Shown: positions 1 through 64,000 of the stretch, piece after piece | Numbering within the stretch: position 1 is the stretch's first letter | How the letters are laid out: every line of letters begins with the position of its first letter | Assembly: GCF_024399415.1 (NCBI RefSeq) | Contig: NZ_CP029257.1 | Span: 1,821,501-1,885,500 of the forward strand | Source of the DNA: Streptococcus oralis | GTDB taxonomy: Bacteria; Bacillota; Bacilli; Lactobacillales; Streptococcaceae | Reading direction: 5' to 3' | DNA length: 64,000 nt | Position numbers and translations under genes: made by a program | The notes under the pieces: model-generated | Database searches by the model: none | Seen by the model: only the letters and a program-made list of their open reading frames with translations | Told to the model about the DNA's origin: nothing

Positions 1-132
1 CTTTTTCTTGTTTAAAAACTGTTCTCTGAGGTTGAGCAAGCGTTCTTTTTTACCTGTTCCACCTTTCGAGTGTTTCTCGTGATAACGGGTCACTTGTGCG
101 CGTCCCTTATCGTCTAATTGGTATTTCCCCAT
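1..132 (-). CDS. small conserved streptococcal protein, 3' end cut by window edge
   Basis: Reading frame opens with ATG 11 bases after the nrdD stop and runs off the window start after 44 codons. The protein is short, hydrophilic and very basic (begins MGKYQLDDKG, then a Lys/Arg-rich stretch ending NLREQFLNKKK). Pneumococcal genomes carry a small hypothetical gene of this type directly after nrdD and before the acetyltransferase and nrdG genes, so it is probably co-transcribed with nrdD. No function is known to me. The stop codon is outside the window or right at its edge. Confidence 0.75.
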   Translation of the reverse strand, partial: MGKYQLDDKGRAQVTRYHEKHSKGGTGKKERLLNLREQFLNKKK

Positions 133-143
133 TCCGTTTCCTT

Positions 144-2357
144 CTAATTTGTTACTTCATGTCCAGCTGTTTTGATAGTAGAGCCATTCATGTGTTTGAC
201 ACGCGCAGCGATTTCCTTGTGGCGTCCATTAACCATCGGACGCGCTTGAGGATTTCCCAGATAACCACACGTACGTTTGACCACGTCTACTGTTTTAGGG
301 TCGCTATTGCCACAGTTGGGACAAGCGAATCCTCGCTCAGTTGGTTCAAAATCCCCTTCAAAGTCGCACTTGTAGCAACGATCAATCGGAGTATTGGTCC
401 CTAGATAACCGACACGGTCATAGGCATAGTCCCAAACAGCTTCCAGGGCCTTAGGATTTTGTTGAAGAACTGGATACTCACAATAATGGATGAAACCACC
501 TGACGCACCTGCTTCTGGATAAACTTTTTCAAAGTCTAATTTTTCAAACGGTGTTGGATTTTTACGGACATCATAGTGGAAAGAGTTGGTGTAGTATTCC
601 TTGTCTGTAATATCAGGAATAGAGCCGAACTTCTCTGTATCCAAGCGACAGAAGCGGTCTGTCAAGCTTTCAGACGGTGTTGAGTAGATAGAGAAATGGT
701 AACCATATTGGTCAGACCACTCTTCTACACGTCGTTTCATATCGCGAATGATACCCAGTGTGAATTCCTTGGCTTCAGGATTGCTTTCCCAGCTGTTTCC
801 AAAGAAGACTGTAGCCACTTCGTACAAACCGATGTAACCCAGCGAAACTGTCGCACGGCGATTCTTAAAGAGTTGGTCAACACTTTCTTCTTTTCCGAGA
901 CGGCGACCGAAGGCTCCGTACTGATAGAGGATAGGGGCATTCGCTGGTGTTGCTTCCTTGGTCCGTTCAACACGGTAAACCAAAGCATCTTCTGCGATGT
1001 TCATACGTTCATTGAAAATTTCCCAGAACTTATTCAGATCCCCTTCAGACTCGAGGGCGATACGAGGCAGATTGACTGTCACAACACCTAGATTCATCCG
1101 ACCTGAATTGACCTCAACACCATTCTCATCCTTCCATCCTTGGAGGAAAGAACGACATCCCATAGGAACCTTGAAAGAACCAGTCAGTTCGATAATCTTA
1201 TCATAGGACAAGACATCTGGGTACATCCGCTTGGTTGCACACTCAAGAGCCAACTGTTTGATGTCGTAGTTAGGTGAACCTTCCTCTAAGTTGAGTCCTC
1301 TTTTTAGCGTAAAGATGAGTTTAGGGAAGATGGCTGTTCGATGTTCTGAACCAAGCCCCTTGATTCGGATGTTTAAGATAGCTTTTTGAATTTCCCGCTC
1401 AAAACGACTAGTTCCTAGACCAAAACCTAGTGAAGTAAAAGGTGTTTGACCATTCGAAGTGAAGAGAGTGTTGATTTCATACTCAAGAGATTGCATGGCA
1501 TCGTAGATGTCTTTTTGTGTTTTCTTCCAAGCGTAATCTTCCCGTTTGTCAGGCAAGACCCACTCTTCCGCATCCTTGAGGTGTTTTTGATAATTCTTCT
1601 CTGCATACGGAGCTAAGACTTCATCGATACGGTCAGCCGAGCAGCCCCCGTACTGGCTAGAAGCAACATTGGCGATGATTTGTGAAATTTGAGCTGTCGC
1701 AGTCTGGATAGACTTGGGTCTCTCTACCTCTGCATTTCCAATCTTAAAACCATTTTCCAGCATGCCTTTAAAATCAATCAAACAGCAGTTGGTCATCGGA
1801 GTGTAGGGGCTGTAGTCCAAGTCATGATAGTGGATATCCCCTTTTTGGTGAGCATTAGCTACGTGCTTAGGAAGCATTTGCAATCCGATTGATTTCCCAA
1901 CAATCCCCGCTGTCAAATCACGTTGGGTGTTGAAGACATCGCTATCTTTATTGGCATTTTCATTGACAACTGCTTGATCTTTATTGAGGAGCTTATGGAT
2001 ACTAAAGTTGATATCTGTCGCTTTTGAGCGCTCAAAATCCCTTTGAGTCCGATAAGTGATATACTCCTCAGCCAGCGCATACTCTTTGGCTTCAAGGAGT
2101 TCATGTTCTACGACATTTTGAATTTCGTAAATCTTGACACCTTGAGGGAAGCGGCTGTGAATTTCAGTCACGATTCTTTCAACTAGACCATTTAGGCGTT
2201 TTTCTACTAGAGGCGTAAGGTCCATAACCTTTTCCGCCGCCTTGTGGAGAGCCTTGTCAATCTTGTCTACATCAAACACCACACGTCTACCATCTCGTTT
2301 TTCAACGAACAAGGTGGGAACGGTTGCAAGCTTTTCTTCTAATACAATCATATCCAT
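144..2357 (-). CDS. nrdD: anaerobic ribonucleoside-triphosphate reductase (class III)
   Basis: Oxygen-sensitive glycyl-radical enzyme that makes dNTPs from NTPs during anaerobic growth; activated by NrdG (probably just outside the window). An ATP-cone regulatory domain occupies about residues 16-105. The C-terminal zinc site shows C661xxC664 and C679xxC682, followed by the glycyl-radical motif RTCGYLG with the radical Gly near 698. The 737-residue length is normal. An ATG two codons downstream (MIVLEEK) is an equally good start; SD-like AAAAGAG precedes both. Transcription comes from a promoter overlapped by paired NrdR boxes. Confidence 0.97.
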   Translation of the reverse strand: MDMIVLEEKLATVPTLFVEKRDGRRVVFDVDKIDKALHKAAEKVMDLTPLVEKRLNGLVERIVTEIHSRFPQGVKIYEIQNVVEHELLEAKEYALAEEYITYRTQRDFERSKATDINFSIHKLLNKDQAVVNENANKDSDVFNTQRDLTAGIVGKSIGLQMLPKHVANAHQKGDIHYHDLDYSPYTPMTNCCLIDFKGMLENGFKIGNAEVERPKSIQTATAQISQIIANVASSQYGGCSADRIDEVLAPYAEKNYQKHLKDAEEWVLPDKREDYAWKKTQKDIYDAMQSLEYEINTLFTSNGQTPFTSLGFGLGTSRFEREIQKAILNIRIKGLGSEHRTAIFPKLIFTLKRGLNLEEGSPNYDIKQLALECATKRMYPDVLSYDKIIELTGSFKVPMGCRSFLQGWKDENGVEVNSGRMNLGVVTVNLPRIALESEGDLNKFWEIFNERMNIAEDALVYRVERTKEATPANAPILYQYGAFGRRLGKEESVDQLFKNRRATVSLGYIGLYEVATVFFGNSWESNPEAKEFTLGIIRDMKRRVEEWSDQYGYHFSIYSTPSESLTDRFCRLDTEKFGSIPDITDKEYYTNSFHYDVRKNPTPFEKLDFEKVYPEAGASGGFIHYCEYPVLQQNPKALEAVWDYAYDRVGYLGTNTPIDRCYKCDFEGDFEPTERGFACPNCGNSDPKTVDVVKRTCGYLGNPQARPMVNGRHKEIAARVKHMNGSTIKTAGHEVTN

Positions 2358-2396
2358 GCTCTTTTCTAAAATATTGTTGAATAGTTTATATTCAGT

Positions 2397-2424
2397 ATTA
2401 TACCACTCTAAAAATAAAAATCAA
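2397..2424 (-). promoter_or_regulatory. nrdD promoter
   Basis: TATAAT (2397-2402) and TTGATT (2419-2424) read on the minus strand with a 16-base spacer, 40 bases upstream of nrdD. The -35 hexamer lies inside the proximal NrdR box. Confidence 0.7.
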
Positions 2425-2478
2425 TATCTTGTGTTAAAAATCCTAAATTTTTTAAAATTCCACAAGATATTGATTTTT
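2416..2478 (-). promoter_or_regulatory. paired NrdR boxes upstream of nrdD
   Basis: Two copies of an 18-bp sequence lie in inverted orientation (arms 2416-2433 and 2461-2478, perfect complements). Each contains ACACAAGATATTG or its near copy, close to the NrdR-box consensus acaCwAtATaTwGtgt known from the family. Box centres are about 41 bp apart, near four helical turns, which is a typical NrdR spacing. The proximal box covers the -35, the geometry expected for repression. Assignment is by motif only. Confidence 0.75.
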
Positions 2479-2480
2479 TG

Positions 2481-3998
2481 TTATTTTGATTTATAAAGTT
2501 TGAACTCGCTAGTATCTGTCTGAACAAGCTCATATTTTTCGCTGAGCCAGCTCTCTACATCCGACCACAAGGCAACTTTTTGATTGACCACAATCATCTT
2601 CGGTTGATTCTCTTTCAGATCATTCATCAGTTTGGTTTTATTTTCGTCGCTTGCAGTATAGAGTGTTGGAGTTGATAGAGAAGTCGGCGCCAAGCGTTCA
2701 CTTGCACGGTAGAAATCTGGACGATCATCCCAAGCATAGACACGATCCTCAGAACTCGTTTGTTGTTTGACCACGCTGGCAAGACGTTCTCTCTCCTGAT
2801 AAGCCGCTGGGTGAGAAAGGTAGCGACTCACGATAGGAAGAACAATGAGGTAGGCAAGGGCAATCAATGGTAGATAGAAATTTCCTTTAAAGAAAGAAGT
2901 TTGTTTTTCACGTCTTCTTCTACGACGACTCCCTCCCTCAGAAACATCTTCCTTGATTCCGGTCAGAAGGAGCAAGACCAAGAAAGGAATTAGCACCACA
3001 AGACGAGTACCGTTGATAGGTTCTTTGGAGAGAATCAAGATTCCCAAAGAAACCAACAATCCCAAGCTAGCAGCAATCGATAAGGCATATTGCTTGGCTG
3101 GTTTTGACTGGAACAAACCTGCAAAGAGCAAACCAAGGGAACCTAACCCAATGGCAAGTAAGCCGTAGAAGGCTGCATTTTCAAGCAAATGTGCATTTGA
3201 AAAGAGGCTAAGAGTATTTACTGGATATAAGGTCTGGCTAATAGCATCCCCAAAACTACCTGTCCACACTGTATAGTAGCCTAAAGGATAGAATAAGAGT
3301 GAAAATCCTAGGGCTGACGCAAAGAACTGATATAGACCATGAACAAAGTGACCTTTGCCTAGATTAAAGCCGATAATCCCCAAGGCCAGTACAGCCGCAA
3401 ACAAGGTTGTAGGAAGCGGTGCAAGGAAGAAAGCGAGAGCAAGGCTCATCCCCACTCGTACAAATCCTTTGTCGTCCTTTGGAAAAGCTAGATAATTTGT
3501 AACGATACTCAATGAATAAAATAGGAAAGGCAGAGCTAGCAAGAGAGCATAACCGCCACCAAAAGCGAGGCCTGCTACAAGCAAGTATAAAATAAAGACA
3601 ACTCGCTTCGCTTCTTTTTCTTGACCGACAAGAGTATCCGCAGATTTAAAAAGAAAAACACCTGCTCCAAACAAGGCCAACCACTCAACCAAAGCAAGCA
3701 GAATACTTCCTAGGGAAAGATAGGTTAGCAAGTAATAGAGCAATCCATTCGTTCCAAAATAATCTGTATACATTTGACCATTTTGATGCAAGGCCCAACC
3801 GGTATAGAGATCCTGAGTTTGTTGCGCACTGACTAAACCAAAAATAAAAGGCAGGGCAACCGAAATGGCTGTGGCCACTAAACTCCAAAGCATGATACTA
3901 AAAAAGGGAATCGGAGCTCCTTCTTGTTTCTCTGGCACTGACCAGTCTTGGTAATGAGATTCTTCTTGTTTCTCATCTATTTTCCTGTATACGTTCAT
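2481..3998 (-). CDS. polytopic membrane protein, possible GT-C fold glycosyltransferase
   Basis: 505 residues: a cytosolic N-terminus of about 30 residues, ten or more hydrophobic segments, a Ser-Arg-rich loop (SRRRRRREK, around 360) and a soluble C-terminal domain of about 110 residues after the last membrane segment. The early loop DLYTGWALHQNGQMYTDYFG followed by LLYYLL resembles the first extracytoplasmic loop of PMT/ArnT-like GT-C glycosyltransferases, where an Asp is catalytic. That reading is inference. Its gene follows ccs4 by only about 35 bases and is probably on the same competence-induced transcript. Substrate unknown. Confidence 0.7.
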   Translation of the reverse strand: MNVYRKIDEKQEESHYQDWSVPEKQEGAPIPFFSIMLWSLVATAISVALPFIFGLVSAQQTQDLYTGWALHQNGQMYTDYFGTNGLLYYLLTYLSLGSILLALVEWLALFGAGVFLFKSADTLVGQEKEAKRVVFILYLLVAGLAFGGGYALLLALPFLFYSLSIVTNYLAFPKDDKGFVRVGMSLALAFFLAPLPTTLFAAVLALGIIGFNLGKGHFVHGLYQFFASALGFSLLFYPLGYYTVWTGSFGDAISQTLYPVNTLSLFSNAHLLENAAFYGLLAIGLGSLGLLFAGLFQSKPAKQYALSIAASLGLLVSLGILILSKEPINGTRLVVLIPFLVLLLLTGIKEDVSEGGSRRRRRREKQTSFFKGNFYLPLIALAYLIVLPIVSRYLSHPAAYQERERLASVVKQQTSSEDRVYAWDDRPDFYRASERLAPTSLSTPTLYTASDENKTKLMNDLKENQPKMIVVNQKVALWSDVESWLSEKYELVQTDTSEFKLYKSK

Positions 3999-4033
3999 TC
4001 AATTTCTCCTCTAAGTTTATCTGTTTTAGTATA

Positions 4034-4177
4034 TCAAAATCTTACAGGAATGTCAGCTTGGGATTGATATTTGCTGAATTTCTTATCCAAAATCGCAAAG
4101 CGTTCGATTTCACGAAAACGGTGGAATCGACTATTTCTATACTCTCTGATAAAATCATCATCTTCTAGATTAAGCAT
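4034..4177 (-). CDS. ccs4: competence-induced small protein Ccs4
   Basis: A 47-codon gene with an excellent SD (AAAGGAG, 6 bases before ATG). The product begins MLNLEDDDFI and is rich in Arg, Phe and Asp, with no membrane segment. Position, size and neighbours (cardiolipin synthase upstream, membrane protein and nrdD downstream) match the pneumococcal late-competence gene ccs4. A perfect cin-box 20 bases before the start codon supports this. Function unknown; it appears to be a member of the ComX regulon. Confidence 0.8.
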   Translation of the reverse strand: MLNLEDDDFIREYRNSRFHRFREIERFAILDKKFSKYQSQADIPVRF

Positions 4178-4197
4178 GGTTTTCTCCTTTACTTATC

Positions 4198-4205
4198 TAT
4201 TCGTA
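4198..4205 (-). promoter_or_regulatory. cin-box (ComX/SigX late-competence promoter)
   Basis: Perfect TACGAATA on the minus strand, 20 bases upstream of the ccs4 ATG and directly downstream of the cls terminator. TACGAATA is the established -10-like element recognised by RNA polymerase carrying ComX in pneumococcus. Placement leaves room for a short leader and the SD, so ccs4 and probably the next gene should be late-competence genes. Confidence 0.88.
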
Positions 4206-4211
4206 AGAAGA

Positions 4212-4236
4212 CAAAAAAGACCCAGCCTTGGGCTAG
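4212..4236 (-). terminator. intrinsic terminator of cls
   Basis: On the minus strand CTAGCC-CAA-GGCTGG forms a short stem followed closely by TTTTTT. It lies between the cls stop and the cin-box, insulating the competence unit. Confidence 0.6.
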
Positions 4237-4250
4237 ATCTTGGTCGATAG

Positions 4251-5783
4251 TTAGAGCATAGGTGCAAACAACTGGACAATTTCCTTGATGAGGCTTTGAT
4301 ACCAGCTAGTTTTGATAGTGTGGGGATAAATTTCTTGAGAAACTTTAAAAATCTCTTCGAAGTCCCTTTCAATATCGATGATAGACTGCGTTCTATAAAG
4401 CAAAACGGCATTTTCATAGTGGTGGAGCAAGCTCCGATAGTCAAAATTAATCGTTCCAACTGTTGCTGCTTCTCCATCGACCAGCATTTGCTTGCTATGA
4501 AGGAATCCCGGACTGTACTCATAAATACGAACCCCTGCAGATAACAAGTCTGGATAGGCTCCGCGAGTAACCAATTGGATGACCTTCTTATCTGGGATAC
4601 ACGGCGTCACGATTCGCACATCTACCCCTCTCAACGCTGCATTTTTGATACTTTCGGTGAGATCATAGTCAGCAATCAGATAGGGTGTCGTGATATAAAC
4701 ATAGTCTGTAGCTTGATTGATAAGATTTTGATAGACCGTTTTTCCTACCTGAGCTCGGTAGATGGGTTTTGGCCCACTACTATAGGGAATACAGAGACCC
4801 ATCCCTTCTTTGGGCTGATTTTCGAGATGGTATTGATCAAAGTCACTAATCTCTCCACGATTGATATACCAGGTAGATAAAAAGAGTCTGGTAAAAGCCT
4901 TTACTGCTGGACCATCCAACCGAATACCGCTATCCTTCCAGTAACCGAAGCGTTCGATATGGTTGATATACTCATCTGCTAGATTGGCACCACCTGTATA
5001 GGCAATCTGCCCATCGATAATCATGATTTTACGGTGATCACGGTTATTATAAGCAACGGTCAAGCGTGGAATCACCTTGTTAAATTTATGGGCTTCAATC
5101 CCTCGACCACGAAGCTGGATGGTGTAATCTCCAGGCAAGGTTGCCATACAACCAATATCATCATAGAGTAGCTTAACTTCCACTCCTTGAGCGGCCTTTT
5201 CTTCCAAAATCTCTAAAATGCTGTTCCACATCAAGCCTTCTTCGATGATATAGTACTCAAGAAAGATAAATTTCTCCGCTTTCTTGAGATCCTCTAGCAT
5301 CTGGTGCCACATACTTTCACCAGAGGCAAAAAATTGTGTATCCGTTCGATCATAGACATCAGCATTCGTATCCATGCTGAGGAGAGATTTGATAACTCCG
5401 TAAGCTGACTTGTCCTGCTCTTTTAACTCCAAACGGAGAGCTCTGCTATTGTCCTCTCGATCAACCATTGATTGGAGCTGCTTTAGCTGCTTCATTTCTT
5501 TTTTAGATAAACGACGCTCTCCAAACATGATATAGAGCAATGGTCCAAACACTGGCACAAAGGCTACTAACAGCCATGTTACCTTACTCTCAGGATTCAT
5601 GGACCGATTAACAATCGATACAATGGTCGCCATACTCATCAAAATAACTAGAATAATCCAGAGAATCGGAGCCATCTGCCCTAGATAGAGAAATAAACCA
5701 AAGATGATAAACAACTCTGCCAACATGATGGTAATACTAAAACCATACTTGGACATGAGTAGCTGCATTTTTCTAGCTGTCAT
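4251..5783 (-). CDS. cls: cardiolipin synthase
   Basis: Phospholipase-D superfamily membrane enzyme that joins two phosphatidylglycerol molecules into cardiolipin. Two hydrophobic segments at the N-terminus (about 14-60) are followed by two HKD motifs: H250-R-K-I-M-I-I-D and H429-S-K-Q-M-L-V-D, each with the expected downstream GGxN / GTxN. At 510 residues it has the usual length. SD GGAAGGGG precedes the ATG. A single-gene unit ending in a terminator just before the competence promoter. Confidence 0.96.
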   Translation of the reverse strand: MTARKMQLLMSKYGFSITIMLAELFIIFGLFLYLGQMAPILWIILVILMSMATIVSIVNRSMNPESKVTWLLVAFVPVFGPLLYIMFGERRLSKKEMKQLKQLQSMVDREDNSRALRLELKEQDKSAYGVIKSLLSMDTNADVYDRTDTQFFASGESMWHQMLEDLKKAEKFIFLEYYIIEEGLMWNSILEILEEKAAQGVEVKLLYDDIGCMATLPGDYTIQLRGRGIEAHKFNKVIPRLTVAYNNRDHRKIMIIDGQIAYTGGANLADEYINHIERFGYWKDSGIRLDGPAVKAFTRLFLSTWYINRGEISDFDQYHLENQPKEGMGLCIPYSSGPKPIYRAQVGKTVYQNLINQATDYVYITTPYLIADYDLTESIKNAALRGVDVRIVTPCIPDKKVIQLVTRGAYPDLLSAGVRIYEYSPGFLHSKQMLVDGEAATVGTINFDYRSLLHHYENAVLLYRTQSIIDIERDFEEIFKVSQEIYPHTIKTSWYQSLIKEIVQLFAPML

Positions 5784-6239
5784 ACATCCCCTTCCTTTTC
5801 TAACATTCTCCTTAACTGCTTGATAAACTACTGTTTCTACTAGTATACCTCAGTTCAGGGGTAGATGGCAACCTTTTACCTTTTTCTATGCAAACTATTC
5901 CAAGAACTGCAAGATTTCTAAACTACACCCACACTATATGAAGCGCTGCCCCTCTTATCTTTTTAACTAGGGTATTAAGAAACTTAAAAAGAACTACCAA
6001 AATGATAGTTCTTTCCAATATTATTTATATTTTGAAGAATAAGTTCCTTCCACTCTACTTAGTCTTTAAAAAAGTTCTTTGTAGAGAGCAATGGTTTCTT
6101 CTAAAGTTGGCATATAAGAAGTTTTACAAATATTTGTAAGCGTTTTAAGTAAAAAGTTAGTAAAGAACAGCCAACCCTTTTTTCAAGAAAAAAGCTCTAA
6201 AAAGATAGCTTTCATCTCATTGGAACTTTTACTGAATCA
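5784..6239 (-). other. intergenic spacer with hairpin and possible gene remnant
   Basis: No complete gene seen. It holds a palindrome (5988-6014: AAAGAACTA, loop, TAGTTCTTT) that resembles the terminator at 36114-36150, and an open stretch of about 40 codons without a start (see next entry). Confidence 0.6.
6066..6188 (-). pseudogene. possible C-terminal gene remnant
   Basis: A reading frame without an initiation codon ends in a natural-looking C-terminus (YMPTLEETIALYKELF then TAA), preceded by FFTNFLLKTLTNICKTS. It is closed upstream by an in-frame TGA. The amino-acid composition looks protein-like, but 40 codons is short and no family was recognised. It could be chance. Confidence 0.25.
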
Positions 6240-6695
6240 TTATTGCTTAGTTAATACCACTCGGTCAGATGCCTCTCGGTCCATATCGTCGATAATCAAT
6301 TGATTACCATTAACCGTGTAAATTTTGACATCATCACCGATAATGACACGTTGATTTTCTGGCTCAAAGCTGACTTGCTTGATTTCCTTATCTCCATCTG
6401 GCTCGACTTCAGTCCATGTACCAGTTTTACCTGTTACAACAAGAGTGATTTGGTCATTCTCATCTTTTCCAGTATAGGTACCATCGATATTCGTAGGTTG
6501 ATCTACAGTAGTGTCCTGACTTGAGGATGCCTGTGATTGACTAGCACTTGTCGCAGCGCTAGAAGATGATTCTTGTTGAGTAGATGATTGCTGCGCCGAT
6601 TGCTGGGTAGGGGCTTGTGCCTTAGGTCCACAAGCTGCTAAAAGACTAAGAATTGCTAGGGAAGCAATAGAAAGTGTGAATGTTTTCGTTTTCAT
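6240..6695 (-). CDS. small lipoprotein of unknown function
   Basis: 151 residues. Lipoprotein signal peptide with lipobox LLAAC (Cys22), then a Gln/Ser-rich low-complexity linker of about 45 residues, then a compact domain of about 80 residues with alternating beta-like segments (GTYTGKDENDQITLVV, VKIYTVNGNQLIIDD). Such domains are common in streptococcal surface lipoproteins, but I cannot assign a role. Monocistronic by position. Similar lipoproteins lie beside folC in pneumococcus. Confidence 0.85.
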   Translation of the reverse strand: MKTKTFTLSIASLAILSLLAACGPKAQAPTQQSAQQSSTQQESSSSAATSASQSQASSSQDTTVDQPTNIDGTYTGKDENDQITLVVTGKTGTWTEVEPDGDKEIKQVSFEPENQRVIIGDDVKIYTVNGNQLIIDDMDREASDRVVLTKQ

Positions 6696-6785
6696 AGCGA
6701 TTTCCTTTCTTTTGTGCCAATAATTTGCTGGAATCGTTTCCAGATATACCTCCTACCTACAGTATAGCAACATAAACCTATAAGG

Positions 6786-8036
6786 TCAACTAATCTCATC
6801 GCTTTCAACCAAACTCCCTCGGACTTCCGAGATAAAGTAGAGGGATCCCGTCACGAAAAGCAAGTCCTGGTCATTGGCCTTATCTTCAAATTCTCTGATA
6901 AAGTCGCCATAAGAAGGAATCAAATCATAACCTACCACATCTTTTTCATCCAGAGAGCCTTGGTAGTCAAAGCCTGTTACCTTAAGTTCCACCTCAGGTA
7001 ACTGCTTAGATAGATAGCCTAACATCCCCTGATAATCCTTGCGTTTAAGTGCTCCAAAAAGGATATGAACCTGGTAACCTTGCTGGATTTTCCCCTGGAT
7101 AAACTCTACTAGACGAGTCAAGGCTGGCAGATTGTGAGCCCCATCTAGGTAGATTTGCGGACGAATCCGTTCCAATCGACCTGCCCAGTTTGTCTCCTTC
7201 AAAGCCCGTCTGACAAGCACTTCTTCGACCCTTTCACCTCTTGATGCCATAAACAAAAGAAAAGTTTCCAAAGCCAAGGCGGCATTTTCTTGCTGATAAA
7301 CACCTTCCAAACTAATTTCAAGTTGTGAAAAATTCGCTAGGCTGCTTGAAAAATCCCCAGCATTCAAGGAGAAGTCTAGTCCAGCTTGATAGAGATTCAC
7401 ACCTAACTCTCTTGCTGTATTTTGACAGACAAGTTTAGCTTCTGGAGCGAGCTTAGCAATGACTGCCTGCTTGCCGGCCTTGAAAATACCAGCTTTCTGC
7501 TCGGCTATTTCCTCTAGACTATCGCCCAAGGTCTCCTGATGATCTAGCCCAATGGAAGTAATAACTGCAATCTCTCCTGTTACGACATTAGTCGTGTCAA
7601 GCAAACCACCAATCCCCACCTCTAGCAGGACTAGATCCACTCCCTGCTCTTTAAAGTAAAGCAAGGCAATCAAGGTCAACAATTCAAAGAAAGACAATTG
7701 ATCGTGTGTCTCTAAAAGAGTTTTCTCCATCTCCTTGACTTGGTTAGCTATACGTACAAAGTCTTCATCTGCGATTGGTTCCCCATTGATACAGATTCGA
7801 TCATGGATGCTGATGATATGAGGAGAGGTAAAAGTACCAACTTTTTTACCATGAGCAACAAACAACTCCCTCATGAAGGCAATAGTTGACCCTTTACCGT
7901 TAGTCCCTGTTACGTGGATAATAGGATAAGTCTTCTCAGGATTCCCCAGCAAATCCACTGCTCGCTGCATTCGTCCAAGTCCAGATCTAAAGTTTAAACC
8001 AATCCGACTATGAAGCCACTTTTCTACTTCAAACAT
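6786..8036 (-). CDS. folC: dihydrofolate synthase / folylpolyglutamate synthase
   Basis: Mur-ligase family enzyme that adds glutamate to dihydropteroate and to reduced folates. The P-loop GTNGKGS lies near residue 45, followed by the family's TSPH (substrate loop) and the conserved GIGGLLDTTNV segment; the C-terminal Mur-like domain is complete (416 residues in total). The SD AAGGAG precedes the ATG. The gene starts about 55 bases after a strong terminator of the upstream operon, so it probably has its own promoter. Confidence 0.95.
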   Translation of the reverse strand: MFEVEKWLHSRIGLNFRSGLGRMQRAVDLLGNPEKTYPIIHVTGTNGKGSTIAFMRELFVAHGKKVGTFTSPHIISIHDRICINGEPIADEDFVRIANQVKEMEKTLLETHDQLSFFELLTLIALLYFKEQGVDLVLLEVGIGGLLDTTNVVTGEIAVITSIGLDHQETLGDSLEEIAEQKAGIFKAGKQAVIAKLAPEAKLVCQNTARELGVNLYQAGLDFSLNAGDFSSSLANFSQLEISLEGVYQQENAALALETFLLFMASRGERVEEVLVRRALKETNWAGRLERIRPQIYLDGAHNLPALTRLVEFIQGKIQQGYQVHILFGALKRKDYQGMLGYLSKQLPEVELKVTGFDYQGSLDEKDVVGYDLIPSYGDFIREFEDKANDQDLLFVTGSLYFISEVRGSLVESDEIS

Positions 8037-8090
8037 ACATATCTCCTTAACAAAAGTCCAATCAACTACCGCATCAAAGTATGATTACAA

Positions 8091-8125
8091 ATAAAAAACG
8101 AGGTCGGGACTAAAATCCCGACCTC
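8091..8125 (-). terminator. strong intrinsic terminator after the hairpin array
   Basis: GAGGTCGGGA-tttta-TCCCGACCTC (minus strand, ten-pair stem) followed by GTTTTTTATTT. It ends the ireB-ruvX-DUF1292 transcript about 220 bases past the last stop codon, placing the hairpin array inside the 3' UTR. Confidence 0.85.
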
Positions 8126-8168
8126 TTACCTGGTTAGCTAATCACTAGCTACTATGAATTTCAACGTG

Positions 8169-8346
8169 AGCTAAAGACGTCCACCGGACATTCCAACTCT
8201 TCCAATTTTTAGGAGTTGGGGGTGATACAGTCTCCCAGACTTACCAGTTCTCTCTTATTTTAAGGAACTGGGCTAAAAATATCCCTCGGACATTCCTGCG
8301 TTTCTAATTTCTGGCGCAGGGCTAAAAATGTCCCCCGGACATTTTT
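8169..8346 (-). repeat. tandem array of covarying hairpins (about 51-bp period, 4 units)
   Basis: Each unit contains a conserved short hairpin (AATGTCC, 3-base loop, GGACATT or compensated variants) joined by an AGCC/AGCTC linker to a variable hairpin whose arms differ between units while pairing is kept: CCAACTC/GAGTTGG, CCAGTTC/GAACTGG, CCTGCG/CGCAGG. Conserved hairpins sit at about 8179-8193, 8228-8243, 8276-8294 and 8324-8346; the last has a perfect ten-pair stem and overlaps the DUF1292 stop codon. No U-run follows the internal hairpins. Not a family I can name. Confidence 0.75.
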
Positions 8347-8650
8347 ACTCTTCCATAAAGCTGTTGAAGACTTCTTCAATCATGTTCCATTCGTCTTCTG
8401 AGTCTTCTGGGATTGGTTGCAATTCGCCTTCTGTTCCGTCTTCATTTTCGATGAATGAGTAGGCTTGGATTTCAACTTCACCATTTTCATCTTCTTCTGC
8501 GTTAACTGGCACTAGCAGAACATAGTTTTTACCAAATTCTTCTTTTCCGTCGATGGTCAAAAGAATTTCAAACAAGGTTTCATTTCCTTGCTCATCTACT
8601 AGTGTAATCAATTCACGTTCTTCGTGGTCATGGTTGTGATCGTGTGACAT
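8345..8650 (-). CDS. DUF1292 family (YrzB-like) protein
   Basis: 101 residues, strongly acidic, with a His/Asp-rich N-terminus ([13 protein letters not shown]) that could bind metal, followed by the DUF1292 core ([18 protein letters not shown], then YVLLVPV). The family is widespread in Firmicutes next to ireB and ruvX, and its function is not established. It is the third gene of a minus-strand operon, 15 bases after ruvX. The stop codon lies inside the first hairpin of the array. Confidence 0.9.
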
Positions 8651-8665
8651 AGTTTCTCCTCTGTC

Positions 8666-9085
8666 TTAAAATTTTCTATCTAAATAATTTTGCAAAATCA
8701 GCTGAGCAGCCAACTTATCAATAACTTTCTTGCGTTTGTTACGGCTGATATCTGCTTGTTCAATCAACATACGCTCCGCAGCGACCGTTGTCAAACGCTC
8801 ATCCTGATAGTCTACTGGCAAACCAAAGAGTTCTTCTAGCTTGGCACCATAGGCTTGACTGGCTTCTACTCGCGGACCGCTGGTATTGTTCATGTTCTTT
8901 GGCAAACCTACTACAAAGCGTTCTACCTTATAGCTGTCAACCAATTCCTTGATGCGGTCAAAACCAAACTGGCCCTGATCCTCATTAATCTGGATGATTT
9001 CAAGTCCCTGAGCGGTGAAGCCTAGGGGATCGCTAATCGCCACCCCTACTGTTTTTGAACCGACGTCCAATCCCATAATTCTCAT
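8666..9085 (-). CDS. ruvX: RuvX/YqgF RNase H-fold nuclease
   Basis: 139 residues, the full family length. The N-terminal [13 protein letters not shown] carries the first catalytic Asp; the GLPKNMNN and DERLTT motifs supply the other conserved positions. Proposed roles are Holliday-junction resolution and 16S rRNA 5' processing. Starts 3 bases after the ireB stop, so the two genes are translationally close. Part of ireB-ruvX-DUF1292. Confidence 0.95.
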
Positions 9086-9088
9086 AGA

Positions 9089-9355
9089 TTATAGATCGAC
9101 TCCTTGTCCTTTAAGGTAGTAGCGTACCAATTCTTCAACAATTTCATCACGCTCATACTTACGGATTTGATTTCGTGCATTGTTATAACGAGGAACGTAG
9201 GCAGGGTCTCCACTCAATACATAACCGACGATCTGGTTAATCGGATTGTAGCCCTTGTCATTCAACGAAGCATAGACGTCTGTCAACGTTTCGCTAATTT
9301 CTTTCTTATTGGAATCATCCAATTTAAACCGTACAGTTTCTTCAGTAAATCCCAT
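9089..9355 (-). CDS. ireB: IreB family regulatory phosphoprotein (UPF0297)
   Basis: 88 residues beginning [14 protein letters not shown]; the N-terminal Thr residues (T4, T7) correspond to the sites phosphorylated by the PASTA kinase IreK in Enterococcus, where IreB modulates cephalosporin resistance. The rest is the conserved helical IreB fold ([18 protein letters not shown]). First gene of its operon. The kinase is not in this window. Confidence 0.93.
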
Positions 9356-9442
9356 TCTAACACCCTCTTTCCTTAGAATATTACTATTATAGCATATTTC
9401 CTGACGTTCTACAAATAAATCAGTTTGTTTATTTGGATTTTC

Positions 9443-10012
9443 TTACTGTTCTACCGCCCCATTTGCCACTCTGTCAGCAATATACTGGCTAGGTTCGTTT
9501 TTTAAGAGATTTTCAAGACCAATATTTTTTAAATATTCTAGTTGAGATGCCTTTTTGACATCCAAAACTTGAAAATCATAAGTCGTTGTGGTCTGGATTT
9601 CTGTCTCGCTGAGTAGCTTGGTTTCCAGTGTAAATCCTGCCAGTTTGCGCGCCTCTTGGATAGTCTCATCCTTTTCTTCTGCTTCAAGAAGCGCTTTTTG
9701 CGTTTCCTCTAGGCCATTTTCAGAGATAAAGGTCTTGAGTTCATCCCCGACAGGTCGTTTTTGCTGGATGGTCAAGGTTAAAAACTGATTGCCTTTATAA
9801 GTAATCGTTTGAGTCTGTTGCGTTCCATTTTCTGACTTCGGCATCAACAGGGTCTTGGTGACAACCGTATTCTTTTCGGCATTGTCCAAAACGGGAAGGT
9901 TTGATTGGAGAGGTTCAGATGCTGTTGTGGAAGCAGCAGGAGTTTCCTTTTTTTGCCCACATCCCGCAAGCAAAAAGAGGAGAGCAAAACTAGCAATTAG
10001 TAACTTTTTCAT
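9443..10012 (-). CDS. lipoprotein, DUF1307/YehR-like
   Basis: 189 residues with lipobox LLAGC (Cys19), a short Ala/Thr/Ser linker, then a beta-rich domain with QTQTITYKGNQFLTLTIQQK and a C-terminal helical tail. It resembles the YehR/DUF1307 lipoproteins of Firmicutes; that assignment is from memory of the family, not a search. Starts just downstream of the spx terminator. Confidence 0.8.
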   Translation of the reverse strand: MKKLLIASFALLFLLAGCGQKKETPAASTTASEPLQSNLPVLDNAEKNTVVTKTLLMPKSENGTQQTQTITYKGNQFLTLTIQQKRPVGDELKTFISENGLEETQKALLEAEEKDETIQEARKLAGFTLETKLLSETEIQTTTTYDFQVLDVKKASQLEYLKNIGLENLLKNEPSQYIADRVANGAVEQ

Positions 10013-10047
10013 AATTCCTCACATGATTTTAAAACAAAAGAGCAAAC

Positions 10048-10073
10048 AAGGCCAGGAGTCACTCCCAGCCTTG
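10048..10073 (-). terminator. intrinsic terminator of spx
   Basis: Minus strand AAGGCtGGGAGT-g-ACTCCtgGCCTT stem followed by GTTTGCTCTTTT, 6 bases after the spx stop codon. Confidence 0.7.
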
Positions 10074-10078
10074 ATGTT

Positions 10079-10477
10079 TTATAGAGCTGCACGTAGACGT
10101 GCTTCTGCATTTTCTACATTACGGACAGAGCGTGGCAAGAAGGCACGGATATCATCTTCTTTATAGCCGACTTGTAGGCGCTTCTCGTCAACGAGAATCG
10201 GACTCTTTAAGATCCGTGGTGTTTCCATGATTAAGTTGAGCACTTCATTGACACTCAAATCCTCGATGTCAACTCCAAGTGCCTTAGCGTAGCGGTTTTT
10301 TGACGAAACGATACTGGCAATTCCATTATCTGTTTTCGTGAGAATATCTAATAACTCTTCTCTTGTAATTCCTTCTTTACCGAGATTTTGTTCTTTATAA
10401 CTTAACTGGTGGGCATTGAGCCAGGTTTTCGCTTTTTTACAGCTAGTACAACTTGAGACTGTATAAATTTTGATCAT
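10079..10477 (-). CDS. spx: Spx/ArsC-family transcriptional regulator
   Basis: 132 residues, thioredoxin-like ArsC fold. The redox switch C10xxC13 is present (SSCTSCKKAK). The usual RPI segment reads LKSPILVDEKRLQVGY, so the Arg-Pro is changed. Spx binds RNA polymerase alpha and redirects transcription under thiol stress. Streptococci carry two paralogues (SpxA1, SpxA2); the diverged RPI region suggests the second, but I am not certain. Monocistronic. Confidence 0.9.
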   Translation of the reverse strand: MIKIYTVSSCTSCKKAKTWLNAHQLSYKEQNLGKEGITREELLDILTKTDNGIASIVSSKNRYAKALGVDIEDLSVNEVLNLIMETPRILKSPILVDEKRLQVGYKEDDIRAFLPRSVRNVENAEARLRAAL

Positions 10478-10611
10478 GTACCTACCCCTTTCGCTACATG
10501 TTACTATCAGTTTAGTCTATTATACCATAAAAAACATCCGACTTGCGACCTATTTTTAAAAAAATTTAACTTTTTTCGCGATTTTCGTACTTTTTTCTTG
10601 ACAAAATCAAT

Positions 10612-13272
10612 TTATAACCAACTTTTAAATTTTTTGATATACAATCGTTTCACAACTGTAACACTTATCATATAGAGAACGATAATCAAAAGCAAAAAGA
10701 GGAAATAAATTGGTTCCAAAGGGGTTAAATGAAGTAGGCTAGCAATTGAAGAGTAGGGAAGGAAGGTCACAAAACTAGCTGCTAGCAAGGTTGTCCCAAG
10801 AACAAACCATGATGGACGGCTTTGTAAGAAAGGAAGTTTTGCTGAACGAAGCATATGGATAACCATGGTTTGGGACCACATGGATTCAATGAACCAACCT
10901 GTCTGGAACAAGATGATAAAGCCTGTTGCAGACTCTGCTCCGTGAGCATAAGCTTGACCTGTCGCCATTGGGACAATGACAAAATAGAGCAAGATAAAAG
11001 TCAAAATGTCAAAGGCAGACGAAATCGGACCCATCCAAATCATAAAGCGAGTAATAGACTTGGCTTCCCACTTATGAGGATGCTTCAAAAAGTCTTCATC
11101 CACATTATCAAATGGCAAGGCAATGCAAGAAAGGTCGTAGACGAGGTTTAAGACAATCAAGTGAATCGGAGCCATTGGCAGGAAAGGTAAAAAGATACCA
11201 GACACTAACAGAGAGAAAATGTTCCCGAAATTAGAGCTGACCGTCATCTTGATATATTTGGTCATATTAGCATAGACTTTGCGTCCTTCAACCAGCCCTT
11301 TTTCAAGCACCATCAAATCCTTATCTAGCAAAATGACATCAGCCGTCTCTTTGGCAATATCTACTGCTGTATCAACAGAAATCCCCACATCTGCTACTTT
11401 CATTGAAGGGGCATCATTGATCCCATCTCCCATATAGCCGACACAATGTCCATTCGATTTGATTTGTAAAATGATTCGTGCTTTTTGATCCGGAGAGAGT
11501 TTGGCAAAGACGGTCACTTTCTCAACTGCTTGGGCCAACTCTTCGTCCGTCATGGCGTCAATATCAGAACCCAACAAGATTTGATCAACGTCTAGACCAA
11601 CTTTTTCGCAAACTGCTTGGGTTACCTTCTCATTGTCTCCCGTCAAGATCTTTGTTTGAACACCGTGTTCTAACAAAGCTTGGATAGCAGGTGCTGCTGA
11701 TGGTTTTGGTGGATCTAGAAAGGCAAGATAGCCTGTTAGAATCATCTCTTTTTCATCTTCAACGGAGTAAGCAAAACCTTCTTTTAGGCCTGTTTTATAA
11801 GCGACTCCCAAGACTCGCAATCCCTGTTGATTAAGTTGATCTACTTCTTTTAAGATTTCCACACGGATATCATCCGTCAAAGGACTAATCTGACCTTGAT
11901 ATTCCACATGGGTTGAAATCGCAAGCATTTCCTCTAGAGCACCCTTGGTTACCAAACTAACAACTTCGTTCTCATCCTTGACGATGACACTCATCCGTCT
12001 GCGTTCAAAATCAAAGGGTAATTCATCTATTTTTTGGAAGCTAGTATCCAAATTTTGTAGAATAGCGTGTTCTTTAGCTTCTTTTTCAGTTCTACTGATA
12101 ATGGCACGGTCCATCAAGTTTTTCAAACCGGTTTGAAAATAGGAATTGAGATAGGCACGTCTCAACACAGATAAATCCAAATCTCCATGTATATCCAAAG
12201 GATATTCAAGGACAATTTCGTCTTGGGTAAGGGTTCCGGTTTTATCCGTACACAGGATATCAATAGCACCTAGGTCTTGTATGGCATTGAGTTTTTTGAT
12301 GACGACTTTTTCCTTGGCCATGATAATGGAGCCTTTTGCTAGACTGGCTGTGATGATCATAGGAAGCATCTCAGGTGTCAATCCAACACCAACACTCAGT
12401 GCAAACACACCTGCTTCCAGCCAGTCGCCATCTGTCAAGCCATTGGAGAGAAACACGATGGGAACCATGACTAACATCAAACGGATCAAGAGCCAAGAGA
12501 TGCTGTTCATCTCCCGTTCAAAAGAGGTCGGTTCGTCATAGGTATTGAGAGTCTGCTCGATTTCTCCCATCATGGTGTCATCACCGACCGCTAGAATCAA
12601 AGCCTTGGCGCTTCCTGATATCACATTGGTTCCCATAAAAGCGAGTGCTTCTGCTTCTAGCAGACTATCAAAATTTGACTGACTCATTTTTGACAAGGCT
12701 AGTTTTTCAACCGAGTCACTTTCACCTGTCAAACCAGACTGTTGAACAAAGAAATCACGTGATTCAATCAAAAGGAGGTCTGCTGGTATCATATCCCCAG
12801 CACTTAATTTGACTATATCTCCAACGACCAAATCTTCAATTGCGACCTCTAAACTCTGGCCTTCGCGGATAACTGTGGCTGTATTCACAATCATTTTTGA
12901 TAGATTGGTCGCGGCCTTGTCACTCCGCAATTCTTGGACAAAGCGTATGCCACCAGAGATTAGAACGAGAACGACGATGATGATAGAGGTCGTCGGATCT
13001 TCTTGCCCAGGCTTCGCCAACCAGACATTGGTCACCATGGAGATCATAGCGATGACAAGAAGAATGATTGTAAATGGATTGATAATAGATTCGTAAATCT
13101 TTTTGAGGATACTATCTTCTTGACCCTTGGTGATGGTATTTTCGCCATATAGGTCACGATTTTTCTCCACCTGCTCCTCAGTCAAGCCTATTAGACTTGT
13201 CTTATAAAAAGATAGAGTTTCGTTTAAGGGTGTGTGAATAGCTGCTGCTAATCTTTCTTTTGTAGTTTTCAT
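10612..13272 (-). CDS. mgtA: magnesium-translocating P-type ATPase
   Basis: Type IIIB P-type ATPase importing Mg2+. 886 residues, the normal length. The TGES loop is near 182, the phosphorylated Asp is D343 in DKTGTLT, the GDGINDAP hinge is present, and there are about ten membrane segments including VGVGLTPEMLP (TM4 ligand region). SD TAGGAG precedes the ATG. A very long leader holds an M-box riboswitch, a terminator and a leader ORF, so expression should rise when Mg2+ is low. CorA is encoded 5 kb away. Confidence 0.97.
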   Translation of the reverse strand: MKTTKERLAAAIHTPLNETLSFYKTSLIGLTEEQVEKNRDLYGENTITKGQEDSILKKIYESIINPFTIILLVIAMISMVTNVWLAKPGQEDPTTSIIIVVLVLISGGIRFVQELRSDKAATNLSKMIVNTATVIREGQSLEVAIEDLVVGDIVKLSAGDMIPADLLLIESRDFFVQQSGLTGESDSVEKLALSKMSQSNFDSLLEAEALAFMGTNVISGSAKALILAVGDDTMMGEIEQTLNTYDEPTSFEREMNSISWLLIRLMLVMVPIVFLSNGLTDGDWLEAGVFALSVGVGLTPEMLPMIITASLAKGSIIMAKEKVVIKKLNAIQDLGAIDILCTDKTGTLTQDEIVLEYPLDIHGDLDLSVLRRAYLNSYFQTGLKNLMDRAIISRTEKEAKEHAILQNLDTSFQKIDELPFDFERRRMSVIVKDENEVVSLVTKGALEEMLAISTHVEYQGQISPLTDDIRVEILKEVDQLNQQGLRVLGVAYKTGLKEGFAYSVEDEKEMILTGYLAFLDPPKPSAAPAIQALLEHGVQTKILTGDNEKVTQAVCEKVGLDVDQILLGSDIDAMTDEELAQAVEKVTVFAKLSPDQKARIILQIKSNGHCVGYMGDGINDAPSMKVADVGISVDTAVDIAKETADVILLDKDLMVLEKGLVEGRKVYANMTKYIKMTVSSNFGNIFSLLVSGIFLPFLPMAPIHLIVLNLVYDLSCIALPFDNVDEDFLKHPHKWEAKSITRFMIWMGPISSAFDILTFILLYFVIVPMATGQAYAHGAESATGFIILFQTGWFIESMWSQTMVIHMLRSAKLPFLQSRPSWFVLGTTLLAASFVTFLPYSSIASLLHLTPLEPIYFLFLLLIIVLYMISVTVVKRLYIKKFKSWL

Positions 13273-13290
13273 TGGTTTCTCCTATCTGTA

Positions 13291-13368
13291 TGAATGATAT
13301 GTTTCATACACAGAGACCAATCACTTTATAAGGGCAGAACGACACAAATCAGCGATTGGCTGTGTATG
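13291..13368 (-). promoter_or_regulatory. mutually exclusive hairpins in the mgtA leader
   Basis: In the RNA, segment 13368-13351 (within the leader ORF) pairs with 13325-13305 just after its stop: nine plus nine pairs (CAUACACAG/CUGUGUAUG and CCAAUCGCU/AGUGAUUGG) with a UCU bulge. The same 3' arm can instead form UGUAUGAA-loop-UUCAUACA directly before the mgtA SD. The two structures compete, so a ribosome on the leader ORF could choose between them. Confidence 0.6.
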
Positions 13369-13397
13369 TGCGGTTCTGGATGATCGTCAATTTGCAT
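13326..13397 (-). CDS. candidate mgtA leader peptide (23 aa)
   Basis: ATG preceded by a strong SD (GGAAGGGAG, spacing about 8). The peptide starts MQIDDHPEPH and ends CVVLPL, giving an acidic/Pro cluster at positions 4-9. In enterobacteria the mgtA leader peptide MgtL uses an acidic/Pro N-terminus to destabilise ribosomes at low Mg2+; the resemblance here is in composition and position, not sequence homology. It lies between the M-box terminator and mgtA, and its codons form one arm of a long hairpin. Translation is not proven. Confidence 0.5.
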   Translation of the reverse strand: MQIDDHPEPHIHSQSLICVVLPL

Positions 13398-13420
13398 CGT
13401 TTGTCTCCCTTCCTTGTTCT

Positions 13421-13459
13421 AAAACAGTAGAAAATCCCACCATAAAATGGCAGGATTAA
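13421..13459 (-). terminator. riboswitch-controlled terminator
   Basis: Minus strand AATCCtgCCA-tttta-TGGtgGGATT followed by TTTCTACTGTTTT, directly after the M-box. It is the expected expression platform: Mg2+ binding should favour termination. Confidence 0.75.
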
Positions 13460-13479
13460 AAAACTAACTATCTGTTTTT

Positions 13480-13620
13480 TCGTTCAAGCTTTAACTCCAT
13501 AGGGCGATGTAATGAGCTTAGTCTTGGCCTTCGCGACCAGGACTGTTGACCAACGAGTAGTGTCTCCACTGCTTTGCGGTAGTCATCCGTATCCCTATGG
13601 TAGCCTCACCTACCGTTTTC
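13480..13620 (-). promoter_or_regulatory. M-box (ykoK) magnesium riboswitch
   Basis: The minus strand contains the conserved blocks of the ykoK/M-box leader in order: GGTGAGGCTACC, GATGACTACCGCAAAGCAG, GTGGAGACACTACTCGTTGG, CAACAGTCCTGGTCGCGAAG, GGCCAAGACTAAGCTCATT, ACATCGCCCTATGGAGTTAA, AGCTTGAACG. This RNA binds several Mg2+ ions and controls Mg2+ transporter genes in Firmicutes. It lies directly downstream of the mgtA promoter. Confidence 0.93.
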
Positions 13621-13627
13621 GTCTATC

Positions 13628-13656
13628 AGTATAAACCTTTAAAATATAAAAGTCAA
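13628..13656 (-). promoter_or_regulatory. mgtA promoter
   Basis: TTGACT (13651-13656) and TATACT (13628-13633) on the minus strand with a 17-base spacer, immediately upstream of the M-box. Confidence 0.85.
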
Positions 13657-13674
13657 TGATTTATCTTAATTTTC

Positions 13675-14736
13675 TTAAATAACAATTAATTCCTTCGGCG
13701 CTAGAGTCAACAATTCGCAACCGTTATCTGTAATCAGGATATCATCTTCGATACGAACCCCGTATTTACCTTCAATATAAATACCCGGTTCATCAGTCAA
13801 GACCATACCAGCCTTGATTGGCTCTTCTGACTTGCCAAAGTAAGGAATTTCATGGATATCCAGACCAATCCCATGTCCAATCCCGTGGCTGAAGTAAGGA
13901 CCGTAGCCTGCATCGTTGATAATTTGACGAGGAATCCTGTCAAAATCGATCCGACTGAGACCAGCCTTAGCCGCTTCTATCAGAGCTTGATTGCTACGCA
14001 GGACAATATCATAAATCTCCCGCTCCTCATCTGTCACCTGTCCCACATGAACAGTCCGCGTCATATCGCTGACATAGTGATTGTAGTAGCAACCAAAGTC
14101 CATGGTCAGGGTTTCACCATTTTGAATGACCTTGTCACTAGCCACTCCATGTGGCATAGCAGAGCGGTAGCCCGAAGCGATGATGAAGTCAAAAGAGGCA
14201 CCTGAAGCACCTAGCTGGCGCATACGGGCATCTAAAAAGTTCATAACGGCTAGCTCAGTCGTCTCACCGGGCTTGATAAAATCCAGTACATCTAGGAAGG
14301 CTTGATCCGAAATCTGGCAGGCCCTACGAATGGTTGCGATTTCTTGCTCATCCTTGATCATCCGCAGATTTTCAATAAAACCAGTCATTGGAACCAGCTC
14401 ATGACCAGCAAACACACTTTCCAGCATCTTGAAGTAAGCATAGGAAATTTCGTCATCAAAGCCAATTTTTTCCAGCTTGTCGTCCGCTATAATTTTAGCA
14501 ATTTCACCAACCGCATCTCGCGTTTCCACAATATCAAAGCCCTCAACCACGCCCTTGGCAATCAGGGTATAGCGCGCATCCGTCAGGAAAATCCGACGCG
14601 ACTTGCTAATGAAAACTGTCGCCTCTGTCCCGCTGAAACCAGTCAGATAGTAGATATTCTTCAGATTGGTTACTAGGACAGCATCACACTCTGTCTGAGC
14701 CAATGCTGCTTCAAATTTTTCAACTCTTGATAACAT
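13675..14736 (-). CDS. M24 family Xaa-Pro aminopeptidase/dipeptidase
   Basis: 353 residues. Cytosolic metallopeptidase releasing N-terminal residues next to proline. An N-terminal creatinase-like domain (1-125) is followed by the pita-bread catalytic domain with the five metal ligands in order: Asp in MDFGCYYNHY, Asp in SDMTRT, His in HGIGHGIGLDIHE, Glu in TDEPGIY and Glu in RIEDDIL. PepP-like or PepQ-like specificity cannot be decided from sequence alone. Confidence 0.9.
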   Translation of the reverse strand: MLSRVEKFEAALAQTECDAVLVTNLKNIYYLTGFSGTEATVFISKSRRIFLTDARYTLIAKGVVEGFDIVETRDAVGEIAKIIADDKLEKIGFDDEISYAYFKMLESVFAGHELVPMTGFIENLRMIKDEQEIATIRRACQISDQAFLDVLDFIKPGETTELAVMNFLDARMRQLGASGASFDFIIASGYRSAMPHGVASDKVIQNGETLTMDFGCYYNHYVSDMTRTVHVGQVTDEEREIYDIVLRSNQALIEAAKAGLSRIDFDRIPRQIINDAGYGPYFSHGIGHGIGLDIHEIPYFGKSEEPIKAGMVLTDEPGIYIEGKYGVRIEDDILITDNGCELLTLAPKELIVI

Positions 14737-14883
14737 GAGAAAACCTCCGTAAAATGATTCAATTTATTATAGCAAAAAAATACCGAAAATAATACAATCT
14801 ATATAGCTAGGATTAGATAAAATTGACATTTGAAAGCGCTTAATGTATAATTTCTGTTAAACAAGAAAGAACGAGGTATCGAT

Positions 14884-15639
14884 ATGAATAAAACAGAATT
14901 GCTGTTACAAAGACTAGATGAGATTGGTCAGTCTCTAAAAGATTCGAACCAAGCACTAGCTTTGCTGGCACTTGGTTCTTGCGGAACAGAAAGAGAACGA
15001 TTGGATCAGTACTCAGATTTAGACTTCTTTGTTATTGTAAAAGATGGCTACAAGCAGACCTATATCCAAGACCTAACCTGGTTAAGTAAGCTAGAACCAA
15101 TTGCATTTCACTACCAAAATACAGTGGACGGACATAAAGTTCTATTTGAAGATGATGTTTTTTGTGAATTTGCTGTCTTTGAAGCTCACGAACTAGTAAA
15201 CATTCCCTTCTCTGAAGGCAAGATTATCTGGAAGGAGGTCGGTTTTGATGAAACAATCTGTCAGCCACAAAGACTGCCATCAAAAGATAACAGAGACCGT
15301 GAATGGCTGTTGGGAGAAATTTTATGTAATCTATATTTAGGGCTAGGTCGCTATCAGCGAGGCGAAAAATTAGCTGCTTATGATTTAATACAAAACAGAG
15401 CCGTCAAGCTTTGGACTGAACTAATCAGTTTGGAAACAACTTCTAAATCTAATTTTATAGATATCTTTAATACCAACAGACGATTTGAAGAAGGTTATCC
15501 AAAGGAAGCCAAGCAATTGCCTCACTTTTTGCAAGGTTACGAACGCATTTCTGAGTCTGCTCAAGCACTCCTAGAATATCTGGATAAACACTATTCTCTT
15601 AACCCATTTATAAAAGAAAAAATTCGTGATTTATTATAA
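14884..15639 (+). CDS. nucleotidyltransferase-fold protein of unknown substrate
   Basis: 251 residues. The N-terminal part shows the NTase signature LGSCGTERERLDQYSDLDFF (GS followed by DxD), as in aminoglycoside or lincosamide nucleotidyltransferases and minimal NTases; the rest is mostly helical. Some related streptococcal genes have been annotated as oxalate:formate antiporter, which this sequence does not support (no membrane segments). A lone plus-strand gene between minus-strand genes, with its own promoter region and a shared terminator with uvrA. It may modify a small molecule or drug; unproven. Confidence 0.75.
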   Translation: MNKTELLLQRLDEIGQSLKDSNQALALLALGSCGTERERLDQYSDLDFFVIVKDGYKQTYIQDLTWLSKLEPIAFHYQNTVDGHKVLFEDDVFCEFAVFEAHELVNIPFSEGKIIWKEVGFDETICQPQRLPSKDNRDREWLLGEILCNLYLGLGRYQRGEKLAAYDLIQNRAVKLWTELISLETTSKSNFIDIFNTNRRFEEGYPKEAKQLPHFLQGYERISESAQALLEYLDKHYSLNPFIKEKIRDLL

Positions 15640-15643
15640 AAAA

Positions 15644-15668
15644 GACTCTGCCTAAAAAAGCAGAGCCT
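15644..15668. terminator. bidirectional terminator between the NTase gene and uvrA
   Basis: GACTCTGC-ctaaaaaa-GCAGAGcC with A-rich and T-rich flanks on both sides serves the converging transcripts. Confidence 0.8.
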
Positions 15669-15676
15669 TTTAAATC

Positions 15677-18502
15677 TTATTTTAACTTTCCTTTCAAATA
15701 CTGTCCTGTGTAGCTGGCTTCATTGGCCGCTACTTCTTCTGGGGTTCCTGTTGCGATGATAGTTCCACCACCAACACCGCCTTCAGGTCCCAAGTCGATG
15801 ATATGGTCTGCTGTTTTAATAACATCTAGATTGTGCTCGATAACGAGGACTGTATTGCCATCGTCTACAAAGCGAGCCAAGACTTTAAGCAAGCGAGCGA
15901 TATCCTCAGTATGAAGTCCTGTCGTTGGCTCATCCAGAATGTAGAAGGACTTACCTGTCGAGCGTTTGTGGAGTTCACTAGCCAGCTTCATACGCTGGGC
16001 TTCTCCTCCAGAAAGCGTGGTAGCTGGTTGACCTAGCGTTACATAGCCCAGTCCTACATCCTTGATGGTCTGGAGTTTGCGTTGAATCTTAGGAATGTGT
16101 TGGAAGAATTCCACCGCATCGTTGACGGTCATATCTAAAACTTGCGAGATATTCTTTTCCTTGTAGTGAACTTCTAGGGTTTCACTGTTGTAGCGGGTTC
16201 CGTGGCAAACTTCACAAGCAACGTAAACATCTGGCAAGAAGTGCATCTCAATCTTGATAATCCCGTCACCTGAGCAGGCTTCGCAACGACCACCCTTGAC
16301 GTTGAAACTGAAACGGCCCTTCTTATAGCCTCGAATCTTAGCTTCATTTGTCTGGGCAAAGAGGTCACGTATATCGTCAAAAACTCCCGTATAGGTGGCA
16401 GGATTGGACCTTGGTGTCCGTCCGATTGGACTCTGGTCAATATCAATCAGACGATCGACATGCTCAATCCCCGTAATCGTTTTAAACTTACCAGGTTTGT
16501 CTGAATTGCGGTTGAGCTTCTGGGCAATGGCTTTTTTGAGGATGCTGTTGATCAAGGTCGACTTTCCTGAGCCTGACACCCCTGTCACTGCGATGAATTT
16601 TCCTAATGGGAAGCGGGCCGTGACATTTTGTAAGTTGTTCTCACGCGCTCCTGTCACTTCGATAAAGCGACCATTTCCGGCACGGCGCTCTTCTGGTACT
16701 GGAATGGCACGTTTACCTGACAAGTACTGGCCTGTAATAGACTTACTGTTACGGGCCACCTGCTTGGGTGTTCCTGCAGCAACAATCTCGCCACCAAAAA
16801 CACCGGCACCTGGACCAACGTCAATCAGATAATCCGCCTCACGCATAGTATCTTCGTCATGTTCCACTACGATAAGAGTATTGCCCAAATCACGCATTTT
16901 TTTCAAGCTAGCAATCAGGCGGTCATTATCCCTCTGGTGGAGTCCAATCGACGGCTCATCCAGGATATAAAGAACACCTGATAAGTTGGAACCAATCTGA
17001 GTCGCCAAGCGAATTCGCTGACTCTCCCCACCTGACAGGGTTCCTGCCGAACGTGACAGCGTCAAATAGTTAAGTCCCACGTTATTGAGGAAGGTCAAGC
17101 GATCCTTGATTTCCTTGAGAATGGGACGAGCAATAATGGCTTCATTTTCAGACAAGGTCAACTGGCTCACCAACTCCAAATGGTCTGCGATAGACAAATC
17201 TGAGATTTCACCGATATGTGGCCCTTGCTCACCACCCACACGAACAGACAAGGCCTGATCGTTGAGACGATAGCCGTGACAAGTTCCGCAGGTCAGCTCA
17301 TTCATGTAGAGACGCATCTGGGTACGGGTGTAGTCACTATTAGTTTCATGGTAACGGCGCTTGATATTATTGACAACTCCCTCAAAAGGAACGTCGATAT
17401 CGCGCACACCGCCAAATTCATTTTCATAGTGGAAATGGAATTCCTTGCCATCTGAGCCATAGAGAATCAAGTTTTTATCTTCTTCTGACAAGTCCTCAAA
17501 AGGCTTATCCATATCCACTCCAAAGGCTGTCATGGCCTGCTCTAGCATATTTGGATAGTAGTTGGATGAGATAGGATTCCAAGGTGCTAATGCTCCCTCA
17601 CGCAAAGTTTTGCTGGTATCAGGAACCACCAAGTCAACATCCACCTCCAGCTTGATGCCCAAACCATCACACTCACTACACGAGCCAAACGGGGCATTGA
17701 AGGAGAAGAGACGAGGCTCTAACTCTGGTACTGTAAAACCACAAACTGGACAGGCATAATGCTCAGAAAAGAGCAACTCAGAATCGTCCATAGTGTCGAT
17801 AATGACATAACCTTCTGCGATACGAAGGGCAGCCTCAATGGAATCAAAGAGACGGCTACGAATGCCCTCCTTGATGACAATACGGTCGACCACGACATCG
17901 ATATTGTGTTGCTTGCTCTTCGACAACTCTGGCACTTCGGTCACATCATAAACTTCCCCATCCACACGGACGCGGACATAACCGTCTTTCTGAATCTTTT
18001 CAATGACGCTCTTGTGTTGCCCTTTTTTCTTACGAATGACAGGAGCTAAGATTTGCAGACGTTGGCGTTCTGGCAATTCCAAGACCTTATCAACAATTTG
18101 CTCCACAGAAGAAGCCTTGATTGCCCCATGCCCGTTGATACAGTAAGGCGTCCCCACACGTGCGTAGAGGAGACGCAGATAGTCATTGATTTCAGTTGTT
18201 GTCCCAACGGTCGAACGAGGATTTTTGCTGGTCGTTTTTTGGTCGATGGAAATAGCTGGACTGAGGCCATCAATGGCATCTACATCAGGCTTTTCCATGT
18301 TGCCCAAGAACTGACGAGCGTAGGCTGACAAGCTCTCTACATAGCGACGTTGTCCCTCCGCATAGAGGGTATCGAAGGCTAGACTGGATTTCCCAGAACC
18401 TGACAAACCAGTCACGACAACCAGCTTGTCTCTTGGAATTTCCACATCGATATTTTTTAAGTTATGGGCACGAGCCCCATGAATCACAATTTTATCTTGC
18501 AT
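15677..18502 (-). CDS. uvrA: excinuclease ABC subunit A
   Basis: Damage-recognition ATPase of nucleotide excision repair. Two ABC modules are visible: Walker [10 protein letters not shown] near residue 32 and GVSGSGKST near 640, two LSGGE(S/A)QR signatures, and zinc fingers ([24 protein letters not shown]). I chose [13 protein letters not shown] as start because it matches the family N-terminus; an in-frame ATG 33 bases upstream would add 11 unconserved residues. Product about 941 residues. Confidence 0.96.
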
Positions 18503-18639
18503 CTTTGTTCTTTCTAGTCCATTATTGCTTTCCATTATACCAAAAAATGTGAAATTCTATTACCCAAAAAGCCGATTTTGTAGTATAATAGTACGGTGCA
18601 AAAAATCAAACACTGAAATAGTAGGAAAGGATAGGGGAT

Positions 18640-19584
18640 ATGAAACAAGTTTTTCTCTCAACAACAACTGAATTTAAAGAGATCGACACGCTTGAACCGG
18701 GTACTTGGATCAATCTCGTCAATCCTACACAAAATGAATCGTTGGAAATCGCTAACGCCTTCGACATTGACATTGCCGACCTTCGAGCACCGCTCGATGC
18801 GGAAGAAATGTCCCGTATTACCATCGAAGACGAGTATACTTTGATCATCGTGGACGTTCCCATCACAGAGGAAAGAAACAATCGTACCTACTACGTTACG
18901 ATTCCGCTGGGGATTATCATCACCGAGGAAACCATTATCACCACCTGCTTGGAATCCCTCCCCGTTCTCGATGTCTTTATCAACCGTAGACTGCGCAACT
19001 TCTACACCTTTATGCGTTCACGTTTTATCTTCCAGATTCTCTACCGAAATGCCGAACTTTACCTTACAGCCCTCCGTTCGATCGACCGTAAGAGTGAACA
19101 GATCGAAAGTCAACTTCACAAATCTACTCGAAACGAAGAACTGATCGAGCTCATGGAATTGGAAAAGACCATCGTCTATTTCAAGGCCTCACTTAAGACG
19201 AACGAGCGCGTGATTAAGAAATTGACCAGCGCAACCAGCAATATCAAGAAATACCTAGAAGACGAAGACCTACTCGAAGACACTCTGATTGAAACCCAAC
19301 AGGCCATTGAGATGGCAGATATCTATGGAAACGTCCTTCACTCTATGACAGAGACCTTTGCCTCTATCATTTCCAATAACCAGAACAACATCATGAAGAC
19401 CCTGGCTCTCGTGACCATCGTTATGTCTGTCCCAACCATGATCTTCTCAGCCTACGGGATGAACTTTAAGGATAATGAAATCCCTCTGAACGGTGAGCCT
19501 CATGCCTTCTGGTTAATCGTCTTTATCGCCTTTGCTATGAGTGTTTCGCTCACTCTCTATCTCATCCATAAAAAATGGTTCTAA
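18640..19584 (+). CDS. corA: CorA-type magnesium/divalent cation channel
   Basis: 314 residues. Large cytosolic N-terminal domain, then two membrane segments at the C-terminus. The channel signature YGMNF closes TM1, and the short loop carries the acidic/Asn residues expected for cation capture. The protein ends KKWF, a basic CorA-type tail. It may be the constitutive Mg2+ route, complementing riboswitch-controlled MgtA 5 kb away. Followed after 11 bases by the DUF1129 gene. Confidence 0.95.
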   Translation: MKQVFLSTTTEFKEIDTLEPGTWINLVNPTQNESLEIANAFDIDIADLRAPLDAEEMSRITIEDEYTLIIVDVPITEERNNRTYYVTIPLGIIITEETIITTCLESLPVLDVFINRRLRNFYTFMRSRFIFQILYRNAELYLTALRSIDRKSEQIESQLHKSTRNEELIELMELEKTIVYFKASLKTNERVIKKLTSATSNIKKYLEDEDLLEDTLIETQQAIEMADIYGNVLHSMTETFASIISNNQNNIMKTLALVTIVMSVPTMIFSAYGMNFKDNEIPLNGEPHAFWLIVFIAFAMSVSLTLYLIHKKWF

Positions 19585-19595
19585 GAGGAATTCCT

Positions 19596-20273
19596 ATGTC
19601 TCAGATTGATTTACAAAAATTAACTAAGAAAAACCAAGAGTTTATCCACATCGCTACCCAACAATTTATCAAAGATGGTAAAACAGACGCTGAAATCAAG
19701 GCTATCTTTGAGGAAGTCATTCCTAAAATCCTTGAAGAGCAAGCCAAAGGAACAACAGCTCGTTCCCTCTACGGGGCTCCAACTCATTGGGCTCATAGCT
19801 TCACTGTCAAAGAGCAATATGAAAAAGAGCATCCAAAAGAAAATGATGATCCAAAACTCATGATTATGGACTCAGCCCTTTTTATCACCAGTCTCTTTGC
19901 ATTGGTTAGCGCTCTGACTACCTTCTTCTCTACAGATCAGGCTATTGGCTATGGTTTGATTACCCTCTTGTTGGTTGGACTTGTCGGAGGGGTGGCCTTC
20001 TACTTGATGTACTACTTTGTCTACCAGTATTATGGACCAGACACAGATCGTAGCCAGCGCCCTCCTTTCTGGAAGTCAATCCTCGTTATCCTGGCTTCTA
20101 TGGTCCTTTGGTTGGTTGTCTTCTTTGCAACAAGCTTCCTACCAGCCAACCTCAATCCAGTCCTTGCTCCATTGCCTTTGGCTATCCTGGGAGCTGCCCT
20201 TCTCGCTCTTCGCTTCTATCTCAAGAAACGTTTCAATATCCGAAGCGCAAGCGCGGGCCCATCACGTTATTAA
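19596..20273 (+). CDS. DUF1129 family membrane protein
   Basis: 225 residues from the ATG preceded by AAGAGG. The N-terminal third is cytosolic (LTKKNQEFIHIATQQFIKDG resembles a DUF1129 helical region), followed by four hydrophobic segments (TTFFST.. to the basic C-terminus). The family is conserved in streptococci and its function is unknown. It is co-transcribed with corA in this and related genomes, which hints at a membrane-linked role without proving it. Confidence 0.88.
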   Translation: MSQIDLQKLTKKNQEFIHIATQQFIKDGKTDAEIKAIFEEVIPKILEEQAKGTTARSLYGAPTHWAHSFTVKEQYEKEHPKENDDPKLMIMDSALFITSLFALVSALTTFFSTDQAIGYGLITLLLVGLVGGVAFYLMYYFVYQYYGPDTDRSQRPPFWKSILVILASMVLWLVVFFATSFLPANLNPVLAPLPLAILGAALLALRFYLKKRFNIRSASAGPSRY

Positions 20274-20288
20274 GAAAAGTGAAAAGCT

Positions 20289-20636
20289 ATGGCATATAGT
20301 CAATCTTTAGCTCAGCAGATTCGAAAAATTCTAGCGCTCAAACTTCCTCCCCAAATTTTCGAAGAAGAGCTAGAAGAAAAGAAACTGTTTGGTGGCCTTG
20401 CCTTTATGATTCGTGGGAAAATGGTCCTTACAGTCAGTTCCAGAAAGGACGAGCTGGTTATGGTGAGAATTGGCGAAGAACTGGAAAAGCAAGTTCTACC
20501 CCGAACAGGAGCTCATACTACATTGATGAGAGGGCGCCTTTATCACGGCTATATAGACCTAGATATAGAAGGTCAAAAAGAACTTCCTTACTGGATTGAT
20601 TTAGCTCTCTCCTATAATCAAGAGTTGACCAAGTAA
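20289..20636 (+). CDS. TfoX N-terminal domain protein
   Basis: 115 residues. The segment KKLFGGLAFMIRGKMVLTV is typical of the TfoX/Sxy N-terminal fold, and the C-terminal TfoX domain is absent. In proteobacteria Sxy regulates competence, but stand-alone N-domains in Firmicutes have no proven function. Third gene of the corA cluster, 15 bases after DUF1129, closed by a terminator. Confidence 0.85.
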   Translation: MAYSQSLAQQIRKILALKLPPQIFEEELEEKKLFGGLAFMIRGKMVLTVSSRKDELVMVRIGEELEKQVLPRTGAHTTLMRGRLYHGYIDLDIEGQKELPYWIDLALSYNQELTK

Positions 20637-20670
20637 CTCATATCTAGTGAGATTAGAGATTAGAAAAACG

Positions 20671-20702
20671 AAAAGCAACTGCAAAGGCGGTTGCTTTTTT
20701 TC
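20671..20702 (+). terminator. terminator of the corA cluster
   Basis: AAAGCAAC-tgcaaaggcg-GTTGCTTT stem followed by a T-run. Confidence 0.85.
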
Positions 20703-20804
20703 CTGCTTTCTTGAGATTCAATAGCACTTCTGAGTCTCATTATTGTAGTTTTCTCTCACCTTTTGTGATAAAATAGGCTCAATCAATTTCTAGGAGGATG
20801 AGAT

Positions 20805-21839
20805 ATGGTTTCTACTATTGGTATTGTTAGTTTGTCTAGTGGTGTTATCGGAGAGGATTTTGTCAAACACGAAGTCGATTTGGGTGTCCAACGTCTCAAG
20901 GATTTGGGACTCAATCCTGTCTTTTTACCCCATTCGCTAAAGGGCTTGGACTTTATCAAGGATCATCCCGAGACGCGTGCAGAGGATTTGATGCAGGCCT
21001 TTTCGGACGATAGCATCGACATGATCCTATGCGCCATCGGTGGGGATGATACCTATCGCTTGCTACCTTATCTTTTTGAAAATGACCAACTACAAAAGGT
21101 TATCAAACCAAAGATTTTTCTCGGTTTCTCGGATACGACCATGAACCATCTCATGTTGCATAAACTAGGAATCAAGACTTTTTACGGCCAATCCTTTCTA
21201 GCGGACATTTGTGAGTTAGACAAAGAAATGTTGCCCTATAGCCTCCACTACTTTAAAGAACTGATCGAGACTGGGAGAATCTCAGAAATCCGCCCTAGCG
21301 ACCTTTGGTATGAGGAACGGACTGATTTTAGTCCCAAGGCCCTGGGAACAGCTCGTATCAGTCATGTAAATACAGGTTTTGACTTGTTACAAGGAAATGC
21401 CCAGTTTGAGGGAGAAATTCTCGGAGGTTGCCTTGAATCTCTCTATGATATCTTTGATAACTCTCGATATGCAGACAGTAGAGAACTCTGCCGAGAGTAC
21501 AAACTCTTCCCTGACTTATCCGACTGGGAAGGAAAGATCCTCTTACTAGAAACAAGTGAAGAAAAACCTGAACCTGATGATTTCAAAAAGATGGTGCTGG
21601 CTTTGAAAGAAACTGGGGTATTTGAGGTCATCAGTGGACTCTTGGTCGGAAAGCCAATGGATGAAGCCTTCTATGACGACTATAAAGAGGCACTAATGAG
21701 CATCGTTGACAGCAATATCCCAATTGTCTATAATCTAAACGTTGGGCACGCCACACCAAGAGCCATTGTACCCTTTGGCGTCTATGCTTATGTGGATGCA
21801 AAAGAGCAAGTCATTCGCTTTGACTATAACAAAAAATAA
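20805..21839 (+). CDS. S66 family peptidase (LD-carboxypeptidase / MccF-like)
   Basis: 344 residues. Serine peptidase of family S66, which includes murein LD-carboxypeptidase and the microcin C7 self-immunity peptidase MccF. The GGDDTYRLLPYL oxyanion region, the nucleophile Ser in FLGFSDTT, a Glu in GEILGGCLESL and a His in NVGHATPR give the Ser-Glu-His triad. No signal peptide, so it acts in the cytoplasm, which fits peptide detoxification or muropeptide recycling. SD AGGAGG precedes the ATG. Confidence 0.9.
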   Translation: MVSTIGIVSLSSGVIGEDFVKHEVDLGVQRLKDLGLNPVFLPHSLKGLDFIKDHPETRAEDLMQAFSDDSIDMILCAIGGDDTYRLLPYLFENDQLQKVIKPKIFLGFSDTTMNHLMLHKLGIKTFYGQSFLADICELDKEMLPYSLHYFKELIETGRISEIRPSDLWYEERTDFSPKALGTARISHVNTGFDLLQGNAQFEGEILGGCLESLYDIFDNSRYADSRELCREYKLFPDLSDWEGKILLLETSEEKPEPDDFKKMVLALKETGVFEVISGLLVGKPMDEAFYDDYKEALMSIVDSNIPIVYNLNVGHATPRAIVPFGVYAYVDAKEQVIRFDYNKK

Positions 21840-21944
21840 ACAATTTCTCCATTTTTGTGCTTTGGTATTGATTTTCGTTACAATTTGTGTCTGAATTTAT
21901 TGCATTTTGCTTATTTCTATGATATCTTTTTAAAGGAGGTGTAT

Positions 21945-22208
21945 ATGACTAAACAAAAAATAAATCAAATTGTCGGTTCAATCGGGGCCTTTATCGGGAT
22001 TATTGTATTTATCGCCTACATCCCACAAATTTTTGCCAATTTACAAGGCAACAAGGCTCAACCATTTCAGCCTTTATCCGCAGCAGTATCTTGTTTAATT
22101 TGGGTTATTTACGGATGGACAAAAGAACCTAAGAAGGATTGGATACTAATTATTCCAAACTCAGCCGGCGTTGTCTTAGGTGGACTGACATTTCTCACTG
22201 CACTATAA
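21945..22208 (+). CDS. SemiSWEET-type PQ-loop sugar transporter
   Basis: 87 residues and three membrane segments, one PQ-loop repeat. YIPQIF in TM1 is the diagnostic PQ motif, and SAAVSCLIWVIYG supplies the conserved Asn/Trp-bearing second segment. SemiSWEETs work as dimers moving sugars across the membrane. The start is set by a perfect SD AAAGGAGGT 5 bases before the ATG; the upstream open frame adds a non-conserved extension. Confidence 0.9.
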   Translation: MTKQKINQIVGSIGAFIGIIVFIAYIPQIFANLQGNKAQPFQPLSAAVSCLIWVIYGWTKEPKKDWILIIPNSAGVVLGGLTFLTAL

Positions 22209-22227
22209 AAATTACTAGCATATAATC

Positions 22228-22257
22228 AAAAAGCTGAGAAACTCATCTCAGCTTTTT
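22228..22257. terminator. bidirectional terminator between SemiSWEET and tag
   Basis: AAAAAGCTGAGA-aactca-TCTCAGCTTTTT, A- and T-runs on opposite sides, converging genes. Confidence 0.85.
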
Positions 22258-22287
22258 CTATATTCTCAGATAATTAGACGCCTGCAC

Positions 22288-22854
22288 TCACTTATTTCCG
22301 CTTTTCCACTCACAATCATTTTCGTGGTCGTCAATCAGACCTGCCGCTTGTAGAAAAGCTAAAACTGCGACTGGACCTGTGAACTTGAAGCCTCGTTTTT
22401 TGAGATCTTGAGATAACTTTTCAGACAAGGCTGTTTTAGCAGGTGCTAGGTGATAGTCAGGAACATCATTCACGATCGTTTTTCCCTCAACAAAGGACCA
22501 GAGATAAGCGTCAAAAGAGCCAAAGGTTTTCTGGACTTGTAAAAATGCTTGGGCGTTGGCACGCGTCGCAAAAATCTTGGCTCGATTTCGAATGATGGCT
22601 GGATTCTCTAACATGGCTTCCAACTCCCCATCTGTCATTTCCGCGACCTCTTGAATTTGATAGCCATGAAATGCTTCTCGGAATCCTTGGCGTTTGTTTA
22701 GTACCGTTTCCCAAGATAGACCCGACTGGTAAGTTTCCAAACAAAGCAACTCAAAAAGAGCACGGTCATCATGAAGGGGTTGGCCCCACTCTTCATCATG
22801 ATAGGCCACATATAATGGGTTGTTCATTTTAACCCAACCACAGCGTTTTGTCAT
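22288..22854 (-). CDS. tag: DNA-3-methyladenine glycosylase I
   Basis: 188 residues. Base-excision repair enzyme removing 3-methyladenine. Begins MTKRCGWVKMNNP with the zinc-snap Cys, carries YHDEEWGQP and LSWETVLNKR motifs and ends with a His/Cys (DDHENDCEW) that completes the zinc site. Starts 9 bases after the ruvA stop, in the mutL-MFS-ruvA-tag gene order seen across streptococci. Confidence 0.95.
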   Translation of the reverse strand: MTKRCGWVKMNNPLYVAYHDEEWGQPLHDDRALFELLCLETYQSGLSWETVLNKRQGFREAFHGYQIQEVAEMTDGELEAMLENPAIIRNRAKIFATRANAQAFLQVQKTFGSFDAYLWSFVEGKTIVNDVPDYHLAPAKTALSEKLSQDLKKRGFKFTGPVAVLAFLQAAGLIDDHENDCEWKSGNK

Positions 22855-22863
22855 AAAAATCTC

Positions 22864-23457
22864 CTATTTTACCAACATCTTAAGGGCCGACTTGATATAG
22901 TTCTCAGCTGTGTCTGTCGTTCCTTCAAAGAATTTCTTGATTTTCTTAAGCTCGGTTGCCTTGTAGCCCAGTGCCAACATGGCTTCCATAGCTTCTTCCA
23001 GTTCTTGGTTTTCAGCGCTGGTTTGCACTGCCACCTTGGCAGGAAGGTCATCACTAGCCACGACTACCTTGCCTTCCAAGTCCAGCACCATCTGTTGGGC
23101 TGTTTTCTTGCCAATTTTAGGGAACTTGGTCAAGTAGGTGATGTTCTTAGTCTCGATCGCCTGAACCAAGCCAGCATTGTCATCGGCAGCGATAATAGCA
23201 AGAGCTGACACAGGACCAATCCCTGAGACCGAAATCAAGCTGAGAAAGAGCTTCTTCTCGTCTTCTGAACGAAAGCCGTAAAGCAGATGGGCATCCTCAC
23301 GGACAACTTGGTGCACATAAATCTGAGTTTCTTGATTCACCTGACCTGAATAGGCATAAGGATTGGCCACATGCAGGATATAGCCGATACCGTTAGCTTC
23401 TAGGACGATGTATTTAGCAGTGATTTTGGTAATGATTCCTTTTAGATATTCGTACAT
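22864..23457 (-). CDS. ruvA: Holliday junction DNA helicase subunit RuvA
   Basis: 197 residues in three domains: OB-fold (1-65), tandem HhH ([22 protein letters not shown]) and the C-terminal RuvB-binding domain. Binds four-way junctions and directs RuvB. The ATG of MYEYLKG is chosen; an in-frame GTG three codons upstream is less likely. Overlap of the first codons with TACGAATA is coincidental coding (Tyr-Glu-Tyr). Follows the MFS gene after 12 bases. Confidence 0.96.
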
Positions 23458-23469
23458 AATTTTCACTTT

Positions 23470-24702
23470 CTATAATTGATTTGCAATTCCTTGTAAATGC
23501 GCTGCTCTGATGATAAGAAGCAACCCAAGTACTGCACACACAATAAAAACGAGCCAAACACCTACAGCACCTGTTGCAGCGCTGATAGAAATCATCGCCC
23601 CCGCTAAAATAGACGCTAAAGGCTGCGCCATATTAAGGAAACCTGAGTAGGTTCCGAGCTTATTCTCATTCATCATTTCCGCCCGCAAAACTTGGCTTGG
23701 TGGCATGCAGATGAGTTCCCCCATAGTATAGAGAATGGCTAGCAAAAACAGAGCCCAGAAACTCCTGAAGACAATGGTGAAAAGCATACCCAAGTCAAAG
23801 ATAATACTTCCCAATAAAAACTGCGGTATGATCTTCATTTCCTTGGTCAAACGATTGGCAGTCGTTATGAAGCAAACAATAATCAGGGTATTGATAAAAA
23901 CCATGATACTGAGCATCTTAGCTCCTGAAATATGAATACCGAAAATACTACTCGCGATGAATGACTCTTTCAAATGAACGGGTATATAATTGTCAATTTG
24001 CAACCAGATAACACCATTAAATACAGTCCCTAACGTATAAAGTAGGAAAATTTTGTCCTGAAAAACAGAAACATAATTTTTCACAGTTGCCAAAGGACTG
24101 CTACCATGCTCAAAGACCAGATTAGCTGGCTTGCTTTCTGAAAAATATTTCCAAGCGAGGAAAAAATTCAAGAAGCTAATCACCGTCAAAACCAAAAGCA
24201 ACTCAAAAAAATGGTGGTCGTAAAAGAAACCTGCAAGCCCTGCTCCTAACATAACGGATACATTGACAAACCAATAACTAATCGTATAAACGAAACGGCG
24301 ATTTTGCTCGTCGGTCAAATCAATAATCATCGCATCAATAGCCGGCCAAGAGAAAGTTCCTGCGGTCTCTGCCAGCAACATTCCGACAAAAGTCAAAAAG
24401 GGAAAAATATGATTAGGCATATTTGCCAGCAGAACAAGAAAGTAGCCACTAGCAAGACCAAAGTTTCCCCAGTCAATGACTTTCTTACGTCCCCAAAGAT
24501 CCGCCAAATGTCCACCATACAGCCCAGCTAAAAAACCAATGAGTTTGGTTGCGATCATCAATAACCCCGCCCAAAAGGCTCCAAAATATTGAACATAGTA
24601 CATGGCCATAAAAGGAGTAATGGCACTCTCTAAAATCCGTGCTACAAAGCTCATCCATTCCCGCATTTGAATTTGCTTGGGGAGGGCAAAAAATTCTTTC
24701 AT
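23470..24702 (-). CDS. MFS transporter, LmrP-like
   Basis: 410 residues with 12 hydrophobic segments. MFS motif A is clear between TM2 and TM3 (GGHLADLWGRKK). The position between mutL and ruvA is where other streptococci carry an LmrP-type multidrug transporter, and acidic residues inside TM segments fit a proton-driven multidrug antiporter. Substrate unproven. SD AAAGGAATG lies a few bases upstream of the ATG. Confidence 0.88.
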   Translation of the reverse strand: MKEFFALPKQIQMREWMSFVARILESAITPFMAMYYVQYFGAFWAGLLMIATKLIGFLAGLYGGHLADLWGRKKVIDWGNFGLASGYFLVLLANMPNHIFPFLTFVGMLLAETAGTFSWPAIDAMIIDLTDEQNRRFVYTISYWFVNVSVMLGAGLAGFFYDHHFFELLLVLTVISFLNFFLAWKYFSESKPANLVFEHGSSPLATVKNYVSVFQDKIFLLYTLGTVFNGVIWLQIDNYIPVHLKESFIASSIFGIHISGAKMLSIMVFINTLIIVCFITTANRLTKEMKIIPQFLLGSIIFDLGMLFTIVFRSFWALFLLAILYTMGELICMPPSQVLRAEMMNENKLGTYSGFLNMAQPLASILAGAMISISAATGAVGVWLVFIVCAVLGLLLIIRAAHLQGIANQL

Positions 24703-24794
24703 CTTTCATTCCTTTTTCATAATTTCTTCGCTTTTTCTTACCTAGTATATCATATTTTTTTGCTGAAAACTGCAAACACAAGTGCAACCTCTGG

Positions 24795-24823
24795 TTGACA
24801 AATAGTACAGGAGATTGTATTCT
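24795..24823 (+). promoter_or_regulatory. promoter of the XRE regulator gene
   Basis: TTGACA (24795-24800), 17 bases, TATTCT (24818-24823). Confidence 0.75.
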
Positions 24824-24871
24824 CATTATAAGTAAAAATTGTTAGGATAGAGGTAGAAAAAGGAGGATAGA

Positions 24872-25372
24872 ATGATGAAACTCGCAGAAAAACTATTTGA
24901 ACTCCGAAAGGAAAAAGGTTGGTCCCAAGAAAAGCTAGCAGAAAAAATTAATGTTTCTCGGCAAAGCATCTCAAAATGGGAGTCTGGACAAGTCCTTCCA
25001 GAAATCGAAAAAATCATTGAATTAAGCAAGATTTTCCAAGTAACAACTGACTATCTACTACTAGATGAAAATTCTGAAAAAACTTCTACAGAAATGATCT
25101 TGGAGGAAGACAAGGACAAATACTATAAAGAGGTTAAATCCTATGGTCTCTGGCAAGTGATTTATATTTTCGTCTTGGCTTTGGCTATCTATCTCTTTTT
25201 AGCTGGTTCTAGTTTCCCGGCCGAATTCACCGTCTGGATTTGGCTGACCTTCGTTCTCTTAATCGCTTCAGCGATTGCTATCAACAAAGCTCTCAAAACC
25301 AAACAGCGTTATCTTGATAAGGTGATTGGTCTTGAGAATCCTTTGAACCAAGACGACTCTACAAAACCTTGA
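24872..25372 (+). CDS. XRE-family regulator with C-terminal membrane segments
   Basis: 166 residues. A Cro/CI-type HTH (about 5-60: [25 protein letters not shown]) is followed by a charged linker and two hydrophobic segments (about 92-135). This architecture, cytosolic HTH tethered to the membrane, is common in Firmicutes next to transporters or antimicrobial-response genes. SD AAGGAGG. Divergent from the MFS gene 23470-24702, which is a plausible target. Confidence 0.88.
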
Positions 25373-25483
25373 GTCAATTGAATCATATTTCTCATTACTT
25401 TTATAGGACTGGTCTTGTCAAGCAAGTGTAAACCTCATGTCAAGTTGCCCAAGTCCAATCAAAGTTCCCACCTTAGAAAAACT

Positions 25484-25517
25484 AAAAAGCCTTGTTCAAA
25501 GGGAACAAAGGCTTTTT
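25484..25517. terminator. bidirectional terminator, XRE gene and mutL
   Basis: AAAAAGCCTTGTTC-aaag-GGAACAAAGGCTTTTT; ends 7 bases before the mutL stop. Confidence 0.85.
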
Positions 25518-25523
25518 GTGTTC

Positions 25524-27473
25524 TTAATATTTCCCCAACTCTCGGAGGCTGGTGTGATTTTCCTGAATACGTCGGAACATCTTTTCCATATCTGACTTGG
25601 TGAAATGCACCAAAACAGGACGTCCATGAGGACAGTTATATGGGTTGTCGCATTGAGAGAGTTGGTAGAGGAGTTGTCTAGCCGAGTGGTCATCGATACG
25701 ATGGTTGGCCTTGATAGACCGCTTGCAGGACATCATAATGGCCAACTCTGCTCGGTATTTCTTAATCGAAACTTCTTTAGTCAAGAGGAGCATGTCGCAC
25801 ATTTCATAGATACCAGATTCGATTTCCTCTTCGGTCATCCAGATGGGATGTTCACGCAGGATGAATTGATTTTCTCCATACTCTGCTAGAAAGACGCCCA
25901 CTTCCTCCAAAAGATGCATTCTTTCTTTAAGACGAAGGGCATCATCCGCTGGGAATTCAAAGATGTAGGGCACTAGGAGTTGTTGCTGACTCTGGTCAAC
26001 ATTGCCAATGCTCTCTCGGTATTCCTCGTATTTGACCCGTTCCTGTGCCGCATGCTGATCTATGATGTAAAGCCCATCTCTACCTTGAGCAAAGAGATAG
26101 GTCCCATGCATTTGTCCGAAAAACTCCAACTCTGGAAAGCTGGATGATTCTTCTCTCTCCAGCTTGTCATAAGCCTTATCAAGACTGGCTAAGTCTAACT
26201 CTGGATGGTCTAATTGGTCATAGCTAGCTGGTTTTCTTTCTGCAAAATGCAGTTTTGCAGGCTTGGTCAACTGGTCCAAGGTTTCCTTGGCAAACAGGGT
26301 CAAATCCTGTCTTTCCTCAGTTAATTCAACCTGATGATCAGCCACCTCAGCTTGACTGGGTTTTGAGAGTTCTGTTTTTTCATAGTAAAGCGTATTTTCT
26401 TTGAGTGGGAGAATAGTTTGCTCTACCTTTTGACGATTGCGCACGGTCGACTTGGCAAGATTTTCTAAAGCATCAGGAATCAAGGCTTGTTCCTTGAGAC
26501 TATTTGAAATAGCTTCTGAAACCAGCGCCATCAGTTCTCTTTCCTTAGAAATCCGCACTTCTTGCTTGGTTGGATGCACATTGACATCAGCCAGATAAGG
26601 ATCAATATGGATGTGAATGACAGCCAGTGGGAAACGCCCCACCATGAGCTTGCTGCCGTAACCATCTAAAATAGCACGGTTGAGCAGGAAGTTTTTGATA
26701 TAACGGCCATTGATAAAGAGACTGATATAGTTGCGGTTTGCACGAGTCAACTCAGGTAAGGACACAAAACCTGAAATTTCGAAATCTAAGTCAGAGTTTT
26801 CAATAGCAATCATCTTTTTAGCGCTTGCTAAACCGTAAATCCCTGCGATGGCTTGGCGTAGTTGACCAGTCCCTGCTGTCCGCGTCATTTCCTTGCCATC
26901 ACTGATTAAACTAAAAGAAATCTCAGGATGAGCCAATCCCAGACGGTTGACAATATCAATGATATGAGACAGCTCCGCTTGCTGGCTCTTCATATACTTG
27001 AGACGGGCAGGTGTGTTGAAAAAGAGGTCCTCCACACAAACTTTGGTCCCCACAGGACTAGTCGCTGGGATGACTTCCTCAACTTCTCCCCCACGCGCAA
27101 CGAGCTTGGTCCCATGACTCGCACCATCCACCGCCGTCAACAAAGTCAAAACACTGACAGACGCGATAGAGGGCAGGGCTTCACCACGAAAACCAAGCGT
27201 CCGAATCCGAAAGAGATCTGCTTGATTTTTTATCTTACTGGTCGCATGGCGACGCAAGGCCAACTCCACCTCATCGTGGGCAATTCCATGACCATTATCT
27301 GTGATTTGAATTTTCTTGAGACCGGATTCCTCGATCTCAATGATAATCTGATTAGAGCCCGCGTCAATGGCATTTTCTACCAACTCTTTAACCACACTGG
27401 CAGGACGTTCAATGACCTCTCCTGCCGCGATCTGGTTTGCCAACACTTCTGGCAATTCAATAATATGAGACAT
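25524..27473 (-). CDS. mutL: DNA mismatch repair protein MutL (HexB)
   Basis: 649 residues. GHKL ATPase N-domain with NAIDAG, DNGHGI and GFRGEAL motifs; an acidic, Ser/Glu-rich linker (about 340-450); C-terminal dimerisation domain with [11 protein letters not shown] and CPHGRP. Couples MutS recognition to repair; called HexB in pneumococcus. A TATAAT-type -10 lies about 50 bases upstream. Encoded about 1 kb from mutS, separated by the LytTR pair. Confidence 0.96.
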
Positions 27474-27681
27474 CCTTCAGCCCCTTTCTGTATCTATTTT
27501 CCTAGAAATTGATTAGTGCTATTATACCATATTTCAGATGTTACCAGAAAAAGCAAATACCACATAGACTCCAAATCTCTCCACATAGGCAAAAGCTCTT
27601 GCCATGGGTCGTAAAATAGTGTTTAATAAAGGTGTACAGGAAGTGATCACAACCTTGTATGAAATATAAGGAGGGAAATTT

Positions 27682-28122
27682 ATGAAAGTAGAACTACAGA
27701 TTAAGGAGACTTACGAGGAGGAAAAGCTGATTGTCCAAACTCCTCAGCCGACCGAAAAAGTCCAGAAAGTCATCGAGTTCGCAGAAAATCTTGACCAAAA
27801 AGAAACAATCAAAGGAAAGATTGATAATCAGGTCTATCTAGTTAAGATTGGTAAGATACAACGCTTCTATATCGAGAATCGTAAGGTTTTAGCAGAAACT
27901 GCATCTCAGACCTACACCATTGATTTGCGTCTCTATCAAGTTCTTGACATTCTGCCGACCACTTTTATCCAAATTTCCCAATCAGAAATCGTTAATATTG
28001 ACGCTATCTCTCATCTCAAACTCACGCCCAACGGTCTGGTTGAAATTTTCTTAAAAAACGAAAGCTTCACCTACTCTTCACGCCGTTACCTAAAAACCAT
28101 CAAGGAGAAATTAGAACTATGA
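27682..28122 (+). CDS. LytTR-domain transcriptional regulator
   Basis: 146 residues. The C-terminal half is a LytTR DNA-binding domain (IQRFYIENRKVLAET, FIQISQSEIVNIDAISHL, YSSRRYLKTIKEKL). No receiver domain. Stop overlaps the next gene's start (ATGA). Pairs of a LytTR protein and a small membrane protein form LytTR regulatory systems such as HdrRM and BrsRM of S. mutans, where the membrane protein restrains the regulator and the regulator activates its own operon. SD AAGGAGG. Confidence 0.9.
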   Translation: MKVELQIKETYEEEKLIVQTPQPTEKVQKVIEFAENLDQKETIKGKIDNQVYLVKIGKIQRFYIENRKVLAETASQTYTIDLRLYQVLDILPTTFIQISQSEIVNIDAISHLKLTPNGLVEIFLKNESFTYSSRRYLKTIKEKLEL

Positions 28123-28577
28123 AAAAACAAATCTTTCATGATGCAGCCGCTGGTGTACTTATCGGCCTCATCCTCTCTATCCTCTTTTCACTCATGTACG
28201 CCCCAAATACCTATGCCCCACTGAGTCCCGAGTCTCTCATCGGCCAAGTGATGGCTCAACATCAGGTTCACGGTGCTCTAGTCTTGCTCTACTGTATGGT
28301 CATCTGGTCAGCTATCGGCGTTCTCTTTAGCTTTGGTGGTCGTTTATTCAGCCGTGACTGGAGCTTACTCCGTGCAACACTTTCCCATTTCTTCCTCATG
28401 CTGGCTGGCTTTGTCCCACTAGCAACTCTGGCTGGTTGGTTCCCCTTCCACTGGACCTTCTATTTCCAGCTCATTCCAGAGTTTGCGATCGTCTATCTCA
28501 TCATCTGGGTTATTCTCTATAAAAGAGAAGCTAAAAAAGTAGACCACATCAATCAACTCTTGGCCCATAAAAAGTAA
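28119..28577 (+). CDS. DUF3021 membrane protein, likely partner of the LytTR regulator
   Basis: 152 residues with four hydrophobic segments and a short basic C-terminus (KREAKKVDHINQLLAHKK). Matches the membrane partner type of LytTR systems. Translationally coupled through the ATGA overlap. By analogy it holds the LytTR regulator inactive; the signal is unknown. Followed by a strong terminator. Confidence 0.85.
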   Translation: MKKQIFHDAAAGVLIGLILSILFSLMYAPNTYAPLSPESLIGQVMAQHQVHGALVLLYCMVIWSAIGVLFSFGGRLFSRDWSLLRATLSHFFLMLAGFVPLATLAGWFPFHWTFYFQLIPEFAIVYLIIWVILYKREAKKVDHINQLLAHKK

Positions 28578-28588
28578 TAGAGAAAAAT

Positions 28589-28620
28589 CCCACTCACAAA
28601 AATGTGAGTGGGCTCTTTTT
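28589..28620. terminator. bidirectional terminator, DUF3021 gene and mutS
   Basis: CCCACTCAC-aaaaat-GTGAGTGGG followed by CTCTTTTT on the plus strand; the minus-strand A-rich side offers a T-run for mutS. Confidence 0.85.
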
Positions 28621-31153
28621 ATAACTTTTGTTTGAGCTCGACCAAGACGTTCATAGCCTGTATAGGTGTCATATTGTACACATCCAGTTTAGCTAATTCT
28701 GCTAGGATAGGATGCTCTGCAGGCGCGTCAAAGAGTGACATCTGTTCAGTAACAGCACTTGTTTCTCTCATCGGAGTTGGGCTTTCTTGTCCCTGACTCT
28801 CCAGTTGCGTTAAAATCTTATCCGCCCTTGCTAAAAGTTCCGCTGGTAAGCCAGCAATCTTAGCAACATGGATACCATAGGATTTGTCAGCTGATCCTGG
28901 TTCGATCTTGTGAAGGAAGGTGACCTGTCCATCCTGTTCTAAGGTTGCCACGTGGACATTGACCAAGTGTTCCAAGCTAGACTCCAGACTGGTCAACTCA
29001 TGGTAGTGGGTCGCAAAGAGGGTTTTGGCTCCGATATGTTCATGAATATATTCGATGATGGACTGGGCAAGAGCCATCCCGTCATAAGTTGCAGTTCCCC
29101 GTCCCAATTCATCAAAGAGAATCAAGGAATCCTTGGTCGCATGCGAAATGGCATTGTTGGCCTCCATCATCTCCACCATGAAGGTTGATTGACCTGAAAC
29201 CAAGTCATCTGCTGCTCCGATACGAGTAAAGATAGCATCGAAGATAGGCAAATGGGCGCTTTCTGCTGGCACATAAGAACCCAGCTGGGCCATAACCGCC
29301 GTCATGGCTAACTGGCGCATGTAGGTTGACTTCCCACTCATGTTTGGCCCTGTAATCAGCTGAATACTGGTATCTTCTGCCATCTGAATCGTATTAGGAA
29401 TATAGGTCTGAGCTCCCATGACCTTTTCGACGACAGCATGGCGCCCTTTTTGGATATTGATTTGTGAATCCTCTCCAAACTCAGGTCGGATCAAATGCTG
29501 GGTTTCAGCCACAACTGCGAGACTTTGCAAGACATCAACCGTTGCAATTCCTTGGGCTAGCGCCTGCAAACGCTGGATGTACTTGCTGACTTCCTCACGG
29601 ATGCGCATAAAGATTTCATACTCTAGGTTGGCTGACTTCTCACGCGCCTCCAACATATCTCCCTCGATACGAGCTAATTCCTCGGTACCAAAGCGTTCTG
29701 AGTTTTTCAGCGTTGCCTTGCGGAAAAAGTGGGCTGGCACATTTCCCAGTTGCGAATTAGTCACATGGAAATAGTAGCCGTCCTTTTTATTGTAGTCAAT
29801 CTTGAGCATGCTGATGCCAGAGTTTTCCCGCTCCTTAGCCTCAATCTCAGCAATCCAGCTAGTCCCTTCTCTAAGCACACGACGGTACTTGTCTAAGGTC
29901 TCATCAAATCCCGTACGGATAATGCCACCTTCCGTAATCACATGAGGAGCTTCAGGAGCAATGGCAGCGCTAATCAAGCTCTCCAACTCAGGGATGGCAT
30001 CTAACTGTTCGATAAGATAGGCCAGGGCAGGTTGCTCCATGCCTTCTAAAATCACACGAATCCGTGGTACACTAGATAAAGTGGTCGCCAATTGCAAGAG
30101 ATCCTTTGGATTGGTCTTGCCAAAGGAAACCCGACTAGCCAAACGTTCGATATCATAAACACCCTTGAGACTGTCTGTCAAATCACTGCGCTCAAAGAAG
30201 TGGTCAAGAAAGACCTGCACCACCTCTTGACGTTGGACGATTCGCTCCTTATCAATCAAAGGACGATGAATCCAAGAACGCAAGAGACGCATCCCCATAG
30301 CCGTTTTGGTTTCATCCAAAAGCCAGAAAAGACTCCCCTGCTTCTTACCTGAACGGGCATTCTCAACCAAATCCAGACTAGCCTTGGTCGCATAATCCAT
30401 CTGCAAGAAATCTTTGATTTCATAGCGGATAACTGGTTTGAGGTGGTTCAATTCCCGCATCTGGGTCCGATGAACATACTGGAGGAGCTTACTAGCTGCT
30501 GCTTGCTCCACAGCTGCCAAACGTGAATCCAGTAAATGAAGGTCCTCAAAGCCTTCCTTCTCATAGGAAAGCACCAAATTCATCTGACGGCTGAGGATTT
30601 GTTCTTCTTCCTCAGACAAGTCATAACCCAGCACTACTTCTCGCGCCTTGAGGTTGCGAATTTCCCCACAAACCAACGTGAAATCTAATAGACCTGTCAC
30701 ATAGAAATCACCCGTCACCAAATCCATATAAGCTAGACCAAACTGATTGCCATCACGATCTAAGGCAACCAAGAAATTATTCTGACTATCCGGCTTACTG
30801 CTATCGACGACCGTTCCAGGTGTGATGACCTGGACCACCTCTCGCTTGACAACACCAACCGCTTGTTTGGGATCTTCCATCTGCTCGGCTATGGCTACCT
30901 TATAGCCCTGCTCAATCAGAACATCGATATACTGCTGGGCAGAATGATAGGGGACACCCGCCATGGGTATCGGATTTTCTGCATTTTTATTCCGACTCGT
31001 TAAGGAAATTTCTAAAATCTGTGCTGCATTAATTGCATCTTCATAGAACAACTCGTAAAAATCACCCATTCGAAAAAGCAAAAAAGCATCTGGGTATTGT
31101 TTCTTAATATCCACATACTGTTGCATGCCGGGTGATAGCTTTTCTGTTGCCAT
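28619..31153 (-). CDS. mutS: DNA mismatch repair protein MutS (HexA)
   Basis: 844 residues, the pneumococcal HexA length. Mismatch-binding N-domain with the Phe-X-Glu motif region ([10 protein letters not shown]), lever/clamp domains, ATPase with [11 protein letters not shown]alker [14 protein letters not shown]alker B region and ATHYHEL. Start [13 protein letters not shown] chosen for its SD (AAGGAGAG) and family match; an upstream in-frame start would add 13 unsupported residues. argR lies 50 bases upstream on the same strand. Confidence 0.97.
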
Positions 31154-31203
31154 TTTCCGTCTCTCCTTGCTAAAAATAAGTCTTGAGAGCACCTCCCAAG
31201 ACC

Positions 31204-31650
31204 TTATTTATCTTTCATCAAATCTAGCAAACGATCTTCCATCAGCTTGGTAACGTGCTGGTCTCGACAAATAACCAATAAGGTATTAGCACCAGCAACC
31301 GTTCCTAAAATCCATTCATCCTTGTTTGCATCTACAATGTTTGCTAAGACTGCAGCTTCCCCAAGTTTGGTATGCAGTACCAAGGTGAACTCAGCTCTTG
31401 CAACTCCTTCTAAATGATGAGACAAAAACTCAACTAAATCAATCTTATCTGTCTCATTTGCTAGTACATAATACACCATATCATTTTTCTTAACCTTGGT
31501 CAAGCCGATTTCACGCAAATCACGCGACAAAGTCGTTTGTGTCACATAAACATTACGAGCTTCTAAACGATCTTGAATCTCTTTTTGTGTCCCAAGTTTT
31601 TCTTCGGTGATCATCTTTTTAATCAATTGATGCCGTTCTCTTTTTCTCAT
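31204..31650 (-). CDS. argR: arginine repressor family regulator
   Basis: 148 residues. Winged-helix N-domain (1-70: [19 protein letters not shown]) and C-terminal hexamerisation/arginine-binding domain ([15 protein letters not shown]). Streptococci encode several ArgR/AhrC paralogues; this one sits in the conserved argS-argR-mutS arrangement, divergent from argS. SD AAGAGGAT precedes the ATG. Confidence 0.95.
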
Positions 31651-31664
31651 ATTATCCTCTTAAG

Positions 31665-31676
31665 TGAATATTTATA
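31665..31676 (-). promoter_or_regulatory. candidate half ARG box upstream of argR
   Basis: TGAATATTTATA just before the argR SD resembles half of the Firmicute ARG-box consensus TGAATwwwwATTCA. Partial match only. Confidence 0.3.
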
Positions 31677-31804
31677 ACAAGTTTTACATTTATTTTATAA
31701 CTACATTATACCAAAAAAAATAGATAATTCAAAAAAATTCTTTTCTTTCTCAAAAAATGTAGTAAATTGTGTTAAAATAGTAAAAAAGCCCAAAAGGAGC
31801 CCTT

Positions 31805-33496
31805 ATGAATACAAAAGAATTGATTGCTAGCGAGTTGGCTAGCGTCATTAATAGCCTGGATCAAGAGGCTATTTTAAATTTACTGGAAACACCTAAAAAC
31901 TCAGAAATGGGAGACATCGCCTTCCCTGCCTTTTCTCTAGCAAAGGTCGAGCGTAAAGCTCCGCAAATGATTGCAGCAGATATTGCTGAAAAAATAAATA
32001 GTCAAGCCTTTGAAAAGGTTGTTGCTACTGGACCTTACGTCAACTTTTTCCTTGATAAATCTGCTATTTCGGCTCAGGTATTACAGGATGTTATTACTGA
32101 GAAAGAGCACTATGCCGACCAAACCATTGGCAAGCAAGAAAATATCGTTATCGATATGTCTAGTCCCAATATCGCTAAACCATTCTCTATTGGGCACTTG
32201 CGTTCAACGGTTATCGGGGATAGCTTGTCACATATTTTCCAAAAGATTGGCTATCAAACGGTCAAGGTCAACCACCTAGGAGACTGGGGTAAACAGTTTG
32301 GAATGTTAATCGTTGCCTACAAGAAATGGGGAAATGAGGAAGCCGTTAAAGCACATCCAATCGATGAACTTCTTAAACTCTACGTTCGCATCAATGCTGA
32401 AGCTGAAAAAGACCCTAGCTTGGATGAAGAAGCACGCGAATGGTTCCGCAAACTGGAAAATGGAGATGAGGAAGCTCTCGCTCTCTGGCAATGGTTCCGT
32501 GATGAAAGTTTAGTGGAATTCAACCGTCTTTACAATGAATTGCAAGTTGAATTTGACAGCTACAACGGGGAAGCTTTTTACAATGATAAGATGGATGCTG
32601 TTGTAGACATTCTCGCTGAAAAAGGACTTCTTGTTGAGTCAGAAGGAGCCCAAGTTGTCAATCTTGAGAAATATGGAATTGAACATCCAGCCCTTATCAA
32701 AAAATCTGATGGTGCAACTCTCTATATCACACGTGACTTGGCTGCAGCCCTTTACCGTAAAAACGAATACCAATTTGCAAAATCCATCTATGTTGTTGGT
32801 CAAGAGCAATCTGCCCACTTCAAACAACTCAAGGCAGTACTACAAGAGATGGGCTACGATTGGAGCCAAGACATTGTCCATGTTCCGTTTGGATTGGTAA
32901 CAAAAGAAGGGAAAAAACTCTCTACTCGTAAAGGAAATGTCATCTTGCTAGAACCTACTATTGCAGAAGCTGTTAGTCGTGCCAAGGCCCAAATCGAAGC
33001 GAAAAATCCTGAGTTAGAAAATAAAGACCAGGTTGCCCACGCTGTTGGAGTTGGGGCCATCAAGTTCTATGATCTTAAGACCGACCGTACAAATGGATAT
33101 GACTTCGACCTTGAAGCTATGGTATCCTTTGAAGGAGAAACTGGACCTTACGTTCAATATGCCTACGCTCGTATCCAATCTATCTTGCGCAAAGCCGATT
33201 TCAAACCAGATACAGCTGGCAACTACAGCTTGAACGATGCTGAAAGCTGGGAAATCATTAAACTACTCCAAGACTTTCCACGTATTATCAATCGTGCAGC
33301 AGATAACTTTGAACCTTCTATCATTGCGAAATTTGCGATTAGTCTGGCTCAAGCCTTTAACAAATATTATGCACATACACGTATCCTAGATGAAAGTCCT
33401 GAGCGCGACAGTCGTCTAGCCCTCAGCTACGCAACCGCAGTCGTCCTCAAAGAAGCTCTTCGTTTGCTCGGAGTAGAAGCGCCGGAGAAGATGTGA
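31805..33496 (+). CDS. argS: arginyl-tRNA synthetase
   Basis: 563 residues, class Ia synthetase. Catalytic core with SIGHLRS (HIGH motif), N-terminal Add-1 domain and C-terminal anticodon-binding helices ending in ...[10 protein letters not shown], a typical ArgRS C-terminus. The KMSKS loop reads STRKGN, the degenerate form known for ArgRS. SD AAAGGAG. Divergent from argR. Followed by an unusual structured spacer. Confidence 0.97.
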
Positions 33497-33826
33497 TTCA
33501 GTACTAACAATTGGAACTAAAGTTCCTAATTGTTAGACGCTAGCCGCTTATATGCGGGCTAGCTAACTGCTTCACTAGTCATGACCCCTAAATATAATCG
33601 ATTTAGAGGTCATGACGTCGTAACTATGGTGATTTGGCTAGGCGCTTCACTAACTTATCAAACCAAATAACAGCGATTTAGTTGGGTTTAGGTTCTAATC
33701 TTTTAAATTACTTGAAAGCAATCTGAAAGATTGAGGCAAAATAACATTTATATTTTGTTCGGCCTTGCAGCTGTTCAATGAAATAATTTATTCACTTTTA
33801 CTATTTATCACACTGGGAGATTTCTT
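33497..33826 (+). other. structured intergenic spacer after argS, no gene seen
   Basis: Holds three long near-perfect palindromes one after another: 33504-33536 (CTAACAATTGGAACT/AGTTCC-t-AATTGTTAG), 33539-33563 (GCTAGCCGC/GCGGGCTAGC) and 33578-33616 (GTCATGACC/GGTCATGAC). Weaker ones follow (ATTTGG..CCAAAT; AATCTTT..AAAGATT; CAAAATA..TATTTTG). None is followed by a clear T-run. The short motif GCTTCACTA occurs twice (about 33569 and 33644). Confidence 0.7.
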
Positions 33827-34072
33827 ATGAGCCAATATGCTTATATCCTCGTTGTACTTAGCTTGGTTTTCCTTTTTCTGCTCAATAAGTACGAGAAGGA
33901 AAGACTTCAAAGACTCTACCAAGAGCAACTCTTGAAGGATGAGACATTTAGGTCTGACATCAAAGAGAAAATTCACACGACTGAAAATATCAATGATGTC
34001 ATTGCACATATCAATAAAACTTACCATCTGGGAATGTTGCTCTCAAAAGACGTCACAGATCAATTGAAATAA
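33827..34072 (+). CDS. small membrane-anchored protein, function unknown
   Basis: 81 residues: one N-terminal hydrophobic segment (about 5-20) followed by a charged helical region (NKYEKERLQRLYQEQLLKDE) likely to form a coiled coil. SD-like GGGAG upstream. Ends in a strong terminator. Looks like a single-pass cytosolic-tail protein. I do not recognise a family. Confidence 0.75.
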   Translation: MSQYAYILVVLSLVFLFLLNKYEKERLQRLYQEQLLKDETFRSDIKEKIHTTENINDVIAHINKTYHLGMLLSKDVTDQLK

Positions 34073-34077
34073 TCAAA

Positions 34078-34107
34078 ATCCGAGAAGCTTTCTTCTCGGA
34101 TTTTTTA
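34078..34107 (+). terminator. intrinsic terminator
   Basis: ATCCGAGAA-gcttt-CTTCTCGGAT followed by TTTTT. Confidence 0.85.
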
Positions 34108-34270
34108 GTCTTAACCATATTCTCCTTGGAGAAATTTCATTAACGCATGTAAAGTTTTCTGTAATTTTCTGTATTTTTTCAAAATATTCTTGCATTTCCT
34201 TTAAGTTTTTTGTAGAATAGTAGCTATCTATTCAGATTATTCTGAAAATTCAAAAATAGGAGTGTTTATT

Positions 34271-35533
34271 ATGTCACAAGTTACGTTATCAAACCAGTCA
34301 ACCTGGGCAAGCAAACTAAAGGCAATGGGGCCAGGAATTCTAATGGCTTCTGCAGCCGTTGGAGGTTCTCATATCGTATCCTCTACTCAAGCTGGTGGTT
34401 CTTATGGGTGGTCACTACTCCTCTTGGTTATCTTGGCCAATGTTTTTAAATATCCATTTTTCCGTTTTGGAGCCGAATATACTGCCGACACTGGTAAAAC
34501 CTTGGTGGAAGGTTATGCCGAAAAAGGAAAACTCTATCTCTGGATTTTCTTTGTCCTCAACGTCTTCTCTGCCATGGTTAATACAGCTGGAGTCGCTATC
34601 CTTTGCTCAGCTATCATCGCTAGCGCTTTCCCAATGATTGGTCTTAGCATCACTCAATGGTCCCTTATCCTTGTTGCAGTCATTTGGGCCATGCTACTCT
34701 TTGGTGGCTACAAACTATTGGATGGTATGGCAAAATGGATCATGTCTGCTTTGACCATTGCAACAGTTCTTGCAGTTATTATTGCAGCAATTAAACATCC
34801 AGAATACAGCTCTGATTTTGTCGAAAAGACACCTTGGCAAATGGCGGCCCTCCCTTTCATCGTTTCCCTCTTAGGATGGATGCCTGCTCCTATTGAGATT
34901 TCTGCCATCAATTCACTCTGGTCTGCTGAAAAGAAAAAGACTGTCAACTTTAATACAGAGGACGCCCTTTTCGACTTTAACGTTGGTTACATTGGAACTG
35001 CTATCCTAGCTGTATTCTTCGTGGCACTAGGAGCACTGATTCAGTATCCTACAGGACAGGCAGTTGAAGCCGCTTCAGCCAAGTACATTTCTCAATTTGT
35101 GGGTATGTATGCCTCTGTTCTTGGAGAATGGTCCCGTTATTTGATCACCTTTATCGCCTTTCTTTGTATTTTTGGAACAGTTATCACCGTTATCGATGGC
35201 TACTCTCGTGTCAATCAGGAATCGCTGCGACTCTTGATTCGGCAAAAAGAGGATTCTCGCAAATCTTTGAACATCTGGATGACCATTACCGCTATCATCG
35301 GTATCGTCATCATCAAGTTCTTTGCTGGTCAAGTTTCCACCATGCTTCGCTTTGCCATGATTGGTTCTTTCCTGACAACACCATTCTTCGCTCTTTTGAA
35401 CTATGTATTGGTGACACGTGAGAATAAAAATCTTCCTTCCTGGCTAAAACTCCTTGCTATCGCAGGATTGATTTTCCTCTTTGGCTTTGCTATCTTCTTC
35501 ATCTATGCACTTGCCATCGGAAAAGCAGGATAG
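34271..35533 (+). CDS. NRAMP-superfamily transporter lacking the canonical metal-binding motif
   Basis: 420 residues with about 11 hydrophobic segments. The NRAMP frame is visible (GPGILMASAAVGGSHIVSST in TM1; PFIVSLLGWMPAPIEISA in TM6), but the Asp-Pro-Gly-Asn of TM1 that binds Mn2+/Fe2+ is replaced by VGGSHI and the TM6 MPH by MPAP. Substrate is therefore probably not the usual transition metals; Mg2+ or a non-metal solute is possible. The ATG with AGGAG 8 bases upstream is preferred to the GTG three codons earlier. Confidence 0.85.
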   Translation: MSQVTLSNQSTWASKLKAMGPGILMASAAVGGSHIVSSTQAGGSYGWSLLLLVILANVFKYPFFRFGAEYTADTGKTLVEGYAEKGKLYLWIFFVLNVFSAMVNTAGVAILCSAIIASAFPMIGLSITQWSLILVAVIWAMLLFGGYKLLDGMAKWIMSALTIATVLAVIIAAIKHPEYSSDFVEKTPWQMAALPFIVSLLGWMPAPIEISAINSLWSAEKKKTVNFNTEDALFDFNVGYIGTAILAVFFVALGALIQYPTGQAVEAASAKYISQFVGMYASVLGEWSRYLITFIAFLCIFGTVITVIDGYSRVNQESLRLLIRQKEDSRKSLNIWMTITAIIGIVIIKFFAGQVSTMLRFAMIGSFLTTPFFALLNYVLVTRENKNLPSWLKLLAIAGLIFLFGFAIFFIYALAIGKAG

Positions 35534-35544
35534 TTTATAAAATG

Positions 35545-35567
35545 GCACCCTTACAGGGTGCTTTTTA
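35545..35567 (+). terminator. intrinsic terminator of the NRAMP-like gene
   Basis: GCACCC-ttaca-GGGTGC followed by TTTTT. Confidence 0.85.
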
Positions 35568-35613
35568 CATACACAAAAGCAGTTGAAAATCTCAACTGCC
35601 CCTCAGTACTACT

Positions 35614-36084
35614 TTATTTTTCTGTTTCTAACTCATACAAATCCGCGATAATCGCTGCGACCTTTTTAATATCTCCCAGCATACCACGCATTTCAAAGTC
35701 TGCTAGGACCGGGAAGCCAAAGCGCTGGCTATACTGCTTGGCTGTTAGGCAGTATTGATTGTTAAAATTGCGATTACCAGATCCCACTACCCCAAAACAC
35801 TTACTAGCATTGTCTCCATAAGCAATAAAGTCGCCCACTGGAGTCGTTAGAATTTCAACATCGCCGTTATCAACGCCATTTCCACCTTCCAGATAGGTCG
35901 GTAAGAAAGCGACATAGGGATGCTCCATTTCAAAGAATTCTTGGCCTTCCTTGACCAAATCCTTGATATGGATTTTTTGGACCTCAATTCCCTCATACTG
36001 AGATAGGAGATAGTCCTTGAGTCGGGTTACAAAACTCTCTGTATTCCCACTCAAACTGATATACACTAAGGATATTTTTTTCAT
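35614..36084 (-). CDS. nrdI: flavodoxin-like NrdI protein
   Basis: 156 residues. Flavodoxin fold with FMN phosphate loop SLSGNTESF and the Nrd[19 protein letters not shown] signature. NrdI supplies superoxide to assemble the dimanganese tyrosyl radical of class Ib NrdF. nrdE/nrdF/nrdH are not adjacent, as is common in mitis-group genomes. Confidence 0.92.
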
Positions 36085-36113
36085 GTTGACCTCGATTTTT
36101 TGTTTACGATTTA

Positions 36114-36150
36114 AAAAGAACTACCAAGATTGTAACTTGATAGTTCTTTT
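36114..36150 (-). terminator. terminator after the 36161 membrane gene
   Basis: AAAAGAACTA / TAGTTCTTTT stem with A/T runs on both sides. Resembles the palindrome at 5988-6014. Confidence 0.75.
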
Positions 36151-36160
36151 TTGTCAATAC

Positions 36161-36694
36161 TTAGGCAGCTTCTTCTGCTTCAACTTCCTCAGCCAAGTCC
36201 TTTTGTTGGCGCCACATCTTGTAAAAGACTAAGGCTAAAAAGAGAACATTGATGATGATGAACAAAATATTCGTCCCTTTTGCTAATGCTCCCATTCCTA
36301 AGCCGAGAGTAGTATCTTTGATTAATTGAACCGCATCTTGAACGTTCATATAGCTATAAACCAAACCAACAATCGCTAGTAGAACATAACCAATATAAGT
36401 ATAGTTTGCGAATTGCTCATTTTTACGTAGGAGAAATACAAAGGCTACCACAACTAGAATAGCAGATAAAACAATCAAAACTAGATTAAAAATTGAGTGC
36501 GATGATGCTGTTACTTGGTAAGTATAGTTGACTGCGTCTTCTAATTGCTGGGCAGTAAACCTCCCGCTACTTGCTAGGCTTGTACGAAGCACCTCTTTAC
36601 TTGGCAATGGACTCAAGATTCCAAACAATGACATAGATGAAATGAGGGCTGATGGGACTAACAAGACCCAAAGATAAATAGGATTCTTTTTCAT
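36161..36694 (-). CDS. four-pass membrane protein, function unknown
   Basis: 177 residues; four hydrophobic segments (about 8-28, 68-88, 97-115, 140-160) and an acidic C-terminal tail (EEVEAEEAA). The loop after TM1 carries the conserved-looking SLASSGRFTAQQLEDAV. Lies downstream of the TCS07 response regulator on the same strand with its own SD (AAGGAGG); probably linked to that system. No family recognised. Confidence 0.75.
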   Translation of the reverse strand: MKKNPIYLWVLLVPSALISSMSLFGILSPLPSKEVLRTSLASSGRFTAQQLEDAVNYTYQVTASSHSIFNLVLIVLSAILVVVAFVFLLRKNEQFANYTYIGYVLLAIVGLVYSYMNVQDAVQLIKDTTLGLGMGALAKGTNILFIIINVLFLALVFYKMWRQQKDLAEEVEAEEAA

Positions 36695-36752
36695 GTTTTC
36701 CTCCTTAAGATATTTTGAACATTATAGCATTTTTTGTACAGGAATACAACTT

Positions 36753-38039
36753 TTACAAGCTGGTTTCAACTTGTTTCCGATAAGCTTTCGGTGATTTTCC
36801 GCACAATTTACGGAAAACCTTATAGAAATATCCAACATTACTATAGCCAACTGCATAGCAAATATCTTCGATGCTATCACTGGTCGACAGTAAGAGTTGC
36901 TGCGCTGCCTTAATTCGCTGTTTATTGAGCAATTCCGCAAAGGTTGAGTTGGTTTCCCTCTTGATCAGCTGACCGAGATAGACAGGATTGATAAAGAGAT
37001 CCTTGCTAATATCCTTAAGTGAGAGCTCTTTCTGATAATCACGCCCAATCACTTCCAGAACACTCACCACATTTTCATTCATGCGATACTGGCCAAAGAA
37101 CTTGGTCAAGGTTTCTTTGATATAGGCAACCAATTCTTCAAAGGTGTTAATGGCATGGATAGCTTTGACAATCTCGGTCATATCATCTGCTTTTAGGTGT
37201 TCAAACAAATGAAAGACATCCATGACAAACTGGGTAAAGAGCTGCTTCGTGATAGCCACGCGCGGGGTATTCTCCAAGACGACCTTCTCTAGCAAGGTTA
37301 ATTCTTCGATGATTTGATTGATATTCCCTTGGATAATCACCCGATAAATCGGCTCATAATAAGCAAACAAACTCTCGGATTTTTCTAGATTGACTGAACC
37401 GTAGAAGAGGGCTTTTTCAGCGTTGATCTTCCAATTCTCAAAGGACTGCTGGAAGGGTGCTTCAAATGGTGTCACAACGATGCCATCTAGTGGCTGATCA
37501 GAGATGAAAATCTGCCAGTCTTGCCCCAAAACATAGTAAGGAATGGTAAAAGAACCTTGCTTTTCCTTGGATAGACCAATCCACCAGCTGTCTTTACCTG
37601 ACAGGTAGTTCGTAAATCCTGTCTCATCCAATTCTTGACTGAGGGTCTGACTTTGTTCCACCTTTTCCTGAAGCTGCTGCGCAATTTTTTCTAATAAATT
37701 GCCCAACTCCACCTTGTCTACTGGCTTGACCAGATAATCCACGACACTAAGGTTCATGGCTTTTTTAACGTACTCAAACTCCTGATAACCAGACAGCAAG
37801 ATATAATAGGTATCTGGAAGTAGCTCTTTCATTTCCCTAATCATCTCAAGTCCGGTCTTATCTGGCATGTTGACATCGGAAATGACCACATCTACTGGAT
37901 TTTTCTTAACATAGTCCAAAGCATCATCTGCGTGATTAGCTGTTGCGACGACTTGCATATCCCATTTTTCAAAGGGGATTAATCGCTTGAGCCCCTCTGT
38001 CACCATGTACTCATCGTCTACTAATAAAACTTTATACAT
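36753..38039 (-). CDS. response regulator, YesN/AraC type (TCS07)
   Basis: 428 residues. Receiver domain (1-125) with phospho-acceptor D55 (VISDVNMPDKTG) and conserved DDE at 8-10, a middle region of unknown fold, and two AraC-type HTHs at the C-terminus (ISKDLFINPVYLGQLIK; IEDICYAVGYSNVGYFYKVF). Corresponds in position to pneumococcal RR07. AraC-type two-component systems usually control carbohydrate uptake or use. Gene follows the kinase after 11 bases. Confidence 0.92.
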   Translation of the reverse strand: MYKVLLVDDEYMVTEGLKRLIPFEKWDMQVVATANHADDALDYVKKNPVDVVISDVNMPDKTGLEMIREMKELLPDTYYILLSGYQEFEYVKKAMNLSVVDYLVKPVDKVELGNLLEKIAQQLQEKVEQSQTLSQELDETGFTNYLSGKDSWWIGLSKEKQGSFTIPYYVLGQDWQIFISDQPLDGIVVTPFEAPFQQSFENWKINAEKALFYGSVNLEKSESLFAYYEPIYRVIIQGNINQIIEELTLLEKVVLENTPRVAITKQLFTQFVMDVFHLFEHLKADDMTEIVKAIHAINTFEELVAYIKETLTKFFGQYRMNENVVSVLEVIGRDYQKELSLKDISKDLFINPVYLGQLIKRETNSTFAELLNKQRIKAAQQLLLSTSDSIEDICYAVGYSNVGYFYKVFRKLCGKSPKAYRKQVETSL

Positions 38040-38050
38040 TTCTACCCTTT

Positions 38051-39721
38051 CTATTCATCCTGGATAGTGATATGGTAACGAACACCTTCTTGTTCAGCTG
38101 ACTCTACACTGATTTGGTAGCGATCCCCAAAGTAGAGAACAAAGCGTTCGTGTACATTTACTATTCCAATTGATTGCCGCTCCCCACTATAGCTTGCCTC
38201 GTGTTCAAAACTCCGCTGAGCTAATTTTTCTTGCAAGCTAGCTAGTTTCTCAGCGGGCATTCCTCGACCATTGTCTTCCACTAGAATTTCAACGAAGCCT
38301 TGGCCCTTCAAGGCTTTGATACTGATGACATTATCCGTTCTGCGATAGTCAACACCATGGGCAAAGTAGTTTTCTACTAATGGTTGGAGTGTAAATTTTG
38401 GAATCCTCATTTCTTCCAATTCTGGTGCAATCTTGAAACCATAGGCAATGGATTTAGGATAACGCACCATGCAGAGATAGCTATATTTTCGGCAAAATTC
38501 CAACTCCTGCTTCAAGGTCGTTTCCCGCTCGTCAGAGATATTGTTGCGTAACAAGCTGCTAAATTCATAGATAATGTCCGCCAGTTCATCCTGACTTTGC
38601 ATGACGGCATACATCCGTAAAAACTCCAGAGTATTGTACATAAAGTGAGGATTGATTTGAGCCTGCAGGGCTCGCATATTGGCATCTTTTTGACTGAGCT
38701 CTAGCTGATAGATATCATGGATATTTTTTTCCAGGCGATCCAACATATCATTGGTTGTTTCTGCAATGAGAAGCAACTCTTGGTCTTTTTCAGAGGTATC
38801 GATTCGAAGGCCTTCTTCTCCTTGAGCAATCACCTCGATCGAATCAACTAGGTCTACGACCTGCTTTTGGTAATTTGAAAAAGTCTGTCTAAGGGTCACG
38901 TACAAAATGATGATAAAGAGAATACTTAGCCCAATAATGACAGCCGAACTCGTCAAAGTTCCTGTAAGAACAAAATTTTTAGGAACAGCAACTCGAACCT
39001 GATAACCATGAGAGGTGACACCCACAAACCAGTTTTCTCGCTCAGCTGATACCTTCTCCCCAATATGGAACATCTCGGTCTCAAAAGGCGAAGTTACTGT
39101 TACAGCCATTGGGATATGACCCCGAGTATTGTCAATAGCTCCATGTAAAACATCTGGGGATAGGGAGATATAAATCACTCCTAAATCCTTGTCAGACACA
39201 GGATCGGAAACAGGAATGGCAAAACTATTGGCTGCCGGCTTAAAACCCTCCGCAGGAATTTTCTCTCCACTGCGTTTTTCTCTAGTCGAAACATACACTT
39301 CCTTATAGTCCTGAAGAACAATAGCCACTCCAGTCACAAAATCATTCCGAACATAGAGATCATCAATATTTTCATACAGAGAAACAGAGATATAAGGCGA
39401 AGTTTTACGCTCTAATTGCCAGTAGAAATAGTCTGGTGTGCTGAGACTGAAATACTTGTAAATTCCTTCGATGCGGGCCTGATTTTCAACCAAAGACTGA
39501 GCAAGTCGGGTTGACTCTCTGTGATAGTATTCCACTTCACTCACTGTCCGAGTGGTCACACGTTCTGCAACCCGTTGAGCCTCTTTCTCACGCGAGTCCC
39601 AGTCAGCATACGATAGCATAATCGCAAAACTGGCAATGACCACGATCATGACCAAACTATAAATCCGTAAAAGAGAGTGAAGCCAAAACTGCTTCATTCT
39701 ATTTTGTCGCCAATTTTTCAT
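38051..39721 (-). CDS. sensor histidine kinase, YesM type (TCS07)
   Basis: About 556 residues. TM1 near the start, an extracellular sensor domain of roughly 230 residues, TM2 (SAVIIGLSILFIIILYV), HAMP, then the LytS/YesM-type kinase core with phospho-His in QINPHFMYNTLEF and the N/G boxes LVENYFAHGV and DNGRGMP. The start is uncertain: MKNWRQNRMKQ (chosen) overlaps the DUF624 gene by 23 bases; MKQFWLHS starts one base after its stop. Partner of the downstream regulator. Confidence 0.92.
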   Translation of the reverse strand: MKNWRQNRMKQFWLHSLLRIYSLVMIVVIASFAIMLSYADWDSREKEAQRVAERVTTRTVSEVEYYHRESTRLAQSLVENQARIEGIYKYFSLSTPDYFYWQLERKTSPYISVSLYENIDDLYVRNDFVTGVAIVLQDYKEVYVSTREKRSGEKIPAEGFKPAANSFAIPVSDPVSDKDLGVIYISLSPDVLHGAIDNTRGHIPMAVTVTSPFETEMFHIGEKVSAERENWFVGVTSHGYQVRVAVPKNFVLTGTLTSSAVIIGLSILFIIILYVTLRQTFSNYQKQVVDLVDSIEVIAQGEEGLRIDTSEKDQELLLIAETTNDMLDRLEKNIHDIYQLELSQKDANMRALQAQINPHFMYNTLEFLRMYAVMQSQDELADIIYEFSSLLRNNISDERETTLKQELEFCRKYSYLCMVRYPKSIAYGFKIAPELEEMRIPKFTLQPLVENYFAHGVDYRRTDNVISIKALKGQGFVEILVEDNGRGMPAEKLASLQEKLAQRSFEHEASYSGERQSIGIVNVHERFVLYFGDRYQISVESAEQEGVRYHITIQDE

Positions 39722-40313
39722 GGATACTTTCATAAACAGGTTCCAACATATCACTGATAAAGAAATGCCACATTCCAATTCCTACAAAAAAGAGCAAGGC
39801 AGGCATATAATAACCAACTCCTACAAGGAGTGCAGATCCGAGTAAAACCTTGGCAATCGCAGGTAAGCTCATAAAAATCCCAATAAGGGACAGTTTCAAG
39901 GTATTTTGGTAGGACAAATCAAAGTACACCTGAAGTTTCAAGGACACAGTATAGGCTAGAAAGACAAGAGCAACTACAAGGACATTGAGAAAGGTCGCCA
40001 AGAGATGGAAAATCGTCTGGTGGGGCAATTGAACTAGAAGATACAAACCATAAACTAGGACAAGATCCACAAACACAAAACTATAGAAAGCCAGATTACT
40101 CTTGACAAAATTGCTCTTATACAATTCCCAAGCTTCCTTCAAATGGTAGGCTCGATAGGTATAACCATGCTCCCCATACAAACTCATAAGAGTTGCACTA
40201 GCTGGGGCCAAACCAAATACCACTCCTCCTGCTAGTGTTAATAGCCAGAAATAAGCCGTCGCCATCATTCCCAAAAAGATACGATTAAAGACGAATTCTA
40301 GAAATTTTCCCAT
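39699..40313 (-). CDS. DUF624 / YesL-family membrane protein
   Basis: 204 residues with five to six hydrophobic segments; the YesL signature (FGLAPASATLMSLYGEHGYTYRAYHLKEAWELYKSNF in outline) is at 35-70. YesL-YesM-YesN clusters occur beside carbohydrate transport genes in Firmicutes; YesL has no proven function but is thought to modulate the system. First gene of the TCS07 operon. Confidence 0.9.
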   Translation of the reverse strand: MGKFLEFVFNRIFLGMMATAYFWLLTLAGGVVFGLAPASATLMSLYGEHGYTYRAYHLKEAWELYKSNFVKSNLAFYSFVFVDLVLVYGLYLLVQLPHQTIFHLLATFLNVLVVALVFLAYTVSLKLQVYFDLSYQNTLKLSLIGIFMSLPAIAKVLLGSALLVGVGYYMPALLFFVGIGMWHFFISDMLEPVYESIHEKLATK

Positions 40314-40446
40314 GCTACTCTCCTTAAACTAACGATGTAACTATTATATCATATTTCAAACGTTTTCAAAAATATAGAACTCCCATTTACAATCCTCAAA
40401 AAGCGTGATACAATTGGTTTTGTTAATTCGCATCAAGGAGATTCTC

Positions 40447-41016
40447 ATGAAGAAAAATATCTTAACCACCCTCTTGGCCACCGTCCTCTACTTTCTCTGT
40501 GTAGGGATTGGAGTCTTCCTAGGACACTTGGTCGATCAAACAGGCAATATGTTCTACGCGCCGGCCTTTTCTGCCCTTGTCGGTGGCAGTGTCTACATGC
40601 TTCTTTTGACGAAGGTCCCTCGTTTTGGTGCCATTACCACTCTCGGGCTCTTTATGGCACTTTTCTTCCTAGCTAGTAAACACGGCGCTGGTGCCTTTCT
40701 CCCAGGACTCGCTTGTGGTCTTGCAGCAGATGCCATCGCTCGTCTCGGAAACTACAAAGACCGAATCAAAAACACCCTCTCCTTCCTTGTCTTTGCTTTT
40801 AGCACAAGTGGCCCTATCTTCCTCATGTGGATCCGTCCCAAAGCTTACATGGCCACCTTACTTGCGCGTGGGAAATCCCAAGAATACATTGACCGTATCA
40901 TGGTCGCTCCAGAGTTGGACAAAATCCTTCTCTTTGTTTCGAGCATCCTCGTAGGTGCCTTGATTGGGGCTTTGGTTGGGCAATTTCTAAGTCAAAAAAT
41001 AGCTGATAAACTATAA
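40447..41016 (+). CDS. ECF-transporter S-component-like protein (MptD family)
   Basis: 189 residues, five to six hydrophobic segments (LLATVLYFLCVGIGVFLGHL, APAFSALVGGSVYMLLL, GAGAFLPGLACGLAADAIA). The pattern matches the Trep_Strep/MptD family, substrate-binding S components of energy-coupling factor transporters. No energising ATPases or T component are nearby, so it would use a shared module from elsewhere. SD AAGGAG sets the ATG. Confidence 0.75.
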   Translation: MKKNILTTLLATVLYFLCVGIGVFLGHLVDQTGNMFYAPAFSALVGGSVYMLLLTKVPRFGAITTLGLFMALFFLASKHGAGAFLPGLACGLAADAIARLGNYKDRIKNTLSFLVFAFSTSGPIFLMWIRPKAYMATLLARGKSQEYIDRIMVAPELDKILLFVSSILVGALIGALVGQFLSQKIADKL

Positions 41017-41021
41017 GATAA

Positions 41022-41064
41022 AAGCCCTGAAGACTAGCTATGCCTAGTTCCAGGGCCTTTTTGT
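41022..41064 (+). terminator. intrinsic terminator of the S-component gene
   Basis: AGCCCTG ... CAGGGC stem with an inner ACTAG/CTAGT pairing and a TTTTT tail; close to the dltX stop on the opposite strand, so it may serve both. Confidence 0.8.
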
Positions 41065-41072
41065 ATACAATC

Positions 41073-41231
41073 TTAGAATTCACTATAGATAAATTCTTGA
41101 ATATTCGAAAAATCGGTCACAAAACAGTAAATCACGATGCTCAAGATAACCGTATAGAAAAAAAGTGTCCACAAGATTAATCGATGAGTGTTAGTTAGCT
41201 TGGTTTGCAAATTTGTAAAGTTCTTTTTCAA
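41073..41231 (-). CDS. dltX: DltX-like small membrane protein overlapping dltD
   Basis: A 52-codon frame starting at TTG (AAAGGA 10 bases upstream) inside the 3' end of dltD and running 118 bases past the dltD stop. It has one strong hydrophobic segment (LILWTLFFYTVILSIVIYCF) and ends FIYSEF, which matches the conserved FIYNEF-type C-terminus of DltX, a small partner required for teichoic-acid D-alanylation. In standard dlt operons dltX is first, before dltA; here it is last. No ATG is available in frame. Confidence 0.72.
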   Translation of the reverse strand: MKKNFTNLQTKLTNTHRLILWTLFFYTVILSIVIYCFVTDFSNIQEFIYSEF

Positions 41232-42363
41232 CTTCCATCCATCCTTTCACTCCAACGTGCATCACGTCAAATAAAAAGTAATCATCATACTCTCTGTTTC
41301 CATAGTTTAATACGGTTGCACCATGGCTTTTTGCGACATCTTCTATTTTTTTATAAGTTTTTTCTCGCATCTCTCTTGAGACACCAGTGTAGTCGTTCCA
41401 TTTCCCGTTTACTGGGAAAATAATAACCTCAACTTCAATGCCCAATTCTTTAGCAACCGTCAAGAAAAGTTCCATATCTGAATATTCAGGTGACTCTAGG
41501 TAGCTCAAATCTTTATTGGAATCTTTTAGCGATGCATAGCGATCTTTTAAGTAAGTATTGTAGTAGTTATTATCAACAGCATAGTCATTATTGTCTGTTT
41601 TCCTTTTGACCTCTTCCACAAACTGAGCCGTCATCTTTTCCCAATCATAGTCTGGGGTTTTGTCTCCTAGTGAAGGATAATCTGATTTCTCATGATTTTC
41701 ATAAAATTTTCGTTTGAGCTTAAAGGAATACATCGCGTTATCTAACTCTAATAGTTTTTTATCAACAATGGTTCCTTTTCCATCTATGAAATAACTTTTA
41801 TATTTTTTGTAGATGTCGTTTTGTTGCTTGTTTCCTTTGGTAATCTCGATAATGCGATTGATTAGTTTTTCTTTCGTTTCTTTACTAATCTTGTCATTAT
41901 CTAGCATGTGAAAAATATGTTCCTGAGAAGCCTTGTTCAAAAAGGCATCTTGATGGGTCCCATCTTTTTCAAACCACTGAACCGACTCTACTATAGCTAC
42001 TTTTCGCTTACTCATTGATCCTTCAATAGAGCCCAAGGTCGTAGCCTGAATGATGTTTTGAGAATAACTAGTCCCAATCTGCATGATATTAAAATCGTTG
42101 TAGTTAAAAATTTTATTTGGATGATAGTCTTCATTTATCGTCGCAACCAACTCTGAGGAACCCATTAGAACCAGTGTATTGGGGGTGATATTGCTTGTTA
42201 GAATATCTCTACTTTTATACTTTTCATACGAGGTGTTATAACGAATACTGTTATCCTTGACTTTATAATAATCATCAATCTTCTTGACATACGTCACATT
42301 TAAAAGGGCAAGCGTCGCAATTACGAGCACAAGCGATAGTAAAAATGCTTTTAATTTAATCAT
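41191..42363 (-). CDS. dltD: DltD-family acyl transfer protein
   Basis: 390 residues. N-terminal membrane anchor (about 5-25), then an SGNH-like extracellular domain: G68-S-S70-E with the catalytic Ser, and D366/H369 in FDVMHVG near the C-terminus followed by GW. DltD receives D-alanyl groups from DltB and passes them to teichoic acid. Shorter and more AT-rich than a typical housekeeping dltD. No dltA or dltC is nearby, so it is either a second system or depends on D-Ala-DltC made elsewhere. Confidence 0.9.
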   Translation of the reverse strand: MIKLKAFLLSLVLVIATLALLNVTYVKKIDDYYKVKDNSIRYNTSYEKYKSRDILTSNITPNTLVLMGSSELVATINEDYHPNKIFNYNDFNIMQIGTSYSQNIIQATTLGSIEGSMSKRKVAIVESVQWFEKDGTHQDAFLNKASQEHIFHMLDNDKISKETKEKLINRIIEITKGNKQQNDIYKKYKSYFIDGKGTIVDKKLLELDNAMYSFKLKRKFYENHEKSDYPSLGDKTPDYDWEKMTAQFVEEVKRKTDNNDYAVDNNYYNTYLKDRYASLKDSNKDLSYLESPEYSDMELFLTVAKELGIEVEVIIFPVNGKWNDYTGVSREMREKTYKKIEDVAKSHGATVLNYGNREYDDYFLFDVMHVGVKGWMEVEKELYKFANQAN

Positions 42364-42410
42364 CTCGTTTTATCCTATCCCTTCGATCTGTCCGATTTCT
42401 TCTCAATCTC

Positions 42411-43565
42411 TTATCTCTTTAAAGTCGTCAGTAAGATTTTATAGGGTTCACCCGAAAAGATAAAGAAACCAATCATAACCAAATTCATGGTCACAAACCA
42501 ACTTAGTAGCTTATACCAGTTTTTGTTTTTATTTTTTTTATAAAAATTGCTTTTCTTTTGATACACTTCAAATCCAGCCATCAAGACACCATGATAAAAA
42601 CCATAGACAATGTAACTAACACTAAGACCATGCCAAAAACCCATGACCAACATATTGACCATATAGGCATAGGTTGCATTGTGTAGTCTATTTTTAAACC
42701 ATTTTTTCCTGATAACCTGCATCAATACTCTTGAAAATACAAAATCTCTCAACCAGGTCGACAAGGTGATATGCCATCTGGTCCAAAAATCCTTGATATC
42801 GACACTCAAGAAAGGTTTGTTAAAGTTCATCGGTGTCTGAATACCTAGAATATTACTACTTCCAACGGCCATTAGACTATAGCCTGCAAAGTCAAAGAAC
42901 AGATACAAGGTATAGAGGTACATATACTTGATTGAGTAAACGACTATGTCCGTATTATTTAGAGCGAGTAGCATCTGGTAAACATAGGTTGATAAAACAA
43001 TCTTGTAAAGGAGGCCTAGAACTATACGATACACACCGTCCCCTGCTAACTCTAGATACTCTTTTCGTGGCATGACCTCGTTCATCTCTTTTAAAAATCT
43101 CCTACTCCGATCAATTGGACCAGCACTAACTGTTGGGAAAAAGAGCAAAAACTGTAGATAATCTTTTGCACTGATTTTTTCTTTGATTAAGCCATCCGAT
43201 ATCTCTAGCATGATCTGAATGGTCTTAAAGGACATGTAAGAAATTCCAATAAAGGCCAACAAATGCAGAGAAGTCAGGGCAAAGACTTTATTGATTACCA
43301 AAGGAAGAATGGAAAGGAAAACCAGTGATTTCAGCCACTTTGCCTCTATCCGCTGTGCTAGAAAAACCAGAAAATACTGGTAAACAATAAAGGCGAGCAA
43401 ATAGACAATCATCGCTCGACTCTTACCATAGATAGCTCCTGCAAATAAGAGGGAGAGCGCCAAAATATAGTAGTCTTTACGTTTTTCAAAAAAGTTTACC
43501 ACAAAACTAATCAGTAAAACTACAAATAAGAGAAGGAAAAAATCATTCCCCTCAAAATAATTCAT
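42411..43565 (-). CDS. dltB: DltB-family MBOAT acyltransferase
   Basis: 384 residues, about 11 hydrophobic segments. MBOAT features: FFPTVSAGPIDRSRRF, DFWTRWHITLSTWLRDF, and the catalytic His in MGFWHGLS. DltB takes D-alanine from DltC-carrier protein and moves it across the membrane. ATG chosen with AAAGGAG upstream; a TTG three codons earlier would abut the SD. Own promoter 65-75 bases upstream, after the metI terminator. First gene of dltB-dltD-dltX. Confidence 0.92.
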   Translation of the reverse strand: MNYFEGNDFFLLLFVVLLISFVVNFFEKRKDYYILALSLLFAGAIYGKSRAMIVYLLAFIVYQYFLVFLAQRIEAKWLKSLVFLSILPLVINKVFALTSLHLLAFIGISYMSFKTIQIMLEISDGLIKEKISAKDYLQFLLFFPTVSAGPIDRSRRFLKEMNEVMPRKEYLELAGDGVYRIVLGLLYKIVLSTYVYQMLLALNNTDIVVYSIKYMYLYTLYLFFDFAGYSLMAVGSSNILGIQTPMNFNKPFLSVDIKDFWTRWHITLSTWLRDFVFSRVLMQVIRKKWFKNRLHNATYAYMVNMLVMGFWHGLSVSYIVYGFYHGVLMAGFEVYQKKSNFYKKNKNKNWYKLLSWFVTMNLVMIGFFIFSGEPYKILLTTLKR

Positions 43566-43639
43566 ACCAGCCAAACTCCTTTACATTATCATCCCTTCTA
43601 CAGCAAACTTTCTGATTTGCTAATTGGGGACCTTTGTTT

Positions 43640-43645
43640 ATTATA
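43640..43645 (-). promoter_or_regulatory. -10 of the dltB-dltD-dltX promoter
   Basis: TATAAT on the minus strand; no good -35 seen. The leader has a small hairpin AGCAAA..TTTGCT (about 43603-43622). Confidence 0.5.
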
Positions 43646-43693
43646 GCATATTTCTAAAAAGAAGCTTTATCCTTCTTGCAGTTCGGTGAGAAA

Positions 43694-43719
43694 ACAAAAA
43701 GGAGTCCCGTTGAACTCCT
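43694..43719 (-). terminator. terminator of the metI operon
   Basis: AGGAGT-tcaacggg-ACTCCT followed by TTTTTGTTTT, just after the metI stop. Confidence 0.8.
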
Positions 43720-43723
43720 CCCA

Positions 43724-44416
43724 TTATTTATGACTTAATTTCTTGGTCAAGAAATCTCCCAAGAACTGGATTGTAAAGATAATCAAGATGATAATGATAG
43801 TCGCCAAGATAGTCACATCGTGATTGTAGCGGTTAAATCCATAAGCGATGGCTACGTTACCGATACCACCAGCACCAACTGCTCCCGCCATGGCTGTTTC
43901 CCCAACAAGGGAAATCAAGGTCACTGTCGTCACACGAATCAAATCTGGAAGACCTTCTGATAGGTAAACACCCACGATATCCCAGAAGGTCGCTCCACTA
44001 GCCTGCGCCGCCTCAATGACACCGCCATCTAGTTCAGCCAAGACCACCTGCACCTGACGGGCAAAGAAGGCAAAGACTGCAAAAGAAAGGGGGACAAGGG
44101 CTGCATTTGGCCCAATGCTCGTCTTCACAATCAAGTGAGAGAGTGGTGACATGATTGCCAAGAGGATGATGAAAGGAACCGCACGGAAAATAGAGGTAAT
44201 CTTATCCAAAATCCAAAAGATAACCTTATTTTCCAAGACACCACCTGGCGCTGTCAAGACGAGGAAAAGACCTGCCACCAGCCCCAAGAATCCTCCGATG
44301 ATGAAGGAAAGAACTGTCATATAAAGAGTTAGGTAGATAGCCGTTCCCCAGCCTGCCTGACCAGCCCAGCCCATCTTGTAGACATTTGGTAAGTAAGTTT
44401 GAATCAACTCTGTCAT
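43724..44416 (-). CDS. metI: methionine ABC transporter permease
   Basis: 230 residues, five or more membrane segments, with the permease EAA-type loop (EAAQASGATFWDIVGVYLSEGLPDL in outline). MetI dimer pairs with MetN ATPase and MetQ lipoprotein. Starts 1 base after metN on the same strand. End of the met operon. Confidence 0.95.
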   Translation of the reverse strand: MTELIQTYLPNVYKMGWAGQAGWGTAIYLTLYMTVLSFIIGGFLGLVAGLFLVLTAPGGVLENKVIFWILDKITSIFRAVPFIILLAIMSPLSHLIVKTSIGPNAALVPLSFAVFAFFARQVQVVLAELDGGVIEAAQASGATFWDIVGVYLSEGLPDLIRVTTVTLISLVGETAMAGAVGAGGIGNVAIAYGFNRYNHDVTILATIIIILIIFTIQFLGDFLTKKLSHK

Positions 44417-44417
44417 T

Positions 44418-45479
44418 TTACTGTCCTCCCTTCAATACTTTTAACTGCACACCAGCCTGACGGATGGCTTCTTGAGCACCTGCTAGTGCTGCTTTTTCAC
44501 CTGACAAGACCACAACCAATTCTCCAACAGGAGTGCCATCGAGAATTTCGATATTTCCATAGAGGATATTAGCCGTTACTTGGTAACGCTTGTACAATTC
44601 ATTCAAAAGTGGTTCGTCTGTCGAAGCCCCTGCATACTTGAGCTGCACTAAGATACTGTTCTCAGATAAATGTTCTACGATTTCTTGCTTCTCAATCTTA
44701 ACCATGGCTTCGTCAATACCTGTAGCTGTTGAGATAAAGTCCTGTGTCAAAGGTTGTTTAGGGTCTGAGAAGATTTCAAGAACACTTCCTTCTTCAATCA
44801 AACGGCCATCCTGCATGACCGCCACACGGTTGGCAATGTCTTTGACAATCTGCATTTCGTGTGTAATCAGGACAACGGTCAAGCCTAATTTTTGGTTCAA
44901 ATCTTGTAGCAAGGCCAAAATCTGCTTAGTTGTCTTAGGGTCAAGGGCAGACGTTGACTCGTCTGAAATCAAGATTTTTGGATCATTTGCCAAGGCACGC
45001 GCAATGGCCACACGCTGTTTTTGCCCTCCAGATAGTTGTGAAGGGTAGTTTTCAGCACGATCCGCCAAGCCAACCAAGTCCAACAACTTAGCTACTTTAG
45101 CTTTCTTTTCTTCCTTGCTGAGTCCAGAGTGTTTGAGGGCAAAGGCTACATTTTCCTCTGCTGTCTTTTGGCTCATCAGGTTGAAATGCTGGAAAATCAT
45201 CCCAATGTCTTGACGTTTCCGACGCAACTGCTCTGCCGTCAGAGTGACCTTACCATCAAAAATCACATCGTCATCAATGGTAATTTTCCCAGCAGATGGC
45301 TTTTGCAAGAGGTTAATCACCCGTACAAGAGTGGATTTCCCTGCTCCAGAATATCCAACGATTCCGTAGATATCCCCTTCTTGGATGTGAATGGTCACAT
45401 CCTTGACCGCTGTGATGGTTCTCTTCTTTTGGTGAAAAGTCACATCAATCTGATCTAACTTGATAATATCTCTACTCAT
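44418..45479 (-). CDS. metN: methionine ABC transporter ATPase
   Basis: 353 residues. Walker [10 protein letters not shown], signature LSGGQKQR, Walker B ILISDEST, then a C-terminal regulatory ACT-like domain (about 270-350) that in E. coli MetN binds methionine and inhibits uptake. Its start overlaps the M20 peptidase stop by 8 bases. Confidence 0.96.
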
Positions 45480-46845
45480 AGCTTCTAATCAGCTCCTCTA
45501 CTAATTCAATATGGGTGTAGTAATCGGCGATTCGCACGTTTTCATTTCCACCATGGTCTCGGCTATTGGCATTTCCTAGACCGAAGGCCACCATTGGTAC
45601 CTCTAGGGCATCAAAGACCGTATGCATCGGTCCTGTCCCCGCTGTGGTCGGCAAGACTGAGACGCCCTGTGGATAGAATTTCTTGGCCAACTCGATCACA
45701 TTGAGAATGGCCGGCGCGCTCATATCGCTTCGATAACTCATCTCTCCCAAGGTATAGTATAATTCTACCTTATCAAAGCCATTTTTGTCTAGCTGTTTCC
45801 GAATTTTTTCCAGAACATCATGCGGTTCTAGACCAGGAACCAAACGAACCTCAAGCTTAGCACTGGCTTCTGCTGGCAAAATCGTTTTAACTCCTTGCCC
45901 TTGATAACCTGACTGAATCCCTTCGATATTAAGGGCTGGCTCGAAAAAGAACCGTTTTAGAAAGGCTGCACGTTCCTCTTGTAAGAGAGGCAATTCCAAG
46001 CCATAAATGCGACTGATTTCCTCAGGATTGCGTTGGGCGTAGGCATCTACCAAGGCTAGTTCTCGTTCATTTGGCTCTTGAACATCCTCGTACAAGCCTT
46101 CTACTAAGATACGTCCATCTGCTGCACGTAGGCTACTTAGAGCCTGGATAAGATACCATGGAGCTGATTCCACGACACCACCATAACTCGAGTGGATATC
46201 CACATCAGCACTTTTTACCTTGGCATCAAAGGTTACAATTCCCTTGTTTCCGCCAGAGATTTCCAGCTGTTCCAAGGCGTTCTTTGTCCCTTGTTCCCAG
46301 ACTAGCAAGTCCGCTCCACGAAGTTTGTCTGCGTGTTTCTCTAAATACTTATCTAGATCCATGGAAGCAGACTCCTCTGCCCCTTCCATGATAAAGCTGA
46401 TATTGACAGGCAGGTCATCATGGTGCTGCATATACTTTCTCAAAGCACTCAAACGAGCTGTGATGTGGCCTTTGTCGTCATCAACCCCACGTCCATACAT
46501 AAAACCATTTCGCACAGAAAGGGTAAAAGGATCCTCTGTCCACACCTGGTCGCCATCCGCTGGCACGGTGTCATAGTGATTATAGAAGATCAAGGTCTTG
46601 GCATCCGGACGCGAGCTCTTGAAATGCGCCATGACAAAGGGAGCCGTATAGCTCTCATCAATCTCGACTTCAGCTCCTACACGCTTGAAAATCTCACCCA
46701 GATAGTTTGCGACTTCCTTGAGTCCAACCTGCTGGGCAAAAACTGATTTCTTGGAAATCAAGGTGCGCAAGACTTCAAAATAATGTTGGGCCACATGATC
46801 CTTCTCAAATTTTTCAATCTGCTCTTGTTCGCTAGGAAAAACCAT
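45472..46845 (-). CDS. M20 family metallopeptidase
   Basis: 457 residues. Metal ligands appear in [12 protein letters not shown] (His, Asp), [10 protein letters not shown] (bridging Asp) and EGAEES (catalytic and ligand Glu), with a lid/dimerisation domain in the middle. Cytosolic dipeptidase-like enzyme. Its place between metQ and metN suggests it acts on methionine-containing or N-acylated substrates taken up by the transporter; inference. Confidence 0.92.
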
Positions 46846-46930
46846 TTTCTCTCTCTCTTTCTACTACGTACTTGCGTCCTCAGAACGACCACAAGTGCCT
46901 CTTTAAAATCAACTCTCTATACAAAAGTAA

Positions 46931-46954
46931 GAGGTGGAAACTCTCTCCCACCTC
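46931..46954 (-). terminator. hairpin between metQ and the M20 peptidase gene
   Basis: GAGGTGG-gagagagttt-CCACCTC on the minus strand with a weak T-rich tail. Likely partial terminator that sets a higher level of metQ than of the transporter core. Confidence 0.55.
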
Positions 46955-46965
46955 CCTGTGTCTTA

Positions 46966-47820
46966 TTACCAAACTGGTTGGTCCAAACCGTCTGATGTTT
47001 CTTCGATAACTTTTTTCACTTCATCAGTGTGGTAAGCTGCGATAATTTTCTTGATAGCATCAGCCTTAGGTGATGATTCCCAATCTTTTTTCGCAACAAT
47101 GATGTTGTACCATTGTTTTGAGTTTTCATCAGCTTGTTCTTTGAAGAGTGCTTTCTTGTAGTCCAATTTTGCTTCTGTAACGAAGGTATTGTTTACAACG
47201 GCAGCATCAACTGATGACAATGAACGAGCTGTTTGACTAGCGTCCAATTCAGTAATCTTCAAGTTCTTTGGATTTTCTGTGATGTTAGCAACTGTTGCAA
47301 GTGCAGTTCCAGAAACATCCAATTTGATCAAACCAGCTGATTGCAACAAGTAAAGCGCACGGCTTTCGTTTGTTGCATCGTTTGGTACGGCGATTTCACC
47401 GTTATCTGGGATTTCTTCCACTTTAGTGTACTTGTTTTCTTCCCCATTTTTACCTGAGTAAAGGCGGATTGGTGAGATGTAGGTATCTGCAATCGCTACA
47501 AGGTCTTTCCCGTTTTCTTTGTTCCAGTTGTTCAAGAAGTTGTAGTGTTGGAAAGCATTCAAGTCTACTTCGCCATCAGCAGTTGCCTTATTTGGTTGAG
47601 AATAGTCTGTGAACTCTGTGAATTCCAATTTAATTCCATCTTTTTCAACTAATTCTTGGATTTTATCCCAACGCGCTTCTTCAGAACCGCTACGGTTAAC
47701 TGTTGCAATTTTGACAACTGTTTCGTTGTCTGCTTTCTTTTCTGAATTTCCGCAAGCTGCAAGAGTCAAACCTGCGACTGTAGCAAGAGCTGCTACACCG
47801 AGCCATTTTTTAATTTTCAT
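46966..47820 (-). CDS. metQ: methionine-binding lipoprotein
   Basis: 284 residues, NlpA family. Signal peptide with lipobox LAAC, then the bilobed binding fold (ATVNRSGSEEARWDKIQELV...AFQHYNFLNNWN). The ATG of MKIKKWLGVAAL is preceded by AAAGGAG; an upstream frame extension is not conserved. Delivers L-methionine to MetNI. Controlled by a MET-box about 85 bases upstream. Confidence 0.96.
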   Translation of the reverse strand: MKIKKWLGVAALATVAGLTLAACGNSEKKADNETVVKIATVNRSGSEEARWDKIQELVEKDGIKLEFTEFTDYSQPNKATADGEVDLNAFQHYNFLNNWNKENGKDLVAIADTYISPIRLYSGKNGEENKYTKVEEIPDNGEIAVPNDATNESRALYLLQSAGLIKLDVSGTALATVANITENPKNLKITELDASQTARSLSSVDAAVVNNTFVTEAKLDYKKALFKEQADENSKQWYNIIVAKKDWESSPKADAIKKIIAAYHTDEVKKVIEETSDGLDQPVW

Positions 47821-47902
47821 GATTCTTTCTCCTTTAAAAATAATACCGTAATAGTATCTCATACTTTATTTGAATTAGCAAATTGTTATTAGATAGGCAG
47901 AC

Positions 47903-47921
47903 ATATAGTTTGAAACTATAT
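47903..47921 (-). promoter_or_regulatory. MET-box operator upstream of metQ
   Basis: Perfect 19-bp palindrome ATATAGTTTGAAACTATAT containing TATAGTTTnAAACTATA, the known streptococcal MET-box recognised by the LysR-type regulator MtaR/CmbR-like protein. It lies upstream of a plausible TTGCTA-17-GATACT promoter, the position of an activator. Confidence 0.88.
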
Positions 47922-47974
47922 ACCTAAAAATTGAGAAATCATCCGCCTTTCTCAGACTGGATGATTTCATACGA

Positions 47975-48850
<876 letters not shown>

Positions 48851-48919
48851 TTAACAGAAAATATTTTTTTTCGCCATTATATGATATCTATCTCGGTGAT
48901 AGGTTTTTTTTATGGCTGA

Positions 48920-49243
48920 CTAAAAGACTAGACGCAAGACTGCAATCAAGACCACTCCAAAAAGAACCGTACCCACTAGATTGCGGTAGCGAAAGGCTAT
49001 CCAAGCCGTTGGAAAGACTGCTAAAAAGTCCAGCCATTTGATCTGGGGAAGGCTGCCAACCTTTCCAGTCACCACGCTTGAAAGGATCAAGGCAAAGATA
49101 ATGGAAACAGGCAAGAACTTCAAAAACCGCTCAACGATAGCTGGCAACCCCTTGTACTTAACCAAGATGAAGGGAATCATACGGGGAATCCAAGTCACTA
49201 GGCCTGAAAAGATAACGGCTAACAAAAGATATTTACTGACCAT
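48920..49243 (-). CDS. azlD: AzlD-type branched-chain amino-acid exporter subunit
   Basis: 107 residues, four hydrophobic segments, VTWIPRMIPF near the N-terminus as in AzlD. Overlaps the end of azlC by 11 bases. AzlCD exports branched-chain amino acids and analogues such as azaleucine. Confidence 0.9.
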   Translation of the reverse strand: MVSKYLLLAVIFSGLVTWIPRMIPFILVKYKGLPAIVERFLKFLPVSIIFALILSSVVTGKVGSLPQIKWLDFLAVFPTAWIAFRYRNLVGTVLFGVVLIAVLRLVF

Positions 49244-49940
49244 CTAAGACCACCCCCATGGTACAACCTAGCAAGGTCGCAAACAAAACAGCTAGCGACT
49301 GAGACACTACTGTCAAGAGCAAAAAGAAGGACACCGCAACAACGGCTAGGATCCGCAGCAGATTCCGTACAGGAACCCGTCTTTGCATAATCTGAAATTG
49401 CGAAGTAAAAATCCCGATAAACATCCCAACAAGGGCAAAGTCTAAGCCAAAGACTTCAGGATTTGGAAGAAGGCCACCTAAAGCTGTCCCCGCCACTGTC
49501 CCAATAAACCAGGCTACATAACTATTGAGATTGTTCCCGTGCATCCACATAGGATGGACTTTGTCTGTATGGGCTAATTCGCCCATCAAAACTCCATAGG
49601 TCTCATCAGTCAAGAGGCTAGACATACCGATGTTTTGCCAGAGACTAGTATGACGGAAATAGGTCGATGCATGCAAGCTCAGCAAAAAGAGTCGCAAGTT
49701 GATCAAAAAAACTGTCATAGCAATGGCTGCCACAGGCGCTTGTACCGCAATCAGTGCCAACATGGCAAACTGGGCACTCCCAGCATAAACAAAGAGGCTC
49801 ATCAAGCCCATCTCAACAGGTGTCACATAAGGCGCACCAATAATCCCACAGGCTAGACCAATGCTGACATAGCCAAGAGCAGTCGGCATGGCCGCCTGAA
49901 CACCTTCCCAAAATCCTTTTTCTTTCATCCTTCTCCTCAT
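49233..49940 (-). CDS. azlC: AzlC-type branched-chain amino-acid exporter subunit
   Basis: 235 residues with the AzlC signature GYVSIGLACGIIGA and FVYAGSAQFAMLAL. Forms a two-subunit exporter with AzlD. Either of two in-frame ATGs twelve bases apart could be used. Confidence 0.92.
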   Translation of the reverse strand: MRRRMKEKGFWEGVQAAMPTALGYVSIGLACGIIGAPYVTPVEMGLMSLFVYAGSAQFAMLALIAVQAPVAAIAMTVFLINLRLFLLSLHASTYFRHTSLWQNIGMSSLLTDETYGVLMGELAHTDKVHPMWMHGNNLNSYVAWFIGTVAGTALGGLLPNPEVFGLDFALVGMFIGIFTSQFQIMQRRVPVRNLLRILAVVAVSFFLLLTVVSQSLAVLFATLLGCTMGVVLDGQ

Positions 49941-50064
49941 ATTCTCTCCAATTGCGGCTGTTCGTCATCACAGCCACAGCACGGACTATTATAACATATT
50001 CAAAGAAGAGAAAAAAGTTTCGGATTCGAAACCTATTGCCAGAAAAAGTGCTGAAGAGGAAGCA

Positions 50065-50673
50065 TCATGGATACATGAGAAATTGATCCACTCGGATAGT
50101 ATACTTATCGGTTTCTGTGTCTGTAGCATATTTATTTTCTGTTGGATAGACATCCACCCAGAGTTCCCACTGTTGTCCCTTCAACTTGACCTTGTAGCGA
50201 TAACCGTCATCATAGAGGCCTACTGTATCAGTTGTCATGGACTGGTAATCTGGGAGTTCTTCCAGTTCTTTTTTTACAGTCTGGGATAGATTGTTAAGCA
50301 CTACTTTCTGCTCCACCTTTGAAGTTACAGGAATATGAACTGTCGCTTCTTCCAAACGATGCGATTTTGAAAATGTAAAGGTCGCTCGGCCTGGATAGCC
50401 TTTCAAAGTAATCTGCTCATAGTGATAGAAAAGGCGACCTGTTTTATAGAAATATGGGTCTTCTGCACGCCAAGTGTCGCGATAGGCCGTTTCCTTTTCT
50501 TCCTCCACCTCGCTTGCCTTTCCAAATCCTTCTTCAAAAGATTTAGGAGACATACCGAACGAAAGGGATTCAAACAAGACCAGTTGTGTCTTTTTGATAT
50601 TCTGGCAAGCTGATAAAAGCATGAGTAAAGCTCCAAGAGCAAGCAAACTACTGATTATTTTTGTAAATCTCAT
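50065..50673 (-). CDS. lipoprotein of unknown function
   Basis: About 202 residues from ATG of MRFTKIISSLL (an upstream TTG frame is less likely). Lipobox LLSAC, then a soluble domain with a SmpA/BamE-like opening (SFGMSPKSFEEGFGKASEV) and beta-rich tail. Gram-positive lipoproteins with this start exist next to transporters, but no role is known to me. Confidence 0.82.
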   Translation of the reverse strand: MRFTKIISSLLALGALLMLLSACQNIKKTQLVLFESLSFGMSPKSFEEGFGKASEVEEEKETAYRDTWRAEDPYFYKTGRLFYHYEQITLKGYPGRATFTFSKSHRLEEATVHIPVTSKVEQKVVLNNLSQTVKKELEELPDYQSMTTDTVGLYDDGYRYKVKLKGQQWELWVDVYPTENKYATDTETDKYTIRVDQFLMYP

Positions 50674-50805
50674 ATTTCTACTATACAAAAAAACTCTATG
50701 ATTGACAAACTTTGATAGAGTCGGATTCCGTGATTGATTTTAAAATTACTTTTTCATTTAAGGTAACAAGGAATTGAACAAGGACTATTATTAGATATTG
50801 GAGAT

Positions 50806-50830
50806 AAAAAAAGACTGGGAAGCCAGCCTT
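50806..50830 (-). terminator. terminator of the MFS gene
   Basis: Minus strand GCTGG-cttc-CCAGT followed by CTTTTTTT. Confidence 0.7.
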
Positions 50831-50864
50831 ATCATATGAACAAAAATTAAATCAAAGTTCCCTA

Positions 50865-52091
50865 CTAAATGCTCTCACGAATATTCAAGAGCATGACAAA
50901 TGCGGTTAGGAGTAATAGCAATAGAATAAAGCTGACCGCTAGGGTTCCAAAACTTGTAGCAATCGTTACAAAAACGATTGTGAATAGACTTGGTAAAACA
51001 ACCGTAATAGCACCAATAGAGGATTGAACCGCTCCCATTGACTCCTCAGGTATTTGTTTAAAGACGAGTTCTTGCAATCTAGGAGAGAGTAACCCTGCGA
51101 TGAAGGCATCCAAGGAGCTGAAAAGCAGAATCAAACCAAAATGAACTGTGGCAAATCCTACTAGAAGGAGTAACTGGATGACGACCGAAGCGTATAGAGC
51201 TGTTTTTATAGAAATTGTATTTTTCAGATAGCCACTTACAAGGCTTCCGACAATAAGTGCTAACAATTCTAGTGTTGATAACAAAGCGAGTGATTGACCA
51301 GTTTGTAAATTCAAAAACGGTTGGTTTCTTAAAAAAAGAGTCGAAATAGGAACAGTGACATTGATCACAGCTTGGCTGATAGAGACGATAAACAAAATGA
51401 AGATCACTCTATCCATATTCCAGATCAATTTCGATGATTGGAACAAATGCTGGCAAAACGATTTTATAGAAAGACCTTCTTGATAGCTAATTGTTTTTTC
51501 AACTTTCAAAAGATCATTTTTTATGAGAAGAATACCTACAAATGCTATCAGAAACGTCAGAGCGTTTAGCAAGGAAATAAACTGAATGGAAAGAATTCCT
51601 AGTAAAACCCCTCCTAGAATATTACTGATTGTCCGAACTAAACTAACTGTTGATTGTTTAAAGCCAATAGCTTCTGTCAGATGTTCTTTCCCAATGATTC
51701 TTATAAAAATAGGAGTTAGCATGGCTCCTGAAAAGTAACTCAATGTATCCGACAAGAGATTCATTAAACAAATAAAGAATACGAGCCATAAGGAAAAGGA
51801 CTGCCCTGAAAGCGAAAGTGCCACTATAGAATAAAGTACAAATTTGACAAAACTAATAACCGTATACTTTAGAACACGATAATGTTGAAAGTCAGCCAAA
51901 ACTCCCATAAAGATTTGCAGAACTTGAGGAACAGTCTCTGAAATCGTAATGAGTAAAATCGCCAAGGGGGCAAACGAAGCGTCTGCCACATAATTCAAAA
52001 AAGCAAGATAAAAAATCGTATCCCCAACCGTTGAAATCCACTGGTTGATGGTTAATTGCCTAAAATCTCTATTTTGAATAAATACTTTCAT
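50865..52091 (-). CDS. MFS exporter
   Basis: 408 residues, 12 hydrophobic segments; resembles Mef/Bcr-type MFS proteins of Firmicutes (GDTIFYLAFLNYVADASFAPLAILLI, then GVLADFQHYRV as a weak motif A). Mef-type proteins export macrolides or peptides; this one lies after an Rgg regulator and a CPBP protease, so a peptide or bacteriocin-like substrate is possible. Substrate unproven. Confidence 0.85.
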   Translation of the reverse strand: MKVFIQNRDFRQLTINQWISTVGDTIFYLAFLNYVADASFAPLAILLITISETVPQVLQIFMGVLADFQHYRVLKYTVISFVKFVLYSIVALSLSGQSFSLWLVFFICLMNLLSDTLSYFSGAMLTPIFIRIIGKEHLTEAIGFKQSTVSLVRTISNILGGVLLGILSIQFISLLNALTFLIAFVGILLIKNDLLKVEKTISYQEGLSIKSFCQHLFQSSKLIWNMDRVIFILFIVSISQAVINVTVPISTLFLRNQPFLNLQTGQSLALLSTLELLALIVGSLVSGYLKNTISIKTALYASVVIQLLLLVGFATVHFGLILLFSSLDAFIAGLLSPRLQELVFKQIPEESMGAVQSSIGAITVVLPSLFTIVFVTIATSFGTLAVSFILLLLLLTAFVMLLNIRESI

Positions 52092-52161
52092 CGCAACTCC
52101 TTTTTGAATTCAAATGGGAACTTTTCCCCAAGAATAGACCAATATTGCTGAGCACCTAAAA

Positions 52162-52827
52162 TTACAGCAACGGTAAAATTTGACCAATGCCATTGTAGAC
52201 TATGTGCAGTCCAATAGGCCAATAAATGGACTTTGTCACTCTAAATAAGACTGCAAATATGAGACCGCCACCCATATATACGAAAAAGTCTGTCAAGACC
52301 CAACCATGATTACTAATATGCAAGACCCCGAATAAAATAGCCGAACCGAGCACATCCAGTCCCCATTTCTTTCCTTTTTCCAGAGCGGTCATCACCAACC
52401 CACGATAGATTATCTCTTCAAAAATGGGACCTGCAATTACAGGATAGAAAAAATACATCAAAAATGCTGTAGCTCCTGTAAAAGTAGGGACATCCAGTTG
52501 ATAAGCAATTTCATTTTTGGTAGATGGGAAAAGATAAAATGTAACGAAATTCCAAATAACAAAAGCAAGAAGAGCTAAAAAGGAATAAAAAAGATAGGAA
52601 CCTTTAAACTTTCTACTGTTGATTTGTTGCCATTTTCCCGACCAAATCATAGCAATAAGAGCAAATAAAACCACAAGAAAATTCAACATCATATCCGACA
52701 GATAATAGGTAAAGTCAGATAGACCAGTAACAAGGTTGCTACGTAAAACTAGACCACTGAACTTCTGGTCAGCAATAACTAGTAGAAAAGCCATAATAAA
52801 GTAGTGACGTGAGATTATCTTTTTCAT
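52162..52827 (-). CDS. CPBP-family intramembrane protease (CAAX-like)
   Basis: 221 residues, about six to seven hydrophobic segments. CPBP motifs are present: EEIIYRGLV (EExxxR) and the downstream His in GVLHISNHG. These proteases process membrane or peptide substrates and often confer bacteriocin self-immunity. ATG chosen for its SD TAGGAG; an upstream in-frame ATG would add 52 residues that cover the promoter. Confidence 0.88.
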   Translation of the reverse strand: MKKIISRHYFIMAFLLVIADQKFSGLVLRSNLVTGLSDFTYYLSDMMLNFLVVLFALIAMIWSGKWQQINSRKFKGSYLFYSFLALLAFVIWNFVTFYLFPSTKNEIAYQLDVPTFTGATAFLMYFFYPVIAGPIFEEIIYRGLVMTALEKGKKWGLDVLGSAILFGVLHISNHGWVLTDFFVYMGGGLIFAVLFRVTKSIYWPIGLHIVYNGIGQILPLL

Positions 52828-52858
52828 TCTATTTTCTCCTATATTATGAAATAAGGAT

Positions 52859-52911
52859 AGTATAACACGGAAATCACCACATTTTAGTAAATCGCATATT
52901 TGACATTTTTT
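52859..52911 (-). promoter_or_regulatory. candidate Rgg-activated promoter of the CPBP gene
   Basis: TATACT (52859-52864) has no good -35. About 37 bases further upstream is AAAAAATGTCA (52901-52911), a motif also present in the rgg promoter. The geometry suits an activator site. Inference. Confidence 0.5.
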
Positions 52912-52942
52912 CTCATAGAAATCTCTCATTTGCGATTGTGGA

Positions 52943-53806
52943 CTAATCGATAAGCTCTTTGTATTGCTGCAAACGCAATTCAAAAAGGGCTGTTAATTGG
53001 GGATTTTCTAATACTTGCAGAGATTGGATAAAGTGTTCAATCTCTTTTTGATTGCTTCCCTTAGTTTGAAGGAATACACTCATCTTCTTTAAAAACTGCA
53101 ATGATACTTTCTCAAAAACATCATATGGCCGGAGCATACTCTCCAACTCGGCCTCAAAGATCGGGATATAGGAAAAAAGTTTGCGCTCCATGAGCTCTGA
53201 GATGATATTAAGATAACCACTTTTCATATACAATTGATTGTGTACTAACTCTTTAAATTCCTTGGATTTTTCAAGTAAAGAGGTTGATAAAAAGATTAGA
53301 TCTTGATTACTTAAGAAAGGCATGGTATTGCAAAAAAGATAGAGTTCAAACCAGGTCCAAGACTCGATAGCATAGAGATAAGTAGTTAAAAACTCGCTAT
53401 CTTCCTCTTCTAGCAGATAGTTTTTATCCAAGGAATGAATGGCATCTTTAATCACAATAGCATTCAAACGACGATAGGTCTGCGCCATCTGTTCTTGCTC
53501 GACTTCCTCTAATAATTTCTCTAAGCCAGCTATATCTTGATGGGCAAAATGATCTACAACCTTTCGTCCAAATCGCATATGTGGGGATTCCTGATAATTA
53601 TTAAGCTTGTGTCCAAACTCATCGAAGGTCACATTTATCCCTTGGATAGCTAGTATCAGTTTATCTGCAGACAGCATAGACTGTCCCAGTTCAAACTTGG
53701 ATAACTGGGATGCTGTCAGTCCATCACATGCTACATCTGACTGTTTGAGTTTCCTCGCCAGGCGCAATTCCTTGTAAAATTCTCCCAATTCCATTCTCTC
53801 AATCAT
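52943..53806 (-). CDS. rgg: Rgg/MutR-family transcriptional regulator
   Basis: 287 residues. N-terminal Cro-type HTH (SDVACDGLTASQLSKFELGQ) and the C-terminal TPR-like Rgg repeat domain. Rgg proteins sense short hydrophobic peptides and control nearby bacteriocin, peptide or virulence genes. SD AGGAGG, seven bases from ATG. I found no obvious adjacent short peptide gene. Confidence 0.9.
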   Translation of the reverse strand: MIERMELGEFYKELRLARKLKQSDVACDGLTASQLSKFELGQSMLSADKLILAIQGINVTFDEFGHKLNNYQESPHMRFGRKVVDHFAHQDIAGLEKLLEEVEQEQMAQTYRRLNAIVIKDAIHSLDKNYLLEEEDSEFLTTYLYAIESWTWFELYLFCNTMPFLSNQDLIFLSTSLLEKSKEFKELVHNQLYMKSGYLNIISELMERKLFSYIPIFEAELESMLRPYDVFEKVSLQFLKKMSVFLQTKGSNQKEIEHFIQSLQVLENPQLTALFELRLQQYKELID

Positions 53807-53830
53807 CTGACCACCTCCTAATTTTTACAT

Positions 53831-53872
53831 ATTATATCATCATTCTTACAGATTTGTCAAAATATTCTGACA
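53831..53872 (-). promoter_or_regulatory. rgg promoter with overlapping palindromic operator
   Basis: TTGACA (53855-53860) and TATAAT (53831-53836) on the minus strand, 18-base spacer. The palindrome TGTCA-gaatattt-TGACA (53855-53872) covers the -35, so Rgg may regulate itself. AAAAAATGTCA is shared with the CPBP promoter. Confidence 0.65.
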
Positions 53873-53884
53873 TTTTTTGTAGTT

Positions 53885-53906
53885 AAAAAACCAGCCTCAA
53901 GCTGAC
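53885..53906 (-). terminator. terminator of the tsaB-rimI-tsaD operon
   Basis: GTCAGC-ttgag-GCTGGT followed by TTTTT on the minus strand. Confidence 0.7.
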
Positions 53907-53909
53907 TCT

Positions 53910-54920
53910 TTATTCCATAGTATCAAAGGCGAGGCTTGGTTTGGCGTTGAGGTCCAAGCCTGCAAAGTTTTCTTTATTCCACTCGCTGACGCTAGCATAG
54001 GCAATCATACCTGCATTGTCTCCGCAAAGGCGTAGAGGTGGGATGATAACCTTGACATCTGTGATCTCGGCTGCCAGACGTTCTCTGAGGCCTCTATTAG
54101 CAGCCACGCCACCGGCCACGACTAGGGTTTTAACAGGATATTTTTCCAAAGCCTTCTTGGTTTTTGCCATGAGAATATCCATGACTGCTGCTTGGAAAGA
54201 TGCTGACAGGTCATCCTTGGACAAGCTTTCTCCCTTTTGCTCGGCATTGTGGTGAAGATTGATAAAGGCAGACTTCAAACCTGAGAATGAAAACTCTAGA
54301 TTGTCCTCCTTAATCATGGCACGAGGGAAATCATAAATATCCTGCCCCTGATGAGCTAGCTCATCAATCTCGCGACCTGCTGGATAGGTCAAGCCCATGA
54401 CACGGCCGACCTTATCATAGGCCTCACCAACTGCATCATCCCGCGTTTCCCCAACAATCTTATAATCCCCAGCCTCAGAAACATAGACCAACTCTGTGTG
54501 CCCACCGCTGACCAAGAGTGCCAACAAAGGAAACTCCAAAGGCTCCACACTCTGAGCTGCCATGAGGTGACCAGCCATGTGGTTAACGGGGATAAGTGGC
54601 AAGCCATGCGCCCAAGCAAAGGCCTTGGCAGCTGACAAACCAACTAGCAGAGCTCCAACCAAGCCCGGTCCATAGGTAACCGCCACAGCTGTTATGTCCT
54701 CTTCGGTAATCCCTGCTTCTGCTAGCGCCTCCTCAATACAGGCCGTAATAACCTCGACATGGTGACGACTGGCTACTTCTGGCACTACGCCCCCAAAACG
54801 TTTGTGGCTCTCAATTTGACTAGCAATGATATTGGACAAGAGCTGGTCGTCGTTTTTTAAGACAGCGACACTGGTCTCATCGCAAGATGTTTCAAATGCT
54901 AAAATATATCTATCCTTCAT
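53910..54920 (-). CDS. tsaD: tRNA N6-adenosine threonylcarbamoyltransferase
   Basis: 336 residues, ASKHA fold. Metal-binding HHVEV and HMAGH motifs and ATP-binding SGGHTELV are visible. With TsaB (and TsaC, TsaE) makes t6A37 in ANN-decoding tRNAs. Overlaps rimI by 11 bases. Confidence 0.96.
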
Positions 54921-55347
54921 CTATTTCTCTCTTCATGATAATGGCGTCCTCGACTGGGTCATGGTAGTAGGCCTTTCTCTCAGCGATGACCACCATCTTT
55001 TCTTTCTTGTAAAATGCTTGCGCTCGTTGGTTTGACTTTCTCACTTCGAGGAAAATCTCCTTATCTGTCGGCAATTGAGCAAATAAGGCTGACGCAATTC
55101 CCTGACCCTGATAGGCTTTTTTGACAGCGATTTGCAGGACTTCCGCTTCAAAGAGATTCTCTTGAATTGCTAGAAATCCAATCACTTCTACCCCATCATA
55201 AGCCAATGCATACCAGGTCTGATCTTGGGATAGGTCTGCTTGGATTTGTTCCAGCGCCCACGGACTAACTGGGTAAACATCTACCATAACAGCATAGATG
55301 GCTTGCGCCAGGTTAGGCTGTCCTTGAATTCGTTTAATCTCTATCAT
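54910..55347 (-). CDS. rimI: ribosomal protein S18-alanine N-acetyltransferase
   Basis: 145 residues. GNAT fold with the acetyl-CoA loop [13 protein letters not shown] and a downstream NQRAQAFY segment. Standard partner of tsaB/tsaD in Firmicutes, whether it acetylates S18 here is unproven. Overlaps tsaB by 4 bases. Confidence 0.92.
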
Positions 55348-56027
55348 AGGCGTTTAATGTAGGACTCGCCAGACTCGGAGTGGTTCTTGAGCCAGTTTTC
55401 CTCGGCTTCGACACGCTTGAGGTAATTTGGCACAAAGTCGTGCAAGGAGTCTGCTTTCTTGTCCCAGACCCAAAGAGCTAGATTAGCTGCATTTGGCAAG
55501 GTTTCTTGGTAGCTGGCTTGTGGTAGTTGTTCTTGGATCTGTTCCACAAAAGCTCCAACTTCTCCGACAAAGGTCACCTGCTCAGCATCCTTGACCTGCT
55601 CTAGCACTTCCGCAAAAGACAGATGCGCTTCTGGCAAGACTGGCTTGGCATTTTCATAAAAGCCTGCATAGACATTGTTACGACGCGCATCCATGATAGG
55701 AACCACCAAACCTTCTTTTTGGCGTGGCACCAGAGCCAATAGACTAGACATCCCAACTAACTCAATGTTCAGGGTATGAGCCAAGGTCTTGGCAGTTGCT
55801 ACCGCAATTCGCAAACCTGTATAGCTACCAGGCCCCTCTGCCACCACGATGCGATCCAAGTCCTTGGGTGTCCAATCCAGACTAGCCATCAAAAAATCAA
55901 TGGCAGGCATGAGGGTAATACTGTGATTTTTCTTGATATTGATCATAGTCTCGGCAAGAACTTGCTTATCCTCTAAAATGGCTAGAGAAAGAGCCTTGCT
56001 GGACGTATCAAAAGCTAATACTTTCAT
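55344..56027 (-). CDS. tsaB: tRNA threonylcarbamoyladenosine biosynthesis protein TsaB
   Basis: 227 residues; FDTSSKALSLAI opens the ASKHA fold, VAEGPGSYTGLRIAVATAKTL is the family signature. Inactive paralogue that scaffolds TsaD in t6A synthesis. First gene of the operon. Confidence 0.95.
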   Translation of the reverse strand: MKVLAFDTSSKALSLAILEDKQVLAETMINIKKNHSITLMPAIDFLMASLDWTPKDLDRIVVAEGPGSYTGLRIAVATAKTLAHTLNIELVGMSSLLALVPRQKEGLVVPIMDARRNNVYAGFYENAKPVLPEAHLSFAEVLEQVKDAEQVTFVGEVGAFVEQIQEQLPQASYQETLPNAANLALWVWDKKADSLHDFVPNYLKRVEAEENWLKNHSESGESYIKRL

Positions 56028-56039
56028 AACACATTCCTA

Positions 56040-56060
56040 TCTTTTTGTCTGTTTACTATT
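56040..56060 (+). repeat. direct repeat copy 1 flanking the sRNA unit
   Basis: TCTTTTTGTCTGTTTACTATT, identical to 56382-56402, 342 bp apart. Confidence 0.85.
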
Positions 56061-56146
56061 TGATTTATCTGTTTGCATTATTTTCTTTTTATGTTTCAAC
56101 TCGATTTTTGCTGAGAAAAAAGAGGGGCGTAAAGATGGCGAATCCA

Positions 56147-56175
56147 TTGACTCTTTTAACCGTCAATGTTAAAAT
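56147..56175 (+). promoter_or_regulatory. promoter of the candidate small RNA
   Basis: TTGACT (56147-56152), 17-base spacer, TAAAAT (56170-56175); a TATAAT overlaps at 56175-56180. Confidence 0.6.
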
Positions 56176-56181
56176 ATAATT

Positions 56182-56330
56182 GAACATTGGCAGGAAAATC
56201 AGGTTGAGTCGTTGACTCTTCGGGTTGCAGTGCTATCCCTGAAACTTTGGTTTCTAAAGAACTGAAAATGCGATTGAACAATTCGCCCCCCAGTGTTTGA
56301 CGGCTCTTGACTTCGGTCAAGGGCTTTTCT
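56182..56330 (+). ncRNA. candidate small RNA, about 145 nt
   Basis: Starts six bases after a good -10 and ends at a textbook terminator: GCTCTTGAC-TTCG-GTCAAGGGC (56303-56324, UUCG tetraloop) followed by TTTTCTTT. The 5' end (UUGAACAUUGG, from 56180) pairs over 11 positions with CCAGUGUUUGA just before the terminator. Internal hairpins GAGUC/GACUC and GAAAC/GUUUC. No ORF with an SD inside. Family not recognised. Confidence 0.6.
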
Positions 56331-56381
56331 TTACCTTTTAGTAAGCACTCCACTCCATCTTGCTATTTCTATTTCCACATC

Positions 56382-56402
56382 TCTTTTTGTCTGTTTACTA
56401 TT
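56382..56402 (+). repeat. direct repeat copy 2 flanking the sRNA unit
   Basis: Identical to 56040-56060. Confidence 0.85.
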
Positions 56403-56692
56403 ATACTACAAAAGCTGACACATGGGAATTTTCTTTCTCCCCAAATAAAAAGCCCTGCCACTTAGACAAAGAGGAAGGCAAAAAAATTGTATCTTTTCCG
56501 AATATATGAGTAAACAAGGAATTTGAGAGGATCGCTATAAGAAGTTTGGATAAGTCATATATGCTTTAACTCGATTTTCGATGCAAGAAATCATGATCGT
56601 AAGAATTAAGATATCACCTGAAAATAGAAAAGTCCGCCCCCCCTTTATCAAGATGAGGTGGATTTTCTCTATATTTAGATGAGTACTGGAGC

Positions 56693-56908
56693 TTAAGCAT
56701 TTAAACCGAAGTAAAAAACAAACCAGACAACATAGGTTACAAGGAGGAGAAAAATTGAATAGAGCGTCACAAAAGCAAGCTTCCAAAGGAATTTTGTTTT
56801 GCGGTGTTCCAGATGCGCAAACAAGGCATTTCCCCCATAGACACAGGCTACAAAAATAACAAACATCAAGAGGCGAACCCCTACTGCAAATTCAAACAAA
56901 CTAAACAT
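56693..56908 (-). CDS. small two-pass membrane protein
   Basis: 71 residues, two hydrophobic segments (about 10-28 and 44-66) separated by a basic loop (HLEHRKTKFLWK). Perfect SD AAGGAGG before the ATG. No recognised domain. Next to a terminator-like palindrome, so probably a single-gene unit. Confidence 0.75.
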   Translation of the reverse strand: MFSLFEFAVGVRLLMFVIFVACVYGGNALFAHLEHRKTKFLWKLAFVTLYSIFLLLVTYVVWFVFYFGLNA

Positions 56909-57059
56909 TCTTAATCCTCCTTGTTTTAAAAGCTATAGGGAATATTCCCGTCCATAAACTTCCCTTTCTCTTTTTATTATAACACCTAAGAGCTCTCTGA
57001 CCAAGCCCTACTCATCTTTTTGCTTCTTCTTTCCCTCCCTACTTTCTCATTTTCCGTCT

Positions 57060-57088
57060 TTTACTAATTTTTCATTTTGTGGTATAAT
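57060..57088 (+). promoter_or_regulatory. promoter of rpoY-rnjA
   Basis: TTTACT (57060-57065), 17 bases, TATAAT (57083-57088), leaving a leader of about 105 bases. Confidence 0.6.
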
Positions 57089-57198
57089 TGAAATAATTGT
57101 AACGAATCAAGGTCAATCTAGACACAAAATGGAATGAAATCAAGCAAATCTCTGCTAAAAGTTTGGAATAAGCTGACCTGTAAATAGAAAGGAACTAT

Positions 57199-57432
57199 AT
57201 GATTTACAAAGTTTTTTATCAAGAAACAAAAGAACGTAGCCCACGTCGTGAAACAACACGCTCACTCTACCTAGACATCGATGCTAGCTCAGAACTTGAG
57301 GGCCGTATCGCTGCTCGCCAACTTGTCGAAGAAAACCGCCCAGAGTACAATATCGAATTTATCGAACTCTTGTCTGACAAATTGCTAGATTACGAAAAAG
57401 AAACTGGCGCTTTCGAGATTACGGAGTTCTAA
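57199..57432 (+). CDS. rpoY: RNA polymerase epsilon subunit
   Basis: 77 residues, begins [18 protein letters not shown], the DUF1447/RpoY signature. Small Firmicute-specific subunit bound to the polymerase; conserved directly upstream of rnjA, here with 1 base between stop and start codon. SD AAAGGA. Confidence 0.95.
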
Positions 57433-57433
57433 T

Positions 57434-59113
57434 ATGGCCTACACTCTTAAACCTGAAGAAGTCGGCGTTTTTGCCATCGGTGGTCTGGGAGAAATCGGGA
57501 AAAACACTTACGGAATTGAATACCAAGACGAAATTATCATCGTCGATGCTGGGATTAAATTCCCAGAAGATGACTTGCTGGGTATCGACTACGTTATCCC
57601 TGACTACTCTTACATCGTGGACAATATCGACCGCGTCAAGGCTGTCTTGATTACACACGGACACGAGGACCACATCGGTGGGATTCCCTTCCTGCTCAAG
57701 CAAGCAAATGTCCCTATCTACGCTGGACCACTTGCCTTGGCTTTGATCCGTGGGAAACTTGAAGAACACGGTCTCTTGCGCAACGCTAAACTTTACGAAA
57801 TCAACCACAACACTGAGTTGACCTTTAAAAATCTCAAGGCAACTTTCTTTAGAACCACTCACTCTATTCCAGAACCTTTGGGGATTGTCATTCATACTCC
57901 TCAAGGGAAAATCGTTTGTACGGGTGACTTTAAGTTCGACTTCACTCCAGTTGGAGAACCTGCAGACTTGCACCGGATGGCTGCCCTTGGGGAAGATGGT
58001 GTGCTCTGTCTCCTCTCTGACTCGACAAATGCGGAAGTACCAACCTTTACCAACTCTGAAAAAGTCGTTGGTCAGTCTATCATGAAGATCATTCAAGGTA
58101 TTGAAGGACGTATCATCTTTGCATCCTTTGCCTCAAACATTTTCCGTCTCCAGCAAGCAACAGATGCTGCTGTTAAGACTGGACGCAAGATTGCTGTCTT
58201 TGGTCGTTCTATGGAAAAGGCCATTGTCAACGGGATCGAGCTTGGCTACATCAAAGCTCCTAAGGGAACCTTTATCGAGCCAAATGAAATCAAAGATTAT
58301 CCTGCAGGCGAGGTTCTTATCCTCTGTACAGGTAGTCAGGGTGAGCCGATGGCAGCTCTCTCTCGTATCGCTAATGGAACTCACCGTCAGGTGCAACTCC
58401 AACCCGGCGATACCGTTATCTTCTCTTCTAGCCCAATCCCTGGAAATACTACTAGCGTCAACAAGTTGATTAACATCATCTCAGAAGCTGGTGTCGAAGT
58501 TATCCACGGAAAGATTAACAATATCCACACCTCTGGACACGGTGGTCAGCAAGAGCAAAAACTCATGCTCCGTTTGATCAAGCCCAAATACTTCATGCCT
58601 GTCCACGGTGAATACCGCATGCAGAAAGTCCACGCTGGACTAGCGGTGGATACTGGTGTTGAAAAGGACAATATCTTTATCATGAGCAATGGTGATGTGC
58701 TTGCTCTTACTGCTAACTCAGCTCGTATCGCAGGCCATTTCAACGCCCAAGACATCTATGTTGATGGAAATCGTATCGGTGAAATCGGCGCTGCTGTCCT
58801 CAAAGATCGTCGTGATCTATCCGAAGACGGTGTCGTTCTAGCAGTCGCAACTGTTGACTTCAAGTCTAAAATGATCTTGTCTGGTCCAGACATCCTCAGC
58901 CGAGGCTTTGTCTACATGAGAGAATCTGGCGACTTGATTCGCCAAAGCCAGCGCATCCTCTTCAATGCTATTCGTATCGCATTAAAAAACAAGGATGCTA
59001 GTATCCAATCTGTCAATGGTGCCATTGTCAACGCTATTCGTCCTTTCCTCTATGAAAACACCGAACGTGAACCGATTATCATCCCTATGATCCTCACACC
59101 AGATGAAGAATAA
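57434..59113 (+). CDS. rnjA: ribonuclease J1
   Basis: 559 residues. Metallo-beta-lactamase/beta-CASP fold: HGHEDHIGG zinc motif near 74-82, [15 protein letters not shown] and HGEYR; C-terminal domain about 450-559. 5'-3' exo- and endonuclease central to mRNA decay. Stop codon directly abuts a BOX element. A 225-codon antisense frame is a shadow. Confidence 0.97.
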
Positions 59114-59261
59114 TACTCTTCGAAAATCTCTTCAAACCACGTCAGCTTCGCCTTGTCGTATATATGTTACTGACTTCGTCAGTTCTATCTACAACCTCAA
59201 AGCAGTGCTTTGAGCAACCTACGGCTAGCTTCCTAGTTTGCTCTTTGATTTTCATTGAGTA
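59113..59261 (+). repeat. BOX element (boxA-boxB-boxC)
   Basis: boxA TACTCTTCGAAAATCTCTTC ... (59114-59160), one boxB (TACTGACTTCGTCAGTTCTA in outline, 59161-59205) and boxC (GCTTTGAGCAACCTACGGCT to CATTGAGTA). This is the classic pneumococcal/mitis-group BOX repeat, a non-autonomous mobile repeat forming a long hairpin. Starts on the last base of the rnjA stop codon. Confidence 0.92.
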
Positions 59262-59270
59262 CAAGTCAAC

Positions 59271-59300
59271 AAAACAGCCCCGTCTTCGGAGCTGTTTTTT
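59271..59300 (+). terminator. terminator downstream of rnjA
   Basis: AAAACAGC-cCCG-tctt-CGGa-GCTGTTTTTT; bidirectional. Confidence 0.85.
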
Positions 59301-59325
59301 CTATGCTTTCTTTTGAGATTGAAAC

Positions 59326-59419
59326 TCAATAAAAATCGAAATCAGACTAGAAGGCTAGGCGAAAGCATAACTTGAGTTAGGTGAGCCGAAGCCGACGACG
59401 TATCATTTTGATTTTTGAA
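59326..59419 (-). repeat. diverged BOX-like repeat overlapping the mnmG 3' end
   Basis: ACTCAATAAAAATCGAAATC at the left and TTTTTGAAGAGTTT at the right resemble inverted boxC and boxA ends; the middle differs. The last codons of mnmG (TLQKSK-stop) lie in the boxA-like end. The core (59365-59402) recurs at 63679-63715. Confidence 0.6.
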
Positions 59420-61316
59420 GAGTTTTAGAAATACTACGATTTTTACCTTCAAGATACACCATCAAAATAGAAATATCTGCTGGGTTTACTCCCGAAATAC
59501 GGCTGGCTTGGCCGATAGTTTCTGGATTGATAAGTTTGAACTTCTGGCGAGCTTCTGTTGCGATAGAATCAATGTCATCCCAGTCAATATTGGCTGGAAT
59601 GCGTTTTTCTTCCATGCGTTTCATCTTGGCAACCTGGTCCATGGCTTTGGAAATATAGCCTTCGTACTTGATCTCTGTTTCAATCAATTCGATAATCTTG
59701 TCATCCAAGTCCTCTGCAGCTGGCCCGATGAAGGCCACCACATCCTGGTAAGAAACTTCTGGACGGCGAAGGAATTCTTTGGCTGTCACCGCATCTGTCA
59801 ACGGCTTGAAGCCCATCTCCTCAACCTTGGCATTGGTTTCTTTGACCGGCTTTAGTTTGATACTGTCTAGACGCTTCATCTCATTGTCAAATTGATTTTT
59901 CTTGATTTCAAAGCGAGCCCAACGTTCATCATCCACAAGACCAATCTCGCGTCCCATCTCAGTCAAACGCATATCGGCATTGTCATGACGGAGGATGAGG
60001 CGGTATTCAGCTCGACTGGTCAAGAGACGGTAGGGTTCAATGGTTCCCTTGGTCACCAAGTCATCAATCATCACCCCGATATAACCGTCGCTTCGCTTCA
60101 AAATCAACTCTGGCTTGCCTTGGATTTTTAGAGCCGCATTGATACCAGCGATAATCCCTTGGCCAGCAGCTTCTTCGTAACCTGACGTTCCATTTGTCTG
60201 ACCAGCAGTAAAGAGTCCTGAGATTTTCTTTGTTTCCAGAGTCGCACGCAACTGGTGTGGCAAGACCATGTCGTACTCAATGGCATAACCTGTTCGCATC
60301 ATCTCTGCATTTTCCAACCCTTTGATGGAATGAACCAGCTCACGTTGGACATCCTCAGGCAGACTGGTTGATAGGCCTTGAACATAAACTTCCTCTGTAT
60401 TGCGCCCTTCTGGCTCAAGGAAAAGTTGGTGGCGTTCCTTGTCCGCAAAGCGCACAATCTTATCTTCAATTGACGGACAGTAACGAGGTCCCACTCCCTT
60501 GACCACACCTGTAAACATAGGCGCACGGTGGAGGTTGTTTTGGATAATCTCATGACTAGTACCATTAGTGTAGGTCAACCAGCATGGCACTTGGTCTTTG
60601 ACATAATCCTCATCACGTGAAGTATATGAGAAGTGATTTGGTGTCTCGTCTCCTGGCTGGATTTCTGTCACATCATAGTTGATAGAGGAAGCCTTGACAC
60701 GTGGAGGAGTTCCTGTCTTGAAACGACCGATTTCAAGTCCCAATTCCTTGAGATTATCAGCTAGGTTGATCGAAGCTAGACTGTGGTTAGGACCTGATGA
60801 GTACTTTAGATCTCCAATGATGATTTCTCCGCGGAGTGCAGTCCCTGTCGTCACGATAACAGCCTTGGCAGCATACTCTTGATGGGTCGCCGTACGCACA
60901 CCGACAACCTTGCCATCTTCCACCAAAATCTCATCAATCATGGTTTGACGAAGGGTCAGATTTTCTTGATTTTCAACTGTCTTGCGCATTTCCTTAGAGT
61001 AAAGCTCCTTGTCAGCCTGCGCACGAAGGGCACGGACAGCTGGACCTTTCCCAGTGTTGAGCATCTTCATCTGGATGTAAGTCTTGTCAATGGTTTTAGC
61101 CATTTCACCACCGAGGGCATCGACTTCACGCACGACAATCCCCTTGGCAGAACCTCCGATAGAGGGATTACATGGCATGAAAGCCAGCATTTCAATGTTG
61201 ATAGTCGCAAGCAAGACCTTACAACCCATACGGCTTGCAGCCAAGGAAGCCTCAACCCCAGCGTGTCCCGCACCGATTACAATAATATCGTATTCTTCCG
61301 TAAAATTATAAGTCAT
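59403..61316 (-). CDS. mnmG: tRNA uridine-5-carboxymethylaminomethyl modification enzyme MnmG (GidA)
   Basis: 637 residues. FAD-binding [10 protein letters not shown] near the N-terminus, [20 protein letters not shown] and the C-terminal helical domain ending [17 protein letters not shown]. With MnmE installs cmnm5 on wobble U34. Followed on the same strand by a BOX-like element. Confidence 0.97.
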
Positions 61317-61324
61317 TTTCTCTC

Positions 61325-61780
61325 CTATTCTTCAAGATGAATGTGTCTTAGTTGCCCGTCCCAATCCGGCAGGGCTGTTTTTAAGAAGGCTGGAACTAGC
61401 TGGATATTCTGGAGTTTATCCAAATCAATCCACTCACAGGGCTGCGTTTTTTCATCTTCCTGCATGATCAATGGGGCATCCTCCAGTAGATCAACTAGAT
61501 AATGAAATTCGATGTTGTGATAGGAAACACCGTCTTGTTCAAAACGATTTTCAACCGCGAAAGCTAGCTGCCCAGCTTGAGCTCTGACACCCAGTTCTTC
61601 CTTCACTTCGCGGACTACCGCATCTTCCGTTCTTTCATTGACTTGGATGGCACCGCCGATAGTGTAATACTTGCCCTCATCTTTGGTAACTAGGAGTTTG
61701 CGATTTTGAAGAATCAAGGCTGTCGCCCGAACACCAAAAACCGTATTTCCTACTTTTGTCCGAAAGTCTTGTTGAGTCAT
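61325..61780 (-). CDS. NUDIX hydrolase
   Basis: 151 residues. NUDIX box [24 protein letters not shown] around 45-68. SD GGAAAGGAT before [11 protein letters not shown]; the upstream frame extension is dropped. Nucleotide or nucleoside diphosphate pyrophosphatase, substrate unknown. 8 bases before mnmG. Confidence 0.92.
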
Positions 61781-61929
61781 TTTTATCCTTTCCCTTAAAC
61801 GACACAAAAACAGTCAAAACTCGTAAGAAGTGCAGGACAAAAAAGCCTGCAACATCCATGAGCTTTGACCATCATTTCTATTGCTTTTATTATTGTAGCA
61901 AATTGAGAAAATTTGTCAATCTAAATGTA

Positions 61930-62361
61930 CTATGATTGGCGAATCGCTTCAAAAGCTCCTTTGTCAATCTCAACCGAGTCAGCGAAAGCATCTAAAACAA
62001 TCCCTCTCACCGGAAACTCCCCTATCTCTTCCGCAGCAAATAAACAGTCCGTAAGAGGCAATTGCAACCAAGAAAATCGGTCATAATAGTCCTTGGGAAT
62101 GTCCTGAATTTCTATGAAGCAAGGATAAAAGTAGTCGTCTCCCTTTCGCAGAATATCCGGTTTTAGGCGAGCACCTTCTTGTCCGTCACCCCCATCCATC
62201 AGAGATGCATTGAAGGGGACCCAGACTTTAGCTCGTTTCAATTCCTTGAACAAGGCTTCAATCGACTCTGTCGTTTTCTCTCTCAAATACTCTTTCTTAT
62301 AGTCAGAGAGACTCATTTTTTTCTCTTCTTTAGCCGTTTTTTTCTTAAAAAACTGAAACAT
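61930..62361 (-). CDS. SseB N-terminal-domain-like protein
   Basis: 143 residues. Basic N-terminus, then a fold resembling the SseB N-terminal domain (VWVPFNASLMDG, LKPDILRKGDDYFYPCFIE, GIVLDAF). Function unknown. It lies between mnmA and the NUDIX gene on the same strand. Confidence 0.65.
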   Translation of the reverse strand: MFQFFKKKTAKEEKKMSLSDYKKEYLREKTTESIEALFKELKRAKVWVPFNASLMDGGDGQEGARLKPDILRKGDDYFYPCFIEIQDIPKDYYDRFSWLQLPLTDCLFAAEEIGEFPVRGIVLDAFADSVEIDKGAFEAIRQS

Positions 62362-62382
62362 TCTCTTTCCTCTTAGAAAATC

Positions 62383-63665
<1,283 letters not shown>

Positions 63666-63678
63666 CAACGAGTCGCAG

Positions 63679-63715
63679 GCATAACTCGAGTTAGGTAAGA
63701 CGAGTTAACGACGTA
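63679..63715 (+). repeat. copy of the mnmG-downstream repeat core
   Basis: GCATAACTCGAGTTAGGTAA followed by GACGAGTTAACGACGTA; near match to 59365-59402 (GCATAACTTGAGTTAGGTGA ... CGACGTA). Confidence 0.7.
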
Positions 63716-63742
63716 ATAAAAGATAAACGAAATGACTAGTTC

Positions 63743-63781
63743 ACGATTGAAGGTCGTGTGTGCTTCAACGATTGAAGGTCG
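63743..63781 (+). repeat. two copies of a 14-bp direct repeat
   Basis: ACGATTGAAGGTCG at 63743 and 63768, 25 bp apart. The second also forms CTTCAA-cga-TTGAAG. Confidence 0.8.
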
Positions 63782-63827
63782 CTTGAGCAGTATTCATTAT
63801 AACACGCTTGGTTGGAGAAGACAAGAA

Positions 63828-63854
63828 AGAGGCTGATAAATCATCTCAGCCTCT
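63828..63854 (-). terminator. terminator of argH
   Basis: AGAGGCTGA-gatgattta-TCAGCCTCT on the minus strand followed by TTCTTGTC. Confidence 0.75.
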
Positions 63855-63875
63855 CTTTCATACTTTGCAAATGAA

Positions 63876-64000
63876 TCAATTTTCCCCTTTAAGTTCTTTC
63901 TTCGCTTGTTCTATCTGGTATTTCACTTGCTCAAAGCCGGTTCCTCCTAAGGAATTCCGTCTCTGAACAGCGGTTTCTAGGCGCAAGTAGATATAAATAT
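63876..64000 (-). CDS. argH: argininosuccinate lyase, C-terminal end only
   Basis: Partial: only about 41 C-terminal residues are inside the window ([20 protein letters not shown], then [17 protein letters not shown]). RRNSLGGT is the typical ArgH C-terminal motif. ArgH makes arginine and fumarate from argininosuccinate. The gene continues past the window end. Confidence 0.85.

Follow-up and report, generated by a model that had tools for sequence, protein, structure and literature searches.

A conserved acidic and proline-containing leader peptide between the M-box and mgtA of streptococci: a candidate second magnesium sensor

Introduction

Does the mgtA gene of Streptococcus oralis answer to one magnesium sensor or to two? 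M-box mRNAs are usually described as belonging to riboswitch genes with a single sensor. In the window studied here, by which we mean the whole 64,000-nucleotide stretch of S. oralis DNA that was analysed, a short open reading frame with an acidic and proline-containing start lies between an M-box and mgtA (Table 1). The arrangement raises the question of whether translation of this leader could add a magnesium input of its own.

Precedents come from distant bacteria. In Salmonella, the mgtQ uORF before mgtB is linked to a choice between RNA arms (1:2 plus 3:4, or 2:3), requires its Asp2 and Glu5 codons and is modulated by L31; the acidic codons raise downstream translation (excerpts of PMC8092293). 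For MgtL, low Mg2+ is described as causing ribosomes to drop off at an acidic/proline motif, which turns mgtA on via Rho (excerpts of PMC11282234). The nearest report that we found concerns Mycobacterium, where a conserved uORF (uORF2, Rv1805A) with a conserved N-terminus and an early proline directly follows an M-box; its authors propose translational control of the uORF by the M-box, and the idea of a destabilising leader is absent from the excerpts of that article (PMC12810186).

Among the papers listed, our literature search found no acidic uORF behind a Firmicutes M-box, although it covered open-licence papers alone and is thus weak evidence of absence. Mg2+-related leader terms led to nothing relevant in the excerpts of ribosome-profiling papers on S. 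pneumoniae (PMC9426450) and S. aureus (PMC13009471), and uORF and mgtE terms led to no M-box uORF in those of PMC11109978.

Results

Layout of the locus

The leader ORF begins 125 nt and stops 53 nt 5' of the mgtA ATG. A preliminary description of the locus had credited it with a strong Shine-Dalgarno (SD) sequence. The SD in the window is good but short of perfect, given that most relatives carry AAAGGAG in place of its AGGGAG. The same description placed the ORF after the terminator of the M-box. It does lie behind the M-box, and a hairpin is present between the two, yet the pattern scan for terminators did not list this hairpin. Promoter-like sites numbered two in the pattern scan, compared with 1.4 expected in shuffled sequence. 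Elsewhere in the window there are Rfam gathering-level matches to the streptococcal sRNAs Spd-sr37 and SpR10 (61817-61883 and 31150-31196, both on the minus strand).

Table 1. Features of the mgtA leader region in window coordinates
Feature	Position	Strand	Basis or remark
Sigma-70-type promoter-like site, TTGACT-17-TATACT	13628..13656	-	10/12 consensus matches, pattern alone; directly 5' of M-box
M-box (ykoK) magnesium riboswitch aptamer	13468..13619	-	RF00380, 87.4 bits (gathering 44), full model length
Hairpin between aptamer and leader ORF, presumed M-box terminator	~13433..13457	-	-14.8 kcal/mol for the folded stretch, z -5.0
Leader ORF Shine-Dalgarno, AGGGAG	13405..13410	-	Window sequence
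Leader peptide ORF, MQIDDHPEPHIHSQSLICVVLPL, 23 codons	13326..13397	-	ATG 13397, stop TAA 13328-13326; frame conserved
Acidic/proline block, codons 3-9 (I D D H P E P)	13371..13391	-	Third-position substitution pattern
RNA arm 1 (leader start region and first codons)	13383..13401	-	18 pairs with arm 2
RNA arm 2, within leader ORF	13338..13368	-	Arm 1 pairs with 13356-13338, arm 3 with 13368-13351
RNA arm 3, directly past leader stop codon	13305..13325	-	18 pairs with arm 2
Hairpin 3:4, covers mgtA Shine-Dalgarno and start	13271..13321	-	-15.1 kcal/mol, z -3.2
mgtA Shine-Dalgarno, AGGAGA, within arm 4	13278..13283	-	
mgtA, magnesium-translocating P-type ATPase, 886 aa	10612..13272	-	NCBIfam TIGR01524 and NF011702 above cut-off; ATG at 13272

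Conservation of the leader among MgtA loci

We compared 183 loci of MgtA relatives, made up of 30 loci and 73 fetched regions, both from a search of 197 Streptococcus genomes, and 80 named loci (78 from Streptococcus and one each from Abiotrophia and Granulicatella). These sets overlap, and the 183 loci contain 121 distinct leaders. An SD-led ATG uORF with at least two D or E and a P in residues 2-10 was present in 178 of the 179 loci free of N. The same rule was satisfied by 65 of 3580 shuffled leaders (1.8%) and by three of 179 reverse strands of the same stretch. The sole miss, L103, is a distant paralogue (44%) without an M-box in the scanned stretch. Together with the selection on its first residues described below, this count bears out the preliminary proposal of a leader peptide with an acidic/proline start as a real ORF.

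Most leaders carry the N-terminal block QIDDHPEPH. Distant leaders retain acid and proline and little else (MPNDDHPSQQ, MSSDDHPISQ, MPEDGHPEKT, MLSDDYSEKP), and acid and proline are also retained outside Streptococcus (MPNADSEPIL in Abiotrophia, MPEPDSKQNL in Granulicatella). In S. parasanguinis-like leaders the start codon is shifted one codon upstream, in frame. Downstream of the block, the leader varies in length (18 to 47 aa), sequence and frame. Frame disruption in close relatives had been named in the preliminary description as an observation that would count against a peptide; the frame differences seen lie downstream of the block (L069 compared with L060; L053; L034), and none was seen inside it among streptococcal leaders with the IDDHPEP-type block.

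Several loci depart from this layout in other ways. The loop that joins arms 3 and 4 is enlarged by some 106 nt of inserted sequence in four S. infantis-type leaders (L039, L041, L043, L052), with both arms intact. In L018 and L110, the latter from S. oralis DD21, leader and mgtA are separated by a stretch of N with CTGCCCTTATA repeated on its two sides. In G076 and G160 (loci L100 and L101), frame or stop differences appear to break mgtA, while both retain an intact leader peptide block.

A first scan of 20 loci found the M-box (RF00380) in 18, all but the paralogue L103 and the S. sanguinis-type L058, for which the stretch scanned was too short; a second scan, on longer loci, found it in all 16. 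In eight of these 16, of the S. sanguinis/cristatus type, the M-box lies about 0.9-1.1 kb 5' of mgtA (L169 and, by M-box position, L148, L149, L150, L154, L155, L158 and L170). The gap between M-box and leader in L169 (2082-2875) is filled by a 203-codon gene, glutathione-transferase-like by eye, so that the order is M-box, gene, uORF, mgtA, with the uORF adjoining mgtA. Judged by this gene order, the leader of S. sanguinis-type loci has stayed with mgtA and not with the M-box. It occupies an inter-gene gap, as mgtQ does between mgtC and mgtB (excerpts of PMC8092293).

Selection on the start of the peptide

Substitutions were counted by parsimony on 111 distinct leaders with an IDDHPEP-type block, using a tree built from the 300 nt 5' of the uORF. 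Across the codons I-D-D-H-P-E-P we counted 33 inferred substitutions, 30 at third, three at first and none at second positions, and only three of them change the amino acid. The two codons past PEPH had 11 substitutions, none at a third position (Fisher p 5e-8). The tree region is non-homologous in at most 17 of the 111 leaders, and the count was repeated on the 94 leaders with the M-box tail: on this cleaner tree, third positions account for 25 of 26 substitutions in the block and 0 of 9 in the next two codons (Fisher p 1e-7).

The IDD part of the block sits in RNA helix 1:2, and HPEP lies outside helices 1:2 and 2:3. Third-position changes also predominate in HPEP (16 of 19 in the 111 leaders, 12 of 13 in the 94). 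Because the bias extends to these codons outside the helices, the substitution pattern indicates that the start of the leader is selected as a peptide and not as RNA alone. Conservation of the reading frame across streptococci, and not just of the RNA, was a check that the preliminary description had named. The conservation of SQSLIC can be explained by RNA pairing. We regard a translated and selected leader peptide as almost certain.

Two alternative folds of the leader RNA

The complementary arms of the leader can, by calculation, adopt two alternative folds: helices 1:2 and 3:4, with the mgtA SD hidden, or helix 2:3, with the SD free. In the window the energies are -15.1 kcal/mol for 1:2, -22.9 for 2:3 and -15.6 to -15.9 for 3:4, and an inner leader hairpin of -17.1 kcal/mol competes with arm 2.

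Covariation was assessed in an alignment of 74 distinct leaders, all of the IDDHPEP type and free of a long insertion. Paired cells made up 97.1% for 1:2, with changes on both sides in 5 of 18 pairs (0 of 500 shuffles), and 93.2% for 2:3, also with both-side changes in 5 of 18 pairs (2 of 500 shuffles). Helix 3:4 had 91.7% of cells paired and both-side changes in 2 of 18 pairs, a weak covariation reached by 28 of 500 shuffles. Slid controls paired in 20-59% of cells; two slid versions of 1:2 match the true helix in cells with double changes (24 and 27, compared with 22) but have far fewer paired cells. In L034, which carries an insertion, the surrounding arms 2 and 3 have changed sequence, yet 1:2, 2:3 and the IDDHPEP codons are kept (arms chosen by eye); in a full-length calculation for this leader the mgtA SD remains hidden.

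Position of the ribosome and choice of fold

A ribosome was represented by masking -15 to +13 around the P-site, with the end of the nascent RNA set 12 nt before mgtA. Averaged over the 74 leaders, the computed probability of 2:3 on nascent RNA was 0.14 without a ribosome and 0.41 with one at or beside the start codon. Placing the P-site on the four codons D-D-H-P raised it to 0.92, 0.91, 0.96 and 0.85, in that order; at E it was 0.64, at the second P 0.12 and at later codons about 0. The predicted optimum for 2:3 thus coincides with the conserved DDHP. The window leader behaves similarly on nascent RNA (0.00 free, 0.89 at D5, 0.98 at H6, 0.69 at P7 and 0.14 at E8).

For full-length RNA, the highest mean probability of 2:3 among the 74 leaders was 0.42, with 32 of the 74 above 0.5. 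For the window leader the longest RNA gave at most 0.03 and preferred the closed form (3:4), because the inner hairpin and 3:4 together outweigh 2:3; at full-length equilibrium the masked ribosome brought this leader no relief of the cost of opening the mgtA SD. Given this return to 3:4, a co-transcriptional decision that reverses slowly must be assumed.

The cost of opening the SD was compared with ribosomes at codon 4, 6 or 8, taking the best of the three, and with ten shuffles. Among 19 leaders of the MgtA set, the relief was 2.4 kcal/mol, compared with 0.07-0.49 in the ten shuffle sets; among 31 chosen leaders of other Firmicutes, the mean was 2.2 kcal/mol, compared with 0.21-0.62. Little or no relief was seen in L099, L093 and L182. 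In S. parasanguinis-like leaders 18 nt separate the end of the uORF from mgtA, and a ribosome close to the stop codon would open 3:4 as well. Because completed translation would then also free the gene, the sign of the effect or the coupling could differ in these leaders.

Acidic uORFs behind M-boxes across Firmicutes

Of 148 genomes scanned from the order, 106 had an M-box; the corresponding figures were 42 of 121 for the class and 72 of 199 for the phylum. Downstream regions were taken for 80 matches from the order (Lactobacillales), 30 from the phylum and 29 from the class, among the matches listed. The rule of at least two D or E in residues 2-9 was set after inspection of Lactobacillales peptides, and the phylum loci had not been seen beforehand. 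It is satisfied by 13 of the 27 phylum loci with a called gene (30 fetched; L275 and L276 are near-identical) and by 8 of 29 class loci, three of the eight being Lactobacillales kin of earlier loci and one, L316, a doubtful second uORF.

In the order and phylum sets combined, 110 regions gave 103 M-boxes with a called downstream gene. By type of gene, an acidic SD-led uORF precedes 26 of 51 MgtA-like, 9 of 26 MgtE-like, 3 of 5 CorA, 1 of 5 MgtC and 3 of 3 GNAT genes; shuffled sequences give an expectation of 1-6%. None was found at the 13 M-box loci with PAP2-, FtsW- or ABC-permease-like genes, and 15 of the 51 MgtA-like loci, several with short leaders, have no SD-led ATG uORF at all. Gene clusters were formed by BLAST and their labels checked by Pfam on ten representatives. 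Metal-ion transporters make up most of the clusters that were checked, and in the MgtE cluster L271 has only a PRC-barrel match by Pfam.

Examples of the peptides are MEDPSHSRK, MDHPAPERN, MDHPSPQMK and MEAPSPEPL before MgtA, MDHPDSRHI and MESDDDYLK before MgtE, MDSDGDSSK before CorA and MDSPSSSR before a member of the Nramp family (L302). After removal of seven regions without a called gene, seven short leaders and 14 near-duplicate peptides from the 139 regions, D or E stands at residue 2 in 38 of 111 M-box loci, compared with 1.6% in shuffles (p 1e-39, by a rule set post hoc). The preliminary description had held that a second, translation-based Mg2+ sensor in series with an M-box would be unusual in Firmicutes. 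This expectation is not supported, as acidic uORFs follow many M-boxes throughout the phylum.

TPP riboswitches served as a further control, and an SD-led ATG uORF was found in 0 of 21 (30 loci, nine of them short) and in 0 of 30 in the class scan. TPP leaders are shorter, however, with a median in the class set of 127 nt compared with 260 nt, which makes shuffles the fairer comparison. At L209, L223, L237, L275, L278 and L297 the uORF overruns the called main start out of frame; full translation of such a uORF would block main initiation, and early abortion would free it, a simpler way to the same outcome as the arms. Main-gene starts are approximate at L297, at L253 and at the Nramp loci L300, L302 and L303.

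Discussion

We propose that the leader is a ribosome-destabilising Mg2+ sensor of the mgtQ kind, placed in series with the M-box and controlling mgtA in cis, and we put the probability of this reading at about three in four. The frame, the selection and the complementarity are drawn from comparison of the sequences; that the fold depends on where the ribosome stands is a result of calculation. From these we infer that the leader would be translated in the cell, that ribosomes would pause or drop off on it in a manner dependent on Mg2+, and the sign that the effect on MgtA would have.

The proposed sequence of events is as follows. With ample Mg2+ the M-box would stop most transcripts; at low Mg2+ transcripts would be read past the terminator. 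Low Mg2+ would also loosen ribosomes, so that they pause or fall off at the acidic and proline codons D-D-H-P (intrinsic ribosome destabilisation). A ribosome on D-D-H-P would mask arm 1 and leave arm 2 free, and the free arm 2 would capture the nascent arm 3, which would make mgtA translatable. Ribosomes that translate further would cover arm 2, or depart; helices 1:2 and 3:4 would then re-form, with mgtA off.

The leader probably works like mgtQ, although in another phylum and behind an M-box. The two share a short SD-led uORF with early Asp or Glu codons, a position before a gene for a Mg2+ P-type ATPase, and arms that hide or free the ribosome-binding site; mgtQ differs in having eight codons, in its PhoP-controlled operon and in being enterobacterial, with no M-box mentioned in the excerpts of the source (PMC8092293). 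With mgtL it shares the place of an mgtA leader peptide, the acidic/proline start and, in the mechanism proposed, activation of mgtA when translation aborts at low Mg2+. According to excerpts of PMC11282234, however, mgtL acts by Rho-dependent termination, whereas in the streptococcal locus the arms would cover the SD of mgtA, with an M-box further 5'. The putative switch in the uORF is also distinct from the M-box (RF00380), as a separate element behind the aptamer and the presumed terminator. There is no apparent sequence homology between mgtQ and the streptococcal leader, the likeness being one of layout. The resemblance to enterobacterial mgtL and mgtQ may be convergent, and we do not claim common descent. 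Attenuators of the ermC type follow the same logic of 1:2 plus 3:4 or 2:3, with a ribosome held early, as proposed for the streptococcal leader; erm leaders differ in that the arrest depends on a drug and not on acidic residues.

Other explanations deserve consideration. The same leader and switch could sense general translation stress, such as shortage of EF-P or ABC-F or the presence of antibiotics, and not Mg2+. EttA acts on the acidic motif of MgtL in E. coli (excerpts of PMC11282234) and another E. coli uORF senses antibiotics (excerpts of PMC12121999), so the idea has parallels. We nevertheless consider it improbable, as the uORFs are paired with M-boxes and Mg2+ transporters.

Alternatively, the leader could be an amino-acid-sensing attenuator that reads the supply of histidine and proline through its HPEPHIH codons, with stalling at hungry codons freeing mgtA. 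The streptococcal block does contain His and Pro codons, and P-sites on H6 and P7 are at or near the computed optimum. Counter to this, no run of His or Pro is kept across M-box uORFs, in which Asp or Glu beside the start is often what is kept (MEDSSH, MDDSSQ, MESDDD, MEISSS). Within streptococci, His10 has changed to Asp twice and codon 12 is free to change, and the genes downstream are, in most clusters checked, those of metal-ion transporters. We therefore judge control by His or Pro supply unlikely.

It is also conceivable that the hairpins alone are functional and the reading frame incidental. Much of the ORF lies inside the conserved helices 1:2 and 2:3, and SQSLIC is apparently kept mainly by pairing. 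Such an RNA-only switch is very hard to reconcile with the third-position changes in IDDHPEP and in HPEP, with the in-frame shift of the start codon in S. parasanguinis-like leaders, and with the retention of acid and proline where the RNA differs. A small protein that functions in trans, for example on MgtA, would account for a conserved ORF that adjoins mgtA, but we give this little credence, since neither the length nor the sequence nor the frame of the C-terminal part is conserved and the third-position pattern is limited to the first nine or so residues. An arrest peptide of the SecM kind was considered and rejected, as the leader is without a conserved C-terminal arrest motif and its C-terminus varies, being frame-shifted in L069.

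Returning to ribosome destabilisation in series with the M-box, we suspect, with somewhat less assurance than for mgtA itself, that M-boxes of Firmicutes frequently supply no more than one half of the Mg2+ control: an acidic uORF prone to abortion would precede genes of the MgtA, MgtE, CorA or Nramp type and act either through arms that hide the ribosome-binding site or through overlap with the main start. If this is true, bacteria in general would sense Mg2+ by ribosome destabilisation, in series with the M-box, the mechanism would be no enterobacterial peculiarity, and the principle of mgtL and mgtQ would extend far outside enterobacteria. The result would be a Mg2+ gate with two inputs, in which the aptamer reads free Mg2+ and the leader reads Mg2+ bound to the ribosome.

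The survey of M-boxes also brought to light associations with other kinds of genes. Within Lactobacillales, M-boxes without acidic uORFs lie directly 5' of FtsW/RodA-like genes (L195, L197, L207, L221; Pfam on L195) and 5' of PAP2-/LytR-like genes (L184, L187, L188, L194, L215, L260; Pfam on L184). At L201, L216 and L235 an M-box and an acidic uORF precede a GNAT acetyltransferase-like gene, in three of three cases, with Pfam on L216 only. At L274 and L290, the strand opposite the M-box carries a c-di-GMP-II riboswitch at a distance of some 260-320 bases.
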